A DNA stretch of 64,000 bases from Verrucomicrobiia bacterium (GTDB lineage: Bacteria > Verrucomicrobiota > Verrucomicrobiia > Limisphaerales > DASXHY01), in assembly GCA_035629175.1 (NCBI GenBank), contig DASPIL010000058.1, positions 1-64,000 of the forward strand, in the 5' to 3' direction. How positions within the stretch are numbered: the first letter of the stretch is position 1; each line of letters opens with the position of its first letter. Below the pieces are notes generated by a model. It was not told the origin of the DNA. It made no database searches and saw nothing but the letters and a program-made list of their open reading frames with translations. Shown one piece after another: positions 1 through 64,000 of this stretch. A program made the translations under genes and the position numbers.

Positions 1-759
1 GAACTCGACGAAAACCTGAAGGTCTGCACGCATTGCAATTATCACTTTCCCATCGGCGCGCGCGAACGCGTTCATTCCCTTGTCGAAACGTGCACGTTTG
101 AGGAACTCGACGCTGACATGACGAGCGTTGACGTCCTGAACTTCACGGGCGCAGCGTCCTACATTTCCAAGCTTGAGAAGTATCAAAAGGCGACAGGCCT
201 GAAGGATGCCGTCATCACGGGCATCTGCACGTTGAAGGACCACCGTGCTGCACTCGGGATCATGGATTTCAGCTTTCTTGGCGGTTCGATGGGATCGGTC
301 GTTGGCGAGAAGCTCACGCGGCTCATCGAGAAAGCCACGGAAAAGGAATTGCCGTTGATCATCATTTCCACGAGCGGCGGCGCGCGCATGTATGAAGGCA
401 TGTTCAGTCTCATGCAAATGGCCAAGACCTGTGGCGCGCTGGCGTATCACGCACAAGCCCGCCTGCCCTACATCAGCATCCTGACTGACCCCACGATGGC
501 GGGTGTCATGGCGAGTTATGCGAGTGTGGGCGACCTGATCCTGGCCGAGCCGGGCGCGATGATCGGCTTTGCGGGTCCGCGCGTGATCAAGGACACCACC
601 CAGGCGGAACTGCCGCCGGGTTTCCAGACTGCCGAATTCCTCCTCGATCACGGATTGATTGACGCAATTGTTCCGCGGAAAGAGATGAAGGATCGCCTGA
701 GCGACTATCTCGATTACCTCACGGCAAATCGCAATAAGCTGAAGAGCCGAGCCGCTTAG
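1..759 (+). CDS. accD: Acetyl-CoA carboxylase carboxyltransferase subunit beta, 5'-truncated by window edge
   Basis: With AccA this subunit moves the carboxyl group from carboxybiotin to acetyl-CoA, giving malonyl-CoA for fatty acid synthesis in the cytoplasm. The reading frame is open from base 1, so the true start lies outside the window; the first in-frame ATG (118) is internal. Codons 9-12 read CTHC, the second half of the N-terminal zinc ribbon. The crotonase-type core follows, with SGGARMYEGMFSLMQMAK and a glycine-rich stretch (PTMAGVMASYASVGD) that form the CoA pocket and oxyanion hole. 252 residues are visible of the usual 280-300. The stop codon overlaps the stop of the convergent repeat-protein gene by 3-4 bases (TTAG), so neither gene has room for its own terminator before the other's coding sequence. 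Confidence 0.96.
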   Translation, partial: ELDENLKVCTHCNYHFPIGARERVHSLVETCTFEELDADMTSVDVLNFTGAASYISKLEKYQKATGLKDAVITGICTLKDHRAALGIMDFSFLGGSMGSVVGEKLTRLIEKATEKELPLIIISTSGGARMYEGMFSLMQMAKTCGALAYHAQARLPYISILTDPTMAGVMASYASVGDLILAEPGAMIGFAGPRVIKDTTQAELPPGFQTAEFLLDHGLIDAIVPRKEMKDRLSDYLDYLTANRNKLKSRAA

Positions 760-3557
760 TGGGCGCCATGGCCTGGCATGGATTGCAACAGGCGTTGTTT
801 CCGTTCGGCTGGCAGGGAGGATTGAAGCAACCACGCTTCGGCGGCTGCGGGGTCTGAGCGAATCCAATTCCGCGCCAGGTTCTCCGTTTGATTGTATCGT
901 TGATTCGGGTCCGTCATGGTTTCGACCCATGGCGCCGCCAGCTCGGGCGAATTGTAGGAGAGGCGTGAAACGAAGCCAGAGATCGCCGATTCCCGCGACG
1001 TTCCAATCGGCAGGGTTTTGAGCCAAACGCTGGCTCCATTCGGGTCGGCGTCCGCCCAGTTCCCCGCAACAGACTGAAACGCCTGGTCCCTCGACTTACC
1101 ATCGGGAAACGTAGCCACCCATTTCGCCGCCGCATTCGGCTCGGACTGGCTCCACTGGCTCAATATTTGTGAGGTGGCGCTTTCCTGGGCGGGGCCAGGA
1201 GGGAGTGTGCCGACGTAACGGGCCGCTTCTTCGGGTGCGTTCCGCGCCCAACCGGCAAGCACGCCGCTGAGAGCGTTATTCTGTCCCTGCTGGTCGGGAA
1301 AACTCCGCGCCCATTCGAGGGCCTTTTGAGGATCTGTTTCCGCCCACTGATTTGCCACAGCGCCCAACAGGTTGTCCCGGGAACTTCCAGGAGGCATGTT
1401 CTGGGCGTATTCCGCTGCTCCCTTCGGATCGGCCTGCGCCCACGTATGACTCATCTGTTGGAACGCCTGATGCCGTGCGCTGCCTTCCGGCAGCTGCGTC
1501 ACCCATTCAATCGCGCCGTTCAAATTCGCACTCGCCCAACTGCTGGCAAGCTGTCCTATGAATTCGTTTCGGCGCTGCCCGGGCGGCAATGTCACGGCAA
1601 ACTCTGCAGCCGCCTCTGGATCCCCCTGCGTCAATTGCCATGAAACCTGCCGCAACGCGTCGCTCTTCATTCGGCCTTCAGGAAACGATGCAATCCATTC
1701 CATCGCGCCTTTGGGATCATACTGCGCGAGGCCGTTTGCGATCTGCGCCACTGCCTGATTTCGGGACTGGCCGGCAGGCAGCAGGTTGGCGAACTCCAGT
1801 GCGGCATGTGGATCCTGATAGGACAGGCTCGACGCGAGCGTCTGCAAAGCGCGATTGCGCTCAGGGCCGGCACGCAGTTCCTCAATCATCTTCAGGGCCG
1901 CTGGCCGATCGTTCTGTGCCAGTTGAGTAGCGATCGTTCCGATCAGTTCGCTGCGGTGCCGGCCTTCAGGCATGGCTTGAACCTGTGTCAGCGCCGCCTG
2001 GGGATCCGCTGCAGCCCAACGCGAGAGGACGCTGGAAAGGGCATTTTTCTTCGCCTGCCCTTCGGGCAGTTGCTGCGCCCACGCCAGTGCGCTGTCAGGA
2101 TCGGAACCCGCCCATTGCGAAGCCACGTTCACCATGAACTCGTTTCGCATCTGTCCCGCTGGCAGGGTGGCGGCAAATTCAGCGGCCGCTTTCGCATCAT
2201 GCTCCGCCACCTGGTACGAGATGTTGCGGAGTGCATCCCGCTTGCCTGGACCTTCCGCCATCTGATTCACCCAATCCAGCGCTTCCCTGGCATTCTGCCG
2301 GGCCAGTCCGCCGGCAATCTGTCCAATGATCTGGTTCCGCTGGCGGCCAGGAGGCATGGCCTCGGCAAATTCCTTCGCCACCTGCGGATTTTGATACGCA
2401 AGATTCGACGTGATGCGCTGCACCAACTGATTGCGCAGTTCGCCTGCCGGCAGATTCTGCACCCACGCAAGAGCGGCTTTCGCGTCAATCTGCGACCATT
2501 GCAATCCAACGCTGCTCAATGCTTCCCTTCGAGTATTCCCGTCAGGCAACTGCTCGGCCCATGCCAGCGCAGCCCGGACATCGATGCTCGCCCATTGTGA
2601 TGCAACCGCGTTCATGGCGGAGTTGCGCGTCGTTCCCACGGGCAGCGATGCGGCGAGCGCGGCGGCTGCGGCAGGATCGGTTCCGGCAAGGTGTGTCACA
2701 ACCATGTGGATCGCACTGCTGCGCTCCGGGGTGGCGCTGAGTTGTTGCGCCCAGGCCAACGGCGCCTGGGAATCGATGAGGACCCACGCGCTGACAACGG
2801 CGCTGATCGCCTGCATCCGCTGGGAACCGGACGGAAGGCTCAGCACCCGTTGGGCGGCAGCGGCGGGGTCGCGCGCCGCCCAGACATTGAACACTTCATA
2901 GACCGAGTTGCCCCATCGAGGTCCGTCGCCCGCTGCGACCGTCATGTTGATGGCCGCTTCCGGGTCTGATTCGGCAAGTACCCCGGCCAGCGCTGATACG
3001 CTCTGTTTCTTTAACGGCCCTTCGGGCAGCTTCGCATGCCATGCGATGGCTGCCGTAGAATCCACTTCAGCCCAGCCGCGCAGGACATGAACGATCGCCT
3101 GGTTGCGTTCATTGAAGTTCGGCAGGGCGTTGGCGTGATGCATCGCCGCAGTAACATCGAACTTGGCCCAGCGCGGGAGCAGCACTCCCGCCGCCGCGGG
3201 CCGGGCCTGGCGAAGATGCGGCTGATCCAGATAAGCGACGAGGCCAGGAAGATCCTCAGGTTGAATGGAATCCGAAACCTGGCGAAGGCGTTCGAACTGG
3301 CGGACACGTCCGCTGCGCGTGGCTGCTTCGATTGCGGCCTGGGCTTCTGCGAGCGACATCACGCGGCCAGGGCGGAACTCATCGAGGTTGGTTGCGGCCA
3401 AAGCGGCAATGGGCGGAAGGGTCCTGGCGGTCTGCTCCCCAGCCAGGATGGAAGCAGGTTCCGCTGAACGGACTGACGCCCGTTTTGTTCCAAGCGCCCA
3501 TCCGAGCACGAAGCTCAGAATCACAACCAACGAAGCCGCGACGAAACGTCGATTCAT
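756..3557 (-). CDS. Large helical-repeat protein with about 25 copies of a 32-residue repeat
   Basis: I do not recognise a named family. The frame opens at 3686, but the ATG at 3557 (933 residues) is preferred: it is followed by an N-terminal membrane anchor or signal (MNRRFVAASLVVILSFVLG) and preceded by GAAGG. From about residue 80 the protein is almost entirely a 32-residue unit of the form D-P-x-A-A-L-x-W-x-x-x-L-P-x-G-x-x-R-x-x-A-(24), repeated about 25 times. Each unit predicts two amphipathic helices, similar in design to TPR, Sel1 or HEAT repeats. Such solenoids usually bind partner proteins, and the anchor places it in the periplasm or outside. The repeats correspond to a 96-bp period in DNA but are quite diverged. 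It is convergent with accD. Confidence 0.85.
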   Translation of the reverse strand: MNRRFVAASLVVILSFVLGWALGTKRASVRSAEPASILAGEQTARTLPPIAALAATNLDEFRPGRVMSLAEAQAAIEAATRSGRVRQFERLRQVSDSIQPEDLPGLVAYLDQPHLRQARPAAAGVLLPRWAKFDVTAAMHHANALPNFNERNQAIVHVLRGWAEVDSTAAIAWHAKLPEGPLKKQSVSALAGVLAESDPEAAINMTVAAGDGPRWGNSVYEVFNVWAARDPAAAAQRVLSLPSGSQRMQAISAVVSAWVLIDSQAPLAWAQQLSATPERSSAIHMVVTHLAGTDPAAAAALAASLPVGTTRNSAMNAVASQWASIDVRAALAWAEQLPDGNTRREALSSVGLQWSQIDAKAALAWVQNLPAGELRNQLVQRITSNLAYQNPQVAKEFAEAMPPGRQRNQIIGQIAGGLARQNAREALDWVNQMAEGPGKRDALRNISYQVAEHDAKAAAEFAATLPAGQMRNEFMVNVASQWAGSDPDSALAWAQQLPEGQAKKNALSSVLSRWAAADPQAALTQVQAMPEGRHRSELIGTIATQLAQNDRPAALKMIEELRAGPERNRALQTLASSLSYQDPHAALEFANLLPAGQSRNQAVAQIANGLAQYDPKGAMEWIASFPEGRMKSDALRQVSWQLTQGDPEAAAEFAVTLPPGQRRNEFIGQLASSWASANLNGAIEWVTQLPEGSARHQAFQQMSHTWAQADPKGAAEYAQNMPPGSSRDNLLGAVANQWAETDPQKALEWARSFPDQQGQNNALSGVLAGWARNAPEEAARYVGTLPPGPAQESATSQILSQWSQSEPNAAAKWVATFPDGKSRDQAFQSVAGNWADADPNGASVWLKTLPIGTSRESAISGFVSRLSYNSPELAAPWVETMTDPNQRYNQTENLARNWIRSDPAAAEAWLLQSSLPAERKQRLLQSMPGHGAH

Positions 3558-3740
3558 ATGCCTTCGATTGCTTTCCGGGAAAAATGTTCGGGTTTTTCTG
3601 ATCCTCCTGCGAACTCCCTGCGCAAAGACGCCACGTAATCCGTGAAGAAGCAAGCCGCGATTCCAAATCTTTTCTGGCGTGTTCAAACCTGGCGCGGGCC
3701 ACCCGCACTGGTGGCGTGCTCACCCCATTTTTAGGCCGGG

Positions 3741-3766
3741 CTCTCCCCGGTAGGTTTCGGGGAGAG
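3741..3766 (+). promoter_or_regulatory. Hairpin that sequesters the ribosome binding site of the BON gene
   Basis: CTCTCCCC (3741-3748) is the exact reverse complement of GGGGAGAG (3759-3766), with a 10-base loop. The 3' arm is the only good Shine-Dalgarno sequence for the GTG start at 3773. In RNA this would form an 8-bp, GC-rich stem hiding the ribosome binding site, which resembles an RNA thermometer or a translational switch. The complementarity is seen in the sequence; the regulatory role is inferred. Confidence 0.5.
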
Positions 3767-3772
3767 GCTATT

Positions 3773-4249
3773 GTGAAAATTATCATCTTGATCATCGGAA
3801 TCGCCATCGGCGCCACCGCGGTGTGGTTTTATCGAAGCCAGCCCCAGGGCTCCCCTGCGCGCAACACTGGCGAGGAAATTGAGTCCGCCGTTCGTTCGGC
3901 GGGAAGCTCCCTGCAGGAAAGGATCGGGTCGCTCAACCTGAGGGGCGATGACATCCGCGACGAGCTGGAGCGCACTGGAAAAGTGATTCGACGCAACGCC
4001 AGCAGCGCAGGCGATGCGATCGCGGACGCAACCGAGGACGCGCGGACGACAGCTGCGATCAAGGCGAAGCTCGTGCGGGATCCCGATCTTTCGGCGTGGG
4101 ACATTTCGGTTAATACGACGGCGGGTGTTGTAACGCTTGCGGGCAGTGTGGCGAATGCGGATCATATCGGAAAAGCGGTCGCACTTGCGATGGATACCGA
4201 ACACGTAAAGGAAGTGGTGTCCACGCTGCAAGTAAAGGCCGAGCGGTAA
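3773..4249 (+). CDS. Membrane-anchored BON-domain protein (OsmY-like)
   Basis: 158 residues. An upstream ATG (3716) is in frame, but the GTG at 3773 has GGGGAGAG six bases before it and starts directly in a hydrophobic segment (VKIIILIIGIAIGATAVWFY). This anchors the protein in the inner membrane with the rest in the periplasm. Residues about 30-80 are a charged helical linker. Residues about 85-158 form one BON domain (TTAAIKAKLVRDP ... ISVNTTAGVVTLAGSV ... VVSTLQV), the fold of OsmY and other envelope-stress proteins that bind phospholipid. It lies 3 bases upstream of sucA, but a functional link with 2-oxoglutarate dehydrogenase is not obvious. The start codon sits just after a hairpin covering its ribosome binding site, suggesting translational control. 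Confidence 0.85.
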   Translation: MKIIILIIGIAIGATAVWFYRSQPQGSPARNTGEEIESAVRSAGSSLQERIGSLNLRGDDIRDELERTGKVIRRNASSAGDAIADATEDARTTAAIKAKLVRDPDLSAWDISVNTTAGVVTLAGSVANADHIGKAVALAMDTEHVKEVVSTLQVKAER

Positions 4250-4252
4250 GCC

Positions 4253-7045
4253 ATGAGCATGTCTCCCAACCCCACGAACCTCGCTTTCGTTGAAAGCCTT
4301 TATGAGGATTACCTGCGCGATCACCAGTCCGTTTCATCGGAGTGGCGCGAGTACTTTTCAAAGGTCGCGGCGAATGAGCTGAGATTCCCAAAACCGCATT
4401 TCGGCCCGACCTTTCAGCCAGCGAGCATCTTCAATCCGCCTTCCAACCCAGCGCGCAACGGCCGGGCGCGAATTTCCGATCCCAACACGGCGGCGTTGCA
4501 GGACCGCATTTACCTTTTGATCCGGCTGTACCGCGTTCGAGGGCATCGCATCGCGCGCGTGGATCCGCTCGGCCAGCCCATCGAGACACCGCCGGAACTG
4601 GAGCCTGAATTTTTCGGCTTCACGGACGCGGACATGAGCCTGCCGGTTCACAGTGAAACCTTCCAATACGACGGCGCGCTCACACTTGGAACGCTCCTGG
4701 AGCGGTTGCGAAACACCTACTGCCGCAGCATCGGAGTGCAGTACATGCACATCGACGACTTGCGTGTGCGGAGATGGCTGCAGCGCCGAATGGAAACAAC
4801 GGAGAACCGGCTGCAGCTCACGCGCGAGGAGCAGCTGCGCATTCTCACGCGGCTGACGGGCGCGGTGACGTTCGAGGAATTCATCCGCAGGAAATTTGTC
4901 GGCGCCAAAAGCTTTTCACTGGAAGGCTCGGAAAGCCTGATCCCCCTCCTGGATCTCGCGCTCGAAAAGGCGGGTGACCAGGGCATTGATGAAGTCGTTG
5001 TTGGCATGGCGCATCGCGGGCGGCTGAACGTGCTGGCCAATGTGATGGGCAAGAGCCCGCGCCAGATTTTTCGCGAGTTTTCCGACACCGACTGGAAATC
5101 CCGCCCGCAGCGCGGCGACGTCAAATACCACCTCGGTTACGATTCTGAATGGACGACGGCGGCTGGCCACAAACTTCGCCTTGCGATGTGCTTCAACCCG
5201 AGCCATCTCGAGTTCGTGAATCCGGTCGCCCTTGGCCGGGCGCGCGCGCGCCAGGACTGTCTCGAGGATCACGATCGCAACCACGCCATGGCGCTGCTGA
5301 TCCATGGTGACGCTGCCTTCGCAGGCGAAGGCATCGTGCAGGAAAGCCTGAACCTCAGCCAGGTTCCCGGCTTTCGGACAGGCGGAACGTTGCATGTCAT
5401 CGTCAACAACCAGATTGGATTCACCGCTGGCCCCGAACAGGCGCGTTCCTCACAATACGCGAGCGATGTCGCCAAGATGCTGCAGATTCCGATCTTCCAC
5501 GTGAATGGCGAGGATCCCGAGGCGGTTGCACAAGTGGTGCGGCTGGGCATGGATTTCCGCCGGGAATTCCAGCGCGACGTCGTCATCAACATGTATGGAT
5601 ACCGCCGCCTGGGACACAATGAGGGCGACGAACCCACGTTCACACAGCCCGTGCTCTATCGCGCGATCGCCAAGCGCAAGCCCGTCCGCGAAGGATATCT
5701 CGAGCATCTGCTGCGCCTGGGCGGCGTCACGCGCGAGGAAGCCGACGAGATCGCCGCGCGGCGGAGGGAAGTGCTGGAGAAAGAATTGTCGCAATCGCAA
5801 AAGGAGGATGCGGAGGGCGGACGGCCCATTATCACGCGTTGGAAATGCCGGGGAGGGCTTGAACCCTCGGACGACGAAGCGCAGACAGCGGTGCCGCGGG
5901 ACAGGCTGGTGCAATTGCTTCGGGCGTTGAACGAGCTGCCGCCCGAATTTCACCTACATCCCAAACTGAAGAAGTTGTTTGAGAATCGCGAATTGATGAT
6001 GACGGGCGAACATCCGCTCGACTGGGCCGCGGCCGAAGCTCTTGCGATCGCAACGCTGGCGGCGGAAAAATGCCGCGTCCGATTGACTGGACAGGACAGC
6101 GAGCGCGGAACCTTCAGTCATCGCCATGCGGTCCTGCACGATTACCAGGACGGACACACGTACACACCGCTGCAGCATGTTGCAGCCGGCCAGGCCAGCG
6201 TCGAGATTTACAACAGCCCATTGTCCGAGACGGCCGTGCTTGGGTTTGAATACGGGTACAGCCTGGACTGCCCTGAAGGCATCGTGATCTGGGAAGCGCA
6301 GTTTGGGGATTTTTGGAATGTGGCACAGCCGATCGTTGATCAGTTCATCACGAGTGGCGAAGACAAGTGGGGCCAGCTCAGCGGCGTCACGTTGCTGTTG
6401 CCGCACGGGTTTGAAGGCCAGGGACCTGAGCATTCAAGCGCGCGGCTTGAACGATTTCTTGCGCTCAGCGTTGAGGATAACATCCAGGTCGTTTATCCCA
6501 CCACGCCCGCCCAATACTTCCATTGCCTGCGGCGACAGGCGCTGCGTTCATGGCGAAAGCCCCTGGTGATCATGACGCCCAAGAGCCTGCTGAGGCATCC
6601 GAAGGTGGTGTCCTCGCTGGAAGACCTTGCGGAGCGCGGATTCCAGCGGATTATTCCCGACACGTTGCAAAAGCCTGCCGAGAACATTCGCCGCGTGCTG
6701 CTGTGCACGGGAAAAATCTTTTTCGAGCTGGAGGAACACAGGGCGGAGGCGCGGCACGAGGACGTCGCAATCCTGCGCGTCGAGCAACTCTACCCGCTTC
6801 GCCGTGAGACGCTCGAGACGGCGCTGGCACCCTACGCCGACAATACCCAGGTGCTCTGGGTTCAGGAAGAGCCGGCAAACATGGGCGCCGCAAATTACCT
6901 GAAGATTCATTTCGGGGAGCGCCTCTTCGACCGTCTTCCGCTGAAAACCATCGCGCGCGCCGCTGCCGCCACCCCGGCTTCCGGCTCCGCCAAACGCCAC
7001 AAACACGAACAGGCCGAGATCATCAAGCGCGCCTTCACCGACTGA
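4253..7045 (+). CDS. sucA: 2-oxoglutarate dehydrogenase E1 component
   Basis: 930 residues, normal length. E1 is the thiamine-diphosphate enzyme that decarboxylates 2-oxoglutarate and passes the succinyl group to the lipoyl arm of E2 in the TCA cycle. The N-terminus (NLAFVESLYEDYLRDHQSVS) is the short helical E2-binding segment of bacterial E1o. The thiamine-binding region has GMAHRGRLNVLANVMGKSP, then GDAAFAGEGIVQESLNLS and IVNNQIGFT, which is the GD...NN cofactor motif. GYRRLGHNEGDEPTFTQP and the C-terminal transketolase-like domain (EFGYSLDCPEG region) follow. The start at 4253 has a second Met two codons on (4259) and only a weak ribosome binding site. sucB starts 3 bases after its stop, so the two are an operon. 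No lpd (E3) gene is in the window. Confidence 0.97.
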   Translation: MSMSPNPTNLAFVESLYEDYLRDHQSVSSEWREYFSKVAANELRFPKPHFGPTFQPASIFNPPSNPARNGRARISDPNTAALQDRIYLLIRLYRVRGHRIARVDPLGQPIETPPELEPEFFGFTDADMSLPVHSETFQYDGALTLGTLLERLRNTYCRSIGVQYMHIDDLRVRRWLQRRMETTENRLQLTREEQLRILTRLTGAVTFEEFIRRKFVGAKSFSLEGSESLIPLLDLALEKAGDQGIDEVVVGMAHRGRLNVLANVMGKSPRQIFREFSDTDWKSRPQRGDVKYHLGYDSEWTTAAGHKLRLAMCFNPSHLEFVNPVALGRARARQDCLEDHDRNHAMALLIHGDAAFAGEGIVQESLNLSQVPGFRTGGTLHVIVNNQIGFTAGPEQARSSQYASDVAKMLQIPIFHVNGEDPEAVAQVVRLGMDFRREFQRDVVINMYGYRRLGHNEGDEPTFTQPVLYRAIAKRKPVREGYLEHLLRLGGVTREEADEIAARRREVLEKELSQSQKEDAEGGRPIITRWKCRGGLEPSDDEAQTAVPRDRLVQLLRALNELPPEFHLHPKLKKLFENRELMMTGEHPLDWAAAEALAIATLAAEKCRVRLTGQDSERGTFSHRHAVLHDYQDGHTYTPLQHVAAGQASVEIYNSPLSETAVLGFEYGYSLDCPEGIVIWEAQFGDFWNVAQPIVDQFITSGEDKWGQLSGVTLLLPHGFEGQGPEHSSARLERFLALSVEDNIQVVYPTTPAQYFHCLRRQALRSWRKPLVIMTPKSLLRHPKVVSSLEDLAERGFQRIIPDTLQKPAENIRRVLLCTGKIFFELEEHRAEARHEDVAILRVEQLYPLRRETLETALAPYADNTQVLWVQEEPANMGAANYLKIHFGERLFDRLPLKTIARAAAATPASGSAKRHKHEQAEIIKRAFTD

Positions 7046-7048
7046 TTT

Positions 7049-8275
7049 ATGTCCATCGAATTGAAAGTTCCAGAAATCGGCGAGTCGATCACTGAAGTGG
7101 AAATCGGCGAGTGGTTTAAAAAGGAAGGCGATGCCGTCCAGAAGGATGATCCCATCGTCACGCTCGAAAGCGAAAAGGCGACGGTGGAATTGTCGTCGCC
7201 GGAGGCAGGAACGATCAGCCGGATGTTGAAGAAGAAGGGAGATGTCGCGAAGGTGGGCGAGGTCATCGGCTATCTTGAAAACGGAAAGGCTGAAGCCACG
7301 CCGTCGAAAGCAGCCGCAAAGGCTCCCGACCTCACAGGACCGCCGAAGACAACTCCCGAAAAAGTGCAGGCTCGGAGCGAGGAAACGGCGCCTGCGAAAG
7401 CAGAGAAGCCCGCACCCGCAGCGCCGCCGGCGCCAGCACCGCGCGCAGCCACCAGCGAGGCACCGCAGGAAAAAAGCCGGAGTCAACGCCAGTTGGACGA
7501 GCAGGAAATGCCGCTGTCAAACACAGCCGTGGAGTCAGAGCCTGCCCGCGAGCCGCAGACCAAAACCGTGGCTGAGCGGCCCGAAGAAGTTGTTCCCATG
7601 AGCCGTTTGCGCCGCACCGTCGCCGAACGGCTCGTTGAGGCACAGCGCAACGCCGCGCTGCTCACCACGTTCAACGAAGTCGACATGTCCGCCATCCTCC
7701 AGCTGCGGCGGGAATATGGGGAAGGATTCCACAAGAAGCACAACGTGAAACTGGGCTTCATGTCGTTTTTCGTGAAAGCGGCCATCGATGCCCTGAAACA
7801 GTATCCAGTGGTCAACGCGGAGATCCGGGGCAACGACATCGTTTACCACAATTACTTCGATATCGGCGTCGCCATTGGCAGCGGGAAAGGCCTTGTCGTC
7901 CCGGTCCTTCGCAATGCCGAGCGGCTGAGTTTTGCGGAAATTGAATTGACCATTGGCGACTTTGGCCGCCGTGCGCGCGACAACAAGTTGAAGCCCGACG
8001 AACTCCAGGGAGGCACCTTCACAATCAGCAACGGAGGGGTCTACGGGTCGCTTCTCTCCACGCCGATTGTCAATCCTCCTCAAAGTGGCGTGCTCGGCAT
8101 GCACGCGATCCAGGATCGGCCTGTGGCTGTCGAGGGCAACGTTGTGATACGGCCGATGATGTATCTCGCCCTCAGCTACGATCACCGGATTGTCGACGGC
8201 CGCGAAGCCGTTTCCTGCCTCAAGCGCATCAAGGAAGCAATCGAAAGCCCGGCCCGGATGCTGATGGAGATCTGA
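7049..8275 (+). CDS. sucB: Dihydrolipoyl succinyltransferase, E2 of 2-oxoglutarate dehydrogenase
   Basis: 408 residues. It accepts succinyl from E1 on a swinging lipoyl arm and transfers it to CoA. Residues 1-77 are the lipoyl domain with the lysine in [12 protein letters not shown] long Ala/Pro/Lys/Glu-rich linker (about 82-185) follows. The catalytic domain starts at [18 protein letters not shown] and ends with [17 protein letters not shown], which holds the active-site His and Asp (HxxxDG). The peripheral-subunit-binding domain that normally sits mid-chain and docks E3 is not recognisable. The choice of succinyl over acetyl transferase rests on the immediately upstream sucA. The gene follows sucA by 3 bases and is probably co-transcribed. 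Confidence 0.95.
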
Positions 8276-8327
8276 TCGCCTTTGGGTAAAAGCCCCATTT
8301 CGAAGAAGCTGTCCCGCGGCTATTCAC

Positions 8328-9059
8328 ATGCACAGCATGAATTACGAGGCCGTCGCAGAGACGATTCGAAGCGGATATCGCGAAGTCACGCCGCAGTATC
8401 GCCGGGACGATGAGATTGAAGTCACGACGCGGAACCACGCGCACATCAGCGGGATTCTTCGCAAGCTTTGCGTTTCGTTTGACCGTCCGATTCGTGCGCT
8501 CGATGTCGGCTGCGGAACGGGCCGTTATTTTCATTGTCTTACGAACGTGCAGCAACTGCTCGGCATAGACATCACCGAGGAAATGCTGCGCGCTGCCGAA
8601 CATCCCGTGCGCGAGGATGAAGTTACGATTCCGGAGATCCGGCTGGTGTGCGCGAATTTTTACCTGACGGAATTTCCGCCGGGTGCCTTCGACCTGATCT
8701 ATTCGCTGGGCATGTTCGGCAACGGCTGCCCCGTCACCACGGCTGTTTGCAACCGTTTCCACAAGTGGCTGGCCCCCGGGGGAAAGTTGTTCTTCAACAC
8801 TGTTGATGTGGCGGGGATGCCCGCATCCTACAGGATCAAGCGCCAAATCCGCGGCGTCGCATACCCGTTTCTTCCGCCAAAAACCAAGGCGCGCCTCGAT
8901 GAACGCGCGGCGAGGCACCCGTTCTACGGAATGAGCCGGCGCGAACTGGCGTCGGTCCTGAAGCAAAGCCAGTTCAAGAACTTCGAAGTCACTTCAAACT
9001 TCTGTGAATCGCCGCTTTGGAATGGACGGCACCTGGAGTGCATCGCCTCGAAGGATTAA
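8328..9059 (+). CDS. Class I SAM-dependent methyltransferase, substrate unknown
   Basis: 243 residues, cytoplasmic. Motif I is clear (ALDVGCGTGRYF), followed by the acidic end of strand 2 (LLGIDITEEMLRAAEHP) and a later strand-4 region (FDLIYSLGMFGNG). The C-terminal half (WLAPGGKLFFNTVDVAG) is typical of the methyltransferase 11/25 group. A second Met three codons in (8337, before NYEAVAETI) is an equally possible start; neither has a strong ribosome binding site. It stands alone, 52 bases after sucB and convergent with the M50 protease gene. Nothing nearby suggests the substrate. Confidence 0.82.
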   Translation: MHSMNYEAVAETIRSGYREVTPQYRRDDEIEVTTRNHAHISGILRKLCVSFDRPIRALDVGCGTGRYFHCLTNVQQLLGIDITEEMLRAAEHPVREDEVTIPEIRLVCANFYLTEFPPGAFDLIYSLGMFGNGCPVTTAVCNRFHKWLAPGGKLFFNTVDVAGMPASYRIKRQIRGVAYPFLPPKTKARLDERAARHPFYGMSRRELASVLKQSQFKNFEVTSNFCESPLWNGRHLECIASKD

Positions 9060-9080
9060 CCCGCCTGCGGCCGGTCGTCT

Positions 9081-10232
9081 TTATTTATCCGCAAACTGAA
9101 CGCGGCCGGCAGGCATGAGGTTGCGGCGCTCATTGGGATCATTGTGCAGCGCAGCTTCGATCATCAGGTATTCACCGACGTTCTCTGCCGTGATCATCCC
9201 TGCCAGCTGCCCATTCCAGAGCACAGGCATCGACCGCAGCGTTGGCCCCTGCAATCGCGTGAAAACCGCCTCAACAAGATCGTCGGCGTCCGCGGTTTGA
9301 AATTGCTGCTCCATCGCATCGGCGACGGGAAGCTGCGAGCCGAGGCGCGCCAGTCCTTGAACCAGGGCTGACCTCGTCAACACACCGACCACACGTCCGC
9401 TTACGACCACCGGGAAGTCCTGCTGATGCGTTGTCAGCAGGAGATCAACTGCGCGCGAGAGCGTATCCTCGGGTGCCAGCGTGCGAAAATCCGTGATCAT
9501 GAGTTGCCCGACACGCGTATGGCCCAGCGCGGATTTCACCTGAACCATGTTGGATTCCTGCGCCGCACCCATCCAGACAAACACGGCTATCAATATCAGC
9601 AAAGGGTTCATAGGTCCGCCCATAAACCCGAGCAACCCGAGCATTCCGAAAATGAAAGCCATCCCCTGCCCGATGTTTGCAGCGATCTGCGTTGCCCGCA
9701 CATAATCCATTCGAATCGCCAGCAACGCGCGCAGAACGCGGCCGCCATCCATCGGGAATGCGGGCAGCAGATTGAAGACGACGAGGACGATGTTCACATA
9801 CAAGAGCCCCGTGATAAAACCCCGGCCTGCGGACAGGACCTGCTCCCCTGAGCTGAACCGCGCGGCAAGCATCATGCCCGCGCCAATCAGGATGGCGAGC
9901 ACCACATTCACGGCGGGCCCGGCCAACGCCACCACAAGCTCCTGGCGCGGCTTCTCCGGCATCCGTTCAAGGCGCGCGACGCCGCCAATCGGGAGCAACG
10001 TGATGTCCCGCGTCCCTATTCCGTATCGCCGCGCCGCAAGCGCATGGCCGAGTTCATGGAGGACGACAATAAAGAAGAGTGTGAGGGTAAACGCAATGTA
10101 CCACAGCGCATCGGATGCTTTTTGCTGGACCGAATATCCTTTCCAACCTGCGAAGAAAATGAGCAGGAGGAAGGTGACATGGACGTAGATGCCGATCCCC
10201 GCCATGGTCGCTACTCGCCAGGACCATTTCAT
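9081..10232 (-). CDS. M50 site-2-type zinc metalloprotease with a CBS pair
   Basis: 383 residues from the ATG at 10232, which has GGAAGAGGGA just before it. The alternative start at 10262 would overlap the upstream gene. It is a multi-pass inner-membrane protease that cuts substrates within the bilayer. The zinc site is HELGH (in VVLHELGHALAARRYGI) with the third ligand in LLPAFPMDGGRVLRA. About five to six hydrophobic segments cover residues 5-215. Residues about 235-365 form two CBS domains (VGQLMITDFRTLAPEDTL and VADAMEQQFQTADADD), which in this subfamily probably bind adenine nucleotides and gate activity. This SpoIVFB-like M50B/CBS architecture is common in bacteria and its substrate is usually unknown. 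It follows the HMA gene by 19 bases and is likely co-transcribed with it. Confidence 0.92.
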   Translation of the reverse strand: MKWSWRVATMAGIGIYVHVTFLLLIFFAGWKGYSVQQKASDALWYIAFTLTLFFIVVLHELGHALAARRYGIGTRDITLLPIGGVARLERMPEKPRQELVVALAGPAVNVVLAILIGAGMMLAARFSSGEQVLSAGRGFITGLLYVNIVLVVFNLLPAFPMDGGRVLRALLAIRMDYVRATQIAANIGQGMAFIFGMLGLLGFMGGPMNPLLILIAVFVWMGAAQESNMVQVKSALGHTRVGQLMITDFRTLAPEDTLSRAVDLLLTTHQQDFPVVVSGRVVGVLTRSALVQGLARLGSQLPVADAMEQQFQTADADDLVEAVFTRLQGPTLRSMPVLWNGQLAGMITAENVGEYLMIEAALHNDPNERRNLMPAGRVQFADK

Positions 10233-10251
10233 TCCCTCTTCCCTGGACGCT

Positions 10252-10503
10252 TTACGATTCACGTGTGGGTTGATATCCGCTCTTCAATATCGTGTCGTGC
10301 AATGCGGGCATGTTGGTGCGGGCGCTTTCGAACGTCACTGTCGCGCGCGCAGCAGCACGGTCGACCTTGACATCGCGAACCCCCTCCACGCTGCGCAATG
10401 CCTTGTCGACGCGACTCACGCATTTGTCACAAGTCATTCCTGATATTGCGATATCGCGTGTCTCAATCCGTTGTACCGGGGGTGTGGATCCAGGCTCGTT
10501 CAT
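10252..10503 (-). CDS. Heavy-metal-associated (HMA) domain protein, CopZ-like
   Basis: 83 residues. The open frame extends far upstream, but the ATG at 10503 (MNEPGSTPPV) has GGGGAC five to six bases before it and gives a protein of the right size. Residues 17-83 are one HMA domain with the metal ligands in GMTCDKC (residues 22-28). The family binds Cu(I) or similar soft metals and hands them to P-type ATPases or other chaperones. No copper ATPase or regulator is in the window; the downstream gene is an M50 protease with a 19-base gap. A metal-sensing partnership with that protease is only a guess. Confidence 0.85.
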   Translation of the reverse strand: MNEPGSTPPVQRIETRDIAISGMTCDKCVSRVDKALRSVEGVRDVKVDRAAARATVTFESARTNMPALHDTILKSGYQPTRES

Positions 10504-10840
10504 AATTTGTCCCGTCCCCATCCTCGCATATGTGTTCCCACACGCAAATGCCGCAGCGCAGGTTTCCGACACCAGAGCGCCGACATGCAACTTAACGCTC
10601 AATTCCACCTGGACAGCGAAACGCGTGCGCCGCTGTTCTCGTTTGTGGCATCGGATCTTAGCGAGCGCCCGGTTCTTCGATCGTCGTAAGCCGACTGCAA
10701 GTCGGCGCTCCGGCCGCCTGCAGCCTGCTCCCGACGAGTTGGGACGTGTATCGCTGGCTTCCAAGCCGGCTTGGTGCGATGTCCGAGGTTCGCAGCCCTT
10801 TTTCCTCGACCCCTCCGCCGTCCGCTGGCATCACTGGCCG
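10504..10840. other. Intergenic region between divergent HMA and IMPase genes
   Basis: 337 bases with no convincing gene. The open frame that crosses it on the plus strand is a run-on of the downstream gene with unlikely composition. It should hold the promoters of both neighbours; I could not assign them. It contains two palindromes described separately at 10690-10706 and 10761-10774. Confidence 0.6.
10690..10774. repeat. Palindromic intergenic element (REP-like), two hairpins
   Basis: GCCGACT-GCA-AGTCGGC at 10690-10706 is a perfect 7-bp stem followed by GCTCCGG. CCAAGCCGGCTTGG at 10761-10774 is a perfect 14-base palindrome. The first resembles elements at 26856-26871 and 30200-30217 in layout (short perfect stem, tiny loop, then GCGCT-like flank), though the stem sequences differ. 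Confidence 0.5.
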
Positions 10841-11653
10841 GTGAATCTCAAGCAATGGCTCGAAGTGTCAATCATGGCGGCTCGATCGGCAGGCGCGCTC
10901 ATGCGCAAGAACCTGCGCGCGGTGAAAAAGGTGAACGCCCATACCGCGCATGACGTCAAACTCGAGCTGGATGTCCGCTGCCAAAAGCTGATCGAACGAA
11001 TACTGGGCGATGCCTTTCCGGATGTCGCATTTCTCGGCGAGGAAGGAAGTGCCGGCGATGCCAACGCCCCGTACCGCTGGGTTGTCGATCCCATCGATGG
11101 CACGGTGAACTTTTCCCACGGCATTCCCCACGCCTGCGTGTGCATCGCGCTCCAGGAAATGGGAAAAACCAGCAAAACGCGGCTACCCAAGGGACAACCT
11201 TCGGATCCCTATCAGACAGTGCTGGGTTTGATCTACGATCCCTTCCAGGATGAACTCTGGACCGCCACGCGAACGGATTCCGCGCGGTTGAACGGACGTG
11301 TGATCGAGGTCAGCAATCGCACGCGCCTTGAGGACGCCATCTGCGTGATGGGCTACGGGAAAAACGACGCAATGATCCGCGAATCATTGCCACTCTTCGG
11401 CAAGCTGACTCTTCGATGCCGCAAGTTGCGGAACATGGGATCGGCGGGCCTTGGCCTGGCGTATGTCGCGTGCGGCAGGTTCGATGCCTACATCGAGCGC
11501 GGCGTGAGCCTTTGGGACATCGCGGCGGGCGGATTCATCATCGAACGTGCGGGTGGTGAGTTCTGGCACGAGCCCCTTGGAAATCAGGATGGCTTTCGCC
11601 TGATCGCGAACAACGGCCATCTGCGGCGCAAGATCGAAAGTCTGGCGAAGTAG
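10841..11653 (+). CDS. Inositol monophosphatase-family phosphatase
   Basis: 270 residues from the GTG at 10841 (VNLKQWLEVSIMAARSAG), which matches the usual N-terminal helix of the family. The longer frame to 10292 is antisense to the HMA gene and rejected. The ATG at 10874 would remove part of that helix. The lithium-sensitive phosphatase signature is complete: FLGEEGS supplies the metal-binding Glu, WVVDPIDGTVNFSHG the two metal-binding Asp residues, and SLWDIAAGGFIIERAGG the third. Substrates in the family include inositol-1-phosphate, 3'-phosphoadenosine 5'-phosphate and fructose-1,6-bisphosphate; the sequence does not decide which. An insertion around TSKTRLPKGQPSDPY (about residues 111-125) makes the chain slightly longer than usual. 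It is a stand-alone gene. Confidence 0.9.
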   Translation: MNLKQWLEVSIMAARSAGALMRKNLRAVKKVNAHTAHDVKLELDVRCQKLIERILGDAFPDVAFLGEEGSAGDANAPYRWVVDPIDGTVNFSHGIPHACVCIALQEMGKTSKTRLPKGQPSDPYQTVLGLIYDPFQDELWTATRTDSARLNGRVIEVSNRTRLEDAICVMGYGKNDAMIRESLPLFGKLTLRCRKLRNMGSAGLGLAYVACGRFDAYIERGVSLWDIAAGGFIIERAGGEFWHEPLGNQDGFRLIANNGHLRRKIESLAK

Positions 11654-11728
11654 TTCGCCATTGGACATTGCTTCCGACCGTGTGTCACACGATTACCTGC
11701 GTGCGCCGCTCTGCGATCGACACGCGGC

Positions 11729-12916
11729 TTAGGGATTGCACGTAAACGTTCCGCTCACGGGTCCGATGGGTGCCACCAGAAAAGCGCTGCCATTGAATGT
11801 TCCCGCGTTCGGGGAATCGAAATCCAGATGCAGCGTCATGATGAAGTTGTAGCCCGACAGCAGCAACGGATTGAAACGGCCGCGATACGGATCCTGTTTC
11901 CAGGAATAGACGACGCCGCCTGACCCGCCGCCGTTGTCCGTGTAGGTCGCGTTCCCCTGTTGATCGAATGTCATGGTCACTTCAAGTCCGCCATTGAAGT
12001 TGAGTTTGATCACCTTGCCATTGGGAACACGTGGGACATAGAGAGGGCCGGGATATTGCACCTGCAGCATTCTGAAAAATTCGCGCGCCAACTGCGGTTT
12101 GAACGTCAGTGAACTCACCACTGGCAGGGTGGTCTGAAGTCCCAAGCTGCCACCCGCCCATGCCTGCAGGTTTGTCGAACCGTAAAAATAGTTCTCAACG
12201 CCCAATCGGTTGCTGAACGTGACGGCCACATTCGTTCCCGCGCGCGCGATTTGCACCGCGATGTTCGTGACAAGAGGAAGACCCTGCGCGTGGATGTCAA
12301 AAGCCTGCGCCTCTGCGCCGATGCGGTGGATCCGAACGGAGTGCAATACAATGTTCGTCAGCGGCTTGTCCTGGCCGTCGGTGGCGACGCGGTTGATCGC
12401 ATAGACCACGTTCGATCCACCGAACAGGCGCCCAAACACCGAATAGCTGCCGTTCAATGAAGGCTGTGGCCCTGCTGTGATGAAAAACTGCGAGCCGTTT
12501 GAATCGGGACCCGCATTCGCCATGGAGAGCGTTCCGAAGGCATCATGCGTTCCGTTGGTCTCATCGGTGAATTGATAGCCCGGACCTCCCGACGGCGAGC
12601 CGTCAGGCGAACCGCCCTGGTTCATGAAACCGGCAATGACGCGGTGAAAGGTGGTGCCATCATAGAATGGAACGCGGCGAATGCGGCCGGTTGAATCCAG
12701 CCACGCCCGTTCGCCCGTTGCCAGTCCAATGAAATTTGCGACAGCCTTTGGCGCGAGCGCCTGGTTGAGGCGGCAGGTGAAACTGCCCATGCTCGTGTTG
12801 AACTCGCTGTAGATGCCGTTTGTGTATTGCGCTGTCGCAGAGAACGTCGAAAGCGCCAATAGAACCGCGAGCATTTTCCACGGGGAGACGGCTTGGCGGA
12901 TGGTGTGTGATGTCAT
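11729..12916 (-). CDS. Secreted cyclophilin-type peptidyl-prolyl isomerase with C-terminal extension
   Basis: 395 residues. It catalyses cis-trans isomerisation of X-Pro bonds, here outside the cytoplasm, since a signal peptide is clear (WKMLAVLLALSTFSATAQ, cleavage near residue 29). Residues about 35-205 are the cyclophilin domain: TFHRVIAGFMNQGG carries the catalytic Arg, and GTLSMANAGPDSNGSQFFIT is the substrate-groove signature. Residues about 210-395 are a beta-rich extension without a recognised domain. Its first half (FYGSTNLQAW ... EFFRMLQVQ) resembles the 'compared-to-baseline' modules found at the ends of many verrucomicrobial secreted proteins. A 395-residue form is about twice the length of a minimal bacterial PpiA. 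It is probably monocistronic. Confidence 0.9.
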   Translation of the reverse strand: MTSHTIRQAVSPWKMLAVLLALSTFSATAQYTNGIYSEFNTSMGSFTCRLNQALAPKAVANFIGLATGERAWLDSTGRIRRVPFYDGTTFHRVIAGFMNQGGSPDGSPSGGPGYQFTDETNGTHDAFGTLSMANAGPDSNGSQFFITAGPQPSLNGSYSVFGRLFGGSNVVYAINRVATDGQDKPLTNIVLHSVRIHRIGAEAQAFDIHAQGLPLVTNIAVQIARAGTNVAVTFSNRLGVENYFYGSTNLQAWAGGSLGLQTTLPVVSSLTFKPQLAREFFRMLQVQYPGPLYVPRVPNGKVIKLNFNGGLEVTMTFDQQGNATYTDNGGGSGGVVYSWKQDPYRGRFNPLLLSGYNFIMTLHLDFDSPNAGTFNGSAFLVAPIGPVSGTFTCNP

Positions 12917-13016
12917 GTGATTACGGCACGGCGCGAGATCTTGTTTTCACGCCAGTGCTGCCAACAATGACACATCGGACGCCTGAGAAACAATGGCAAA
13001 CCTGTCCGAACTTGTG

Positions 13017-14252
13017 CTAACGGCGCAGCCGGAAATAACGGATGCCATTGCTGCCGTCATACGCGAACGGACTGGAGGCGCCGACGACATCTTCGAAGGG
13101 TCCACTGCAGTTCTCCGCCCCCTGCAACACATAGCCCGTATCCCATTTTAGCTGCATTGTGCTGCCATTTGCAGTGCTCTCGAGGAATGGTCCGGGAACG
13201 AGTTCGCCAGTAGGCAGCAATCGCGCGGGAAAATCTCCCGGGGCGGCCCCGGTGGGATTTCGGAAGATGACCCGGGATAGTTGCGCCGGCGTGAGCGATT
13301 GGGCGTCGGACCCAAACACGACCTGCTCCGCGCCACCGCCTCGCATCGAGCCGTTCCAACCCTCAATCACGAGACTGGCATCGGTGCTCCAATCGGTGCT
13401 GCTGCTCGGCTCGAATTGCAGCCGCCCGCGTTCGCCCGCGAGTCGAATTGTCGACTCGGCGGCGGCCTCGCCTGCAAGTTGCAAAGCACCCAGTTTCTGA
13501 TCCTGGCCGGTGACCTCCCAAATGGCGTTATCGAGAATCAGGATTCCCGATTGCACCAACTGCCCCGCCGTTTGTTCAAATGACCCAAAACGCACCTCAA
13601 TATCCGCGCAGTGCAGTTCACCCGCCGCCAGCGTGTAGACAGCGCGTTGGAAGGAATCGCCGGAAACCGAAAGCTGTTGCGCAATGCGATGCCGTCCGCC
13701 GGATTGTTTGAACCCGCCGCGCCAGGAGCCGTACACAAACGTGCGTTGCGTTTCGAGTTCACCCGCGTTGAGCTGGAAGGTGCATTGGGCATTATGGGGT
13801 CCGAGAATCAATTCGCCTGCGGAGTTCGTGCCCCCGTTTTGAGCGAACACGCCCACGGTAACCTCGACGGTGTGGGCGAGCACATGTCCGCCGTGCAATG
13901 TATAAAAAGCGTAGGCCGTTCCGCCGCCGCTCAGCACATTGCCACCCTGCAATTGCAGCGGCCCCGCAACCACATGCGCGCCGCCCGTGTGCTCGAACGT
14001 GCCCTGCGGACCCACACGGGTTCCCGCAGTTTCAAGAATTCCGGATTCCAGCGTATAGGAAGTCCCAACGCTGGGTGGCGGTCCAATGTGCAATGTCTCC
14101 GGGTCGTCCTGCGCAGAGCAAATCAACGCCCATCCAAAACTGTAAATGACCGAGATGGTACAAAGCTGGCGGGAGGAGTTTTTCAACACCGAACAGAACG
14201 TCTGAGTGGTCATAGTGCAATGGCTGCGGACAATCCAACAGCGTGACTGCAT
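13017..14252 (-). CDS. Secreted beta-rich protein of unknown function
   Basis: 411 residues, or 398 from the ATG at 14213; neither start has a good ribosome binding site. A hydrophobic signal (LCTISVIYSFGWALICSAQ) is followed by a mature part dominated by short repeats of the form F-x-Q-x-G-G-x-x-x-x-A-x-x-L-x-(L/V) about every 20-25 residues. This is the pattern of right-handed beta-helix or autotransporter-type surface proteins. The final 40 residues (VLQGAENCSGPFEDVVGASS ... IRYFRLRR) match a C-terminal module that recurs in verrucomicrobial exported proteins. No catalytic motif was found. It may be a surface structural protein; no specific function is claimed. Confidence 0.7.
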   Translation of the reverse strand: MQSRCWIVRSHCTMTTQTFCSVLKNSSRQLCTISVIYSFGWALICSAQDDPETLHIGPPPSVGTSYTLESGILETAGTRVGPQGTFEHTGGAHVVAGPLQLQGGNVLSGGGTAYAFYTLHGGHVLAHTVEVTVGVFAQNGGTNSAGELILGPHNAQCTFQLNAGELETQRTFVYGSWRGGFKQSGGRHRIAQQLSVSGDSFQRAVYTLAAGELHCADIEVRFGSFEQTAGQLVQSGILILDNAIWEVTGQDQKLGALQLAGEAAAESTIRLAGERGRLQFEPSSSTDWSTDASLVIEGWNGSMRGGGAEQVVFGSDAQSLTPAQLSRVIFRNPTGAAPGDFPARLLPTGELVPGPFLESTANGSTMQLKWDTGYVLQGAENCSGPFEDVVGASSPFAYDGSNGIRYFRLRR

Positions 14253-14351
14253 TATGGGTGGAACGTTCGAAATTTGTCTCTGCGTGAGAACCCCACACCC
14301 AGCCGGGTTCTTAACCCTACCTTCGGGAACGGCGGATTGTCAGACAAACCC

Positions 14352-15623
14352 CTACAAAGTGTCGGCGCGCGATAGGTAGGCGCGCCGCCATTCCGCCCGC
14401 GACAGCTTGCCGCGTTTGTTCGGCAAGAGTGAATCAACCCGCCACCACTCGCGGGGGACCTGCCATGCGGGGAGCTTCTCCAAAGCGAACTGCCGCAGCG
14501 TCTCGTCCGCAACCTCGCCTCGCGCAACAAAACACGCGACAACCATTTCCGTCCGTCCCCCGTGTGGCGCAGGAGCGCCGAAGACCAGGCATTCACGAAT
14601 GGCAGGATGCGCTGCGATGGCCGTCTCGATAACTTCAGGAGCGATCTTTCGTCCTGCGACATTGATCTGGTCATTCACGCGGCCGCGCAAATAAACCATC
14701 CCGAACACAATCTCGGCGAGATCACTCGTTTTAAATACTCCATTCCCCAAGGTGTCGCCCGGTTCAGGCCAATAGGTATTGGCGACCGCATCGCTCCTGA
14801 CTTCCAGGCAACCTTCGCTGCCGACCTTCAGGCTTACGTTCTGCATCGGACCGCCAACACAACTGCCTTCCGTGCGTGGCAAGGACGAAGCATCATACGC
14901 AATGCCGCCGCATTCGCTGCTGCCATAGAAGTTGTGCACCTTGAGTCCGCGCGCTGTGAAGATGCTCTGCTCCAAGGCAACGGGCAACGGCGCTCCAGCT
15001 GAGATCGCAAGCCGCACATTGCGAGGGATCGCATTGCTTTCATGCCACACGCGCCAAAGGGCGGGCACCGCGGGCAGAGTGAATTTCTCCGTAATCGCAT
15101 TGGCTCGTTTTAGAAGTTCTGGCAGGGGCGAGTGGATGAGATGCAGAGGAATGCCGTGCAACACGAGAGGCAGGACGAGGTTCGAAAAGCCATAGGAATG
15201 CGCGAGTGAGATCACTCCCAGATTGGGTGAGTCGAGTCCAAGACCCATCGTCGCCACAATGTTTTGGGCATCCGCGACCAATTGCGCTGCAGTGAACGCA
15301 ATAACCCGCGCGGTCCCGGTCGTGGCCGACGTCATTTTCAGGTGAACTATGTCCGCGGGTAGAGCTCGCGGAATGACAGGCGCAGCCTGGTCGGTTTCGA
15401 GGGGACAAACAACCTGCTTGAAACGCCATGCTCGCAGAAGTTCAAAGATGAAATCCGCGGAGATGCCGCGCGGATGCGCCAACGCTGCCCTCGAGGGCGC
15501 GGGCTCACGTTCCACCCTGGCCGCGATTTCACCGAAGGTCCAGTCTTCGCCAGAGCTGAGATCACGCAGCGCCATCCGTTTGGAATGACTGAAGGCGATC
15601 TGGCGCCACCGTTCGTACAGCAT
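14352..15623 (-). CDS. Stand-alone AMP-binding acyl/aryl ligase (ANL superfamily)
   Basis: 423 residues, short compared with the usual 500-560. These enzymes activate a carboxylate with ATP to an acyl-AMP and then pass it to CoA or a carrier protein. The phosphate loop is unusual: KMTSATTGTARVIAF in place of TSGTTGxPKG, with the Lys and one Gly lost. Later motifs are good: YGSSECGG (A5), SDLAEIV and LRGRVNDQINVAGRKI (A7-A8 hinge), and LLPNKRGKLSRAEW with the catalytic Lys (A10). The N-terminal subdomain is abbreviated. No acyl carrier protein or thioesterase is adjacent, so the substrate is unknown. It is divergent from the lipoprotein gene with only 43 bases between start codons. Confidence 0.82.
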   Translation of the reverse strand: MLYERWRQIAFSHSKRMALRDLSSGEDWTFGEIAARVEREPAPSRAALAHPRGISADFIFELLRAWRFKQVVCPLETDQAAPVIPRALPADIVHLKMTSATTGTARVIAFTAAQLVADAQNIVATMGLGLDSPNLGVISLAHSYGFSNLVLPLVLHGIPLHLIHSPLPELLKRANAITEKFTLPAVPALWRVWHESNAIPRNVRLAISAGAPLPVALEQSIFTARGLKVHNFYGSSECGGIAYDASSLPRTEGSCVGGPMQNVSLKVGSEGCLEVRSDAVANTYWPEPGDTLGNGVFKTSDLAEIVFGMVYLRGRVNDQINVAGRKIAPEVIETAIAAHPAIRECLVFGAPAPHGGRTEMVVACFVARGEVADETLRQFALEKLPAWQVPREWWRVDSLLPNKRGKLSRAEWRRAYLSRADTL

Positions 15624-15666
15624 TGCCAGTTTGTTACTGCACCCCTAGGTTCTGCCGCAAGCAGAT

Positions 15667-16539
15667 ATGCATTGCCGGTTCAGTGCCCAACATTCAAGCA
15701 TCCGCTCCTGTTGCCCAGCACAGCAATCCTTCTGGCGAAAAGCGGCCCAGGCTGTTTCGCTTCGGTTTGTCTTTGTTCTCACGGCGATTGTCCTTCTCTC
15801 CGGCTGCGCGACGAGCAAGCCAGTTCCCGGAGATCGGCCCTTCGACTTCTCGCGCGATACGTTCGCGTTCACCAACCAGCTCGTGTGGGATTACTACTAC
15901 GATGCCGGCGGGAACTGGGTGCACGAGCGTCACAAACCGGATCCCGATTACACGCATCACTGCTTTGTGGTGGTTCGCGCCGCGCGCCAGTTTTTCCAGC
16001 ACGCGCGATTTGAACCCGCGGAGCCACCCGTGGATGTGGAGGAATATCGGGAACTGATACGGCGGGTGGTGGGACGGGACCCCGCGCGTCCGCTGCATCC
16101 GAGCCGGCGCATTGTCATTCCTGGCTACCCGGATCTGCGAAGCTTCAGCGCCGCGCATCCAGAACTTTTGAAGGCCGAATGTGGTGGTGCGTGGCGGAGT
16201 TACTTTCAGCGCGGGCACTGGCGCATCCTCTTTCCCTTTCGTCGCGCACAGCAGAAAGGCGTCGCCGAAGAATTCTTGAAAGACCTGCAATCGAATCAGC
16301 CACCCGTCGCGCACCTTGTGAAGTTTCCAGAGTTAACGATCAATCACGCGCTGCTGGTTTTCGACGCGAGGGCGAATGGCGAGCGCATTGAATTCCTTGC
16401 CTACGATCCGAACCGGAACGATCAGCCCGCGTCGCTCTTCTTCGACCGGGCCACGCGCACGTTCCACTTCGAGCAAACCGATTACTGGCCAGGGGGAACG
16501 CTGGACGTTTACGAAATTTATCGAAGCCTGTTTTATTAA
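15667..16539 (+). CDS. Lipoprotein of unknown function, possible papain-like fold
   Basis: 290 residues. A lipobox (LTAIVLLSGC, Cys47) marks it as an exported lipoprotein; the N-terminal region before the hydrophobic core is unusually long, but no other start codon fits. The mature part has HHCFVVVRAARQFF, ECGGAWRSYFQRGHW and, near the end, ELTINHALLVF followed by IEFLAYDPN. A Cys-Gly-Gly helix followed by an Asn-His strand and an Asp-Pro-Asn resembles cysteine peptidase or transglutaminase catalytic arrangements, but the order and spacing are not diagnostic. I do not recognise the family. It is divergent from the AMP-ligase and convergent with DUF2203. Confidence 0.7.
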   Translation: MHCRFSAQHSSIRSCCPAQQSFWRKAAQAVSLRFVFVLTAIVLLSGCATSKPVPGDRPFDFSRDTFAFTNQLVWDYYYDAGGNWVHERHKPDPDYTHHCFVVVRAARQFFQHARFEPAEPPVDVEEYRELIRRVVGRDPARPLHPSRRIVIPGYPDLRSFSAAHPELLKAECGGAWRSYFQRGHWRILFPFRRAQQKGVAEEFLKDLQSNQPPVAHLVKFPELTINHALLVFDARANGERIEFLAYDPNRNDQPASLFFDRATRTFHFEQTDYWPGGTLDVYEIYRSLFY

Positions 16540-16564
16540 AGCAGGTCAACACCGCGCAAACGGG

Positions 16565-16945
16565 TCACAACCGTTCGCGGCCCGCGTAGCCCGTGTCGAT
16601 GTCGTGCCAGAACTCAATGTCGTCCTCGTCCTTTTCCCAGCAGAGAAAAACTTCGCGGCCGCCGATGATTGCAGGGAAATCCACCAGGCCGCGTTCGAGA
16701 TCCTTGAGCTGGATCTGTCGGACTTCAAACTCCTGAAGCAACTCCTGCAGGGAGGCGAGCGATCGCACCCAGCCGTTGGCCGTGTCGCCGCCAACATCGC
16801 CGCGTTCCAGCAACGCCGTCATCCGGCGGTCGCCCTTTTCCATCGCGGCACGCAGGCGATCCAGCTCCGCAAGCCAGCGTCGCACCCGCGGCAGCAGCGC
16901 CCGTGCTTCATCACGCGTGTAGTGCTTGCTGAACTGGTATTTCAT
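16565..16945 (-). CDS. DUF2203 family protein
   Basis: 126 residues, the normal length. It starts with KHYTRDEARALLPRVRRWLAEL, a long helical hairpin, and ends with the family hallmark IQLKDLERGLVDFPA ... REVFLCWEKDEDDIEFWHDID. The family is widespread in bacteria, probably cytoplasmic, with no established function. Its start codon overlaps the stop of the upstream TPR lipoprotein gene by 4 bases (ATGA), so translation of the two is likely coupled. Bulk codon usage is like the neighbours. Confidence 0.9.
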   Translation of the reverse strand: MKYQFSKHYTRDEARALLPRVRRWLAELDRLRAAMEKGDRRMTALLERGDVGGDTANGWVRSLASLQELLQEFEVRQIQLKDLERGLVDFPAIIGGREVFLCWEKDEDDIEFWHDIDTGYAGRERL

Positions 16946-18663
16946 GGAACCGAACTTGCCGAGGTCCCGCGGCTCAGCTTCTCCCGCACCTTGTCATTCG
17001 CTTCAATCGACAACGATTTTGTCCAGGCCTCGCGCGCCTTGTCATGTTGCTGCAGGGAGTCGTAGACATCCCCAAGATGATCATAGAGCGTGGCATCCTC
17101 CTCCTCGGACGCCTTGATGGCATCGAGCAGGTACTTCAGTGCCTCCTGCCTTTGATTCAGCTTGAACAACACCCAGCCCATGCTGTCGAGGTAGGCGGCG
17201 TTGCCCGGGTTTGCAACGAGCGCGCGCTCGATCAGCGCCTTTGCCCGATCCAGCTTCTCGCCGCGTTCCGCGAGCATGTAGCCGAGGTAGTTTTGCGCCT
17301 CATCATTGTTCGGGGACAGCTCCAGGCATTTTTCGAAATATTGTTCGGCGCGCTGGTAATCGCCCAGCCGCTCGCAGGTCGCGCCCAGCTGGAAGTAAAA
17401 CGAATCGCGCAGGATGCTGGCCGCGGAACCGCTGGCCTCTGCGATGACCTCGGCCGTGGTGAAATGTTTCAACGCGTTCGTGAAATCGTCGTTCGACGTA
17501 TAGGCCACGCCCGTCAGGTATTCCGCATAGAACTTCTGCGGGAACTTGGCGCGAGCGCGCTCGAGCGTTTTCAACGCCTCCCCCGCCTGGCCGGCATTCA
17601 ACTGCGCCGCCGCCAGTTCGTAATACGCCTGCTCAAATTCCGGGTTCAATACAACGACGCGGCTGAACGATTCACTGGCGGCAACGTAATTGGTCTCGTT
17701 GTAGTGGATGCTGCCGAGGATGTAATGCGCCTGGATGTCAGCCGGGTTGTCGCGGATCAAGTCCTGCAATTGTTCCGCCGCCTCCTTGACGTTGCGCCCG
17801 CGCAAATAGACATCCATCAGCTTGGCCCGCACGGAGTCGCGCATGAACGGCATGTCATCCAATTCCCCCAGCAACTCGCGATAAATCCCCGCTGACTGCG
17901 TGGTCTCGCCGAGAGTATTGAAGGCATCGGCCAGTCGCAGACGCAGATGGGGCTCGGTCGGAGGTTCCTTGAGCGCGCGCTTCAGCACCGCAATGCCCTT
18001 CGCGAACGCACCCTCCCGTTCAGCTGGCTTTTGCAGACCCAATGTCCCGTACAACTCCCCCAGGGCAATCAGGAATTCTGTCGGCACCCCCGGAACCTTC
18101 CCTGCGTCGTCGAGTACCTTGACGGCCTCAGCCGTGAGATTCGTCTGCAGGTATATCAGAAAAAGATTCTGGTAGCTGACCAATGCTCGCGGATCCCGTC
18201 GAATCGCGGTTCGGTTCGCGGCAATTGCCTGGTCCACGTTCCCGTTCTGGAAGTGCAGAAAGCCAAGCCGCGCAAACAGGTTTGCAGAAGGTCGCGGCTG
18301 GGCGATCGCCAGCCTGAGGAGCTCTAGCGCCTTTTCGGTTTGCTTCGCCTGGAACAACCGCCGCGAGACCTCCAGAACGAGGGCTTCGTTTGAAGGATCG
18401 CGCGTGGCTGCCCGATGAAACGCTTCGGTCGCGGCATCCGCCTCGCCGTTCATCTCATGCACGAGGGCGGTCGCATACTGCGCCTGCGCTTCGATCGCAT
18501 CCTGCTCCGATGCCGTGGTCGTGCCGCGATGCGTAACGACATCGCGGTCGTGTCCGAAACCGGGCGCAGGGACGGATGAAGCGGGGCCGCTGCTGCAGCC
18601 AGTGGCCATCCAGCCACTGACCGCCAGGAGGAGGATCAGGGTGAAACGGGAGCTAAACAACAT
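16942..18663 (-). CDS. TPR-repeat lipoprotein
   Basis: 573 residues. The signal MLFSSRFTLILLLAVSGWMATGC ends in a lipobox Cys at residue 23, so it is anchored to a membrane facing the periplasm. The rest is a run of about 12-14 tetratricopeptide repeats, for example NLFARLGFLHFQNGNVDQA, DIQAHYILGSIHYNETNYV and NAAYLDSMGWVLFKLNQRQE. The last three repeats (NDEAQNYLGYMLAERGEKLD onward) resemble those of BamD/LapB-like envelope scaffolds. TPR solenoids bind peptides and organise complexes; the partner is unknown. It is the first gene of a two-gene operon with DUF2203. No ribosome binding site is evident before the ATG. Confidence 0.9.
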   Translation of the reverse strand: MLFSSRFTLILLLAVSGWMATGCSSGPASSVPAPGFGHDRDVVTHRGTTTASEQDAIEAQAQYATALVHEMNGEADAATEAFHRAATRDPSNEALVLEVSRRLFQAKQTEKALELLRLAIAQPRPSANLFARLGFLHFQNGNVDQAIAANRTAIRRDPRALVSYQNLFLIYLQTNLTAEAVKVLDDAGKVPGVPTEFLIALGELYGTLGLQKPAEREGAFAKGIAVLKRALKEPPTEPHLRLRLADAFNTLGETTQSAGIYRELLGELDDMPFMRDSVRAKLMDVYLRGRNVKEAAEQLQDLIRDNPADIQAHYILGSIHYNETNYVAASESFSRVVVLNPEFEQAYYELAAAQLNAGQAGEALKTLERARAKFPQKFYAEYLTGVAYTSNDDFTNALKHFTTAEVIAEASGSAASILRDSFYFQLGATCERLGDYQRAEQYFEKCLELSPNNDEAQNYLGYMLAERGEKLDRAKALIERALVANPGNAAYLDSMGWVLFKLNQRQEALKYLLDAIKASEEEDATLYDHLGDVYDSLQQHDKAREAWTKSLSIEANDKVREKLSRGTSASSVP

Positions 18664-18742
18664 GCGGTATCATAAACCAACAGGGCGCAACCCGCATCTT
18701 GCGAATCGCGCCAAGGGTTTTCCCGAAGCTGTCGTCGGCAGA

Positions 18743-18844
18743 TTACTTCTGCCAGGTGCGCTTCTTATGGCGATGCTGACGCAGCTTCTTGCGCCGTTTA
18801 TGTTTGTTGATCTTCGCTTTACGACGTTTTTTAAGTGAACCCAT
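18743..18844 (-). CDS. AURKAIP1/COX24-domain small ribosomal protein (mS38/bS22-like)
   Basis: A 33-residue gene. It starts MGSLKKRRKAKINKHKRRKK and ends in KKRTWQK, with more than half Lys/Arg/His. This is the short COX24 C-terminal family: mS38 in mitochondria and bS22 in mycobacteria are bound members of the small ribosomal subunit. In several bacterial phyla the family is annotated only as 'AURKAIP1/COX24 domain'. The start MGS-x-KKRR is the usual family start. A weak AAAGA precedes it. It lies 79 bases upstream of the TPR lipoprotein start on the same strand and may have its own promoter in 18845-18950. Confidence 0.85.
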   Translation of the reverse strand: MGSLKKRRKAKINKHKRRKKLRQHRHKKRTWQK

Positions 18845-19039
18845 ATAATCTTTAAATCAGTAACGGGCTAATGGATTAAAGGAGAACCGGCGAAATGCCA
18901 ATCTGAATCTTATCTTCGCGGGGCCGGATTTCGGCCGGATTTCGTCTGGCGCGTGTGTTTGGCTGCGAGCCGTCTCCCGGCCAACCTTTCGAAAAATTTG
19001 TATCGATCTTCATCCTGGAAACCGGAAGCTAGGCGTCGC

Positions 19040-19762
19040 ATGGCATTGGGGATTTACCAGTTGTATCGCCTGCTGCGGCAAGACGCCTTCCGCGAGAGAC
19101 GCTGGCAGTTTTTCCTGCGGAACATGCAGCCCATGGATGCCACCCGTATTCTCGACCTCGGCGGCTACCCATGCAATTGGGAGTCTGTGCCGATCCTATC
19201 CCCGATCACATTCCTGAACACCGAATATCCTCCCGGCTGGCAGGTGAATTCAGGGCGGTTCCGCTCAGAGATCGGCAATGGTTGCGCCATGCCCTTTGCC
19301 GATCAGAGTTTCGACATCGTTTACTCGAACAGCGTGATCGAACACGTCGGTTCATTTGAAGACCAGCGAAGGTTTTCAGCTGAAATTAATCGCGTCGGCA
19401 AGCGCGTGTTCCTGCAGACGCCGAATCGCTGGTTTTTCCTCGAACCCCACTTCCTCGCGCCGTTTGTTCACTGGTTGCCGTGGCCGATGGCTAAACGATT
19501 GATTCAACACGTTTCCTTGCGTGGATTAATGCGGAGCGGCGACAACAAGGACCTGAAAGCTCTCGCAGACGAACTGCGTTTTGTGCGGAAGGCGGAACTG
19601 CGGCGATTCTTCCCAAATGCAGCGATTCATCACGAGCGCTGGCTCGGCATGACAAAAAGTTTCATCGCGATGGGGCCGGCGTTGGCGCCGTCGGCATCGA
19701 ACGAAGGACAATATCGCCCACGGGAAGCGTCACCGTTGGATGAGCATTCTCCGGCACGGTGA
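19040..19762 (+). CDS. Class I SAM-dependent methyltransferase (type 11)
   Basis: 240 residues from the ATG at 19040; a GTG at 18953 could add 29 residues but has no ribosome binding site. Motif I is degenerate but recognisable (TRILDLGGYPCNW). The type 11 core follows: CAMPFADQSFDIVYSNSVIEHV, then KRVFLQTPNRWFFLEPHFL. This form is common for methyltransferases acting on lipids, quinones or glycans, often next to glycosyltransferases, but none are here. The last 101 bases overlap the 3' end of the convergent 1064-residue protein gene, and the final 30 residues look like unconserved tail. Confidence 0.8.
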   Translation: MALGIYQLYRLLRQDAFRERRWQFFLRNMQPMDATRILDLGGYPCNWESVPILSPITFLNTEYPPGWQVNSGRFRSEIGNGCAMPFADQSFDIVYSNSVIEHVGSFEDQRRFSAEINRVGKRVFLQTPNRWFFLEPHFLAPFVHWLPWPMAKRLIQHVSLRGLMRSGDNKDLKALADELRFVRKAELRRFFPNAAIHHERWLGMTKSFIAMGPALAPSASNEGQYRPREASPLDEHSPAR

Positions 19763-22700
19763 CGGTGATTTCGCCCTGGGCCACGATTTCGCCAGTAAAT
19801 GAGCCCTCCCTCTTCGCAGTGGCCGTGACTCGAATCACATACTCGCCGGGCGTGATGGAATCCACCGTGAAGCTTCCATCCGCATTGGCCGCAACTGCAT
19901 AAGTGCGGCGCTCGCGTTGGGCCGTTTGGAACTCAGGCGAAGTCAAAAATGCCCGAGCCTCCTCCGCAGATCCGAACTGCGGAATCGGGGGCATCTTGGA
20001 GGACAGCGTCCCGCTGATGACGAGCGCTCCTGCATCGGGGGGCTGCGTTTCCCAGCGAATATTTCCCGAAACAACCCCGCCTGATTCACCCAGGCGCACT
20101 CGCGTTGTCTGGCCCGCTTCGATCGTCACTGGGGTTTGATGGCTGAACATGCGGGTCCCCTGACCGATTGGAATCATCCGGACAATGGACCCTTCACCCG
20201 GTGGAATGCGTTCCATCGTGAAACTGCCTTGTTCATCCGTTTTGACCTGATGCGTTTCATAATCAGGCATTACTCCGGAGGACATCATCGAAAACAGCAT
20301 TTCATGGCCGGCGGCGGGCTTTCCTGTGATGGATAACGTTCCCTCGATCCTTCCAAAGGCCTGCAACTGGATCTTGCCGTTGCTGCGCACCTCTTCCAAG
20401 GACGCCCAGCCAAATCCCGTCGTACCCAACGCCGCCAGCCTTCCCGCTGTCGCCGTGAGCGTAAGCTTGAAACGGCCGTTCGCATCCGTGACGGCCACTT
20501 TCGCGCTTCCATGGGATTCTATCCTTCCATTGCGGATTTGAATGTTCATCCCCGGATCATTGCCAGCGGCCACCATCGCCACACTGGCGCCTGCCGAAGG
20601 CAACCCGTCCGGTGTCATCACGACTCCTTCAAGAACGCCCGTGGATTTCATTCGAATGGTCAGCTGAATCACGCCGCCCCCGCCCGCTGGAAACGACTCG
20701 ACCGAATCCGCATACCCAGTCGCGGCGGCCAGTATGGCATTGTGACTATGCTCATCGAGGGTCATCGCGAATCGTCCTTCAGGTGAATTGAACTCCTTGC
20801 GCATCAGAATGCCGTAGACACGGTCCCCACTGCGCGTCCCCACCCGCACATTGAAGTTCGTCACGGCCTGGCCAGTCGCATCGTCCAGGACGACTCCTTC
20901 AATCGTCCGTGCGCGCCGCATCGTGATCACCTTTTCCTCACCGGGTGGCACGGGCACATTGCGCATGGCTTCGTAGCCCGTCGCAAAAATGTAGAACGTC
21001 ATGGTGTCGCGCGGGGCGCTGTCCCACTCGAAAACTCCAGCCTGATCTGTGGTGGTCGTGAACTCGATGACCCCCGGCCCCTGGGAGCCCAGTTCACCGT
21101 CCAGTCCCACCCTTGCTTCCGGCAACGGCTCGCCCGCTTCATTCTGCACCCGCCCCCTCACCAGTGAACCGGCCTGCACCTGTACCACGATCTCAGAAAG
21201 TCCCTGACGCACCACGATGTTTGTTGTGACAGTTTCAAACCGTCGCGCCATCACCGTCAACGGCGTGGATCCTTCGTAAACCTTCTTGAAGTCAAAGGAG
21301 CCATCCGCCGCGGTTGTTACTTCCTGCCGCTCCCGATAATGTCTGAGCCCAAGCCAGATGGTTGCGCCTGCGACTGGAACATTCTGTCCGTCAATCACGC
21401 GACCGCGCACTGGCACGCCGCGGGTCAACCTGGCCGTAAACTCCAGTTTTCTCAGTTGCCCCTCCGTGCTGGCCGGATTTCCCACCGTGAAGTTCGTGGA
21501 AAGAAATTCCGGATGTGAAACGGTAAAGCCGATTCTATGCAACAAATCTTCAGGAAGTCCCGAAATCGTCCAATAACCCCGCGCGTCGGTCATTACGACG
21601 CTGTTCGGAAAATCCGGACTTTCGCCCCGCGCCGCCCTCGGGTCATCGTCTCCCCCACTCCAAAACCGGTGAAACGCAAGCTGCGCCCCTGCGATGGGAA
21701 CTTCGGCAGAATCCACGACAAACCCGCCTATGCGAACGCCTCCCCCGAGTTTCAACACATGACGTGCAGGAATCTCGTCCCCTGCCTCCAGGTTCCAACG
21801 AATCTTGCGTCCGCCATGCTCGTCATGACTCACGGAAAGATCGAGCGAGCTCAATTGCCGCGGTGGAAAACGCACCGCAGCGATGCCAAACTCGTCGGTC
21901 GGCATTTCAGATCGGGCCGGAGGCGAACGATCCGATGCGCGCGTTTCGATCCGCACCCTCGCGCTGGAAACTGGCATTCCAGCAGCCGATTGCACCACGA
22001 GTTCCAATTGCGCGGGTGGTTCAAGATCCCCGGGCTCAAGATCAGGCGACGCGTCCATCCGATGGCCGGGCGGCATGGAATCGAGAGTTATGGCGATGAC
22101 AAACAGGGTCGCCATTCGCCTGGCGCTCACCCATTCCAGTCGCGTAACGGGTTTTGCAGGTTCGGGGTTGGCAAGGCTCACCCGATACAACCGTCGCCAT
22201 CGTGCAGGTTGCGAATCCACTTCCGCCCAAACGACTTTCGAGTAGGGATAGGTCAGACGCGCCGGATTTTCGTAGGGCTCGCGTATCCAGTCCCGGATCT
22301 CATTCATGTAAGCGATTGCTGACCGGCGCGAAGTTCCATCCGAATAATGCCAGACCAGGTCTGCCGCCGCCGTTCCTGCTGAAGATTCATAGCGCGTTGC
22401 GCCTAACAGGTGAACGCTTCCAACGTTGGTTTCGGAAACTCCAGCGACGGTCAAAGGAACTGAAATCGCTGATCGGTAACCGCGTCGGCGTTGCTCCGAT
22501 CCGATCCCTTGCAGTTGAAACATTCCCTCCAGCTTGAATGGAATACCCCCCAACACGTGGTCACCGCGTGGAATGTTTTTGTAGGCGTCGTCCCGCTGCC
22601 ACGTGCCATTCTCGGCATCTGTGAAGATGGTGCTCAACGGCAATGGGATGATAAAGTCCGGGACGTTCTGATCGCTGGCCCATGCGGAACCCGCAGCGGC

Positions 22701-22856
22701 GTCTGCGATCGACGAACCCTCAGTTCCGGTTTCCATTTCGACGGCCTCGTCGCTTTTGATTGAAGGCCCGGGCCGCCGCGCATTTGTCCAAGTCAGAAGT
22801 CCGATCAAAACAGCGAGAAACGCGACTCCTCCCAGCACCGACGAGCGGATTTTCAT
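19662..22856 (-). CDS. Large exported protein with carboxypeptidase-regulatory-like repeats
   Basis: 1064 residues. An AGGAG six bases before the ATG supports the start. It begins with a signal anchor (SVLGGVAFLAVLIGLLTW). Residues about 60-270 form a beta-sandwich region of unknown type (IIPLPLSTIFTDAENGTWQRD onward). From about residue 285 there are roughly seven to eight CarboxypepD_reg-like or Cna-B-like beta domains, each starting like VRGRVIDGQNVPVAGATIWL or LVRGRVQNEAGEPLPEARVG and containing a DANGRF or DQAGVFEW turn. Such chains are stalks or adhesion/scaffold modules outside the cell. No catalytic domain or C-terminal sorting signal was found. The 3' end overlaps the convergent methyltransferase by 101 bases. 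Confidence 0.85.
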   Translation of the reverse strand: MKIRSSVLGGVAFLAVLIGLLTWTNARRPGPSIKSDEAVEMETGTEGSSIADAAAGSAWASDQNVPDFIIPLPLSTIFTDAENGTWQRDDAYKNIPRGDHVLGGIPFKLEGMFQLQGIGSEQRRRGYRSAISVPLTVAGVSETNVGSVHLLGATRYESSAGTAAADLVWHYSDGTSRRSAIAYMNEIRDWIREPYENPARLTYPYSKVVWAEVDSQPARWRRLYRVSLANPEPAKPVTRLEWVSARRMATLFVIAITLDSMPPGHRMDASPDLEPGDLEPPAQLELVVQSAAGMPVSSARVRIETRASDRSPPARSEMPTDEFGIAAVRFPPRQLSSLDLSVSHDEHGGRKIRWNLEAGDEIPARHVLKLGGGVRIGGFVVDSAEVPIAGAQLAFHRFWSGGDDDPRAARGESPDFPNSVVMTDARGYWTISGLPEDLLHRIGFTVSHPEFLSTNFTVGNPASTEGQLRKLEFTARLTRGVPVRGRVIDGQNVPVAGATIWLGLRHYRERQEVTTAADGSFDFKKVYEGSTPLTVMARRFETVTTNIVVRQGLSEIVVQVQAGSLVRGRVQNEAGEPLPEARVGLDGELGSQGPGVIEFTTTTDQAGVFEWDSAPRDTMTFYIFATGYEAMRNVPVPPGEEKVITMRRARTIEGVVLDDATGQAVTNFNVRVGTRSGDRVYGILMRKEFNSPEGRFAMTLDEHSHNAILAAATGYADSVESFPAGGGGVIQLTIRMKSTGVLEGVVMTPDGLPSAGASVAMVAAGNDPGMNIQIRNGRIESHGSAKVAVTDANGRFKLTLTATAGRLAALGTTGFGWASLEEVRSNGKIQLQAFGRIEGTLSITGKPAAGHEMLFSMMSSGVMPDYETHQVKTDEQGSFTMERIPPGEGSIVRMIPIGQGTRMFSHQTPVTIEAGQTTRVRLGESGGVVSGNIRWETQPPDAGALVISGTLSSKMPPIPQFGSAEEARAFLTSPEFQTAQRERRTYAVAANADGSFTVDSITPGEYVIRVTATAKREGSFTGEIVAQGEITVTVPENAHPTVTLPVGDIVLRSMPTAPTPAPSR

Positions 22857-23129
22857 GGAAACTCCTGTTGTTGGTGAATCCTCTTTCGACCCTCAAGGCC
22901 CACTGCCGTTCAATCAGTTAACGGGCGAGGCCGCAACTCCCGTGGCCGCGCGTGGGGGAGTTTTGCCCGCTGCTTTAGGCCGGCTTCCAAATCCTTCAGA
23001 ACCGTGCGCCAGCTGGTCTGGGCTAAACGGATGACGCGCCGAAATCCCGCCGCGCCGGATGGTTGGTAACCTTCGATTCAGCCGCAGGTCATCCAAAAGG
23101 GAAGTCTGCGGCGCTCTGCACGGGAGCGG

Positions 23130-24473
23130 CTACACATCGATGCCGTACGCCTTGATCTTGTTGTAAAGCGTCTGGCGCCCGATGCCCAGGCGTTTGGCAG
23201 TTTCAAGCTTGTTGCCGCCCGTTTCCTTGAGCATCTGCACGATGGCATTACGCTCCACGCCCTCAAGCAGCGTGAAATTGGTGTCCATCGCCTGCTCGGA
23301 TTCCGCGCGCGCGCTCGTGATCGAAAGATCGCTCGCATCGATGTCGTTGCTCTCGCACAACAACACCGCGCGTTGGATTTCATTCTGCAGCTGGCGGACG
23401 TTGCCGGGCCAGTCGAACGCTGTCAGGCGCTCAACCGCGGCAGGGGTGAACCCGCGGATCGGCCGCGCGGCCTGGGCCACGAAGCGTTTCAAGAATGCCT
23501 GGGCGAGCGGCATGATGTCCTCGCGCCGCTCACGCAGCGGAGGCAGCAACACCGAAATGGCACTGATCCGGTAGAACAAGTCCTCACGAAGCTTTCCATC
23601 CTTGATCGCCTCATCTGTTCTGCGATTCGTGGCGCCCACAATCCGGCAATTCGTCTTGTAACTGATCTTGCCGCCGACGGGCCGCACTTCCTGGTCCTGC
23701 AATACGCGCAGCAGCTTGCTCTGCGTATCGATTGGCATTTCCGAAATCTCATCGAGAAACAGCGTCCCGCCCTCGGCCTGGCGAAACAATCCTTCCCGGT
23801 CCGAATGGGCGCCCGTAAACGCGCCCTTCACGGAACCGAACAACTCACTCTCGATCAGTTCACGCGGCAGCGCAGCGCAATTGATCTTGATGATGCGCCC
23901 CTTGCTGCGGGGGCTCATCGCGTGAATCAGGTCCGCAATGACTTCCTTGCCCGTTCCGCTTTCACCCGTGATGAGGATGGAGACGTCGCTGGGCGCAACG
24001 CGTTCTACAGTGCGAACCACAGCCTGCATCTGGGGGCTTTGAAAGATAGGCGACGACCCGCCACTCATTGTGGACAGCGCGCGGCGCAACGAACTGTTTT
24101 CCTCGCCCTGCTGCTTGTGTTCAAGCGCTCGTTCAACCGTTACGAGCAGGCCCTGCGTGTCGAAAGGCTTGTTGAGAAAGTGATAGGCGCCGCGCTTGGT
24201 CGCCTCGACCGCCGCTTCAAAGGTGGCATTGCCCGTAAGGACGACGACTTCAGTTCCAGGCCATTGCTTTTTGATCTGCGGAAGAAGGTCCAGGCCGTCT
24301 GCATCGGGAAGTTTCAAGTCGAGCAGGACAACGTCCGGCTGGATCTCCGTGAACAGCTGCTTCAGCGCAGCACCGCTATCGGCCTCCGTGACATCATAGT
24401 TGTCCCGCAGAATGGCAGCCAGCAACTCGCGGATGTCCGCAGCGTCGTCAACGACGAGAATGTTTCCCTTCAT
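23130..24473 (-). CDS. NtrC-family sigma-54-dependent response regulator
   Basis: 447 residues with the full three-domain plan. The receiver (1-120) has the acidic pair DD at 9-10, phospho-acceptor Asp52 in [10 protein letters not shown], and the switch Thr/Lys in VVLTGNA and FLNKPF. The AAA+ domain has Walker A GESGTGKE, the sigma-54-contacting loop GAFTGA, and Walker [14 protein letters not shown]. The C-terminal Fis-type helix-turn-helix is [20 protein letters not shown]. Phosphorylation would let it oligomerise and open sigma-54 promoters. No partner kinase is adjacent. It starts one base after the stop of the C26 hydrolase gene, so they form an operon downstream of an octanucleotide repeat. 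Confidence 0.96.
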
Positions 24474-24474
24474 A

Positions 24475-25242
24475 TCATTTGGTCCGATGCCGCACGCAGG
24501 CCTGGGTGAACGCCCGAAAAAGAGCCCGGTGCTCCGCGTAACAGCTCGCCAGCCGCTCCGGGTGAAACTGAACGGCCAGCAGAAAGGGCAGCATGCCGGT
24601 CGCGTCAGGCTTCAGTTCCATGCTTTCAACAATCCCGTCCTCGCTCGTTCCCGTCGCCTGCAAAGGGCCGGCAACCCGTCCAACCGCCTGGTGATGCGTG
24701 CTGTTTACGCCCAGAATTTTCTTGCGCGTCATCTTGGAGATTAACGATTGCGGTGTCAACCGCACTTCATGAACCACCTCGTTGCGGCTGTCCATTCTTC
24801 GATGCTCGATCCCGTCCGGCACCTGCGATGGGATGTCTACAATCATCGTGCCCCCGAGTGCCACGTTTAATAACTGGTGCCCCCTGCAAATCGCGAACAG
24901 CGGCTTTTTCTGTCGAAACACCTCGTCGATCAGGATCAGTTCTCGGAAGTCCCGTTCGCCATTATCAGGCGTCGTTCCCACAGTCGCCCTGAGCTTTGGC
25001 GGAAGTTCATCGGCGTAAATCGAGGGTTCGATGTCGTCGCCGCCCGTCAGCAATACGCCATCGCATCGCCGGACGCACTCAGCAATCAATTCACGGGATT
25101 TCCCGACAGGCAGGGTCAGGGGAATTCCGCCCGCATCCGCGACCGCCCGCGGATACGCTTCCGAGAGGCTGATCGATCGATCCTCGAACTCAACCCCCGC
25201 GCTTTCAATGCTCGGCGAAACCAATATGAGTGGCGGATTCAT
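24475..25242 (-). CDS. Class I glutamine amidotransferase-like hydrolase, peptidase C26 (PuuD-like)
   Basis: 255 residues, normal length. The family hydrolyses gamma-glutamyl amides such as gamma-glutamyl-GABA in putrescine breakdown. The nucleophile is the Cys in FAICRGHQLLNVALGG, the His-Glu pair is in AVQFHPERLA, and GVLLTGGDDIEPSIY is the family signature near the N-terminus. ILGVNSTHHQAVG supports the assignment. No other putrescine gene is here, so the true substrate is open. The start ATG (25242) lies only 3 bases from the end of a 120-bp array of 8-bp repeats, and no Shine-Dalgarno sequence is present. No other Met near the N-terminus can serve as a start. It is co-transcribed with the response regulator. 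Confidence 0.9.
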   Translation of the reverse strand: MNPPLILVSPSIESAGVEFEDRSISLSEAYPRAVADAGGIPLTLPVGKSRELIAECVRRCDGVLLTGGDDIEPSIYADELPPKLRATVGTTPDNGERDFRELILIDEVFRQKKPLFAICRGHQLLNVALGGTMIVDIPSQVPDGIEHRRMDSRNEVVHEVRLTPQSLISKMTRKKILGVNSTHHQAVGRVAGPLQATGTSEDGIVESMELKPDATGMLPFLLAVQFHPERLASCYAEHRALFRAFTQACVRHRTK

Positions 25243-25245
25243 TAC

Positions 25246-25365
25246 GGGACTACGGGACTACGGGACTACGGGACTACGGGACTACGGGACCAAGGGACCA
25301 AGGGACCAAGGGACCAAGGGACCAAGGGACCAAGGGACTAAGGGACCAAGGGACTAAGGGACAAC
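25246..25365. repeat. Tandem array of 15 octanucleotide repeats
   Basis: Exactly 15 units of 8 bases: five GGGACTAC, then six GGGACCAA, then GGGACTAA, GGGACCAA, GGGACTAA and a last GGGACAAC. The array fills the gap between icd (stop at 25380) and the C26 hydrolase start (25242), both on the minus strand. It therefore forms the 5' leader and occupies the ribosome-binding position of the latter. The two block types suggest separate expansion events. Copy-number change would alter leader length by 8 bases a time. Confidence 0.95.
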
Positions 25366-25379
25366 CGACAACTACTCAT

Positions 25380-26645
25380 TCACATATTCTGAATTATGTT
25401 CGTCCCGAACTCGCTGCATTTGATTTCGGAGGCGCCTTCCATCAAGCGCGCAAAGTCATACGTCACACGCTTGCTGCCAATTGCCCCGTTCAAACCCTTC
25501 ACGATCAGATCCGCCGCCTCGACCCAGCCCAGGTAGCGGAACATCATTTCGCCCGACAGGACAACCGATCCCGGGTTGACGACATCCTTGTTCGCATATT
25601 TCGGCGCGGTTCCGTGCGTCGCCTCGAAAATGGCATGGCCTGAGACATAATTAATATTGCCCCCAGGTGCGATTCCAATTCCGCCCACCTGTGCCGCCAA
25701 TGCGTCGCTCAGGTAATCACCGTTAAGGTTCAAGGTCGCGATGACATCGAAATCCGTGGGACGCGTGAGCACCTGCTGGAGCGTGATGTCCGCAATGGCA
25801 TCCTTGATGACAATCCCCGCGCCCGGCTTGCCGTCCGGAATTTTGCACCACGGTCCGCCGTCCAGTTCCGTCGCACCGAATTCATTCTTCGCCACGCCGT
25901 ATCCCCAATCCCGAAACGCCCCTTCCGTGTATTTCATGATATTGCCCTTGTGCACGAGCGTGAGGCTCTTGCGCTTGTTGGCGATGGCATACTCAATGGC
26001 CGATCGGACCAAACGCTCCGTTCCCGTCTTGCTCACGGGCTTGATGCCGATGCCCACAACATCCGGCGTTTCGCCGAAGCGGATCTTCTTGAACTCCTTC
26101 GGAAACGCGTTCTTGAGAAACTCGAGGGTTTTCAACGCCTGTTCCTTGCCCGCTTCGAAATCAATGCCCGCGTAAATATCCTCCGTGTTCTCGCGGAAGA
26201 TCACCATGTCGACCTTTTCCGGATGTTTCACAGGAGAAGGCACGCCCGTAAACCATTGCACGGGACGCAGGCAGACATAGAGGTCGAGCATCTGGCGCAG
26301 GGCGACGTTCAGGGAGCGGATGCCTCCGCCGACGGGAGTTGTGAGGGGTCCCTTGATGCCAACGAGGTATTCCTTGAATGCGTCAACCGTGTCATCTGGC
26401 AGCCAGTTGTTGAAGCGTTTGAAGCTTTCCTCGCCCGCGAAGACTTCGAACCACGAGATCTTTCGCTTGCCGCCGTAAGCCTTCTCGACTGCCGCGTCGA
26501 AGACCCGCACGCTGCTCGCCCAGATGTCTGGCCCTGTGCCGTCGCCGCGAATGAATGGAACAACGGGGTTCTCCGGAACGTTCAGCTTGCCGTTCGCGAT
26601 CGTGATCTTTGCGCCTGCCGGCAGGGTGACATCTTTGTAGGCCAT
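25380..26645 (-). CDS. icd: NADP-dependent isocitrate dehydrogenase
   Basis: 421 residues from the Met at 26645 ([11 protein letters not shown]); an ATG two codons upstream is also in frame. It converts isocitrate to 2-oxoglutarate with NADP in the TCA cycle, feeding the sucAB product upstream in this window. Visible signatures are [16 protein letters not shown] at the N-terminus, [35 protein letters not shown], and the metal and cofactor segment [20 protein letters not shown] with [20 protein letters not shown]. Length and the [23 protein letters not shown] segment fit the E. coli-type homodimeric enzyme. The downstream gap is filled by the octamer array, so read-through into the C26-regulator operon is possible. 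Confidence 0.97.
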
Positions 26646-26651
26646 GTGCAA

Positions 26652-27002
26652 TTCAGTTGGTTAACGGTAAAAATTGAATCCGCAGAGCAAACGTCCGATG
26701 CGCCCGGAAATCAAGGATAGAAACCGAGCCCGCGCGATGCGGTGCATGCTGGCACTGCCCCAGGCCACACTGCTGGAAAGCGCGGCGTTTACGCCGCTTG
26801 AGCGGGCGCGAATCCGTTGGGCTGGCGTTTCCTGCGATCCAGCGCAATCATTGAAGCGATCTGAAGATCGCGCTGCGGGGCAGTGTCGGGGAAACCGGCG
26901 GGATGGGGTCTTCGTGTGACTTTCCATTTGGCCTGATGAAAGATCTTCTCCTCGCATTCGGGCGAGGAATTTCCCTTGCCGATATGAAACAGCGAAGCAA
27001 CT
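26652..27002. other. Intergenic region between divergent icd and zinc-ribbon gene, with palindromes
   Basis: 351 bases without a convincing gene. Two perfect hairpins are present: GCGGCG-TTTA-CGCCGC at 26782-26797 and GCGATCT-GA-AGATCGC at 26856-26871, the latter followed by GCTGCGG. They resemble the dispersed palindromes at 10690 and 30200. The icd promoter should lie at the left end; no clear -10/-35 pair was assigned. Confidence 0.55.
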
Positions 27003-27026
27003 GTGTACCCGAACCTTCCCACATCC

Positions 27027-27500
27027 ATGAACTTCGCGTTGAACACCCCGGAACAGATCGTTGGCTGGACCGCCATTCTGTTGTTGGTTGGGTTCGGAGT
27101 TGCCGTTGCGTTTCGCCGCATGGCCAGCGCGCCGCTCTCTCCTGATCCCTGGGATTCAGACGTCGCGCGCGATCTTGAAAGCGGGGATGCGACGCCCTTG
27201 TGCCATCGCTGCATCACCGAGCACGGTTTGAACGACAAGTTTTGCCCCAGGTGCGGCGCCCCGGTCGGACAGTACGTGAACTTCATGCCTTACGAATACC
27301 TGTTCTCCGTCGGGCACATGTTCCGTCTCGGCACCTCGGGCCAGGTCAAACGGTCGTTTATCACAACCGCTGGATTCCTCCTGGTCAGTTGCGCGGAATA
27401 CATCATGTTTGCGCCCATCTACTGGATTGTCTTCCTCCTCAACCTGCGGCGGGAAAAGCAAAACACAACGCGTGCCGGACAACGAACGCCTGACACTTGA
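27027..27500 (+). CDS. Membrane protein with a zinc ribbon, function unknown
   Basis: 157 residues from the ATG at 27027; a GTG at 27003 is an alternative and neither has a clear ribosome binding site. One membrane segment (IVGWTAILLLVGFGVAVAF) is followed by a cytoplasmic zinc ribbon, PLCHRCITEHGLNDKFCPRC, with four Cys in two CxxC knuckles. One or two further hydrophobic segments end the chain (FITTAGFLLVSCAEYIMFAP and IYWIVFLLNL). The architecture suggests a small membrane adaptor. It lies 28 bases before plsC and is likely in the same operon. Confidence 0.7.
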   Translation: MNFALNTPEQIVGWTAILLLVGFGVAVAFRRMASAPLSPDPWDSDVARDLESGDATPLCHRCITEHGLNDKFCPRCGAPVGQYVNFMPYEYLFSVGHMFRLGTSGQVKRSFITTAGFLLVSCAEYIMFAPIYWIVFLLNLRREKQNTTRAGQRTPDT

Positions 27501-27528
27501 AGGGCCTTGCAGGAACAATGCGCTCGTG

Positions 27529-28299
27529 ATGCGCGGAAAAAAACATCGGCTGCGAATCGTCTTCAAGTCGGTTTGGCTGTCGGCCGAGCTTGTGTTCGCA
27601 GCCATCCGTTATTTCATCACGTGCGGAATCGCACCCTCGCGTTGCCTTCCCGAACGACGCGCCGCATGGTTGCAGGCTTCCTCGCAGCGCGTCCTTCGCG
27701 TCATCAACACCCGCATTCATGCCTCAGGAAACATTCCCCAGCACGGATTGCTGGTGAGCAATCATCTCAGCTATCTCGACATCCTGGTCATCGCATCACT
27801 GACTCCCGCGGCGTTCGTGTCAAAGCACGAAGTCAAAGCCTGGCCTGTCTTTGGCTGGTTTGCGCGCATTGCCGGAACCGTTTTCGTCGATCGACAAAAA
27901 CGTCATCAAACCGGGGTTGTGGCATCTGAAATGGAATCCGCACTGCAGCACTCCGTGGTGCTGGTGCTGTTTCCCGAGGGCAGGAATTCCAACGGCGACG
28001 CCGTGCTTCCGTTCAAATCGTCATTGTTGGAACCCGCTGTGCGGCTGCGCCCCAATCTCAGCGCGGCATTTATCTGTTACGAACTCGACGACGGAGATCC
28101 CGCGAACGAGGTGTGCTATTGGGGCGACATGGTCCTCGTGCCACACATGTTGAATCTTCTCAGCAAGCGAGGCGTTCGAGCGTTTGTCCGTTTCTCTGCC
28201 CATCCAAACTCTGCCTCCGACCGAAAACATCTTGCGCGGGAGCTGCATCGGAAAGTGATTGTGCTGAAATCAGAGCCGCTCGGTGCGGCCAACAGTTGA
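27529..28299 (+). CDS. plsC: 1-acyl-sn-glycerol-3-phosphate acyltransferase
   Basis: 256 residues from the ATG at 27529 (a GTG one codon earlier is also possible; AGGA lies 11-14 bases upstream). It adds the second acyl chain to lysophosphatidic acid at the inner membrane. The four acyltransferase blocks are visible: NHLSYLD (the HxxxxD catalytic motif), TVFVDR, LFPEGRNS, and LPFKSSLLEPA. A hydrophobic helix (SAELVFAAIRYFITCGI) anchors the N-terminus. Related acyltransferases also modify ornithine lipids (OlsA), and this cannot be excluded. The open frame extends upstream over the zinc-ribbon gene, but that part is not conserved in style. Confidence 0.88.
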   Translation: MRGKKHRLRIVFKSVWLSAELVFAAIRYFITCGIAPSRCLPERRAAWLQASSQRVLRVINTRIHASGNIPQHGLLVSNHLSYLDILVIASLTPAAFVSKHEVKAWPVFGWFARIAGTVFVDRQKRHQTGVVASEMESALQHSVVLVLFPEGRNSNGDAVLPFKSSLLEPAVRLRPNLSAAFICYELDDGDPANEVCYWGDMVLVPHMLNLLSKRGVRAFVRFSAHPNSASDRKHLARELHRKVIVLKSEPLGAANS

Positions 28300-28353
28300 A
28301 GGTTAACATGTCCTGCTGGCTTAGGTGGTAAACTGCGGCTTTTGGAGAAGAGG

Positions 28354-28429
28354 TGGGGTGGCCAACGGGACTCGAACCCGCAACATCCAGAACCACAATC
28401 TGGGGCTCTACCATTGAGCTATGACCACC
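28354..28429 (-). tRNA. tRNA-His (anticodon GTG)
   Basis: Reading the minus strand, a full cloverleaf folds: the extra 5' G (-1) typical of tRNA-His pairs with C73, and the acceptor GTGGTCA pairs with TGGCCAC (one G-T pair). The D stem is GCTC/GAGC. The anticodon stem CCAGA/TCTGG encloses loop TTGTGGT with GTG at 34-36. The T stem GCGGG/CCCGT has loop TTCGAGT. CCA is encoded at the 3' end (28354-28356). Confidence 0.97.
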
Positions 28430-28763
28430 AACCGGGCGATACACTAGTTTTCGTGCCGGCCAACGTCAAGTTCGCGCAAGCACGTAACGCGGCGCCAAAC
28501 CCGGATGGGAACGGGGCGCTGCTCGTCCCCGCACATCAGCGCGAAACAAACTCTTCCCGACGCGTCGTGTGCCATCGGATCGAAAAACGAAGTTGTCTCA
28601 AGCGAAGGTCACGAAGGACGTGAAGAAAAGTCGTTTAACAGGAGCACGCAGAGGTAGCCGAGGAGGCAGAGAACGACGCATCGGTATCCGTGTCCATCAG
28701 TGTTCATCCGTGGTCAAAGGCTTATCTCTAGCGCCTTCCTCTGCTCACTCTGCTTTCTCACGT
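28430..28763. other. Intergenic region with low-complexity repeat-like phrases
   Basis: 334 bases with no gene. From about 28605 it contains phrases such as AGGTCACGAAGGACGTGAAG, AGCACGCAGAGG..CCGAGG, and TGTCCATCAGTGTTCATCCG, then CTCTGCTCACTCTGCTTTC. I recall close relatives of these phrases from intergenic DNA of many unrelated genomes, where they recur as dispersed remnants. That is memory, not a search result. No promoter was assigned. Confidence 0.5.
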
Positions 28764-30104
28764 TCAACGTGCTGTTTCTCCGCCGCGGGCCATTACCAGG
28801 TTCCGATCCGCGAAATCCAGGAACGTTTTCCAGTCCTCAGCTGTAATCGTGTGCCCGCCCGTATGGTAGAGAAATCCAACTGAGCCGTTCACGACAGGCT
28901 GATCCAGATCCGGAAGTTCCTTCACCCCCAAACCGGTTTTGCCCAACAATCGGTATACTGGTTCAGCAGCCACCGCTGCGAGAAATTGCCCGCGCGGATC
29001 CGCCCATTGATCCTGCGTTCCACCCGTAATGAACACGGGCCGCGGCGCGATGAGAGAGATCAGGAGATGCGAATCGACAGGCATCTCGTTCCATCGTCCA
29101 ACATATTTCTGGAAGTTCCCGGCGAACTGCCATCCGAAGTTCGCGGCCATGTCATCCACCGTTTCGCCAAAATCGCGGCGAGCAAGGGACGCCCCCATCT
29201 CTCCCGAACAACTTGAAAACACCAGGGCGAACCGCGGGTCCTGTGCCCCCGCCCAGAGAACGGTCTTGCCCAGTCGCGAGTGGCCGATCAGCCCAATGCG
29301 TTGGGCGTCAATGCCGCGGTCTGCAGACAGATAATCCAATACGCGGCTGGCGCCCCACGCCCACACACTGATTGTTCCCCATTCGTCAGCGGCAGGTTCA
29401 GTTTGAGTTGTCGCCAGCGCCATTTTGCGAACACGGCTGAGGCTCCCCGCGCGTGAGTCGCCTTCGAAATCCGTGTAACGCAGCGTCGCATAGCCGAAAC
29501 CGCGGCTCACTATTTCAGAAATTGGACCCGTCTCGTTGAACCGCGGGCGCGCCCCTGAATCATTCGTGACGCCAGAGGGAATTGGGCTCGCGCCGAAAAA
29601 CGTCAGGTGCAGGAAAACAGGAACCGGCTGGGCGGCCTTGGCTGGCAAAACGATATGCAGCGTAACTGTATTGGTTCCAAAATGCCCGGCAACCTTCCTG
29701 TAAACAGCTGATCCGTTCAAAGCCGTCGCATTCGTTTCGGCAACTTCCCAGGTGATTCGTGGAACACTCTGCGGGACCCGTCCGTAAATCTCGGTTTGGT
29801 ACAGCCCAAGTATTTCAGGGCGCCGGCGATTCACCCACGTCGCGGCGTCACTCACGCGCGTCCCATCCCGTAAAAGGAGGGGATCGGGCAATGTGTATTC
29901 GCCCACCCTGGCTTCATCGTAGTTCGACACATGGCCAGTCGGAGCGCGTCGAATCGGATTTCCCGCGGCGTCGGTTCGCGGAAGCGCATTCGTGACTGAA
30001 ACGGTATTTGTGGAAACGGAACGCACCTCGGCTGCTGACAAAGCGACATGGAGAAAAGTGAGCGCGCCAACTCCAAGGAGGATCGCCGCCGGGAAGGTTT
30101 TCAT
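28764..30104 (-). CDS. Secreted CE15-type glucuronoyl (4-O-methyl-glucuronate) esterase
   Basis: 446 residues from the ATG at 30104, which has AAGG eight bases before it and begins a signal peptide (MKTFPAAILLGVGALTFLHV ... SAAEV). The 493-residue reading adds an implausible Arg-rich leader. The family cleaves ester bonds between glucuronic acid of glucuronoxylan and lignin. The nucleophile Ser is in IGLIGHSRLGKTVLWAGA. The region RFALVFSSCSGEMGASLARR matches the bacterial CE15 pattern around the acid-binding site. The catalytic His is in FLYHTGGHTITAEDW. The N-terminal part (PEILGLYQTEIYGRVP) is also typical. It stands alone near a dispersed palindrome and the kinase gene. Confidence 0.9.
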   Translation of the reverse strand: MKTFPAAILLGVGALTFLHVALSAAEVRSVSTNTVSVTNALPRTDAAGNPIRRAPTGHVSNYDEARVGEYTLPDPLLLRDGTRVSDAATWVNRRRPEILGLYQTEIYGRVPQSVPRITWEVAETNATALNGSAVYRKVAGHFGTNTVTLHIVLPAKAAQPVPVFLHLTFFGASPIPSGVTNDSGARPRFNETGPISEIVSRGFGYATLRYTDFEGDSRAGSLSRVRKMALATTQTEPAADEWGTISVWAWGASRVLDYLSADRGIDAQRIGLIGHSRLGKTVLWAGAQDPRFALVFSSCSGEMGASLARRDFGETVDDMAANFGWQFAGNFQKYVGRWNEMPVDSHLLISLIAPRPVFITGGTQDQWADPRGQFLAAVAAEPVYRLLGKTGLGVKELPDLDQPVVNGSVGFLYHTGGHTITAEDWKTFLDFADRNLVMARGGETAR

Positions 30105-30199
30105 GAAACGGACCTTAGCCGTGAGGTCCGCCAACGTCCAGCATCGGCACAGAGACCTCCCGGGCCGCCCGGACCGCAATTTCCAAACCCGGCGATACA

Positions 30200-30217
30200 G
30201 CAGACTCGGAGGTCTGC
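30200..30217. repeat. Short palindromic intergenic element
   Basis: GCAGAC-TCGGAG-GTCTGC is a perfect 6-bp stem with a 6-base loop, followed by GCTGCAG. It lies between the CE15 start (30104) and the kinase gene (30300). It has the same layout as the elements at 10690-10706 and 26856-26871. Confidence 0.5.
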
Positions 30218-30299
30218 GCTGCAGAACTGAATTTCTTGGAAGCACCCGCCAATCGCATCTTGAGCTTTACCGCTCCCCTTTTTTTCCTAAAGTCCCAGC

Positions 30300-31391
30300 G
30301 TGGTTACTCTGGCTCAAAGCAAAGCCTTCCGCATGCTCGGTGGCGCTGAACGCATGGCGCTCGAACGGATCGCTGCCGAACAAAGCTACACGAAAGCGCA
30401 GACCATTTTTCGTGAAGGCGATGCTGGCAATGGCGTTTACGTCGTGAAGCAAGGCTGCGTCGAAATCTGCAGCACCGCGGTCGATTCGGAGCATCGGGTG
30501 TTTGCGGAGGTTCCGCCCGGCGAGATGTTTGGCGAGATGGCGGTGCTCGAAGTGAAGCCGCGATCAGCGACCGCGCGCGCCAGGGAAGATTGCGTCGTGT
30601 ATTTCATCCCGCGCGATGAATTGCTGCTGCAGATCGAGCGCTCTCCCCTGCTCGCCCTGGAGTTGCTCCGCGCCATCAGCCGCCGCCTGCGCGACTTGAA
30701 CCAGCGTTACATCCAGGATGTCCTCCAAGCCGAACGCCTTGCCGTCGTTGGCCGGTTCGCCAGGTCCATCATTCACGACATCAAGAACCCCCTCAACATC
30801 ATCAGCCTGTCCGCGGAATTGAGCTGCCTCGATACCAGCACGCCGCAAACCCGCCAGCGTTCTTCGACGACCATCCGAAAACAGGTTGAACGCATCAATG
30901 ATCTCGTCGGCGATATTCTTGATTTCACGCAGGGCGCCAGCAAGGACCTCATTCTCGGCATCGTGGATTACGACGCTTTTCTCCAGAAACTCGTCGACGA
31001 TTTGCAGCCGGAACTGGAAATGCGCAACGCGCGCCTGGAAGTCGGACCCGTCCCAACTGTGCGTCCGCGGTTCGACCCGCGCCGGCTCCGCCGCGTCTTC
31101 AACAACCTTCTGCACAATGCAACCGACGCGATGCCCGGCGGCGGCGTCATCCGGGTCCGTGTCGCTAACCAGGAAAATGCGGTGCTGACTGAAATCGAAG
31201 ACAGCGGACCGGGGATTGCGCCCGAGATTGCCGGCAAACTGTTTGAAGCCTTTGCCACGTTCGGCAAGGCGCATGGCACAGGGCTCGGTTTATCCATCTG
31301 CAAAAAAATCATTGAGGACCACGGCGGCCGCATCTGGACGCGTTCTGAACCTGGTCATGGCGCGATATTCTGTTTCACGCTTCCGCTATGA
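30300..31391 (+). CDS. Cyclic-nucleotide-binding-domain sensor histidine kinase
   Basis: 363 residues from a GTG. Residues about 8-125 form a CRP-like cyclic-nucleotide-binding beta-barrel (AQTIFREGDAGNGVYVVKQG, PPGEMFGEMAVLEVKPRSAT). There is no DNA-binding helix-turn-helix. The kinase part has the H-box RSIIHDIKNPLNIISL (His159), N-box NNLLHNATDAMPGG, G1 EDSGPGIAPE and G2 GTGLGLSICKKI. There is no membrane segment, so it is cytoplasmic and probably responds to a small soluble ligand. The typical PRSAT phosphate-binding sequence suggests a cyclic nucleotide, but this is not certain. No response regulator is adjacent. Confidence 0.93.
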   Translation: MVTLAQSKAFRMLGGAERMALERIAAEQSYTKAQTIFREGDAGNGVYVVKQGCVEICSTAVDSEHRVFAEVPPGEMFGEMAVLEVKPRSATARAREDCVVYFIPRDELLLQIERSPLLALELLRAISRRLRDLNQRYIQDVLQAERLAVVGRFARSIIHDIKNPLNIISLSAELSCLDTSTPQTRQRSSTTIRKQVERINDLVGDILDFTQGASKDLILGIVDYDAFLQKLVDDLQPELEMRNARLEVGPVPTVRPRFDPRRLRRVFNNLLHNATDAMPGGGVIRVRVANQENAVLTEIEDSGPGIAPEIAGKLFEAFATFGKAHGTGLGLSICKKIIEDHGGRIWTRSEPGHGAIFCFTLPL

Positions 31392-31433
31392 CGCTGTGGA
31401 AGTGAGAATCCGCTGCTTGAACCATCCGCCCGC

Positions 31434-33416
31434 ATGAATTGCATTCGCCTCTTATCCGACCAGGTCGCCAACCAGATCGCGGCCGGCGAAGTCGTGGAGC
31501 GTCCCGCCAGCGTGGTAAAGGAGTTGGTGGAAAATTCCCTCGATGCGCGCGCGCATCGGATCACGATTGAGATTCAGGCCGGCGGACGCAGCCTCATTCG
31601 CGTGACAGATGATGGCGTCGGAATGAGCCGCGACGATGCCCTGCTTTGCCTGGAACGCCATGCGACCAGCAAAATCCAGCGGGCGGACGATCTTGCGTCG
31701 ATCTCCACGATGGGTTTTCGCGGCGAAGCCTTGCCGAGCATTGCGAGCGTCAGCCGCTTCATGCTCGTGACGCGTGAGCGAGAGAGCGGTTCGCCCGAGG
31801 GCACGCAGGTGGTCATCAATGGCGGAAAGATCGTCGAGGTCAAGGCGGCTGGGACCGCCCCGGGAACGACGATGGATGTGCGGCAGTTGTTCTTCAACCT
31901 TCCCGCGCGACGCAAGTTCCTGCGGACAGAAGAGACCGAAGCCGCGCACATTCAACATTACCTGACGCTCGCCGCGCTGGCGTATCCCGAGGTGGCGTTC
32001 ACGTTTATCCGCGACGGCCGTGTCGTGTGGCAGCTCCCTGCTGCGCGAACAGGTGAAAACGTGGCCGACAAATTGGCCGGCCTTGAAGAACGGTTGCGCT
32101 CGCTGTGGGCTGGCGACCAGAAGCTCCTCCAGGTGGACTTTTCCGCCGATCTGCTCGACGCTGCCGATCATTACGAAGCCGAGGATCTGCTTCGCGATCA
32201 ACCCTCCCGCACCCTGTTTCGCCTATGGGGCTTCATCGGTGCTCCGGGCGTGTCGCGTTCAACGAGGGAGGATCAACATCTGTTCGTCAACCGGCGCCCA
32301 GTGGAAAACCGGGGGCTCAACTTCGCGCTGCTCGAGGGCTATCACACGGCGCTGATGAAAGGCCGGTATCCCGTCGCTTGCCTGTTCGTCGAAATTGATC
32401 CCGCCGCCGTCGACGTAAACATTCATCCCGCCAAGCGGGAGGTGAAGTTCCACCGCGAAATGGATGTGCGACGCCTGGTGACCCGCGCTGTCCGGGAAAC
32501 ACTGCTGCGCTTTCATACACCCGCCACAGCTCCTGTTGCGGAGACTCCGATCGACCCGCCCGTTTCGATTCCACATCTTGCACCCGATTCATCGCTTGCC
32601 GCTGAGGCAAGCACACCGCAAACAGCGGCACTGCCGCATTTTCCCGCTGCGTTGATGCCGCAGCTCGAGGCCGCTCGTCCCGCGCCTCAACCTGCGCTGC
32701 GCCTCGGATTCTCTCCCGCAGAACCACGCCAACCCTCGGCGCCCACCTCGCCCGCCCATATTCATCCATCGACCCCCACGGCGCCTGCGCTCCCGCCACG
32801 ATCTGCGGCAACCGGCCCTGTGCCATTGCTCAACGTTCCCTTGCGCCTGGTCGGAGTCGTGGGACGGCTCTACGTTGTCCTCGAGTCCGATCGCGGCCTG
32901 GTCCTGCTGGACCAGCATGCGGCGCATGAGCGGATTCTATTCGAGCAAATGCTGAGTCGCCTCGAACTGAAGCAGCAGGCCGATTCGCAGAAGCTTCTGT
33001 TGCCCGAAACCGTGGAACTCTCCGTCCGCGACGCGGGATTCATTCGCGATCATTTGGCCGTCCTCACACGACTCGGCGTCGGACTTAGCGAGTTTGGCGA
33101 ACGCACCTTTCTCCTGGACGCATTGCCGCCGTTTGTTAAAGCGGGCAACCCGCGCCAATTCGTGCTCGAACTTGTGGACGAGCTGAAGGCCGCGGGAAGC
33201 CAAGTAAATTCTCTTCGCCTCGGCGAGCACGTCGTGGCGAAAACCGTTTGCCGCCACGCCGTCAAAGCGAATGATCCGCTCGCCGGACCCGAGTTGGAAA
33301 ACCTGATCAACGACCTGCGCACATGCTCGATGCCTTACACATGCCCGCACGGCCGGCCCACGTTGATTGAGATGAATTTCCGCGAGCTGGAAAAGAAGTT
33401 TGGGCGCACGCAGTGA
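31434..33416 (+). CDS. mutL: DNA mismatch repair protein MutL (endonuclease type)
   Basis: 660 residues, normal length. MutL couples MutS mismatch recognition to strand incision. The GHKL ATPase domain (1-335) has VKELVENSLDA, DDGVGMSRDD, TMGFRGEALPSIASV and HPAKREVKF. A Pro/Ala-rich linker covers about residues 360-460. The C-terminal dimerisation domain carries the endonuclease motif DQHAAHERILFE (near residue 492), plus TVCRHAVKA and CPHGRP, the metal-site motifs of non-gamma-proteobacterial MutL. Thus it can nick DNA itself and does not need MutH. No mutS is in the window. It starts 42 bases after the kinase gene. Confidence 0.97.
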   Translation: MNCIRLLSDQVANQIAAGEVVERPASVVKELVENSLDARAHRITIEIQAGGRSLIRVTDDGVGMSRDDALLCLERHATSKIQRADDLASISTMGFRGEALPSIASVSRFMLVTRERESGSPEGTQVVINGGKIVEVKAAGTAPGTTMDVRQLFFNLPARRKFLRTEETEAAHIQHYLTLAALAYPEVAFTFIRDGRVVWQLPAARTGENVADKLAGLEERLRSLWAGDQKLLQVDFSADLLDAADHYEAEDLLRDQPSRTLFRLWGFIGAPGVSRSTREDQHLFVNRRPVENRGLNFALLEGYHTALMKGRYPVACLFVEIDPAAVDVNIHPAKREVKFHREMDVRRLVTRAVRETLLRFHTPATAPVAETPIDPPVSIPHLAPDSSLAAEASTPQTAALPHFPAALMPQLEAARPAPQPALRLGFSPAEPRQPSAPTSPAHIHPSTPTAPALPPRSAATGPVPLLNVPLRLVGVVGRLYVVLESDRGLVLLDQHAAHERILFEQMLSRLELKQQADSQKLLLPETVELSVRDAGFIRDHLAVLTRLGVGLSEFGERTFLLDALPPFVKAGNPRQFVLELVDELKAAGSQVNSLRLGEHVVAKTVCRHAVKANDPLAGPELENLINDLRTCSMPYTCPHGRPTLIEMNFRELEKKFGRTQ

Positions 33417-33474
33417 CATCGTTCAACCTAGCTGCGAAACCTGAACCCGGCTTCGGCGTCTGTTGAGCCAACCT

Positions 33475-35940
33475 ATGGATCGCATGTCCTGCCAAAACTT
33501 GGATTTCGCCGCTCGCCTGCGCGCGCACCTCTTCGCTGCGCTCTGCGTGTGCGTGCAACTGCTGGCTCCGCAGCTGCGGGCTGGGCCGCATCTCGCCGAG
33601 AATCAAGGCGGGCGGGTCGTTGTTGCCTTCGATTCAGATTGGCGATTCAGCCGCGGCGATTTCGCGAACGGGATGATCGCAAACTTCAACGATTCGAATT
33701 GGCGGCAGGTTGAGATCCCTCACGATTGGAGCATCGAAGGGCCGCTGGGCCCGGAATTCGCCAGCGGTTCAGGGTTCGCACCCGGCGGGATTGGATGGTA
33801 TCGAAACCGTTTCACAATGGACCTGAGTGCCTCAAACAAACTTGTGGCAATTGCGTTCGACGGCGTCTATCAAAACGCGCAGGTCTGGATCAATGGCCAC
33901 CTTGCGGGTGGACGCCCCTACGGTTACTCGAGCTTCGAGTGCGACCTCACCCCGCACCTCAAATTCGGCCGCGCGGGAAATGTCATCGCCGTCCGTGTGG
34001 ATCACACCAAGTTCTCCGACTCGCGATGGTACACAGGGTCGGGAATTTATCGCCACGTCCGACTGAGGATGACCGATCGGGTCCGCATCGCGCCATGGGG
34101 AACGTTCGTCACGACTCCTGCGCTGAATTCGGATTCAGCCACGGTGCGCATTGAAACCGAACTTCGCAACGGCAACGCGGCGGATTCCAACCCCACGCTG
34201 CAAACGGAAGTCGTGAACCCGCATGGCGAAGTCATCGCTTCGAATGCGACAGCGACGCAGATAACCGCGGGCACCAATCGCTTCGTGGTTCAGGAACTCC
34301 AGGTGACAAAGCCAAATCTTTGGTCTCCTGATTCCCCGCAGCTTTACACCGTGCGACAGCGCCTCGTCGTGCAGGAACGCCTGTTGGATGACAACGATAC
34401 GCCGTTCGGATTTCGCAACTTTCGCTTTGATGCGAACCGCGGCTTCTTCCTCAACGAAGTCCCGTTGAAGCTGAAGGGTGTTTGCCTGCACCACGACGCC
34501 GGAGCGCTCGGCGCCGCTGTGCCCGCACCAGTATGGGAGCGGCGCCTGCGCACGCTCAAGTCGATCGGCGTGAATGCCATTCGCACCAGTCACAATCCGC
34601 CCGCGCCCGAGTTGCTCGACCTGTGCGATCAAATGGGATTCCTCGTGCAGGACGAGGCGCTTGATGAGTTCACGCCACCGAAGAACAAGTGGGTCGAGGG
34701 GTGGAACGCCGGCGAACCGAGCCGCTTTGGCGCCGGGGAATTCTTCGAGCAATGGGCGGTTCGCGATGTTGAGGACATGGTTCGGCGCGATCGTAATCAT
34801 CCGTCGATCATCATGTGGAGCATTGGGAACGAGATTGATTATGCCAACGATCCCTTTTCGCATCCCGTGCTCGGCTCGGAATTCCGCCCCGACCATCCTC
34901 GCGCCGAAAATATCGTCAAGCTCGCCCGCCCGCTCGTTGCGGCGGTCAAGCGCTTCGACACCACACGCCCTGTCACCGCGGCGCTGGCGAATGTGTTGAT
35001 GTCCGATGCCGTGGGATTTGGCGAAGTGCTCGACATCGTTGGATACAATTATCAGGAACAGCGCTATCCGGAGGATCATGGGAAGTTTCCCGGCCGCGTC
35101 ATCTACGGCAGCGAAAACAGCCACACCTGGAATGCGTGGGTCGCCGTCCGCGAGAATGAATTCATCGCGGCGCAGTTCCTCTGGACGGGCGTGGATTACC
35201 TGGGCGAAGCGGGGCGCTGGCCCGTCCACGCCAACGGATCGGGCCTGCTCGATTTATGTGGTTTCAAAAAACCGCTCGCGTGGTTCCGGCAAAGTCTCTG
35301 GAGCGAAAAGCCGATGGTGTATCTCTGCGCCACGCCGGGCGGCGATACAAACCGGCAGGGCCGCGGCCGTTTGCGCGCGGATGAAAGTTGGAACTGGAGC
35401 AGCAACAGCACCGTCACAGTGCGTTGTTACACAACGTGCGCCGACGTTGAACTCACCCTCAATGGAAAAGTCATCGGACGAAAATCAAAGGCTGAAGCGG
35501 TGGACGGCGCCTTGATCTGGCGCGTGCCCTTTGAACCGGGAACGTTGAAGGCCGCCGGTTTCAATGGAGCGACTGCCGCGGCCGAATTCTCGTTGCGCAC
35601 TGCGGGTCCTGCTGCCCGTGTAGAACTGCTCGACGACTCAGGCGCCGCTCCGATTTCGTCATCGAGCAGGATTCGGCAGGTTCACTTTCGCATTGTTGAC
35701 GACCAGGGGGTCCAGGTCCCGGATGCCGCTCATGAGGTGAACTTCGCGATCAGCGGAGACGCAAGGCTTCTCGGGATTGAGAACGGCAACCTTGCGAGCA
35801 CGGAGAACTACCACGATCTAAAACACAGGGCGTACCGCGGGCACGGCTTGCTGATTCTGAAGAGCCCCGCCAACGCGGATGGCATCCAAATCTCTGCCAC
35901 TGCGGAGGGCCTTTCAGGAACCACACTGTCCATGCCATAA
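33475..35940 (+). CDS. Glycoside hydrolase family 2 (beta-galactosidase-like)
   Basis: 821 residues from the ATG at 33475. A TTG at 33463 is in frame, and an ATG at 33484 is also possible. It has a signal peptide (LFAALCVCVQLLAPQLRA). The N-terminal GH2 sugar-binding domain (WRQVEIPHDWSIEGPL, GIGWYRNRF) is followed by an Ig-like domain and the TIM barrel with GVCLHHDAGALGAAVPAPVW, IRTSHNPPAPELLDLCDQMG, acid/base Glu in IIMWSIGNEID and nucleophile Glu in VIYGSENSHTWN. GH2 covers beta-galactosidases, beta-mannosidases and beta-glucuronidases. The HNPP segment and length suggest galactosidase, such as against galactan side chains of rhamnogalacturonan. It has no close partner gene and is convergent with the GH28 operon. 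Confidence 0.9.
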   Translation: MDRMSCQNLDFAARLRAHLFAALCVCVQLLAPQLRAGPHLAENQGGRVVVAFDSDWRFSRGDFANGMIANFNDSNWRQVEIPHDWSIEGPLGPEFASGSGFAPGGIGWYRNRFTMDLSASNKLVAIAFDGVYQNAQVWINGHLAGGRPYGYSSFECDLTPHLKFGRAGNVIAVRVDHTKFSDSRWYTGSGIYRHVRLRMTDRVRIAPWGTFVTTPALNSDSATVRIETELRNGNAADSNPTLQTEVVNPHGEVIASNATATQITAGTNRFVVQELQVTKPNLWSPDSPQLYTVRQRLVVQERLLDDNDTPFGFRNFRFDANRGFFLNEVPLKLKGVCLHHDAGALGAAVPAPVWERRLRTLKSIGVNAIRTSHNPPAPELLDLCDQMGFLVQDEALDEFTPPKNKWVEGWNAGEPSRFGAGEFFEQWAVRDVEDMVRRDRNHPSIIMWSIGNEIDYANDPFSHPVLGSEFRPDHPRAENIVKLARPLVAAVKRFDTTRPVTAALANVLMSDAVGFGEVLDIVGYNYQEQRYPEDHGKFPGRVIYGSENSHTWNAWVAVRENEFIAAQFLWTGVDYLGEAGRWPVHANGSGLLDLCGFKKPLAWFRQSLWSEKPMVYLCATPGGDTNRQGRGRLRADESWNWSSNSTVTVRCYTTCADVELTLNGKVIGRKSKAEAVDGALIWRVPFEPGTLKAAGFNGATAAAEFSLRTAGPAARVELLDDSGAAPISSSSRIRQVHFRIVDDQGVQVPDAAHEVNFAISGDARLLGIENGNLASTENYHDLKHRAYRGHGLLILKSPANADGIQISATAEGLSGTTLSMP

Positions 35941-36135
35941 AACGGAGCGCGGACTTGCAGCTGGCTTACAATCGAGGAACCCGGCGCGGTCTCGTGAGGG
36001 TTATGTCTGATAAAGCAAACGAGAACGACCTCTGCACGACGTAAACCGCCCGCCCAATTGAAAGCGCCAAGCCGGCTGCAATTACCGCAAGCCGCCGCTC
36101 CAGAACACTTGCCCGGCTGGGTTGCGCGCCGTGAA

Positions 36136-37437
36136 TCACTTCGCCGGCAGGCCGCGAACTTCGGAACGAATCACCGTAAACGGCTCGCCCTTCTTCACGT
36201 TCACCGTCACGTTTTTAAGCTCAAGGCCTTTTGCGTTCGCAATCGTCAGGCCCGTTTGAGCGTGGATCGTCACGTTTTCCAGAACGAAATTCTCGATTGG
36301 CGCTTCCGGCAAACCCACGATCAGGCCGGCGGACTTCGTTGAATAGGCCGTGAGATTGCTGATGCGGATGTTCTTGTACATCGGCGTGGTTTCGGTCACG
36401 GGTTGGGCTGGGTCGTTCTCCAGCATCTTGAGCTGCGAACTGTTCTGGTAATAACCGGCGAACGACAACGCGGGATAAACGTTGGTCATCACAATGCCGG
36501 TATAAGTGACATTCTCGACCCGCCCGCCACGATCCCGCCGGGATTTGATTCGGATGCCGTTCTCGGTGCCATCAAACCGGCAGTTCTTCACGGTGATCCC
36601 TCGAACACCGCCAACCACTTCGCTGCCGATCGATAAACCGTGACCGCGCCGGAATTCGCAATCCTCAATCAAAATATTCTCCACTGCGAACTCGCGGCCA
36701 GGAACCTTCTTTCCGGATTTGATGGCAATGTTGTCGTCGCCGACGTCAATGAAGCAGCGGCGAATGATGATGTTGCGGCTGATGCTGGGATCAATTCCGT
36801 CCGTGTTTGCAGCCTCTTCAGGCGCAATCACCCTCACGTCTTCAATCACGACGCCATCACAGTCGGTCGGGACAAAATGAAACTTGGGCGCGTCCCGCAG
36901 CGTAATGCCAGACATGCGGATGTTTTTCCCGCGATTCAGCACGATCAGATTTGGACGCGGCAATGTGTAGCCCGAAACTTTTTTGCGAGCCTCCTCCGCC
37001 GGAATCCACCACTTCTCACCTGAACCATCGATGGTCCCCTTCCCCGTGATCGTGACGTCCTCCAGATCTTTTCCGCCGATGAAGGGTTGAAACGGGCCTT
37101 TGCTGGTGCCGTCGAGAATCTTCTCCCAGGTGACGCCGGCAGGAAGGTAATGCGCGGGTTCATCCGTGGCCTTCAGCACCGCCCCTTCCTCCAGCAGCAG
37201 CGTCGTGCGCGTGCGGATGGTCAGCGGCTGGCTCAGGTAGACGCCCGCCGTCAACCGCACGGTGCCGCCCTCTTTGCCAGCGGTGTCGAGCGCCTTCTGA
37301 ATCGATTCCGTGTCAAGCGCGCGTCCGTCACCCTTTGCGCCGAATTGCCGGACATCAAAAATCTTCGACGCACCGTTAGCTGATGCCGTTCCCACGGTCA
37401 GTCCCAGTGCCAGCCAAAGTCCAAAGGCTCTGTTCAT
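36136..37437 (-). CDS. Secreted GH28 polygalacturonase-like enzyme
   Basis: 433 residues with signal peptide MNRAFGLWLALGLTVGTASA. GH28 enzymes hydrolyse alpha-1,4 galacturonan or rhamnogalacturonan chains. The four family motifs are all present on the parallel beta-helix: NTD (211-213, in ANTDGID), GDD (233-235, in VGDDNIAIKSG), GHG (265-267, in RRGHGLSIGSEV) and RIK (296-298). The N-terminal segment (FGAKGDGRALDTESIQKAL) is the usual pectate-lyase-superfamily start. It is the third gene of the uxaC-PL1-GH28 cluster on the minus strand, 41 bases after PL1, giving a small pectin operon. Confidence 0.94.
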   Translation of the reverse strand: MNRAFGLWLALGLTVGTASANGASKIFDVRQFGAKGDGRALDTESIQKALDTAGKEGGTVRLTAGVYLSQPLTIRTRTTLLLEEGAVLKATDEPAHYLPAGVTWEKILDGTSKGPFQPFIGGKDLEDVTITGKGTIDGSGEKWWIPAEEARKKVSGYTLPRPNLIVLNRGKNIRMSGITLRDAPKFHFVPTDCDGVVIEDVRVIAPEEAANTDGIDPSISRNIIIRRCFIDVGDDNIAIKSGKKVPGREFAVENILIEDCEFRRGHGLSIGSEVVGGVRGITVKNCRFDGTENGIRIKSRRDRGGRVENVTYTGIVMTNVYPALSFAGYYQNSSQLKMLENDPAQPVTETTPMYKNIRISNLTAYSTKSAGLIVGLPEAPIENFVLENVTIHAQTGLTIANAKGLELKNVTVNVKKGEPFTVIRSEVRGLPAK

Positions 37438-37478
37438 AGTTCAAATTGAAAGTTGTTGGATGTTTCGACGTTGTCCAC

Positions 37479-39599
37479 CTACGGCCCGAGCAATACCCGA
37501 TAAAACCGTTGCGCTTCATTCACGCTGTCCTGCCAGGACCACGGCAGTGACGGCGCGCTGTTGGTAAAGACGCCAAACCAGTCCGTCAGGTTCGTCGATC
37601 CTTCAATGATGTAATCCGGCCCTGCGTCGCCTGTGACAGTCCACTGCACGTCAAAGTTGTCTCCATGCGCAACGTGCAGCTGCGGTTGCGCCGGGGGCAG
37701 CACGATCCCAGTGAACGACTGCGTTGCGCCAAGACTCGGGCTGCCGTTGTCGAAAACCCGCACGGTGAAAACGTTCGTTGTTCCCGCGTCTGCTACAGCG
37801 GGCCGCCACGTCACAATACCCGAGTTCGTGTCAATCGCCGCCCCGGCAGGCGCCGCTTCCAACGCGAAAGCCAGGTTCTGCCACGGAAGATCCGGATCCG
37901 TTGCGACGTTTGTGACCGACAGGGTCGAACCCCCAATCCAGATCTGTTCCGTAACGGGTTGCAACGTGGGCGCTTGATTGGGAATGTTCGTTACAAGGAC
38001 TGTCACCGCCACGGGACCGAACCCCGCCGCATCAACGTGGTTGGTCGCGTGAAACTGGAACTGCGACAACCCGGAAAAATTTGGCGAAGTCAGAAGCTCC
38101 ACGGTTTCGCCGTCGCCGAGCAACACTGCGGTTCCATTCGTCGTCGAAATGCTATGGAACAGGATGTTCGTCAATCCGCCTGCCAGCGCGCGCAAGTTCA
38201 CCTGGATCGGCCGGCCCGCCCCGCCCGTTGCATTCGGTCCTGCGAGCCAGTTGAGATACCATTCCAGGTCAGTGTAGCCGTCTCCGTTGAAATGATTGTT
38301 GTTCGCCACCACGGGATTCCATCCGAGCGCCGATTCAAAATAATTCGGAATGCCGTCGTTGTCGGAGTCCAGCGGAAGCGTGCCTGAGTTCAACACGGGC
38401 CAGCCGCGAACGAAGGCGTAATTGACGCCGTTGATGTTCGTGATGACATAGTCGCTGGATTGCGCAGGTGAGCCGACGGCATCCACGAGGCGTCCGTCAT
38501 GTCCATTCACCGTGCCAATCAGGCGGGTGTCCACGGCATCGCGCTTCCGCGAATTCCCCGCGAATGCAAGGACGCGTTGATAGGCTTCCGCTGCCGTCTC
38601 AGCCGTGACGGGCGGCAATGGGTACGGCGTTTCGCGCTGCGTGTATTGGCTTGTGAACATGTTCCATCCCGTGTCCACGCCGTTCACAACGGAGTTCTTG
38701 TTGTTATCAATGAAATTACCCGACTGGTAGATGAAGGTGTTGAACGAACCGCCTCGGAACGCCTCGGACGACGGGCCCGTGCTTGGGCCTGCCACGAGGT
38801 AATTTCCGACGTAGTTCAGGTAATTCGTAAAACCGTTGGGATTGTCTCCGAAATCCTCGCCCGAGTAGCCCGCGCGGCCGCCCCAGTTGTAGATGACGTT
38901 GTTCACGAAATCCAGCTTGATGCGGTCGCCAAGCCGCGGATTCCGGCTGTCATGATGCTGGTAAAGATTGTGATGGAACGTGAGTTCGCCCGCGCCGTAC
39001 CGCAGCAGCGAACCGTAGCCGTGCGCGCCCTTCTCGTGCTGCGACAGGCGCAAGCTTTCGCTGATCATGCACCATTGCACCGTGACGTTTGTTGAATGCG
39101 TGACGGACAGGCATTCATCCACGCTCCATGAAGTGGAGATGTGATCCAGAATCACGTTCGTGGAACCCGTGACCCAAAGCGCATCGCTCTCGAAATTGCT
39201 GTCGAGGTCGCCTGGCCGGACGCGAATATGACGCACAATGATGTTATGCGAACTCACGCGCAGGGAACGTCGTCGAAGCGTGATGCCGTCGCCCGGCGCA
39301 GTCTGGCCCGCGATTGTAATGTAGGGGCGATTGATCGTGAGGTCGGATGCAAGGTCAATGTTGCCCGAGACGCGGAAGATGATCGTGCGCGGGCCGGTCG
39401 CTCCCGTTATTCCCGTGCGCAAGGAACCTGCGCCGGAGTTGTTGGTTGTCGTCACGAAATAGAGATCCCCACCGCGTCCGCCACGCGCCTCGCTACCCGC
39501 ACCTTCAGCGCCTGGAAACGCCGGAATCGCGCTGGCGCGCGGCATGGATAGAGTTAGAACTGCGACGAGAAGAATGGATGGAATTAAAGGCACGATCAT
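37479..39599 (-). CDS. Pectate lyase-like beta-helix enzyme with C-terminal modules
   Basis: 706 residues from the Met at 39599, which begins a signal peptide (MIVPLIPSILLVAVLTLSMP). The open frame continues 50 codons upstream. Pectate lyases cleave de-esterified pectin by beta-elimination. The core (about residues 28-340) has FPGAEGAGSEARGGRGGDLY, TIIFRVSGNIDL, IRVRPGD and SWSVDECLSVTHSTNVT; the region SEARGG and the DSRNPRLGDRIKLDFVNNVI segment are typical of PL1-like bacterial lyases. The C-terminus has a dockerin-like, calcium-type loop (LDSDNDGIPNYFE), an Ig/cadherin-like domain, and the verrucomicrobial end module (DYIIEGSTNLTDWFGVF ... RFYRVLLG). It lies between uxaC and GH28. Confidence 0.88.
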   Translation of the reverse strand: MIVPLIPSILLVAVLTLSMPRASAIPAFPGAEGAGSEARGGRGGDLYFVTTTNNSGAGSLRTGITGATGPRTIIFRVSGNIDLASDLTINRPYITIAGQTAPGDGITLRRRSLRVSSHNIIVRHIRVRPGDLDSNFESDALWVTGSTNVILDHISTSWSVDECLSVTHSTNVTVQWCMISESLRLSQHEKGAHGYGSLLRYGAGELTFHHNLYQHHDSRNPRLGDRIKLDFVNNVIYNWGGRAGYSGEDFGDNPNGFTNYLNYVGNYLVAGPSTGPSSEAFRGGSFNTFIYQSGNFIDNNKNSVVNGVDTGWNMFTSQYTQRETPYPLPPVTAETAAEAYQRVLAFAGNSRKRDAVDTRLIGTVNGHDGRLVDAVGSPAQSSDYVITNINGVNYAFVRGWPVLNSGTLPLDSDNDGIPNYFESALGWNPVVANNNHFNGDGYTDLEWYLNWLAGPNATGGAGRPIQVNLRALAGGLTNILFHSISTTNGTAVLLGDGETVELLTSPNFSGLSQFQFHATNHVDAAGFGPVAVTVLVTNIPNQAPTLQPVTEQIWIGGSTLSVTNVATDPDLPWQNLAFALEAAPAGAAIDTNSGIVTWRPAVADAGTTNVFTVRVFDNGSPSLGATQSFTGIVLPPAQPQLHVAHGDNFDVQWTVTGDAGPDYIIEGSTNLTDWFGVFTNSAPSLPWSWQDSVNEAQRFYRVLLGP

Positions 39600-39639
39600 G
39601 CGACGGGGCAAAAGTGTGAAATCAGTGTGAACCTGTCCG

Positions 39640-41115
39640 CTACGCGCGGGCACGGCGCCCCCGCTTCGCAACGGCCACGCCTTCGCTCGGCTGTTTCGAT
39701 GCGCTCGCGGTTGCGGGCGGGAATCCGAAATACTGCTTCGCGTTTCCAAAGCAGATGTTCTGGATCATCGTCCCCACCAACGCCTCGTCATCCGGAATCT
39801 CCCCATTTTCCATGTCGCGACCGATGAGGTCACACAGCGTGCGACGGAAATATTCGTGCCGCGGATAGGACATGAACGAGCGGGAATCCGTGATCATGCC
39901 GACAAAGCGTGATAACAGCCCAAGGTTCGACAACGCATTGATCTGCCATTGCATGGCTTCCTTTTGGTCGAGGAACCACCAACCCGAGCCAAACTGCAAC
40001 TTGCCTGGGATCGTGCCGTCCTGGAAGTTCCCAAGCATTGTTGCAAACGCGTAATTGTCGGCGGGGTTGAGGTTGTAAATGATTGTCTTGGGAAGCGATT
40101 TTTCCTGGTCGAGCCGATCCAGATATGCCGCCAGTGCCTGGGCCTGGGGGTAATCGCCAATCGAATCGAAACCCGTGTCGGGTCCAAGTTGCTGGAGCAG
40201 GCGCGTGTTGTTGTTGCGCATCGCTCCAAGGTGCAACTGTTTCGTCCAGCCTTTCTCCGCATCGAGCTTCCCGAAAAACAGCATCATGAACGCGGCGAAC
40301 TTCCCGTATTCCTCAGGCGTTGCGGCGGTTCCGCGGCGCGCCTTGCTGAAGATGCCCGCCGCAACCTTGGGCGAACAAAAATCCGAAAAACAATGATTCA
40401 TCCCGTGATCAGACAATCGGCTGCCGTGGGCGTGAAAAAAGTCATGACGCTGGCGCAACGCATCCAGGAAGTCATTGAAGTTTCCAATGTCAATATTCGC
40501 TGCTCCCTCCAGCGCCGCGACCCACTTGTTGAATCCTTCGGGCTTGTCCACCGTCAGCGCCTTGTCGGGCCGGAAGGCCGGGATCATGCGAGTCGGATGC
40601 CCACTCTGCGCGAACTGCCGATGATACCGCAGGTCGTCCGTCGGATCATCCGTCGTTCCCACGGCGTGCACCTTGAACTTGCGAAGAATGCCGTGCGCCG
40701 AAAGTTCGGGCGTTGCCAGGCGTTCGTTCGCCTTCTTCCACACGCGGCTGGCACTCGCCTCATCGAGAAGTTCGTCGATCTCGAAATACCGTTTCAATTC
40801 GAGGTGGGTCCAATGATACAGCGGATTCCGGAGTGTGTGCGGAACCGTTGCTGCCCAGGCTTGGAATTTTGCGAACGGATCGGCATCCCCTGTGCAGAAT
40901 TTTTCAGCAACGCCGTTGGATCGCATCGCGCGCCATTTGTAATGATCCCCTTCCAGCCAGATCTCGAACAGGTTGTTGAATTGACGGTTCTCCGCGATGT
41001 CCTTCGGCGAAAGGTGGCAATGATAATCAAAGATCGGCTGCCCTTCGGCGAATTGCTGATAGAGGCGGCGGGAAGTCCGGTTACCGAGGAGAAAATCTTC
41101 GTGTATGAATTTCAT
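39640..41115 (-). CDS. uxaC: Glucuronate/galacturonate isomerase
   Basis: 491 residues from the ATG at 41115 (MKFIHEDFLLGNRTSRRLY), the conserved family start. It converts galacturonate to tagaturonate, or glucuronate to fructuronate, in the cytoplasm. DYHCHLSPKDIAENRQF holds the metal-site His-x-His. LRYHRQFAQSG, DKALTVDKPEGF, and MITDSRSFMSYPRHEYFRR near the C-terminus fit the family, as does DNYAFATMLGNFQDG. As first gene of the pectin operon with PL1 and GH28 it would use the galacturonate released outside the cell. An importer was not found in the window. Confidence 0.96.
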   Translation of the reverse strand: MKFIHEDFLLGNRTSRRLYQQFAEGQPIFDYHCHLSPKDIAENRQFNNLFEIWLEGDHYKWRAMRSNGVAEKFCTGDADPFAKFQAWAATVPHTLRNPLYHWTHLELKRYFEIDELLDEASASRVWKKANERLATPELSAHGILRKFKVHAVGTTDDPTDDLRYHRQFAQSGHPTRMIPAFRPDKALTVDKPEGFNKWVAALEGAANIDIGNFNDFLDALRQRHDFFHAHGSRLSDHGMNHCFSDFCSPKVAAGIFSKARRGTAATPEEYGKFAAFMMLFFGKLDAEKGWTKQLHLGAMRNNNTRLLQQLGPDTGFDSIGDYPQAQALAAYLDRLDQEKSLPKTIIYNLNPADNYAFATMLGNFQDGTIPGKLQFGSGWWFLDQKEAMQWQINALSNLGLLSRFVGMITDSRSFMSYPRHEYFRRTLCDLIGRDMENGEIPDDEALVGTMIQNICFGNAKQYFGFPPATASASKQPSEGVAVAKRGRRARA

Positions 41116-41335
41116 GATCAAGGATGAGCATCGATGCCACTCCAACCGGCGCGCGCACAAGGGCTCGGGAAGTGGATTTGCATCGATTGCTTGCGAGGAG
41201 AGTAAACCACCTTTGCAGGCGCGTACTCACTCCTTTTTGCACAAAATCTTGATTTTTCTGCACCTTTTCGGCGCCTCCCGGCAACGGCGAATGGCCAAGC
41301 CGCAACAGGAGAATGCGGGCAAGAGGGATAATGCA

Positions 41336-41371
41336 AAACCCGCGCAGCTCTGCATCGAGCCGCACGGGTTT
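41336..41371 (-). terminator. Possible hairpin terminator after the lipoprotein gene
   Basis: AAACCCG (41336-41342) pairs with CGGGTTT (41365-41371) around a 22-base loop, 26 bases past the lipoprotein stop. There is no strong T-run on the minus strand, so an intrinsic terminator is doubtful. Confidence 0.3.
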
Positions 41372-41396
41372 GGACGATTCAACAATTCGTGATGTT

Positions 41397-42029
41397 TTAC
41401 TTCGATGCCGATTCGGATGCCGCCGACGCTTGCGGCTGGCCTAAGTCGCTTAGAAACTTCTCAATTGCGTCCGACAATGCCGCTCCCGCGACCCTCGATT
41501 TGGTCGCCGCAGTATCACACTTCAACTTGGCAAGCTTCTCCTCGCAAAACCCAACATACTCCCGGCTGAGCACCTCCCGCCCGGATTGAAGCACCCGCAA
41601 CTGCAACACCGCGTTGCCCTGGACAGGCGTCGATGTGCTTCCATAGGCAAAGGCGCCGATTCCACCCGTGAGCAGGCTTGTCGCTATCGCTTTCGTCATG
41701 ATGGCATCATACCCCGGCACGACCCAATCCAACCGAGCCAGCGTGCCCTCAACATTCAGGATCGTCGCCGAATCGGCATTCAGCGACGCTATGTTGGAAT
41801 CGAGCAAAGCCTTCTTCAGCGCAACGGCGACCTCGTCCGAGGGCTTGTTTTTAAGAACAGAATCCAGGGATTGATCGGTTCGCGCGTCAGCGATCCGGAC
41901 TTTGACGTCAACGAACCGAGTGGTAGAAGCTGCGGAATAAACGGTCGGCTTGGTTTGCAGGGGAACGCGACTGGCGCAGCCTGTGAGCACCGCGACAGCA
42001 ACCGATAATAGGAGGAGTGGAACTTTCAT
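41397..42029 (-). CDS. Lipoprotein of unknown function
   Basis: 210 residues from the ATG at 42029 (MKVPLLLLSVAVAVLTGCAS), whose lipobox Cys is residue 18; the frame extends 14 codons further upstream. The mature part (FVDVKVRIADARTDQSLDSV ... LKKALLDSNIASLN) is a small alpha/beta domain followed by YDAIMTKAIATSLLTGGIGAFAYG and LQLRVLQSGREVL. I see no catalytic motif. It resembles the many small verrucomicrobial and proteobacterial lipoproteins with a single DUF. Its Ser/Ala-rich C-terminus looks disordered. It is not obviously linked to uxaC downstream. Confidence 0.65.
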   Translation of the reverse strand: MKVPLLLLSVAVAVLTGCASRVPLQTKPTVYSAASTTRFVDVKVRIADARTDQSLDSVLKNKPSDEVAVALKKALLDSNIASLNADSATILNVEGTLARLDWVVPGYDAIMTKAIATSLLTGGIGAFAYGSTSTPVQGNAVLQLRVLQSGREVLSREYVGFCEEKLAKLKCDTAATKSRVAGAALSDAIEKFLSDLGQPQASAASESASK

Positions 42030-42256
42030 AGGAACAGCAGGGAACGATTCGATGTGTAGGAATGATGACACTTGAAAGGTGACCAGCGCAGGTCCACGAA
42101 GCAGAGCCTTTCAAACAAAAGCGCCTCCTCCGAAACCTTGTTTTCTTCACCGCTGCAACAATTCAAGCGGACGCATTGTGCCGCAAAGCCGCGGAACCGT
42201 CAGCAAAATTGCGCATTCAGGGGATGCCCGTCTGTTTCACCGCGGTGGCGAGGGCC

Positions 42257-42913
42257 TTAGCCTTCGGGAAGCCTGTAGCTCAAAACCCAGTAATACTTTA
42301 AAAACCGAATCTTCACGCCGGCGGCAATATCGGCGACGGCGCCCCGCAATTCGGATTCGGAAGGAAAATTCTTTAGAACCTCATGTTCGCTGCCGTCATC
42401 CAGGCGCCGCGTCTGAAAGCTGTCGCCAAATTCGTCCGTACGGGAAATCGGCGTGCTGCTCCCCGCGACGTACACGTTGTCCATGAAAACCACCGTCGCG
42501 CCGGGTGGTAGAACAGCGTGAAATCCGGTGAGGAAGCCACGCAGCCTGGATTTCGGAATGTGAGACCACCAAAATGCCGAGAACCCGGCCGTTATCCTGC
42601 GCGATGGCATCCGCGGGGCGTAAGCGTCTTGGTTCTGAAACGCAACCTCGCAGCCGTATTGCTTCGTCCGCGCGATCGCCAAAACCTCTTCGTTGATATC
42701 CGTCGCCAGGACGCATGCCGCCGTTCGTGAAACAATCTCCGTCCAATATCCCGTCCCGGAGGCGACCTCGAATACGTGGGCACCGTCGAACGCGCCTTCG
42801 ACCTCGTTGCGTAACACCTGCAAATCGGCCTGCCGTTCCGGCTTGTGGAAAATCCGTTCGTATTCGCTAGCCCGCCTTGCGTAGTAGTCAACGATCGATG
42901 TGGAAATGTTCAT
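42257..42913 (-). CDS. Class I SAM-dependent methyltransferase
   Basis: 218 residues from the Met at 42913 (MNISTSIVDYYARRASEYER), because that segment matches the conserved start of this methyltransferase group (YYARRASEYERIFHKPERQ). The frame is open to a Met at 42991, which would overlap the remnant gene on the other strand. Motif I is weakened (VFEVASGTGYWTEIV), followed by VLATDINEEVLAIAR and a strand-4 region (AGFSAFWWSHIPKSRL). Substrate unknown. The adjacent gene upstream is a truncated metallopeptidase on the opposite strand, so this spot may mark a past rearrangement. Confidence 0.8.
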   Translation of the reverse strand: MNISTSIVDYYARRASEYERIFHKPERQADLQVLRNEVEGAFDGAHVFEVASGTGYWTEIVSRTAACVLATDINEEVLAIARTKQYGCEVAFQNQDAYAPRMPSRRITAGFSAFWWSHIPKSRLRGFLTGFHAVLPPGATVVFMDNVYVAGSSTPISRTDEFGDSFQTRRLDDGSEHEVLKNFPSESELRGAVADIAAGVKIRFLKYYWVLSYRLPEG

Positions 42914-42972
42914 TTCGTTCGCAACGATCTGGCACAACCAACGTGTGTCAATCTGATCGGGGAATCGGCTGA

Positions 42973-43698
42973 TGGCGAGATCCGATTTCATACAGCGCCA
43001 GCATCAACGGCCTTGGATGCCGCGCAGAATTCCGGACGTTCATCCACAACGCCGACGCCGATGCCGGGTTCGGAAAGCATTGCGTCCTCCTCTTCGATGA
43101 AGAAGACGACTACTACAGCTACATCTCGTATTTTCATCGGGACGGGACCAACCCGATGAGCCGCGGCTGCCTGCTCGCGGGAGGCTATTTCCACATCGCC
43201 ATCCAGCATCATCCTGACGATCTGCGGTCGGTGCTCGCCCATGAACTGACCCATGATTGCGTGGCATTCCTTCCGTTGCCGCTCTGGATCAACGAGGGAC
43301 TGGCGCAACGTGTGGATCGCTCGGTCGGTTTGACGGCGGAACCGCTTATTGATTTCGATCTCAAGGAACGGCACCTCGCGTTCTGGAACGAAACGAACAT
43401 TCAGCAGTTTTGGGCGGGCGTATCCTTCAGCTCGGTCGGAGACGCACAGCAGCTGAGCTACAGTCTTGCCGAAATCCTGCTGACGCTGGCCGAGGAACAA
43501 TCGGGGGACCACGCTTCGTTCCTGCGGAACGCGCACTACGATGACGCCGGGCAGACGGCTGCGTTTGATCATCTCGGTGTCGACCTTGCTGACCTGGCGA
43601 GCACCTTTCTCGGACCAGGCGAATGGCGGCCAAACCGTAAAGCGATTGCAGACGCGTGGGAGCAATGGCAGACACGCGTGCCGAATGAGGCGGAATAG
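42973..43698 (+). pseudogene. 5'-truncated zinc metallopeptidase-like gene
   Basis: The frame opens after a stop at 42970 and shows clearly protein-like sequence from about 43024 (FRTFIHNADADAGF, LLFDEEDDYYSYISYFH), but the first ATG is not until 43156. Starting there would cut into the folded domain. The body has the zinc motif SVLAHELTHDCV and WINEGLAQRVDRS downstream, as in peptidase MA-like or M48-like gluzincins, where the third ligand is the Glu in the NEGLA segment. No signal peptide or N-terminal domain is present. It is either a remnant or uses a rare non-ATG start. Probably broken. Confidence 0.65.
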
Positions 43699-43712
43699 CA
43701 ACCTTCGAAGGC

Positions 43713-44996
43713 TTACGAACTCGCCGCCGGGCTGGCCGGCTTCGATGAAAACAGGTTCATCGCGATCTTCAGAAGGATCGTATACACGCCAAACCCAGCG
43801 GCCCAGATGCCGGCGCTGACTTTCCATTCCAGCACGCTGGGTTTGTATTCCACGAGTTCGTGCAGTGTCGATGGCACGAATCCAGGAATGATCAGCCCCA
43901 TGCCCTTTTCAATCCAGATTCCCGCAAACGCCAGCACGCACGCGGTGATCAACCCGGCTGGCCGCTGCACGAGCTTTGGGTTGAGGAGGATTGCCGCCGC
44001 CGCGATGACCATCACAATCGAGCTCCAGATCCACGGCACCAGGGCGTTATGGCCGTGCAGCCCGAAGTAAAGGTAACGCGCCGACGAGGTGTGGGACCCG
44101 CCCGTGTAAAACTCGGTGAACACCTCGGACACCACCATCAGCAGGTTGATCAGGATCGTGACGCGCATGATGTTGACCAGCGTGCGAACCGCGCCCGCGC
44201 CGAAGCCATTGCCAATGACCCGGCGGATCACGTGGATGGTCACGATGATAAACGCAGGACCGGAGACGAATGCGGACGCGAGGAACCGGGGCGCAAGCAG
44301 CGCCGTGTTCCACAGCGGCCAGCCGCCCAACCCGCAGTACAGGAACGCGGTCACTGTGTGAATGGAGATCGCCCAAACGATCGAGACGAAGACGAACGGC
44401 ACATAGAATTTCGGGTTGGGCTTCCTGCCAAGAAATCGCGTGTAAAGCAGGTAGCCGCAGATGTGAAGGTTTAAAACGAGGTACCCGTTCAACACAATCA
44501 CATCCCACGTCAGCATTGAGACGGGAAAGTTGAATTTGCCAAGGCCCGGAAGCAGATGCCAGAAGCGGTCAGGCCGGCCGAGGTCCGCGACGACAAACAT
44601 CAGGCACATTACGATGGCTGCAATCGCAAGCAATTCGCCAACGATCACGATCTTGTGCATATCCTTGTCGTGATACAGATACGCGGGAATCACCATCATG
44701 ACACCGCCCGCTGCGAGCCCGACGAGGAATGTGAAGTTCGCGATGTAAAGGCCCCACGACACATGATCACTCATGCTGGTCAGTCCCATTCCATCGCGCA
44801 CCTGCGTTGCCCACGCGTTCGCTCCCACCAGCGCAATGGCCGTCAGGAGTGTCATCCAAACATAAAATTGCCAGTTTCCGTCGAAGGCTTCCCAGAACAG
44901 CCGCGCAATAAATCGCGCGAACAGGCGGATGTGGCCCTGCTGTGCGGCGGGTGGACGGCTGAGTGGCGCGGTCGAAGTGGCAGATGCGGTATTCAC
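43713..44996 (-). CDS. NrfD/PsrC-like membrane quinol oxidase subunit
   Basis: 427 residues with about ten membrane helices. It begins with a short cytoplasmic tail and WEAFDGNWQFYVWMTLLTAI, and contains SWGLYIANFTFLVGLAAGGV, typical of the NrfD/DsrP family that takes electrons from quinol. The family is also part of alternative complex III and polysulfide reductase. It is the third gene of the leftward operon after the tetraheme cytochrome and the ferredoxin, 48 bases behind the latter. With them it forms an NrfBCD-like module. It most likely oxidises menaquinol and supplies NapAB across the divergent promoter. Confidence 0.92.
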   Translation of the reverse strand: MNTASATSTAPLSRPPAAQQGHIRLFARFIARLFWEAFDGNWQFYVWMTLLTAIALVGANAWATQVRDGMGLTSMSDHVSWGLYIANFTFLVGLAAGGVMMVIPAYLYHDKDMHKIVIVGELLAIAAIVMCLMFVVADLGRPDRFWHLLPGLGKFNFPVSMLTWDVIVLNGYLVLNLHICGYLLYTRFLGRKPNPKFYVPFVFVSIVWAISIHTVTAFLYCGLGGWPLWNTALLAPRFLASAFVSGPAFIIVTIHVIRRVIGNGFGAGAVRTLVNIMRVTILINLLMVVSEVFTEFYTGGSHTSSARYLYFGLHGHNALVPWIWSSIVMVIAAAAILLNPKLVQRPAGLITACVLAFAGIWIEKGMGLIIPGFVPSTLHELVEYKPSVLEWKVSAGIWAAGFGVYTILLKIAMNLFSSKPASPAASS

Positions 44997-45044
44997 GTAA
45001 TCAATTGGAGCGTGGCGCGAAGGTGTCTGGCTTCTCGGGGCGGA

Positions 45045-45974
45045 TTAAACATCGAAGAAATAAAAGAACTGCGGACGCAACCCGAGTTCCTCCTTCAGCA
45101 CAAACACACGTTTGTGCGCGAGCACCTGCCGAATTTCCGAGTCGGGATCGAGGAGATTGCCGAACACCCGCGCCCCCGTGGGACACGCTTCGAGACAGGC
45201 AGGCAGGCGTCCGTTGCGGGTTCTGTGCAGGCAGAAATGACATTTTTCCATCACGCCCTGCGGGCGAATGCGATTGCTCAGGTATCCTTGGTCCGGATTG
45301 ATTTCCTTTGCCGGAATTTCTGGCTTCGTCCAGTTGAAACGGCGCGCATGATACGGGCAGGCCGCTTCGCAATAACGGCATCCGATGCACCAGTTGTAAT
45401 CCACCACCACAATGCCGTCGGGTTCCTTCCACGTCGCCTCGACCGGGCAGACATCCACGCAGGGCGGCCGCTCGCAGTGCTGGCATTGGACCGGCATGTA
45501 AAACTTGTCCTTCTGCGGCACGGGATGATCGTAGTGCGCATTGCCCTTTTCCATGTCAAGCGAACCCTTCTGCATCTCGAAGACCCGGATATAGGATTGG
45601 TTCGAGGGGCGATCGTGGTTGTTTTCGATGTGGCACGCTTCGGCACACTTGCGGCAGCCGATACAGATGCTGAGGTTCAAGGCGTATCCGAACTTCACGC
45701 CAGGTTGCGGCTTGTAGTCCCGAATCGTGACGTCCGCGCCATACTGTTCCTGGGTATCCTTCTCGAGCCGCGCAAGGATCATCGCCAGGTCAACGGGCGT
45801 GAGCTCACGATAATGGCGCTGCAAAAATTCATCGGGGGAAATGTCCTTTGTCCATTCCGTCAACGGCGCCAGGGCTTTCGCGAACGCGGCGACACCGAGC
45901 GTTGCACCAATTCCCTTCAATGCATCGCGGCGCGTCCAGTCTCGTGATTCAACCGCAGGCTCGATCGTGTTCAT
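45045..45974 (-). CDS. Four-cluster 4Fe-4S ferredoxin subunit (NrfC/DsrO-like)
   Basis: 309 residues. The N-terminus has a twin-Arg sequence (WTRRDALKGIGATLGVAAFA), so the protein is likely exported folded by Tat or attached to a Tat partner. Four clusters can be placed: CIGCRKCAEACH, CQHCERPPCVDVCP, CIGCRYCEAACPYHARRF and CHFCLHRTRNGRLPACLEACP. This matches NrfC, DsrO and PsrB-type electron-transfer subunits, which pair with an NrfD membrane protein. The cyt c gene ends 13 bases upstream and NrfD follows by 48 bases, giving a three-gene operon. Confidence 0.93.
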   Translation of the reverse strand: MNTIEPAVESRDWTRRDALKGIGATLGVAAFAKALAPLTEWTKDISPDEFLQRHYRELTPVDLAMILARLEKDTQEQYGADVTIRDYKPQPGVKFGYALNLSICIGCRKCAEACHIENNHDRPSNQSYIRVFEMQKGSLDMEKGNAHYDHPVPQKDKFYMPVQCQHCERPPCVDVCPVEATWKEPDGIVVVDYNWCIGCRYCEAACPYHARRFNWTKPEIPAKEINPDQGYLSNRIRPQGVMEKCHFCLHRTRNGRLPACLEACPTGARVFGNLLDPDSEIRQVLAHKRVFVLKEELGLRPQFFYFFDV

Positions 45975-45987
45975 TCGAGTTTAAGCT

Positions 45988-46596
45988 TCAATGCGGAACC
46001 GCGATGCGATCCTTCGGCGGGAGCACGGGTCTCACTGTTGGATAGGCGGGCGCGTGCGGATCGTGGCAATGGGTGCAACTGTTGCGCGTGCGCGGGCCGC
46101 GCGTGAGATCCCAATAGCCATTCATGCCTCCATGCAAACCGCGCTCAAAATCGCGTTTCTGCAGGCCATGACATTGACCGCACAGTTGCATCACATCGGC
46201 ATATTCCAGCGAAGTCCCATTCGCCAATCGCAACGCATCATAGTTCCCCTCGTGGTGGCAATTGAGGCAGCTCTGGTTGCCATGCTGGAAAACAAGCCCT
46301 TGATGAAATCGATCCAACTGAGCAGCCGAGTGCGTGGCACGGTCGGGCGTTGTGGTTGAATGACATGAACTGCAGGAGACAGAGGCGATCACCCCGGAAT
46401 GATTTGTAAGGGCGGTGAGAACTCTTGGAGCCGGACCGACACGCCGGATGTGAACGGGATGGAGAGCGGCAGGACTGCGGGCCGTCACTGCACTCTTCGA
46501 TGTCGTCACGTTTTCAGGAGCGGCGAACAACCAGGCCGTTACAGCGGCGCACGTTGCGGCCAGGATCAGGAGCATCTTGAAATTGCCGGCCTTCAT
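45988..46596 (-). CDS. Tetraheme c-type cytochrome, NrfB/NapC-like role
   Basis: 202 residues from the ATG at 46596. An ATG at 46575 is a second choice. An N-terminal signal (MLLILAATCAAVTAWLFAAP) exports it. Four CxxCH heme sites are seen: CSSCH, CLNCH, CGQCH and CTHCH. It is not a NapC/NirT protein by pattern, having no such membrane-anchored N-terminal CxxCH arrangement. It may carry electrons from the NrfCD-like pair to NapB. It is the first gene of the leftward operon, with its start 46-47 bases from the centre of the FNR-type box. Confidence 0.88.
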   Translation of the reverse strand: MKAGNFKMLLILAATCAAVTAWLFAAPENVTTSKSAVTARSPAALHPVHIRRVGPAPRVLTALTNHSGVIASVSCSSCHSTTTPDRATHSAAQLDRFHQGLVFQHGNQSCLNCHHEGNYDALRLANGTSLEYADVMQLCGQCHGLQKRDFERGLHGGMNGYWDLTRGPRTRNSCTHCHDPHAPAYPTVRPVLPPKDRIAVPH

Positions 46597-46635
46597 TCGT
46601 GAGCACGAGGCTAGGGATGCGGAAGGATCAAAACA

Positions 46636-46649
46636 TTGACGCACGTCAA
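46636..46649. promoter_or_regulatory. FNR/CRP-family palindrome between the divergent nitrate operons
   Basis: TTGAC-GCAC-GTCAA is a perfect 5-bp inverted repeat with a 4-base gap, the layout of FNR, FixK, ANR and NNR/DNR sites. To the right a -10-like GATACT lies at 46671-46676, leaving 21 bases between. To the left a weaker TAGCCT lies at 46608-46613 on the minus strand, leaving 22 bases. Both distances fit class II activation (box centre about -41). The site could control napDABF and the cytochrome-ferredoxin-NrfD operon together. Confidence 0.75.
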
Positions 46650-46686
46650 AGCGGTTGAAGAACGATTCAGGATACTCAACTCCAGC

Positions 46687-46920
46687 ATGCCGATCAGCGG
46701 ACTCGTTATCACCATTGAACGCGGATACCGCGGCGACGCTGCTGTTGAAGCTCTCAAGCAGTTGCGTGAGCTGACGCTCGGCGAACGTTCGGGAAACCAA
46801 GTGCCCGCGGCACTCGAATCCGCCGACGTATCGCACAGCCGCGGCCTTCACGATCAACTTTCAGCGATCCCGGGCGTCACGCTCGTGGACGTCGTTTACG
46901 TCAACCTTGAATCCCTATGA
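46687..46920 (+). CDS. napD: NapD-like chaperone of periplasmic nitrate reductase
   Basis: 77 residues from the ATG at 46687 (MPISGLVITIERGYRG), the usual family start; a TTG at 46636 would overlap the FNR-type box and is rejected. NapD binds the NapA twin-arginine signal and holds it until cofactor insertion is finished. The ferredoxin-like fold ends in LSAIPGVTLVDVVYVNLES, matching the family end (IPGV-x-x-x-x-VY). Its stop overlaps the start of napA by 4 bases (ATGA), so they are coupled. Length and position at the head of the nap operon support the call. Confidence 0.86.
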   Translation: MPISGLVITIERGYRGDAAVEALKQLRELTLGERSGNQVPAALESADVSHSRGLHDQLSAIPGVTLVDVVYVNLESL

Positions 46921-49319
46921 ACCTGCCACGCCGCGAATTCATCAAAACCTCGGCCCTCGCCGCCGCCAGCGCGCTGATCGCGAATCGGGTGGGTGCTGCG
47001 CTGCCATCATCTCCCACGGCCTCGGAATCCGATGGCATTCACTGGGACAAGGCGCCCTGCCGTTTTTGCGGAACGGGATGCCATGTTCGGGTCGGCGTAA
47101 AGGACGGCAAAGTGGTTGCAATTCAGGGCGAGCAACTGGCCGAAGTGAACAAGGGCCTCCTCTGCGTGAAGGGATACCATGTCGGTCTGGCGCTGTATGG
47201 AAAGGATCGCCTGACGACTCCCCTGCTCCGCCGCAATGGGAAGCTCGAGCCGATCTCATGGGATGAAGCGATTGAAATTGTTTCCCGCCGCATTCTTCAC
47301 GCGCCCGAACGATTCGCGATCTATGGCTCGGGTCAATGGACCATTCCCGAAGGCTACGCCGCCAACAAGTTGATCAAAGCCGGATTATCCACCAACAACA
47401 TCGATCCCAACGCGCGCCTCTGCATGTCGAGCGCCGTGACAGGTTACTTGAGCGTATACGGCGTCGATGAACCGGCCGGCTGTTACGACGACTTCGATCG
47501 CTGCGACGTGTTGATCCTGTGGGGAAACAACATGGCGGAGATGCATCCCGTTCTTTTTTCGCGGGTGATCGATCGCCGTTCGCGCGGTGAAAAGGTAACG
47601 ATCATTGACCTTGCAACACGTCGAACGCGCAGCACGGACTTCGCCGATGAACATTTGCTGTTCAAGCCGCAGACGGATCTCGCCATTGCGAATGGCATCG
47701 CGCACCTGCTCCTGAAGAATGGCACGTGGGACAAGGCATTCGCGGAAAAGCATTGCAACTTCCGCAAGGACACTGCCGAAGCGTCGCTGCTCGGCGAAGC
47801 GATGACATTCGAGGAATACAAGGCATCGCTTGAAAAATACACGCCTGAGGAAGTCGAGCGGATTTCGGGAGTTCCCGCCGGGAAGATCCGCATGCTGGGC
47901 GATTTGTTTGGACGCCGCGACATTCGCATCACCAGCACGTGGTGCATGGGATTCAACCAGCACAGCCGCGGCACGAACATCAATCGCCTTTGTCACGGCA
48001 TTCACCTGTTGAGCGGACATTTTGGCCGGCCGGGCGACGCCCCGACGTCCTTGACCGGCCAGCCGAGTGCCTGTGGCACTGCGCGCGAAGTCGGCACTCT
48101 GTGCAACTCGCTGCCCGGGGGACGCCTTGTAACCAACGCCGAGCATCGCGCGGATTCGGAGAAACTCTGGAATGTTCCTGCCGGCCGCCTGAGCGCGAAG
48201 GCAGGGCATCACACAGTGTTGCTGTGGGAAAAATTTTGCACGCCGACGGACGAGGGCGGCGACATTCAAACGATCTGGGTTCAGGCCACGAACCCTGGGC
48301 AGTCGCTGCCAAACCTGAACAAGCTCTTTCGCGGCAAGAAGAACCTGGCTGACAAGTTCCTCATCGTTTCCGACGTGTATCCCACGGCGACGACCGAACT
48401 TGCCGATCTCGTGTTGCCATCTGCGTTGTGGGTCGAGAAGAACGGGATGTTCGGAAATTCGGAACGGCGGACGCATCAATGGTTCAAGATGGTACAACCG
48501 CCCGGCGATGCGCGCGATGATTCCTGGCAGATCATTGCGGTGGCACGCAAGCTTCTCGACCTGGGCCATGCGGGGATGCGGGATCGCGACGGCAATTTCC
48601 TGTTTGCAGCCCGCGACGCGCAAGGCCGCGAAGTTCCCATCTGGGAGTGGAAACATTTTTACGACGTGAACGTGGATCGGCTCCTGTTTGAGGAATACCG
48701 CACGTTCAGCCGCTACAAGCACAAGGATCTGGCGCCGTACGATGAATACGTAAAGGCGCGCGGATTGCGCTGGCCCGTGGTTCAAGATAAGAACGGAAGC
48801 TGGCGCGAAACAAAATTTCGCTTTGCTGAGTTCGATGATCCATATGTGACGAAGGGAGCGGGAATCGAGTTCTATCATTCCGTCACGAAAGACAACCGCG
48901 CCCTCATCTGGTTTGCGCCGTACGAAAAAGCCGCCGAGGAACCCGATGACGAGTTCCCGTTCTGGCTCTGCACGGGCCGTGTCCTGGAGCACTGGCACAC
49001 GGGCACGCTTACGATGCGGATCCCGCAATTATCAGGGGCGATGCCCCACGCCTACGTGGAAATGCATCCGGACGATGCAACCGAGCGCGGCATTCGCAAT
49101 GGAGAAAGGGTGGTTGTGAAAACGCGGCGGGGAGAACTGCAACTCCCCGTGTGGATTGGCGGGCGCAGCCGCGTGCCACGTGGATCTCTGTTTGTGCCGT
49201 TCTTCGACGAGCGCTTGTTGATCAACGAGATCACGCTCGGAGAGCCCGATCCGATTTCAAAGGAGCCCGACTACAAAAAGTGCGCGGCGGCCGTGTTGAA
49301 GGCGGGAACCCCGGGCTGA
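46917..49319 (+). CDS. napA: Periplasmic nitrate reductase, catalytic subunit
   Basis: 800 residues, slightly shorter than E. coli NapA. The Tat signal is MNLPRREFIKTSALAAASAL. The 4Fe-4S site is Cys48, Cys51, Cys55 and Cys83 (APCRFCGTGCHVRVGVKDGK and GLLCVKGYHVG). The Mo ligand is Cys169 in ARLCMSSAVTGYLSVYG. WCMGFNQHSRGTNINRL, VQATNPGQSLPN and TGRVLEHWHTGTLTMRIP are the bis-MGD pocket segments typical of NapA. It reduces nitrate to nitrite in the periplasm. Cotranscribed with napD (overlap) and napB (7-base gap). No assembly gene beyond napD/F is in the window. Confidence 0.97.
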   Translation: MNLPRREFIKTSALAAASALIANRVGAALPSSPTASESDGIHWDKAPCRFCGTGCHVRVGVKDGKVVAIQGEQLAEVNKGLLCVKGYHVGLALYGKDRLTTPLLRRNGKLEPISWDEAIEIVSRRILHAPERFAIYGSGQWTIPEGYAANKLIKAGLSTNNIDPNARLCMSSAVTGYLSVYGVDEPAGCYDDFDRCDVLILWGNNMAEMHPVLFSRVIDRRSRGEKVTIIDLATRRTRSTDFADEHLLFKPQTDLAIANGIAHLLLKNGTWDKAFAEKHCNFRKDTAEASLLGEAMTFEEYKASLEKYTPEEVERISGVPAGKIRMLGDLFGRRDIRITSTWCMGFNQHSRGTNINRLCHGIHLLSGHFGRPGDAPTSLTGQPSACGTAREVGTLCNSLPGGRLVTNAEHRADSEKLWNVPAGRLSAKAGHHTVLLWEKFCTPTDEGGDIQTIWVQATNPGQSLPNLNKLFRGKKNLADKFLIVSDVYPTATTELADLVLPSALWVEKNGMFGNSERRTHQWFKMVQPPGDARDDSWQIIAVARKLLDLGHAGMRDRDGNFLFAARDAQGREVPIWEWKHFYDVNVDRLLFEEYRTFSRYKHKDLAPYDEYVKARGLRWPVVQDKNGSWRETKFRFAEFDDPYVTKGAGIEFYHSVTKDNRALIWFAPYEKAAEEPDDEFPFWLCTGRVLEHWHTGTLTMRIPQLSGAMPHAYVEMHPDDATERGIRNGERVVVKTRRGELQLPVWIGGRSRVPRGSLFVPFFDERLLINEITLGEPDPISKEPDYKKCAAAVLKAGTPG

Positions 49320-49326
49320 GGACACC

Positions 49327-50139
49327 ATGCATACGCCGAATCACGCGCCTCGGAAACGCGCCACATGGATTGGGGGCGTTGCGTTGGTCACCATTGCAGT
49401 GAGCGGTTACTTCATGGGCCTTCGACAAACCAGTTCCGCTTTGAAAGCCCCGGAACCGAAGTCCACGATTACATCGGATTCCCTGCGCCGCTCGGCGCTC
49501 GAAACGAATGACGTTCCGATTGCGTCGGGCTACGTAAAGCAGGACTGGATTCGGCAGGGCCATAACGCGGGCTGGACGAATCATCTCGCGCGGCTGGTGC
49601 AAACGGCGGCATCGAATTCAACGAACTTCTTTGCTTCCGAATCCGATCGAGCCTTGGCGTTGCAGGAGAGGTCGCTGCGACGCGCTTACAACGGCGCGCC
49701 TCCTGTTGTTCCGCATCCGATTCAGCAGGATTCCTCGGCCGGATGCCTCGCCTGTCATGAATCGGGTTTGGCGATCAAGGACCGCGTGGCCCCGCGCATC
49801 AGTCATCCGCATTACGCGAGCTGCACGCAATGCCATGTTCCTGCTGGCGGCACACAACTGCCGGTGCAAAACGCGGCACTGCGTGAGCCACTGGCGCTGA
49901 ATCGATTCGGCGGTGCTCCTGAACCTGGCCGGGGCGAACGCGCGTGGATATTCGCACCACCGGCCATTCCGCATTCGACCCTCATGCGCACCGACTGCCT
50001 GAGTTGTCATGGCGCAACGGGCCGATTTGCCTTGCGAACGCCGCATCCCGAACGCCACTCCTGCATGCAATGCCACGTGCCGTCGGCGAACCTCGACCAG
50101 CGTCGATTCACTGAATCACCGTTTCCACGCACGAACTAG
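49327..50139 (+). CDS. napB: NapB-like cytochrome with duplicated diheme domain (four hemes)
   Basis: 270 residues, against about 150 for usual NapB. An N-terminal membrane anchor (residues 12-30) holds it in the periplasm. GAGGACACC precedes the ATG. Two NapB-type units occur in tandem: residues 122-172 (GAPPVVPHPI, CLACH, HPHYASCTQCHVP) and 208-252 (FAPPAIPHSTLM, CLSCH, PHPERHSCMQCHVP). The second also carries the usual NapB tail (FTESPFP). Four CxxCH sites sit at 140, 166, 224 and 246. NapB passes electrons to the NapA iron-sulfur site; the extra unit may shorten the route from the cytochrome donor. Confidence 0.92.
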   Translation: MHTPNHAPRKRATWIGGVALVTIAVSGYFMGLRQTSSALKAPEPKSTITSDSLRRSALETNDVPIASGYVKQDWIRQGHNAGWTNHLARLVQTAASNSTNFFASESDRALALQERSLRRAYNGAPPVVPHPIQQDSSAGCLACHESGLAIKDRVAPRISHPHYASCTQCHVPAGGTQLPVQNAALREPLALNRFGGAPEPGRGERAWIFAPPAIPHSTLMRTDCLSCHGATGRFALRTPHPERHSCMQCHVPSANLDQRRFTESPFPRTN

Positions 50140-50490
50140 ATGAGCGCTGCAATCTCACGCCGCGATTTGTTAAGCCGGTTCCTTGGCAGGATGTCGCCAG
50201 CCCCGCAGCAGCGACCCCCGCTGGAAGCTGGCGAATGTCAGAAAGGCGCAGAGACAACAGGGAAGGTTGCTGTCATTCAAGCGCGCTTCTGCATTGCGCT
50301 CACGTCGTTTTGTTCCGTCTGCACGGAACGCTGCCCGGAACCGCTCGCGATGTCGGTCGATCACGGCGTTCCGCGAGTGAATCCCAATGCGTGCACGGGC
50401 TGCGGCGTCTGCCACGAAGTATGCCCCGCGCCACGCAATGCGGTGCTGATGATCCCGGCGCGTCGGACCCTCAATTCTCATGAACTCTGA
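50140..50490 (+). CDS. napF: NapF-like ferredoxin, two 4Fe-4S clusters
   Basis: 116 residues. The start directly follows napB's stop (TAG-ATG). The N-terminus (SRRDLLSRFLGRM) is NapF-like. Two cluster motifs are seen: CIALTSFCSVCTERCPE (C-x6-C-x2-C-x3-CP) and CTGCGVCHEVCP. E. coli NapF has a third cluster and is thought to act in the cytoplasm in NapA iron-sulfur loading. The shorter form here may be a variant of this. Its 3' end overlaps the next gene by 11 bases. No napG or napH follows. Confidence 0.85.
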   Translation: MSAAISRRDLLSRFLGRMSPAPQQRPPLEAGECQKGAETTGKVAVIQARFCIALTSFCSVCTERCPEPLAMSVDHGVPRVNPNACTGCGVCHEVCPAPRNAVLMIPARRTLNSHEL

Positions 50491-50797
50491 AACAGACGAT
50501 CTGGAAGCGCCGAAACTGGCGGAACTGCAGGAATCCATTCTCGATTCCGCAACCCTCAATGATCTATTTCGTGACCTGCGCGTTTGCACGGAAGTGATCG
50601 AGGTGATTCCGCGCGCTTCGCGTCATCAGATGGTTGCCGAGCGCACGCTGACGCTGGAAGAGGCGAAAGAAAAAATTTTGAGTGGAGCCATTAACGGACT
50701 GCAGATTCGATATCGTTATGAGGGGGCGGAATGGTGGGACACCCTGCTGCGGCTGCCGCAAGGGGTTCGAATCGTGCGCATTCGCCACGAATTTTGA
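50480..50797 (+). CDS. Small protein of unknown function at the end of the nap operon
   Basis: 105 residues, overlapping napF by 11 bases and therefore likely coupled to it. Composition is acidic and helical at the N-terminus (LNDLFRDLRVCTEVIEVIPR), with a beta-rich C-terminal half (NGLQIRYRYEGAEWWDTLLR, GVRIVRIRHEF). There are no cofactor-binding motifs or signal peptide, so it is cytoplasmic. I do not recognise the family. The position suggests it helps assemble or mature NapA, but that is an inference. Converges with the MOSC gene with a 2-base gap. Confidence 0.75.
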   Translation: MNSETDDLEAPKLAELQESILDSATLNDLFRDLRVCTEVIEVIPRASRHQMVAERTLTLEEAKEKILSGAINGLQIRYRYEGAEWWDTLLRLPQGVRIVRIRHEF

Positions 50798-50799
50798 AC

Positions 50800-51324
50800 T
50801 TATAGGGCTTGCAACATCCCGCTGCTGAGAATCCGGCAGCGCAGGCCGCCGCGTCCGCGCAACCACGCCTCAGCTCCCCGTGCGATCGCGGTGTTCATCC
50901 AATAACACGGACGGCATTCCTCCACGCCGGCAAAGCGAATCCCGTTCAACTCAAATTCCACGCCGATCAATTCGCGCAAATCCAATCCACGAACGAACAC
51001 GTTCCGCCGGGTCGCATCTGGTCGAGCCTCAGGCAAAGAGAGTTCCCGCTGAAGAGCATCAAAGGTTTCCATTTCGAAGAAGGTTATCTGTCCCTTGTAG
51101 TTTTCCTTGAAGTCGAAAAACCGATCACCGCGAATTCCACGATGCGCAACACATTCGATCTGGTTCAGAGCCAGCATGGGATGATTGGCCGCGGGTTGCC
51201 CATGGTGGCCGAAGAAATTGTGACCGGCAGATACGAACAGGTGCTCGATTCGAACGTTTTCCAGCACGCGCAGGGCTCTTTCTCCAAACTGCAAGTGAGG
51301 CAGCGGTGCAACCAGGGCTTCCAT
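50800..51324 (-). CDS. MOSC-domain protein
   Basis: 174 residues from the ATG at 51324 (MEALVAPLPHLQFGERAL); the 266-residue frame adds an unlikely Cys/Arg-rich leader. MOSC is the C-terminal domain of molybdenum cofactor sulfurases; single-domain relatives (YiiM type) bind Mo cofactor or act in metal-sulfur chemistry. The signature RNVFVRGLDLRELIGVEFEL and VEECRPCYWMN with the conserved Cys are present. It converges with the nap operon. A FNR-type box 46-47 bases before its start, near identical to that of nap, suggests it belongs to the same regulon. Confidence 0.9.
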   Translation of the reverse strand: MEALVAPLPHLQFGERALRVLENVRIEHLFVSAGHNFFGHHGQPAANHPMLALNQIECVAHRGIRGDRFFDFKENYKGQITFFEMETFDALQRELSLPEARPDATRRNVFVRGLDLRELIGVEFELNGIRFAGVEECRPCYWMNTAIARGAEAWLRGRGGLRCRILSSGMLQAL

Positions 51325-51363
51325 TTTCACGGAGCGAGAATAGCAGCTGCACGATCTCGTGCT

Positions 51364-51377
51364 TTGACGCAGGTCAA
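51364..51377. promoter_or_regulatory. FNR/CRP-family palindrome upstream of the MOSC gene
   Basis: TTGAC-GCAG-GTCAA is a perfect 5-bp inverted repeat with a 4-base gap, differing from the box at 46636 in one spacer base. A -10-like TATTCT on the minus strand lies at 51337-51342, leaving exactly 21 bases, as on the napD side of the other box. The start codon follows about 6 bases after the predicted transcription start, so the message may be nearly leaderless. Confidence 0.75.
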
Positions 51378-51451
51378 GCGGTCCGCGGCACGTGCGGCTT
51401 TGGCAATTGCATCGGGCAGCCCGCCAGAAATTCCCAACGTTTTCCGAGTTT

Positions 51452-54400
51452 TCAACGCTGAAGCGGCCTGAAGGCACGCGCTCCGGCAAGCCAGGCAGGA
51501 TCGGGCAGTGCATAAGGCCGGAATGTTTCGAGGTATCCCTCGCGATCGTTGTAAAACAACGCGCGATGCATTCCAAGGGTTCCCGCGTCGGGCTCATCAA
51601 TCAGCGCCGCCGAATCGCTTGCGCTCATCTGGAACAATACACGCATCGAAAATTCGCTGAGCGTTTTCCGCCCAATGTAACGGCTCACGTTGTTGTAGGT
51701 GTCGCAGCTCGCGATGATATGAATACCGCGGGCGGAACCTTCCGTAATCAGGCTTTGCAGCACGGCCGCCGGCTGCACCGCATCATCGGTGCTGGACGAA
51801 AAACCGAACTCATCCTCCGGCCGCAGTTTGCGGAAATTCTGCAATCCCTGGATCAACACGTAGGTGTCAGGTCCCGCCGACGATTCCTCCCGCGCTTTGA
51901 ATTCTTCGGCGAGGCGCTTCATGGCGCCGGCAAGCTCGCCCGGCCGCACCCGCTGAACGTCGGCCGAAAGCATCTGTGCCGCTCGATCCAGAAAATCGCC
52001 TGCTGCACCTGAGCCTTGCCCCGGACTTTCGAGGACCACAAACCGAACGTCACCGGCGGGATACTGCGCCGCCAGCGCGATCAAACTGGTCCCCAGCATG
52101 ATTGATGTGCTTTCCTCGCTTTGTCCCACAATCAGCAAATGGCTGCCGCTTTGTCGTTGGAACACAGCCTCAGTTGGGCCTTTGATGGAATTCGGCGCAC
52201 CGAGCCACACCCGCGCGGAAGCAGGCGCAGCCGCGGGCGGCAGCTCCAGTGCGCGCTGCAGCAGAATGTTGTCGCGGATGTCAGCGGCCGCATTCCCTTC
52301 GAACACGAAGGGGCCGGGATGCTTGACGGCGTCCCGCGCGGCGCGCTCCCGCACCATGATCAGGTAACGTTCCCGCTCCTCTTCCGAGAGCCACACCGCC
52401 TGGAACGGGCTGTTGCCATCAATCGCTCCTGCGGCGTCGTTGTAGATTCCTTCGCCGGGACGCGACAACAGCCGGGGCGCAGGATTGTCCTGGTCCATGA
52501 TCAAATAAGCGTCGGCTTCATTGCACATGAGTGCGATGCGGATCACCATTTGTCCGAGAGTTGCGCGCGCAAGCGTGTAGGCGCCGCCCAGCGTTTGCGA
52601 ACCGAGAATCACGTGAATGCCAAAGGCACGGCCCTGGCGCACGATCCGATCCAGCAACACCGCCGCTCCCTGCGAAACGCGATCCTCCTCCGTGAAAAAT
52701 TCCTGGAACTCATCGATCAGCAGCAGCGACCGCGGCATCGGCTCCTTGCCACCACTGCGCCTGTAACCCGCCAGATCCTGCACCCCAAGCGTGCGAAACA
52801 GATCACCCCGCCGCCGTAATTCGTCGTCGACCCGCTGCAGCACACTCAATCCAAACTGGCGGTCACTCTCGATGGCCACGACGCGCGCATGCGGCAGGCG
52901 ATGCGTTGCGTATCCCTTGAATTCAACGCCTTTTTTGAAATCAACGAGATAAAACTCGACCTCTTCCGGCCGGCACCACAGCGCCAGGTTGGTAATGATG
53001 ATATGAAACAGCGTCGATTTGCCTGAGCCCGTCTTGCCCGCGATCAACGCGTGCTGGCGCGTGCCGCGGCCGATCTCCAGCCATTGCAGCTTCGTCGCGC
53101 CTGAACGTCCGATTGCGACACGCAATTCCTCCGCGGTCTCGCGGCTCCAGATTTCCGGTTCCGGCGGGGCAACGTGCGAGAAAGGAACCTCAACTCGATT
53201 CGATCCACGCCCGCTTTCTCCCACCTGATGCAGAAAACGCGTGGCGACTTCCGCCGGAGGAGGTTCATCGAGCACGAGGCGCGTTCCAGGGCGTTTGGTT
53301 CCCGCGATCGCAAATCCCCCATCGGCTGCGACCAATTCGACGCTGTTCTTCCGCAGCTCATCGGCCACAAACCCCTGCGGCAGCGGCTGGCGCTGGTCCC
53401 AATGGATGAGCGTGTAAACCCCGCACCGTGCGCCATTGCTCACGATGTTGATCAGGCGCCGCAGCGCGGTGTCGCTGAAGTTGACGGGAAAATCCGCGAT
53501 GACCAGGAAATGATATTTCTCAGCGATGCTGCCGGCCTGCGCGTTGTATTCGGTGATCGTCGGATATTCATTGCGAAGGTACATCTGGATGACCTTCTCC
53601 ATGTGCTCGTTCAATTCAGCCAGTTTTTCCTCGAGGTGATTGGATTGGGTCCAGATGCGGCTGTTGATGTGGCTTTCCTCGTAGTCGGCCAGGTGCATAA
53701 GCCCCGCGAAACTCTGGCCGAGTCCAACGGGATCGAAAATTGTGAAGCTCAATTTGCCGGGAGGAGTGGCAGCCAGCAGCCGGAAAATAATGCTGTTGAT
53801 GAGCGTGCGCGCCGGCGCGGCATCCCCCGTGGTCCTGACCAGCAACGATCCCGCATCGGGGTAAGTCAGCAACAGCGGCACAGCCAGATTTTCGGCAGGG
53901 GGTGCAAGCCGCGAATCCTGGGGCACACGATCCGTCAACTGTGGAATTGCCAGGTGCAACTCACCGAATCGCGCCGCATTGATAAAATGGTTGGGGGGAT
54001 CCCACTGAGCCCAGGAATCATCCTGCCAGCTGGGAAACAGTTGCTGCGCCTCCGCGGCATTCCGGGAGAGCGTCTCGAAGATGGGCCAGACATGCTGTTT
54101 CCATTCGCCAGCCAGCGCCGAGAATTTCGCGTGCCGATCCGCTTCGCGTTGCGCTTCGCGGGCCTGATGATCCGCCTCGAGCCCTAGCCTGGCTTCCTCG
54201 CCCTCACGTTCAAGCCGTTCAATGTGCGCCGGATGCTCCAATTCAATCCGCTGCAGCCTGCGTTGAAAAACCGCCTCATTCTTTTGCGTGACACGTTGAG
54301 CTTGTTCATCAATGCGGCGGGGGCGCTCTCCGAGCAGGTCGATGCCTTCCTTGACCGCTTTTTTCCATTCCTGATTCAATGCCTGCTTCGCCGCCTCGAA

Positions 54401-55327
54401 CTCTGCATGTATGCGCGCTTGCTCCTGCGCGCTGCGCGCGTGCGCCTGGGCAGCGGCCGCGCTTAGCAATTGCTGGATCGTCGCGAGATCGGACGCCAGC
54501 ATCTTGGCGGTCGGATTGATTTTACTCGTCGCCGTCAAGCGCCCGAGCAACAGCAGAATCCCGGCGGCCACAAGGCCAATCCCGATTGCCCGCCATGGAC
54601 CGCCCGCAGGCAATTGGGCTGCAACAGGCGAAAGCATCACAACACCTGCGATGAACAGGAATGCGGACACGCCGGCAGGAAAGAAGCGAAACCATTTCGG
54701 CAGAGCGGCCGAGCTCAAATCCTCCAGGCGCCGTGACGCATCCGCGTGCGCTTGAGCCGCCTTTTCGAGCATTTCATCGGGCGAGGCGGCGGCGACAGAT
54801 GGGACGGGATGTTCGCGCGACAGCATGCGGGTAATCTTCCCGTAGCCGCTGAAGGCAAATCGAGTCGACGTGGCCAGTTGCGCGAGCCATTGCTGGGCTT
54901 CGATGAGCCGGCCGTTAAATGCCGCGTCGTCTGCTGCGAGCGCGGCGAGTTCAGCATCCCGCCGTTTCTCGGCATTCAGGGTGCCTTCCTGCACTTTGTA
55001 TTTCCGGCGCCCTTCCACTTCATGAATGGCATCCAGAGCCCGGCGACGGCTTTCCATGTGGCCCCGGTTGATCCGGGCCTTCCGTTGTTCAAAGCGCTGC
55101 TGCAATCCTTCCATTGCATGCTGCGAGTTCAACTCCGCCTGCGCTAGCATCTGGCTCCGACGCGCCAATTCGGCCTCGCGCGCGGTAGTGAACGCATGCT
55201 GGTCAGCCGCTGTGCGCGTGCGGAACTCTGCGAGGAGGCGTTGCTCGCGCGCGGCGAATTCCTGCATCGCAGCCACCAGCTGGTCGATCAGCGCCAGCGT
55301 TTCATTTGTGCCTGGAAGCTTACTCAC
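51452..55327 (-). CDS. Membrane FtsK/SpoIIIE ATPase with EccC/EssC-like architecture
   Basis: 1291 residues. Residues 10-150 are a long charged coiled coil. Two membrane helices sit at about 211-235 (KWFRFFPAGVSAFLFIAGVV) and 244-263. A second coiled coil runs to about 420. Three ATPase-like units follow: a degenerate one (about 480-650, no Walker A), a complete one with LIAGKTGSGKSTLF (Walker A near 764) and SLLLIDEFQEFF (Walker B near 868-873), and a degenerate third one (LLIVGQSEESTSIMLG, near 1090). Two membrane helices plus three FtsK-type domains is the plan of the T7SS motor EccC/EssC. No DNA-translocase gamma domain is seen. Last gene of the WXG100 operon; its start overlaps the previous gene by 8 bases. 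Confidence 0.9.
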   Translation of the reverse strand: MSKLPGTNETLALIDQLVAAMQEFAAREQRLLAEFRTRTAADQHAFTTAREAELARRSQMLAQAELNSQHAMEGLQQRFEQRKARINRGHMESRRRALDAIHEVEGRRKYKVQEGTLNAEKRRDAELAALAADDAAFNGRLIEAQQWLAQLATSTRFAFSGYGKITRMLSREHPVPSVAAASPDEMLEKAAQAHADASRRLEDLSSAALPKWFRFFPAGVSAFLFIAGVVMLSPVAAQLPAGGPWRAIGIGLVAAGILLLLGRLTATSKINPTAKMLASDLATIQQLLSAAAAQAHARSAQEQARIHAEFEAAKQALNQEWKKAVKEGIDLLGERPRRIDEQAQRVTQKNEAVFQRRLQRIELEHPAHIERLEREGEEARLGLEADHQAREAQREADRHAKFSALAGEWKQHVWPIFETLSRNAAEAQQLFPSWQDDSWAQWDPPNHFINAARFGELHLAIPQLTDRVPQDSRLAPPAENLAVPLLLTYPDAGSLLVRTTGDAAPARTLINSIIFRLLAATPPGKLSFTIFDPVGLGQSFAGLMHLADYEESHINSRIWTQSNHLEEKLAELNEHMEKVIQMYLRNEYPTITEYNAQAGSIAEKYHFLVIADFPVNFSDTALRRLINIVSNGARCGVYTLIHWDQRQPLPQGFVADELRKNSVELVAADGGFAIAGTKRPGTRLVLDEPPPAEVATRFLHQVGESGRGSNRVEVPFSHVAPPEPEIWSRETAEELRVAIGRSGATKLQWLEIGRGTRQHALIAGKTGSGKSTLFHIIITNLALWCRPEEVEFYLVDFKKGVEFKGYATHRLPHARVVAIESDRQFGLSVLQRVDDELRRRGDLFRTLGVQDLAGYRRSGGKEPMPRSLLLIDEFQEFFTEEDRVSQGAAVLLDRIVRQGRAFGIHVILGSQTLGGAYTLARATLGQMVIRIALMCNEADAYLIMDQDNPAPRLLSRPGEGIYNDAAGAIDGNSPFQAVWLSEEERERYLIMVRERAARDAVKHPGPFVFEGNAAADIRDNILLQRALELPPAAAPASARVWLGAPNSIKGPTEAVFQRQSGSHLLIVGQSEESTSIMLGTSLIALAAQYPAGDVRFVVLESPGQGSGAAGDFLDRAAQMLSADVQRVRPGELAGAMKRLAEEFKAREESSAGPDTYVLIQGLQNFRKLRPEDEFGFSSSTDDAVQPAAVLQSLITEGSARGIHIIASCDTYNNVSRYIGRKTLSEFSMRVLFQMSASDSAALIDEPDAGTLGMHRALFYNDREGYLETFRPYALPDPAWLAGARAFRPLQR

Positions 55328-55532
55328 AGTCTTTTCTCACTTTTGCCAGCAGGTCATCGACTTTCTCCATCGCAGTAATCGTTCGGTCAACGCTGATGAA
55401 CAGTTCCTGCATGTAATCCTTCTCGAACTCGAGCGCCTTTGCGTCCCGCCACGCTTCGCGCGTCTCGTGCCATTGCATCCACAAATCCTTCGTCAACGTG
55501 GCAAGGCGGCTCTTGGACCCCGCAAGGCTCAT
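55320..55532 (-). CDS. Small coiled-coil protein of the WXG100-FtsK operon
   Basis: 70 residues. It has a short basic start (MSLAGSKSRLATLTKDLWMQ) and one long helix (DAKALEFEKDYMQELFISVD ... MEKVDDLLAKVRKDCE). No known motif is seen. It overlaps both neighbours (4 bases upstream, 8 downstream), a sign of strict co-translation. A small helical partner that docks WXG100-type substrates or the ATPase would fit. It has one or two Trp in the first 30 residues (LWMQWHETREAW), but not a clear WxG turn. Confidence 0.75.
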   Translation of the reverse strand: MSLAGSKSRLATLTKDLWMQWHETREAWRDAKALEFEKDYMQELFISVDRTITAMEKVDDLLAKVRKDCE

Positions 55533-56065
55533 GGCTGCGCCTCCCCGTCTGACGGCTCGGACTGGGCCGCGGGCGCCACTGCGTTCGTTCCGGAAACGAC
55601 ATCACGGTAGGCCGCGAGGGCGCGGCTGATCTGTTCGAGATGGGCGACGGCTCGCGGCAGGTCATTGTTGAGGACATGCTGCAGCCCGTTCGTCTGGCGC
55701 ACCAGCGGCTCAGCGATATGCTCCAGTTCGCGATCCCATTTTTTCAAAAGGCTGAGTTTATTCTCCGCTTCCTGGACACTGTCGCGCGCCCTGCGAACCG
55801 CCATCTGCTGACCGGCGGTGGCTTCATCCATCAATGAAAGGCGCGCCGACGAAAGCTCGCTCATGGCAGCATCGAGTTTTTTTCGGCGACGACGCAATTC
55901 GTCGCTCCAGTTCTTGCGCTGATCTCCCTGGATCCATTGGCGGGTGCGGCTGACCTCGCCGGAAACCTCCTCCACGAGAGCGCGGGTTTTCGTGGCATAC
56001 ACAATCAGGTGCGCGCGAAATTTATCGATCGCTTCAACCGATGTGACCTGGGCTCGTTCGGCCAT
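55529..56065 (-). CDS. Helical coiled-coil protein of the WXG100-FtsK operon
   Basis: 178 residues, nearly all helical. Residues about 10-130 are a coiled-coil bundle (VEAIDKFRAHLIVYATKTRA, RRRRKKLDAAMSELSSARLS, VQEAENKLSLLKKWDRELEH). WIQGDQRKNWSDEL holds a W-x-x-G-like turn between two helices, which is reminiscent of the ESX-type helical hairpin but longer. The last 20 residues (NAVAPAAQSEPSDGEAQP) are flexible. It begins directly after the stop of the WXG100 gene (TAA-ATG) and ends overlapping the next start. It may be a chaperone or a second exported substrate. Confidence 0.75.
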   Translation of the reverse strand: MAERAQVTSVEAIDKFRAHLIVYATKTRALVEEVSGEVSRTRQWIQGDQRKNWSDELRRRRKKLDAAMSELSSARLSLMDEATAGQQMAVRRARDSVQEAENKLSLLKKWDRELEHIAEPLVRQTNGLQHVLNNDLPRAVAHLEQISRALAAYRDVVSGTNAVAPAAQSEPSDGEAQP

Positions 56066-56338
56066 TTAACGCTGGTTCAAGTACTCCTCAATGCGCTGTG
56101 CCTTGCGGAGAAGGTAGGGGGTGTGGGCCTTTGACAGTTCCACGAATTTTTTCAACGCCTTCATCGTCTGCCGAAATTCCTCCGAGAACTTTTCGTGTTC
56201 CTGGTCCTGCCAGCTGTCGCCGAGCGCGGTGAAACGCGCCTGCAGCAATGTCAGCCGGCCTTCCAAATCGCTGTTGAACCGCTGAAGGTCATCGGCAAAC
56301 CGCCGGACCTTTTCCGGATCCATCATCGCCTGAGCCAT
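56066..56338 (-). CDS. WXG100-like (ESAT-6 superfamily) protein
   Basis: 90 residues with no signal peptide. Two helices are joined by LGDSWQDQEHEKFSEEF; Trp43 fits the WXG turn, with Asp in place of Gly. Size, the position of the Trp, and the amphipathic helices (KVRRFADDLQRFNSDLEGRL and KALKKFVELSKAHTPYLLR) match WXG100. The usual C-terminal YxxxD/E secretion motif is not clear. WXG100 proteins are exported as dimers by T7SS motors of the FtsK type. AAAGGA five bases before the ATG is a strong ribosome binding site, the best in the operon, so it is probably the most translated product. It opens the four-gene operon. Confidence 0.85.
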   Translation of the reverse strand: MAQAMMDPEKVRRFADDLQRFNSDLEGRLTLLQARFTALGDSWQDQEHEKFSEEFRQTMKALKKFVELSKAHTPYLLRKAQRIEEYLNQR

Positions 56339-56527
56339 GCAATTCCTTTCGAGCTGTTAAACGCCGGGTGCAGCGCTGACGCAACTTAGCTTGGTGCCCC
56401 GAAGATGGCCAGCAGGAGAATCACCCGTTCGAGACGCGCGGCATTGATGGCCTTCAGCGAAAATCGCGCAAAGGGGCAGTCCTGCTTGCTTTCCCAGACC
56501 CCGCGGGCGGGCGCCGTTGCTCAAAGC

Positions 56528-59500
56528 TCAGGGAACTTCAATCTGATAGTAGCGCCCAGCCTCCTCCCCGCTGAGGGAGTTCGTGAATGAAAAACTGCCC
56601 AGAGAATCAAATTGGTTGGTCGAAATGCGGATCCACTCTGTCATGGGCCGCGCAAGGTTCGTGGTGGTCAGAACATGATACGTCCAATCGGGTGTGCCCC
56701 CTGAGCCTCGAATGACAAGGCCAGCCGCAACATTTTGAACCTGCGAAAGGTGCGGCGACGCAGTGCGCAAGACCCAGAGCGTCCCATCAAGGTTCAGACG
56801 CGATGTGTTCCATTTCAGGCTGTCATCGAGGGCGGGCAGGCTGAAGCTGGCGAATTCACCCGTGAATGATTCAGCCTGCAGCAAGGGAAACCGGTCGCCC
56901 GCGGCAAGGAGCTCGGGTGTCACATTCACCACCGTCAATTCTCCGTTCAATGCAAGATTTCCGCCGACCCGGATCGAATCGTTCGTCATCGGGCTTACAC
57001 TGATTTCAAACACCGCGTCGCTGCCTGCTGCAAACGTCACGTTGCGATGGAAGCGCAACGCTCCGATGCCTGCGCCGGGCCGCAATCCGCCAATGATGAC
57101 CGCATCGCCGCCAATGATTCCGTTCCCCCCGAGGCTGCCATTAACACCCACCGTGACGACATTCGTCGCCGCCGATTGATCGCCATTCACCAGCAATCTT
57201 CCGGCGTTGACCGTTGTCGCGCCTGAATAGGTGTTGTCGGAGGTGAGTGTCCATGAACCCGCGCCTTCCTTGATGAGCGCCGTTGTGCCTTGGAAACGCG
57301 CGTTGTTGATCGCATCCGTGTTCAAGCCACCGACGCGCCACGTGACAGAATTTTGCGCACCGGCTCCGCTGCCCGAACCGGCATTTACAACCGCTCCAAC
57401 CGCGCCCGAGAATTCGCCAATCGGAATCACGCTTCCCGCATTCGCGCGTGAATACATGAAAATGTTCGAGGCGATGTGCACACGCGCGGCGGGAAAACCA
57501 GCGCCCGTGCTGACGCGAAAGTCATCCATCGTTCCGCTGGGCGGCGTGCCAGTGGTTGGCAACACGTTGAGCGATCCCGCAAAACCCGTCCAGTCGCCGC
57601 CGACGTCACCGCGCACGTAATCCACATTCAGGTTGAGCGTTCCTGAGCCTGTGACCGTGCTGGCGATGGCCTGCCGCGGACCGGCAGCGAGCGTTCCCGT
57701 TTGGCCGGATTCAATCACCAATCGATTGGTGATCGATCCGAAGCTGCTCGTGTTGTCCGCCAGCCCTGAACCGTACAGGGCAAGGCGGCCGCCACGAAAG
57801 AGCACGGGTCCCGATCCGAGCGCGAAGGTGTTGGCCGTGTATCCCCCAACGAGATTTCCGACGATCGCGAGCGTTCCGTTGCTCAGGATCGTTCCGCCTG
57901 AAAAGGTATTCGTCGTGCCCAGGGAAATCGTGCTTGTGCCCGTCTTGACCAATGCAGCCGGCCCTGCAATTCGCCCACCGCCCGTTATCGTGTAATTCCG
58001 GGTGCCGGCGAACATCAGGGAGGCCGGCTGAACAATCTGCGTCAGGTTCAACGCTGGGGTATTCGAGCCGCTGTTGTCAAAGAGCACATGCGCGCCATCG
58101 GTGAACACTGTGAGGGTCGAGCCATCAAACCAGTTCGCCGTTCCTATCACATTCCAAACGTTCTGCAAACCATCCCCGCGCCACGTCAACGCGGGCGGCG
58201 TTGCGCTCGTCGTTGCGCTGGCAGTGGCGGAGTATTCGGAGAATCCAGCCAGGTTCGTCCCACGCACCCGGTAAAAATAGGCAACGTTCGCAGCCAGCCC
58301 GGAATCCGTGAAGTTGGTCACGCTTCCACCCACCGTGCCGGCCTGCGCGAAGGCATTGCCATTACCTGTTGAACGCTCGATCAGGAACGCGTTGATGTCG
58401 TCACCCGTATGACGCCAGGTCAGTGTAATCTGTGAAGCATTCAATGCGAACGCCTGCAACTGGAAGGGTGCCGGCGGCGGGGCATTGGGGACGATCGCAA
58501 GGAGCGCAATCTGCCCCGGCAGATTGGTGAGCACGACGTCCTGGATGAAATTCCCGCTCAATGCCAGATTGTTGAGCCCGCCCGAAATCGCGCCGGTATA
58601 TGAAATCAGAGGATACACACCGCCTTGCAGGAACCCGTCCGGCAATCGCACCACAATCAGGTTTGTGCCCGTCAACGTGAGATTTCCCACGACGTCCACA
58701 CGATCGTTGGCACCCTGCAACGTGCTCGACAACTCAAAGTGATTGGTGGCTCCTGCGAGCGTCAGTTGATTTGAAACCGTGAGCACCCCTGCCCCGTTGG
58801 TGCCAGGGCCAACGATCAACGTGCAACCCGCCTGGACGGTCAGGCCGTTGCCGAAAATGCCCGCGCCGCCGATGGTGGCAAATCCTTCGGGTGTGCCTCT
58901 GCGTTCAACGGTCACCGCGCTGCCCGAAAACGCGCCGTTCACAATCAAGGCGCCTCCGCTGACAACTGTAGGGCCCGTGAAGGAATTTTGATTCGCAACG
59001 GTCAGGCGACCCTGACCCGCCTTGAGCAGTCCTCCCATGCCGGAAATCGACCCTGCGCCTGTGAAGATATAATCGGTTGGTGAGTACACAGTGACATGGG
59101 CGGGCTCGACGACCGTGCTCAGCGTCACAGGTGTTTGATTGGATCCGCCGATATCGAACAGCACGGATTCTCCTGCAAATGCAACCGGCGGATTGTTCGT
59201 GCTCCAAACCCCGTTCGTTCGCCAGTTCGCCGTCATTTCGTCCCACACGTTTCCAGCCGCATTGCCGCGCCATGCGAGCTGCGCCTGCGAAATCGGCGCG
59301 CGCGGCGCGGGCGACATTCCTGCGCCAAGAAAGAACCCGGGATGCGGCGGTTGATTGTATCCCGTATTCTGCCACGCAATGGCGCAACGATATTGCGGGT
59401 CGTGCATCAGCGTGTAGAAGCGGTTCGTCGAAAGCGTTGTTGCGGTGTAAATGCGCAGCGCGGAATTGTCGGCCGTGCGCCAGATGACTTCCTCGCGCCA

Positions 59501-61261
59501 GTCGCCGAACAGATCGGCGCTCAAGCACGGATTTGATTTCGTGCTGTTAACGGACGCGAGCCCTCCCGGCGAAAGCTGGCTGCTGGTTGAGCTTGAATTC
59601 CAGTTCCATTTTGAAATTGTCGTCCCGTCCAGCAGTTCGCGCGTGAGATCGGCATCCCACCAAAGAGCGAAGTTCATCTGTCCCGGCCTTGACCCGGAAA
59701 TCTGAACTCCCGTCGAACTCATCAGTCCCCCGCGCGATGCCCATGCCTCATAGCCGGGCTGTCGCGGATCGATGTCCATCGCAATCCCGCGGCCGACATC
59801 CGAGTTTTGTCCGCTGACACCAAACAAAATGGCTCCCGTCCGTGCATCGCGGAAGTCGCCGCCGTACGGTCCATACGAACCCGGATCTTCATGGACCATC
59901 CAGATTTCCTGTCCTGGACGATTGGGATTCATATCCGAAAGATGCAATGCATCGCCGTGCCCGAGGCCGGTCGAATAGAGTCCCTGCCCATTGTCATCGA
60001 TTGCCGCCGCGCCATAAACGATCTCGTCCTTCCCGTCGCCATCGACGTCGCCCACGGTCAGGCTGTGCGCGCCCTGGCCGCGATACGCGAGATTGCCACT
60101 GCCGCCCGTGTTGCTGTCAAACACCCAGCGCCTGCTCAAGCGGCCGTCGCGCCAGTCCCACGCGGCAATAACGGCGCGTGTGTAATAACCACGGCAGAAA
60201 ATCCCGCTCGGCTGCTTGCCATCCAGGTACGCCACCCCGGCGAGAAATCGGTCCAATCGATTGCCATAGCTATCGCCCCAAACAGCATTGATGCGGCTGG
60301 CCGTTGGATTGTCGTTGTTGTTGTCTGGATCGCGTTTGGGATAGTAGCCGGCGCTCGCCAGCTCCTGCCCCGTACTGCCTTCGAACACGGTCAGGAATTC
60401 CGGCCCTGCAAGAACATAGCCGTTCGCCGAGCCATTCGGATTGCTGTAGCGGTAATCATCCGTGTTGTTGAACGGCGGACGCGCTCCGTTCGCATTCTGC
60501 CAATTCGCCGCGCCCGCAACGTAGTTCCCGGCACCATCGCGCGTTCCCGGCGCTGTGCGGCACATCAGTTCCGCGCGGCCGTCGCCGTCGAAATCAAAGA
60601 CCATGAAATGCGTGTAATGCGCGCCAGCCCGGATGTTCGGACCGAGGTCAATCCGCCAGAGCAACGCCCCGTTCAACCTGTAACAGTCAAGCAACGTGTT
60701 TCCCGTGAACCCGCTTTGCGAGTTATCCTTGGAATTCGACGGATCCCACTTGAGGAAGATCCCGTATTGTCCATCCCCATCGACGTCGCCGGCACTGGCG
60801 TCGTTCGCGTGATAAACGTACTGGCTGCCATCGGGTGAAGTGCCGCCTGCGGGGATCGACAGCGGGATCTGCAGGTATTGCTGCGTCGGTGACTGCGCCG
60901 GAAGTGTATGGCCCGCGCTCGGAGGACTCATCACGCCGTTGGTCAGCGCACGAACAAAATAAGTGTTCGCCACTGAAAGGTTGGCGGATGCATCCACGAA
61001 ATTGCACGAGTTCACAATGGCGCCGCCGGTGTTCACCAGGTTTGTGAGACCATTCGCGACCCGATACACATTGAATGCGATCGCGTCGGGATCGTCCCCG
61101 AGCAGTCTCCAGCCGACATATACTGAATTCGCTCCCGTGGAGATTGCAATCAGTCCGCGATCGAGAGCTTCCATTTGGCGCTGTGCGGCCGCCGGGCCGC
61201 AACACGCGAGAACCAGGATGAAATGCAGGTAAGTTCGAGCGATGGGGAAAGGCTGATCCAT
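56528..61261 (-). CDS. Secreted PL11 rhamnogalacturonan lyase fused to beta-strand repeats
   Basis: 1577 residues. After a signal peptide (LHFILVLACCGPAAA), residues about 28-650 are a PL11 domain, an eight-bladed beta-propeller that cuts rhamnogalacturonan I by beta-elimination. It starts RQMEALDRGLIAISTG and has calcium-binding blade motifs such as GDVDGDGQYGIFLKWDPSNS, FDFDGDGRAELMCRTAPGT and GDVDGDGKDEIVYGAAAI. Three or more autotransporter-associated beta-strand repeats (GRLTVANQNSFTGPTVVSGG; TISLGTTNTFSGGTILSNG; WTLTSDNTYSGATTVNAGR) and one fibronectin III domain (about 970-1060) follow. No beta-barrel translocator is present. The end has a short conserved module (WTYHVLTTTNLARPMTEWIR). 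Confidence 0.93.
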   Translation of the reverse strand: MDQPFPIARTYLHFILVLACCGPAAAQRQMEALDRGLIAISTGANSVYVGWRLLGDDPDAIAFNVYRVANGLTNLVNTGGAIVNSCNFVDASANLSVANTYFVRALTNGVMSPPSAGHTLPAQSPTQQYLQIPLSIPAGGTSPDGSQYVYHANDASAGDVDGDGQYGIFLKWDPSNSKDNSQSGFTGNTLLDCYRLNGALLWRIDLGPNIRAGAHYTHFMVFDFDGDGRAELMCRTAPGTRDGAGNYVAGAANWQNANGARPPFNNTDDYRYSNPNGSANGYVLAGPEFLTVFEGSTGQELASAGYYPKRDPDNNNDNPTASRINAVWGDSYGNRLDRFLAGVAYLDGKQPSGIFCRGYYTRAVIAAWDWRDGRLSRRWVFDSNTGGSGNLAYRGQGAHSLTVGDVDGDGKDEIVYGAAAIDDNGQGLYSTGLGHGDALHLSDMNPNRPGQEIWMVHEDPGSYGPYGGDFRDARTGAILFGVSGQNSDVGRGIAMDIDPRQPGYEAWASRGGLMSSTGVQISGSRPGQMNFALWWDADLTRELLDGTTISKWNWNSSSTSSQLSPGGLASVNSTKSNPCLSADLFGDWREEVIWRTADNSALRIYTATTLSTNRFYTLMHDPQYRCAIAWQNTGYNQPPHPGFFLGAGMSPAPRAPISQAQLAWRGNAAGNVWDEMTANWRTNGVWSTNNPPVAFAGESVLFDIGGSNQTPVTLSTVVEPAHVTVYSPTDYIFTGAGSISGMGGLLKAGQGRLTVANQNSFTGPTVVSGGALIVNGAFSGSAVTVERRGTPEGFATIGGAGIFGNGLTVQAGCTLIVGPGTNGAGVLTVSNQLTLAGATNHFELSSTLQGANDRVDVVGNLTLTGTNLIVVRLPDGFLQGGVYPLISYTGAISGGLNNLALSGNFIQDVVLTNLPGQIALLAIVPNAPPPAPFQLQAFALNASQITLTWRHTGDDINAFLIERSTGNGNAFAQAGTVGGSVTNFTDSGLAANVAYFYRVRGTNLAGFSEYSATASATTSATPPALTWRGDGLQNVWNVIGTANWFDGSTLTVFTDGAHVLFDNSGSNTPALNLTQIVQPASLMFAGTRNYTITGGGRIAGPAALVKTGTSTISLGTTNTFSGGTILSNGTLAIVGNLVGGYTANTFALGSGPVLFRGGRLALYGSGLADNTSSFGSITNRLVIESGQTGTLAAGPRQAIASTVTGSGTLNLNVDYVRGDVGGDWTGFAGSLNVLPTTGTPPSGTMDDFRVSTGAGFPAARVHIASNIFMYSRANAGSVIPIGEFSGAVGAVVNAGSGSGAGAQNSVTWRVGGLNTDAINNARFQGTTALIKEGAGSWTLTSDNTYSGATTVNAGRLLVNGDQSAATNVVTVGVNGSLGGNGIIGGDAVIIGGLRPGAGIGALRFHRNVTFAAGSDAVFEISVSPMTNDSIRVGGNLALNGELTVVNVTPELLAAGDRFPLLQAESFTGEFASFSLPALDDSLKWNTSRLNLDGTLWVLRTASPHLSQVQNVAAGLVIRGSGGTPDWTYHVLTTTNLARPMTEWIRISTNQFDSLGSFSFTNSLSGEEAGRYYQIEVP

Positions 61262-61434
61262 TTGGCAGTGTATGTCAGGATTGGTCGTTCAAATGCGAGC
61301 GATATTGTATCGACACGCCGCCGCCAGACCCAGCCCCGCAATGCCTGTCCCCGCAGCAAATTCTGGTTACACAGCCGCCGCGGAATGCGTGCCGCGGACG
61401 CCTGGCGGCCGGCCATCCAACCTTTTGCCCTGCG

Positions 61435-62088
61435 TCATTGGCTTGTTTTCTGTTGAAACAGCTTGAGCACGCCCTCTGTGATATCGATTACCTCGCCGCT
61501 GCTTTGGTATAGAAGCCCGGCGTGATTCGAAAAGCGGTCGCTTGAATCTGCGACAACATTGAAGCGGTCGCGCGCATACTCAGCCACAAGTCCGTTCACA
61601 GTGTATCGGGTGCGAATTTCTTCGGACGCGCGCTGGCGGCGTTCGAGGACGGATGCAATCGGCAACCGAGCTTTTTCCTGCTGGGCCATCAGCTCTTCGT
61701 AATTCGCAGTCAGGTTTGTGTTAGCGGGGACACGAGTGGGCATCCCCGTGGCCGGATCGAAGTGTGGTGGATAGGGACGGCGCACTCGCGACAATTCGCG
61801 ATTGATCGCCTCATAACGTTCCAAATGCTGGGCGACCTCAGGCTCCAAGACCTCGCTGCGAATATCTGCCTGAATTTGACGGATACTCCAGGTGTTGATT
61901 GCGGACTCTATTCTTTCCCGGCTTGCAACAGCCAACCGAATGGAGCCGGCCCCCGCGGCGTTCTGTCGCATCCATTCAGCACCTGCCGCCGGTTCAACGT
62001 TTTTTCGCGCACAACATCCCGTTGCAAACAGTGTGGCACATGCCAGAAAGGCGAAAAGCAAACCACCGTTGATGCAAACGCGCGGCAT
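61435..62088 (-). CDS. OmpH/Skp-like periplasmic lipoprotein
   Basis: 217 residues from the Met at 62088. The signal ends in a lipobox-like FATGCC. The centre is a long charged coil (IQADIRSEVLEPEVAQHLER, EELMAQQEKARLPIASVLER). The C-terminal strand pair (FNVVADSSDRFSNHAGLLYQ, VIDITEGVLKLFQ) closely follows the OmpH/Skp end, whose family acts as a chaperone for outer-membrane proteins. The middle Pro-rich stretch (SRVRRPYPPHFDPATGMPTR) is not typical, so the assignment is moderate. It lies 173 bases upstream of the PL11 gene on the same strand, and may share its transcript. Confidence 0.6.
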   Translation of the reverse strand: MPRVCINGGLLFAFLACATLFATGCCARKNVEPAAGAEWMRQNAAGAGSIRLAVASRERIESAINTWSIRQIQADIRSEVLEPEVAQHLERYEAINRELSRVRRPYPPHFDPATGMPTRVPANTNLTANYEELMAQQEKARLPIASVLERRQRASEEIRTRYTVNGLVAEYARDRFNVVADSSDRFSNHAGLLYQSSGEVIDITEGVLKLFQQKTSQ

Positions 62089-62235
62089 GCCAGGTGTGAT
62101 AGGCGCATTCCTGAAATGGTGGAATGCCTTCGCGTTCAAGCATCCAATCGAAGTGATAATCCTCATTGCGAACGCACCCTATGAAGCCCGATTTTGGGCG
62201 TCAAGAATTTTGCCCGGCTACGAACCCGCGTCGCT

Positions 62236-63579
62236 TCAAATGAACTCGTAGTCGTACGGTTTTCGCATCGACCGGGCGAGCCGGCGGTTCGCATCCTCCG
62301 CGTGTTGGCCCACGAACACTTCCTTCTCAGCATCCCACTGCAGCACCTTCTTTTCTGCCAGCCCGATCACGATCAAATGTCCAATCACGGCGGAACGATG
62401 CCCTTCCTCGACGCTCGCAATGGGATCCTTTCGCGACCGGACGCATTCGAAGAAGTTCGACATGTGATCGCGGCTGCGTTCCAGTTGGATGGAGTCCTCA
62501 GGCAAAGGCGTGCGGATTCGTTCCGGATCGTTTGCGGTGATTTCATCGCGATTGACCCAAAGCCAGCCGTCGCTGCCTTCAAACTTGATCCCGTTGCGTT
62601 GGCCATCGGCCTTGATCACAGCGCCGTACGGACTGTCATCGGGCGTGGTGCGCACGATTTGCTTCACTTCATTTGGCCATAGCAGGGTGGCTTCGAAATC
62701 GCTGGGCGCGGTGTAGCCGCCGGGAACGATTTCCGCCAGCGCGCGCGCTTCCACCGATGCCGGCCCTGGCGAGCCGAGTGCCCAGCGGACAATATCGTTG
62801 TGATGCGCGCCCCAATCCGTGACGGGTCCGCCCGAATATTCAAACCACCAGCGGAAGTTTCCATGACAACGTTCCGCGACATATTCCGCGGCAGGAGCCT
62901 GCCCCTGCCAGAGATCCCAATTGAGGCTTTCGGGCACCGGCCGTTTTTGGAATGGGCCGCCACGCAATCCGGAGGGAACAAACACACGGACCTGCTGGAG
63001 CTTCCCAATGCGCCCGTTCCGAATCAATTCACATGCCAGCCGAAAACGCGCGCTGCTCCGTTGCTGCGTGCCCGTTTGCAACACCACCTTATGCTTTCGC
63101 ACGGCGGCGATTGTCCGCTTGCCTTCATCGATCGTCAGTGTCAGCGGCTTCTCCGCATAGACATCCTTGCCCGCCTGGGCAGCGGCGATGTTGATGAGCG
63201 TGTGCCAGTGATCCGGCGCCGCCTGCACCACGACATCGACGATATCCTTCTCGAATAATTTTCGGAAATCTGCGAACGCGGCGGGGGTCTTTCCATCCCT
63301 GGCAAGTTCGCGTGCAGCTGAGTCTGCCCTCGATCGATCCACATCACAAACGGCGACGATCGTTCCGTGCCGGGCAGCGTTCCGCCCGTCTGCCATTCCC
63401 ATCCCTCCACAACCCACCAGGGCAATGCGGGGACGTTCATTCGGAGAAGACTCCGCCGACGTGACCTGGGCAAATGCGCGTTCAGCGTCGAGAAACCAGA
63501 GTGGAAGCCCCGCGGCGGCCGCGGTTTTCGCTGAGGTTGAAAGGAAGCTTCGGCGGGTCATCTGGCTGGACGATTTCAT
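62236..63579 (-). CDS. Gfo/Idh/MocA family oxidoreductase, Tat-exported
   Basis: 447 residues from the Met at 63579; the ATG at 63561 is a possible shorter start and the 471-residue frame is too long. It has a Tat signal (MTRRSFLSTSAKTAAAAGLP), so it is likely exported folded with bound NAD(P). The Rossmann fold opens with RIALVGCGGMGMADGRNAAR, and the cofactor/active-site motif is VYAEKPLTLTIDEGKRT (EKP). HHNDIVRWALGSP completes the pattern of verrucomicrobial and planctomycete members. These enzymes oxidise or reduce sugars and polyols; here carbohydrate enzymes flank it, but the substrate is unknown. Confidence 0.92.
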   Translation of the reverse strand: MKSSSQMTRRSFLSTSAKTAAAAGLPLWFLDAERAFAQVTSAESSPNERPRIALVGCGGMGMADGRNAARHGTIVAVCDVDRSRADSAARELARDGKTPAAFADFRKLFEKDIVDVVVQAAPDHWHTLINIAAAQAGKDVYAEKPLTLTIDEGKRTIAAVRKHKVVLQTGTQQRSSARFRLACELIRNGRIGKLQQVRVFVPSGLRGGPFQKRPVPESLNWDLWQGQAPAAEYVAERCHGNFRWWFEYSGGPVTDWGAHHNDIVRWALGSPGPASVEARALAEIVPGGYTAPSDFEATLLWPNEVKQIVRTTPDDSPYGAVIKADGQRNGIKFEGSDGWLWVNRDEITANDPERIRTPLPEDSIQLERSRDHMSNFFECVRSRKDPIASVEEGHRSAVIGHLIVIGLAEKKVLQWDAEKEVFVGQHAEDANRRLARSMRKPYDYEFI

Positions 63580-63776
63580 ACAAGTTGAATTACACGCACA
63601 GCAGAGCAGAAGCTCACGCCAATGCCAGTCGTTAAAATTGATGAAGTTCATCGGCGCGCCATGCGTCTCCCTGTGACAAATGACAGGGGTCGTTTCGATA
63701 TGACCGTGTGGGGAATGATGATTGCCCGCGGAGCGGCTTCAACTACTGTGTCAGCATTCTCGTCAAGCGTGCACAC

Positions 63777-64000
63777 ATGAGAACTCACCTCTGCCGTCGC
63801 TGGATCTGCTTGAGCCTCCTTTCCTCCGTGCCCGCGATCGCGCCAGGCAATGCGGCGACAGAAATCCGCTTCGCCGGGCACCCTGGCGAACTGGTGATCA
63901 GCGAAGTCAGCGAACGAACGGCGCGAATTCAGTTCTTCCCGTTCGACCTCAATGGAAGGCCGCGGCAACCCGCGAAGTCCACTGTGTTAGTCCCATTCGA
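63777..64000 (+). CDS. Start of a secreted glycosidase, possibly GH31 (truncated by window edge)
   Basis: 74 residues visible. The ATG at 63777 begins a signal peptide (CLSLLSSVPAIAPGNAA) and the mature start (PGELVISEVSERTARIQFFP ... STVLVPF) resembles the N-terminal beta-sandwich of GH31 alpha-glucosidases/alpha-xylosidases. The frame runs to the end of the window. The catalytic part is not seen. It is divergent from the oxidoreductase, sharing a 197-base promoter region. The family call rests on style alone. Confidence 0.5.
   Translation, partial: MRTHLCRRWICLSLLSSVPAIAPGNAATEIRFAGHPGELVISEVSERTARIQFFPFDLNGRPRQPAKSTVLVPF

What the first reader, a model, noticed from the sequence alone, without database searches (positions are those of the whole stretch)
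51452..56338. Minimal type VII-like system: WXG100, two coiled-coil proteins and an EccC/EssC-like motor in one overlapping operon
Four genes with 0, 4 and 8-base junctions encode a 90-residue WXG100-like protein, two small coiled-coil proteins and a 1291-residue FtsK/SpoIIIE protein with two membrane helices and three ATPase-like units. FtsK-type motors with WXG100 substrates define T7SS in monoderms; here the host looks diderm. No EccB, D, E, EsaA, EssB, mycosin or LXG toxin gene is nearby, so the whole apparatus may be these four parts. In the motor only the middle ATPase keeps Walker A, which differs from EccC, where D1 has its own role.
Basis: partly seen in the sequence, partly recalled or inferred. 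Interest (0 to 1): 0.85.

Follow-up and report, generated by a model that had tools for sequence, protein, structure and literature searches.

The report
Four-gene WXG100–EssC-like membrane motor unit
A strictly conserved four-gene unit in Verrucomicrobiota pairs two small WXG100-type hairpin proteins and a coiled-coil protein with a membrane-anchored ATPase related to type VII secretion motors; the kind was noted in passing in 2012, but this stand-alone, membrane-anchored form has not been tested and could be the smallest such machine in bacteria with an outer membrane.

Summary
The four genes are real and as described. The 90-aa protein is a WXG100 protein (Pfam, above cut-off). The 1291-aa protein has three RecA-like units, only the middle one active, and is closer to EccC/EssC than to FtsK. 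Two corrections. The 70-aa protein is not just a coiled coil: it is a second, shortened WXG100 relative (invariant W-x-D, same spacing as the first). And one canonical ATPase does not set the motor apart from EccC: published EccC also has one canonical unit (D1), and the middle unit matches D1 best. The same four genes, in order, occur in 70 of 80 named loci and in about half of the families of the host's order; nothing else travels with them, and the motor tracks FtsK divergence, so inheritance there is mainly vertical. Not a new kind: Zhang et al. 2012 noted 'solo WXG' proteins with a three-unit ATPase, only the middle one active, in Verrucomicrobia and others; relatives sit in TerY-P/CoCoNuT operons. 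New here: two membrane helices, a coiled coil without the nuclease of its relatives, a stand-alone vertical unit. Export is the best guess but unproven; it cannot be filed as T7SSb, nor on this evidence as T7SSa.

The parts
56066..56338 (-). Gene 1: WXG100 protein, 90 aa, motif W43-x-D45
   Evidence: PF06013 E 1.4e-11, 44.9 bits, cut-off 27.3; best solved relative HP0062 of H. pylori, 3fx7, E 6.6e-10
55529..56065 (-). Gene 2: 178-aa coiled-coil protein, one long helical hairpin (helices 2-77 and 80-160) plus a low-confidence P/A/S-rich tail; possible cargo or carrier
   Evidence: AF2 model pLDDT 91; HMM match in this slot in 72 of 80 loci
55320..55532 (-).
   Evidence: its HMM finds 46 of 55 gene-1 proteins at E<0.01, decoy ORFs none; bridging protein L145:9395-9664 hits both HMMs, 4e-21 and 2e-5
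51452..55327 (-). Gene 4: 1291-aa FtsK/HerA-superfamily motor, EccC/EssC-like
   Evidence: EccCa TIGR03924 108.8 bits vs FtsK NF007615 30.2 bits
54533..54676 (-). Two predicted membrane helices of the motor (residues 218-265), between two coiled-coil-like stretches
   Evidence: Kyte-Doolittle scan; two helices in 56 of 75 named relatives, one in 10, none in 9; none in the TerY-type motors L144 and L145
53204..53977 (-). Motor unit 1 (residues about 451-708), degenerate RecA-like unit
   Evidence: AF2 model; aligns with EccC5 DUF domain 8rin, Z 15.3, rmsd 3.8, 221 residues
52376..53128 (-). Motor unit 2 (residues about 734-984), the ATPase unit with intact motifs
   Evidence: PF01580 E 7e-33; hhalign to EccC D1 4e-31 vs D2 6e-16
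53015..53038 (-). Walker A GKTGSGKS (residues 764-771)
   Evidence: kept in 55 of 55 relatives as G[KR]TGSGKS[TN]
52706..52726 (-). Walker B LLLIDEF (residues 868-874)
51500..52306 (-). Motor unit 3 (residues about 1008-1276), degenerate RecA-like unit
   Evidence: AF2 model; EccC D3 structures 6j17 Z 22.1 and 6jd5 Z 21.7; hhalign D2 9e-10, D3 7e-10

Best explanation
It is a stand-alone, membrane-anchored member of the 'solo WXG100 plus EssC/YueA-like ATPase with only the middle unit active' family. The motor is held in the inner membrane by two helices and probably forms a hexamer around a pore. Its middle, D1-like unit burns ATP. The two WXG100-type hairpins (genes 1 and 3) pair as the targeting partner, and the hairpin coiled coil (gene 2) is carried with them, or is the cargo, across the inner membrane. 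Shown here: membership by sequence, three units with one carrying intact motifs, two predicted membrane helices, two WXG100-type proteins, conserved four-gene linkage, mainly vertical inheritance in the order. Inferred: hexamer, pairing, export, direction and cargo. How anything would pass the outer membrane is unknown.
For: WXG100 above the Pfam cut-off. Second WXG100 relative. Motor closer to EccC than FtsK by HMM, PDB sequence search and Foldseek, and apart from FtsK/SspH in the tree at 99/96. Membrane helices. 70 of 80 loci with all four genes, no other family in more than 4 of 33 neighbourhoods. Mantel r 0.62 of motor vs FtsK distance, 1 of 5000 permutations as high. In relatives the protein in gene 2's slot carries C-terminal domains: nuclease-like in L144 and L145, another in Rhodococcus L152, which fits a carrier.
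Against: No secretion data. None of the known accessory membrane parts of T7SSb was found. No effector, toxin or immunity gene, and no other WXG100 protein in the genome, so no obvious payload. Relatives without membrane helices sit in TerY-P operons, where an intracellular role is as likely. Gene 2's homology to the coil-nuclease proteins is by slot and shape only: the profile comparison was not significant. VIA-align ranks FtsK motors above EccC for the middle unit, so fold alone does not separate them.
Confidence: 0.5

Rival explanations
1. Not a secretion system: an inner-membrane or cytoplasmic ATPase scaffold in which the WXG100 pair and the coiled coil are fixed subunits that sense or remodel something inside the cell (stress, envelope or defence function), like the TerY-P and CoCoNuT relatives.
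For: Close motor relatives lie in TerY-P operons (L144, L145) and beside TerD genes on a Rhodococcus plasmid. Bell et al. (PMC11090510) note that a different mechanism is likely for soluble forms. There is no payload gene, and gene 1 is very conserved (79% mean column identity), unlike an effector.
Against: The TerY-linked motors lack membrane helices, which this form has. WXG100 proteins tied to EccC/EssC motors are exported in the monoderms and mycobacteria where this was tested (established knowledge of T7SS).
Confidence: 0.33
2. A DNA pump or DNA-linked machine: the FtsK-like motor moves DNA, with the helical proteins as adaptors.
For: The middle unit aligns best in three dimensions with FtsK motors (Z 28.9, 270 residues, 2.5 A). 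Some relatives have nuclease-like partners.
Against: Sequence favours EccC. FtsK and SspH group together and apart from it. The genome has its own FtsK elsewhere.
Confidence: 0.08
3. A mobile T7SS-like element, as proposed for this family in 2012, present here by recent transfer.
For: Patchy presence: 31 of 57 other families of the order, 21 of 387 genomes in a phylum-wide sample. Different flanking genes at nearly every locus. A plasmid-borne relative in Rhodococcus.
Against: Motor divergence tracks FtsK divergence across 21 families, r 0.62. No other gene family, mobile or not, is conserved with the unit.
Confidence: 0.09

Closest known systems
'Solo WXG' with distinct YueA-like ATPase (Zhang et al. 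2012, PMC3482391, Table 1 footnote 6)
   Same: WXG100 protein plus an ATPase with three HerA/FtsK units of which only the middle is active; Verrucomicrobia named among hosts
   Different: Called mobile there; here mainly vertical in the order. The footnote gives no gene set, membrane helices or second WXG100 protein
WXG100/EssC-like ATPase operon inside Type III-A CoCoNuT and TerY-P systems (PMC11090510; Anantharaman 2012, not readable here)
   Same: Three units with the central one active, N-terminal coiled coil, two WXG100 proteins of which one is atypical, a coiled-coil protein in the operon
   Different: Those motors lack membrane helices and the coiled coil is fused to a nuclease; here two helices, no nuclease, no TerY, kinase or McrBC partners
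H. pylori HP0062-HP0066 (PMC3397514, PMC4978471)
   Same: WXG100-like hairpin (WRD motif), best solved match of gene 1; FtsK-type ATPase in the cluster; diderm host
   Different: Only gene 1 was compared here; whether HP0066 groups with this motor was not tested
T7SSa (ESX, EccC) and T7SSb (Ess/Yuk, EssC)
   Same: WXG100 plus EccC/EssC-family motor with a degenerate unit before and after a canonical D1-like unit
   Different: No EssB/YukC, EsaB/YukD or LXG in the genome; score far below EccC/EssC equivalog cut-offs; long coiled coils around the membrane helices; probably one unit fewer than EccC

Membership tests
Solo WXG100 + EssC/YueA-like ATPase, middle unit active (2012 family) | WXG100 protein encoded with the ATPase | tested here: met
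   PF06013 E 1.4e-11; same operon in 70 of 80 loci
Solo WXG100 + EssC/YueA-like ATPase, middle unit active (2012 family) | Three FtsK/HerA units, only the middle with Walker A and B | tested here: met
   AF2 model and 55-row alignment
Solo WXG100 + EssC/YueA-like ATPase, middle unit active (2012 family) | Groups with TerY-P-linked motors rather than FtsK | tested here: met
   One group with L144, L145, L152, L153 at 99/99
CoCoNuT/TerY-P-linked form | No membrane helices in the motor | tested here: not met
   Two helices in most relatives of the window's motor, none in L144 and L145
CoCoNuT/TerY-P-linked form | Coiled coil fused to a nuclease; TerY, kinase or McrBC genes nearby | tested here: not met
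   Gene 2 is a helical hairpin with a low-confidence tail; none of these is a conserved neighbour
T7SSb | EssB/YukC and EsaB/YukD | tested here: not met
   No match in the genome, control rang in B. subtilis
T7SSa | EccB and EccD | tested here: inconclusive
   No hit, but controls were silent
T7SSa/T7SSb | Motor above EccCa, EccCb or EssC equivalog cut-off | tested here: not met
   108.8 vs 509, 90.8 vs 346, 82.4 vs 778 bits
T7SS in the broad sense | ATPase-dependent export of the WXG100 protein | not testable with these tools
   Needs an experiment
Chromosome-partitioning FtsK | Groups with FtsK | tested here: not met
   FtsK plus SspH form their own group at 99/96; FtsK model 30 bits only

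The most novel reading that the evidence does not exclude
A complete type VII-like export machine of diderm bacteria reduced to four proteins: one membrane-anchored motor, a heterodimer of a long and a short WXG100 protein, and one coiled-coil cargo, serving a vertically inherited physiological role rather than toxin delivery.
Probability: 0.3. Interest if true: 0.8.

Novelty: new variant of a known kind. Interest (0 to 1): 0.5.

Why it matters
T7SS work treats WXG100 export as mainly a trait of Actinomycetota and Bacillota that needs several membrane partners. A four-gene unit with a membrane-anchored EccC-like motor in diderms would show the least that such a machine needs, and would link T7SS to the TerY-P/CoCoNuT stress and defence operons. 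Isolates carrying it (Verrucomicrobium sp. BvORR106, L093; Spartobacteria bacterium LR76, L106) make the question testable.

Tried and rejected
Gene 3 against gene 1 by hhalign gave only 0.3% probability, though in the right register; the HMM test with decoys and bridging proteins settled it. Gene 2 against gene 1, gene 3 and the coil of the nuclease fusions was not significant. Gene 2's fold search gave only generic coiled coils, best Z 11.8. Gene 3 found nothing in the PDB by sequence. PADLOC hits of the motor are shared FtsK/HerA ATPase. Unit 1 could not be assigned by sequence to DUF or D1; by structure it resembles EccC5 DUF (Z 15.3), while the three units can also be laid on TcEccC D1-D2-D3 (4nh0, rmsd 14.3), so the register DUF-D1-D2 is favoured, not proven. 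A first Mantel test failed because at least one FtsK ORF was picked wrongly; it was redone. A first unit-3 profile was contaminated with unit-2 rows; it was redone. Anantharaman 2012 is not held.

Full report
The observation. Four genes lie on the - strand from 56338 to 51452 with junctions of 0, -4 and -8 bases. The first is a WXG100 protein: PF06013 E 1.4e-11, 44.9 bits against a cut-off of 27.3, and the only PF06013 match in the genome. The last is an FtsK/HerA-superfamily motor: PF01580 E 7e-33; EccCa model 108.8 bits, EccCb 90.8, EssC 82.4, FtsK 30.2, all below their equivalog cut-offs.

Conservation. A protein search of 57 other genomes, each from another family of the same order, finds the motor at roughly 45-65% identity in 31, plus a fragment in one more. 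In their neighbourhoods the four families occur together in the same order; the next most common family occurs in only 4 of 33 loci. Among the best 80 named relatives of a scan of 84,980 species, all four genes are found in 70; most of the rest end at contig borders. L083 and L140 appear to lack genes 1 and 2, unexplained. A phylum-wide sample has gene 1 in 21 of 387 genomes. Motor distances track FtsK distances across 21 families (Mantel r 0.62, 1 of 5000 permutations as high), so inheritance in this order is mainly vertical.

Gene 3. Alignment of 59 relatives shows invariant W28, D30, F36 and C69. Gene 1 has W43, D45, F51 and F55 invariant; the spacing W-x-D-x5-F is the same. An HMM of gene 3 finds 46 of 55 gene-1 proteins at E<0.01 (best 1.3e-4) and none of 3000 decoy ORFs below 0.1. 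A protein from a second, TerY-linked locus hits the gene-1 HMM at 4e-21 and the gene-3 HMM at 2e-5 and is itself a WXG100 protein by Pfam. So the unit has two WXG100-type proteins, one long and one short, both W-x-D. Gene 1's best solved relative is HP0062 of H. pylori, which also has WRD (PMC3397514).

Motor. The AF2 model of residues 425-1291 (pLDDT 85, pTM 0.75) has three RecA-like units. Walker A is kept in the middle unit in 55 of 55 relatives; units 1 and 3 have none. Profile comparison with seven EccC sequences puts the middle unit closest to D1 (4e-31) over D2 (6e-16) and D3 (9e-8); unit 3 is equally like D2 and D3 (about 1e-9); unit 1 is undecided. In structure, unit 1 resembles the EccC5 DUF domain (8rin, Z 15.3, 221 residues, 3.8 A) and unit 3 resembles D3 (Z about 22). 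Published EccC has a degenerate DUF, a canonical D1, and degenerate D2 and D3 (PMC11154593). The simplest reading is DUF-like, D1-like, D2/D3-like, so one active unit is like EccC rather than unlike it. Bell et al. call the active unit of relatives 'D2' (PMC11090510); the register is not settled. Two membrane helices at residues 218-265 recur in most relatives and are missing in the two TerY-linked motors. In a tree of the active unit the window's motor groups with TerY-linked, Rhodococcus and faecal-contig motors at 99/99, apart from FtsK/SspH (99/96) and from EccC D1, D2 and D3; its place among these is not resolved.

Gene 2. A single long helical hairpin with a low-confidence tail. In the TerY-linked loci L144 and L145 the gene in the same slot has a coiled coil followed by a domain with a D...ExK-like pattern (IAFEVKAG, IAIEVKCG), as described for CoCoNuT operons; Pfam recognises nothing there. 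In Rhodococcus the slot holds a coil with another C-terminal domain. Relatedness of gene 2 to these is inferred from slot and shape only. This would make gene 2 the stripped-down form of a carrier with a variable end.

Prior knowledge. Zhang et al. [quoted passage not shown] The H. pylori pan-genome paper calls WXG plus FtsK a minimal T7SS set (PMC4978471). So the kind is known; the membrane-anchored, nuclease-free, stand-alone and vertical four-gene form is the new part. No held paper found describes it in Verrucomicrobiota beyond that footnote, but subscription papers were not searched.

Verdict. Real, conserved, related to T7SS, new variant of a known kind. Export is the best single guess (about one in two); a non-secreting scaffold is the main rival.

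Noticed in passing
L145:8666-19902: TerY-P operon in a verrucomicrobial genome that also has the stand-alone unit (L146): WXG100, coil-nuclease-like protein, soluble EssC-like motor, a Card1-like CARF endonuclease, VWA, PP2C and kinase genes. The CARF nuclease suggests cyclic-oligonucleotide signalling.
   Followed up: partly
L152:5727-12308 (NZ_CP126457.1): Conjugative Rhodococcus plasmid with a related motor, a coil protein, a 73-aa WRD protein and an 87-aa WXG100 protein next to TerD genes; the motor comes first there, unlike in the window.
   Followed up: partly
L153:2037-7371 (MT836827.1): Unverified 'Bacteriophage sp.' record from faeces that looks bacterial: ThiF-like E1 enzyme, EssC-like motor with an extra degenerate unit, and a WXG-like protein with an HExxH-type motif.
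   Followed up: no
window:55320-55327: The conserved C-terminal Asp-Cys-Glu of gene 3 is encoded by bases that overlap the motor's GTG start; both protein and start codon may constrain it. It stays conserved in Prosthecobacter copies that run three residues longer.
   Followed up: no
window:43713-50490: Neighbouring respiratory cluster: NrfD-like membrane protein, 4Fe-4S proteins, c-type haem proteins and an 800-aa molybdopterin oxidoreductase (by eye from the translations, apart from the 4Fe-4S Pfam hit).
   Followed up: no
window:56528-61261: 1577-aa secreted-looking protein: rhamnogalacturonan lyase family 11 with FG-GAP, fn3 and autotransporter-type PATR repeats.
   Followed up: no
L083, L140: Two loci keep motor and gene 3 but no recognisable gene 1 or gene 2 upstream; not explained.
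   Followed up: partly
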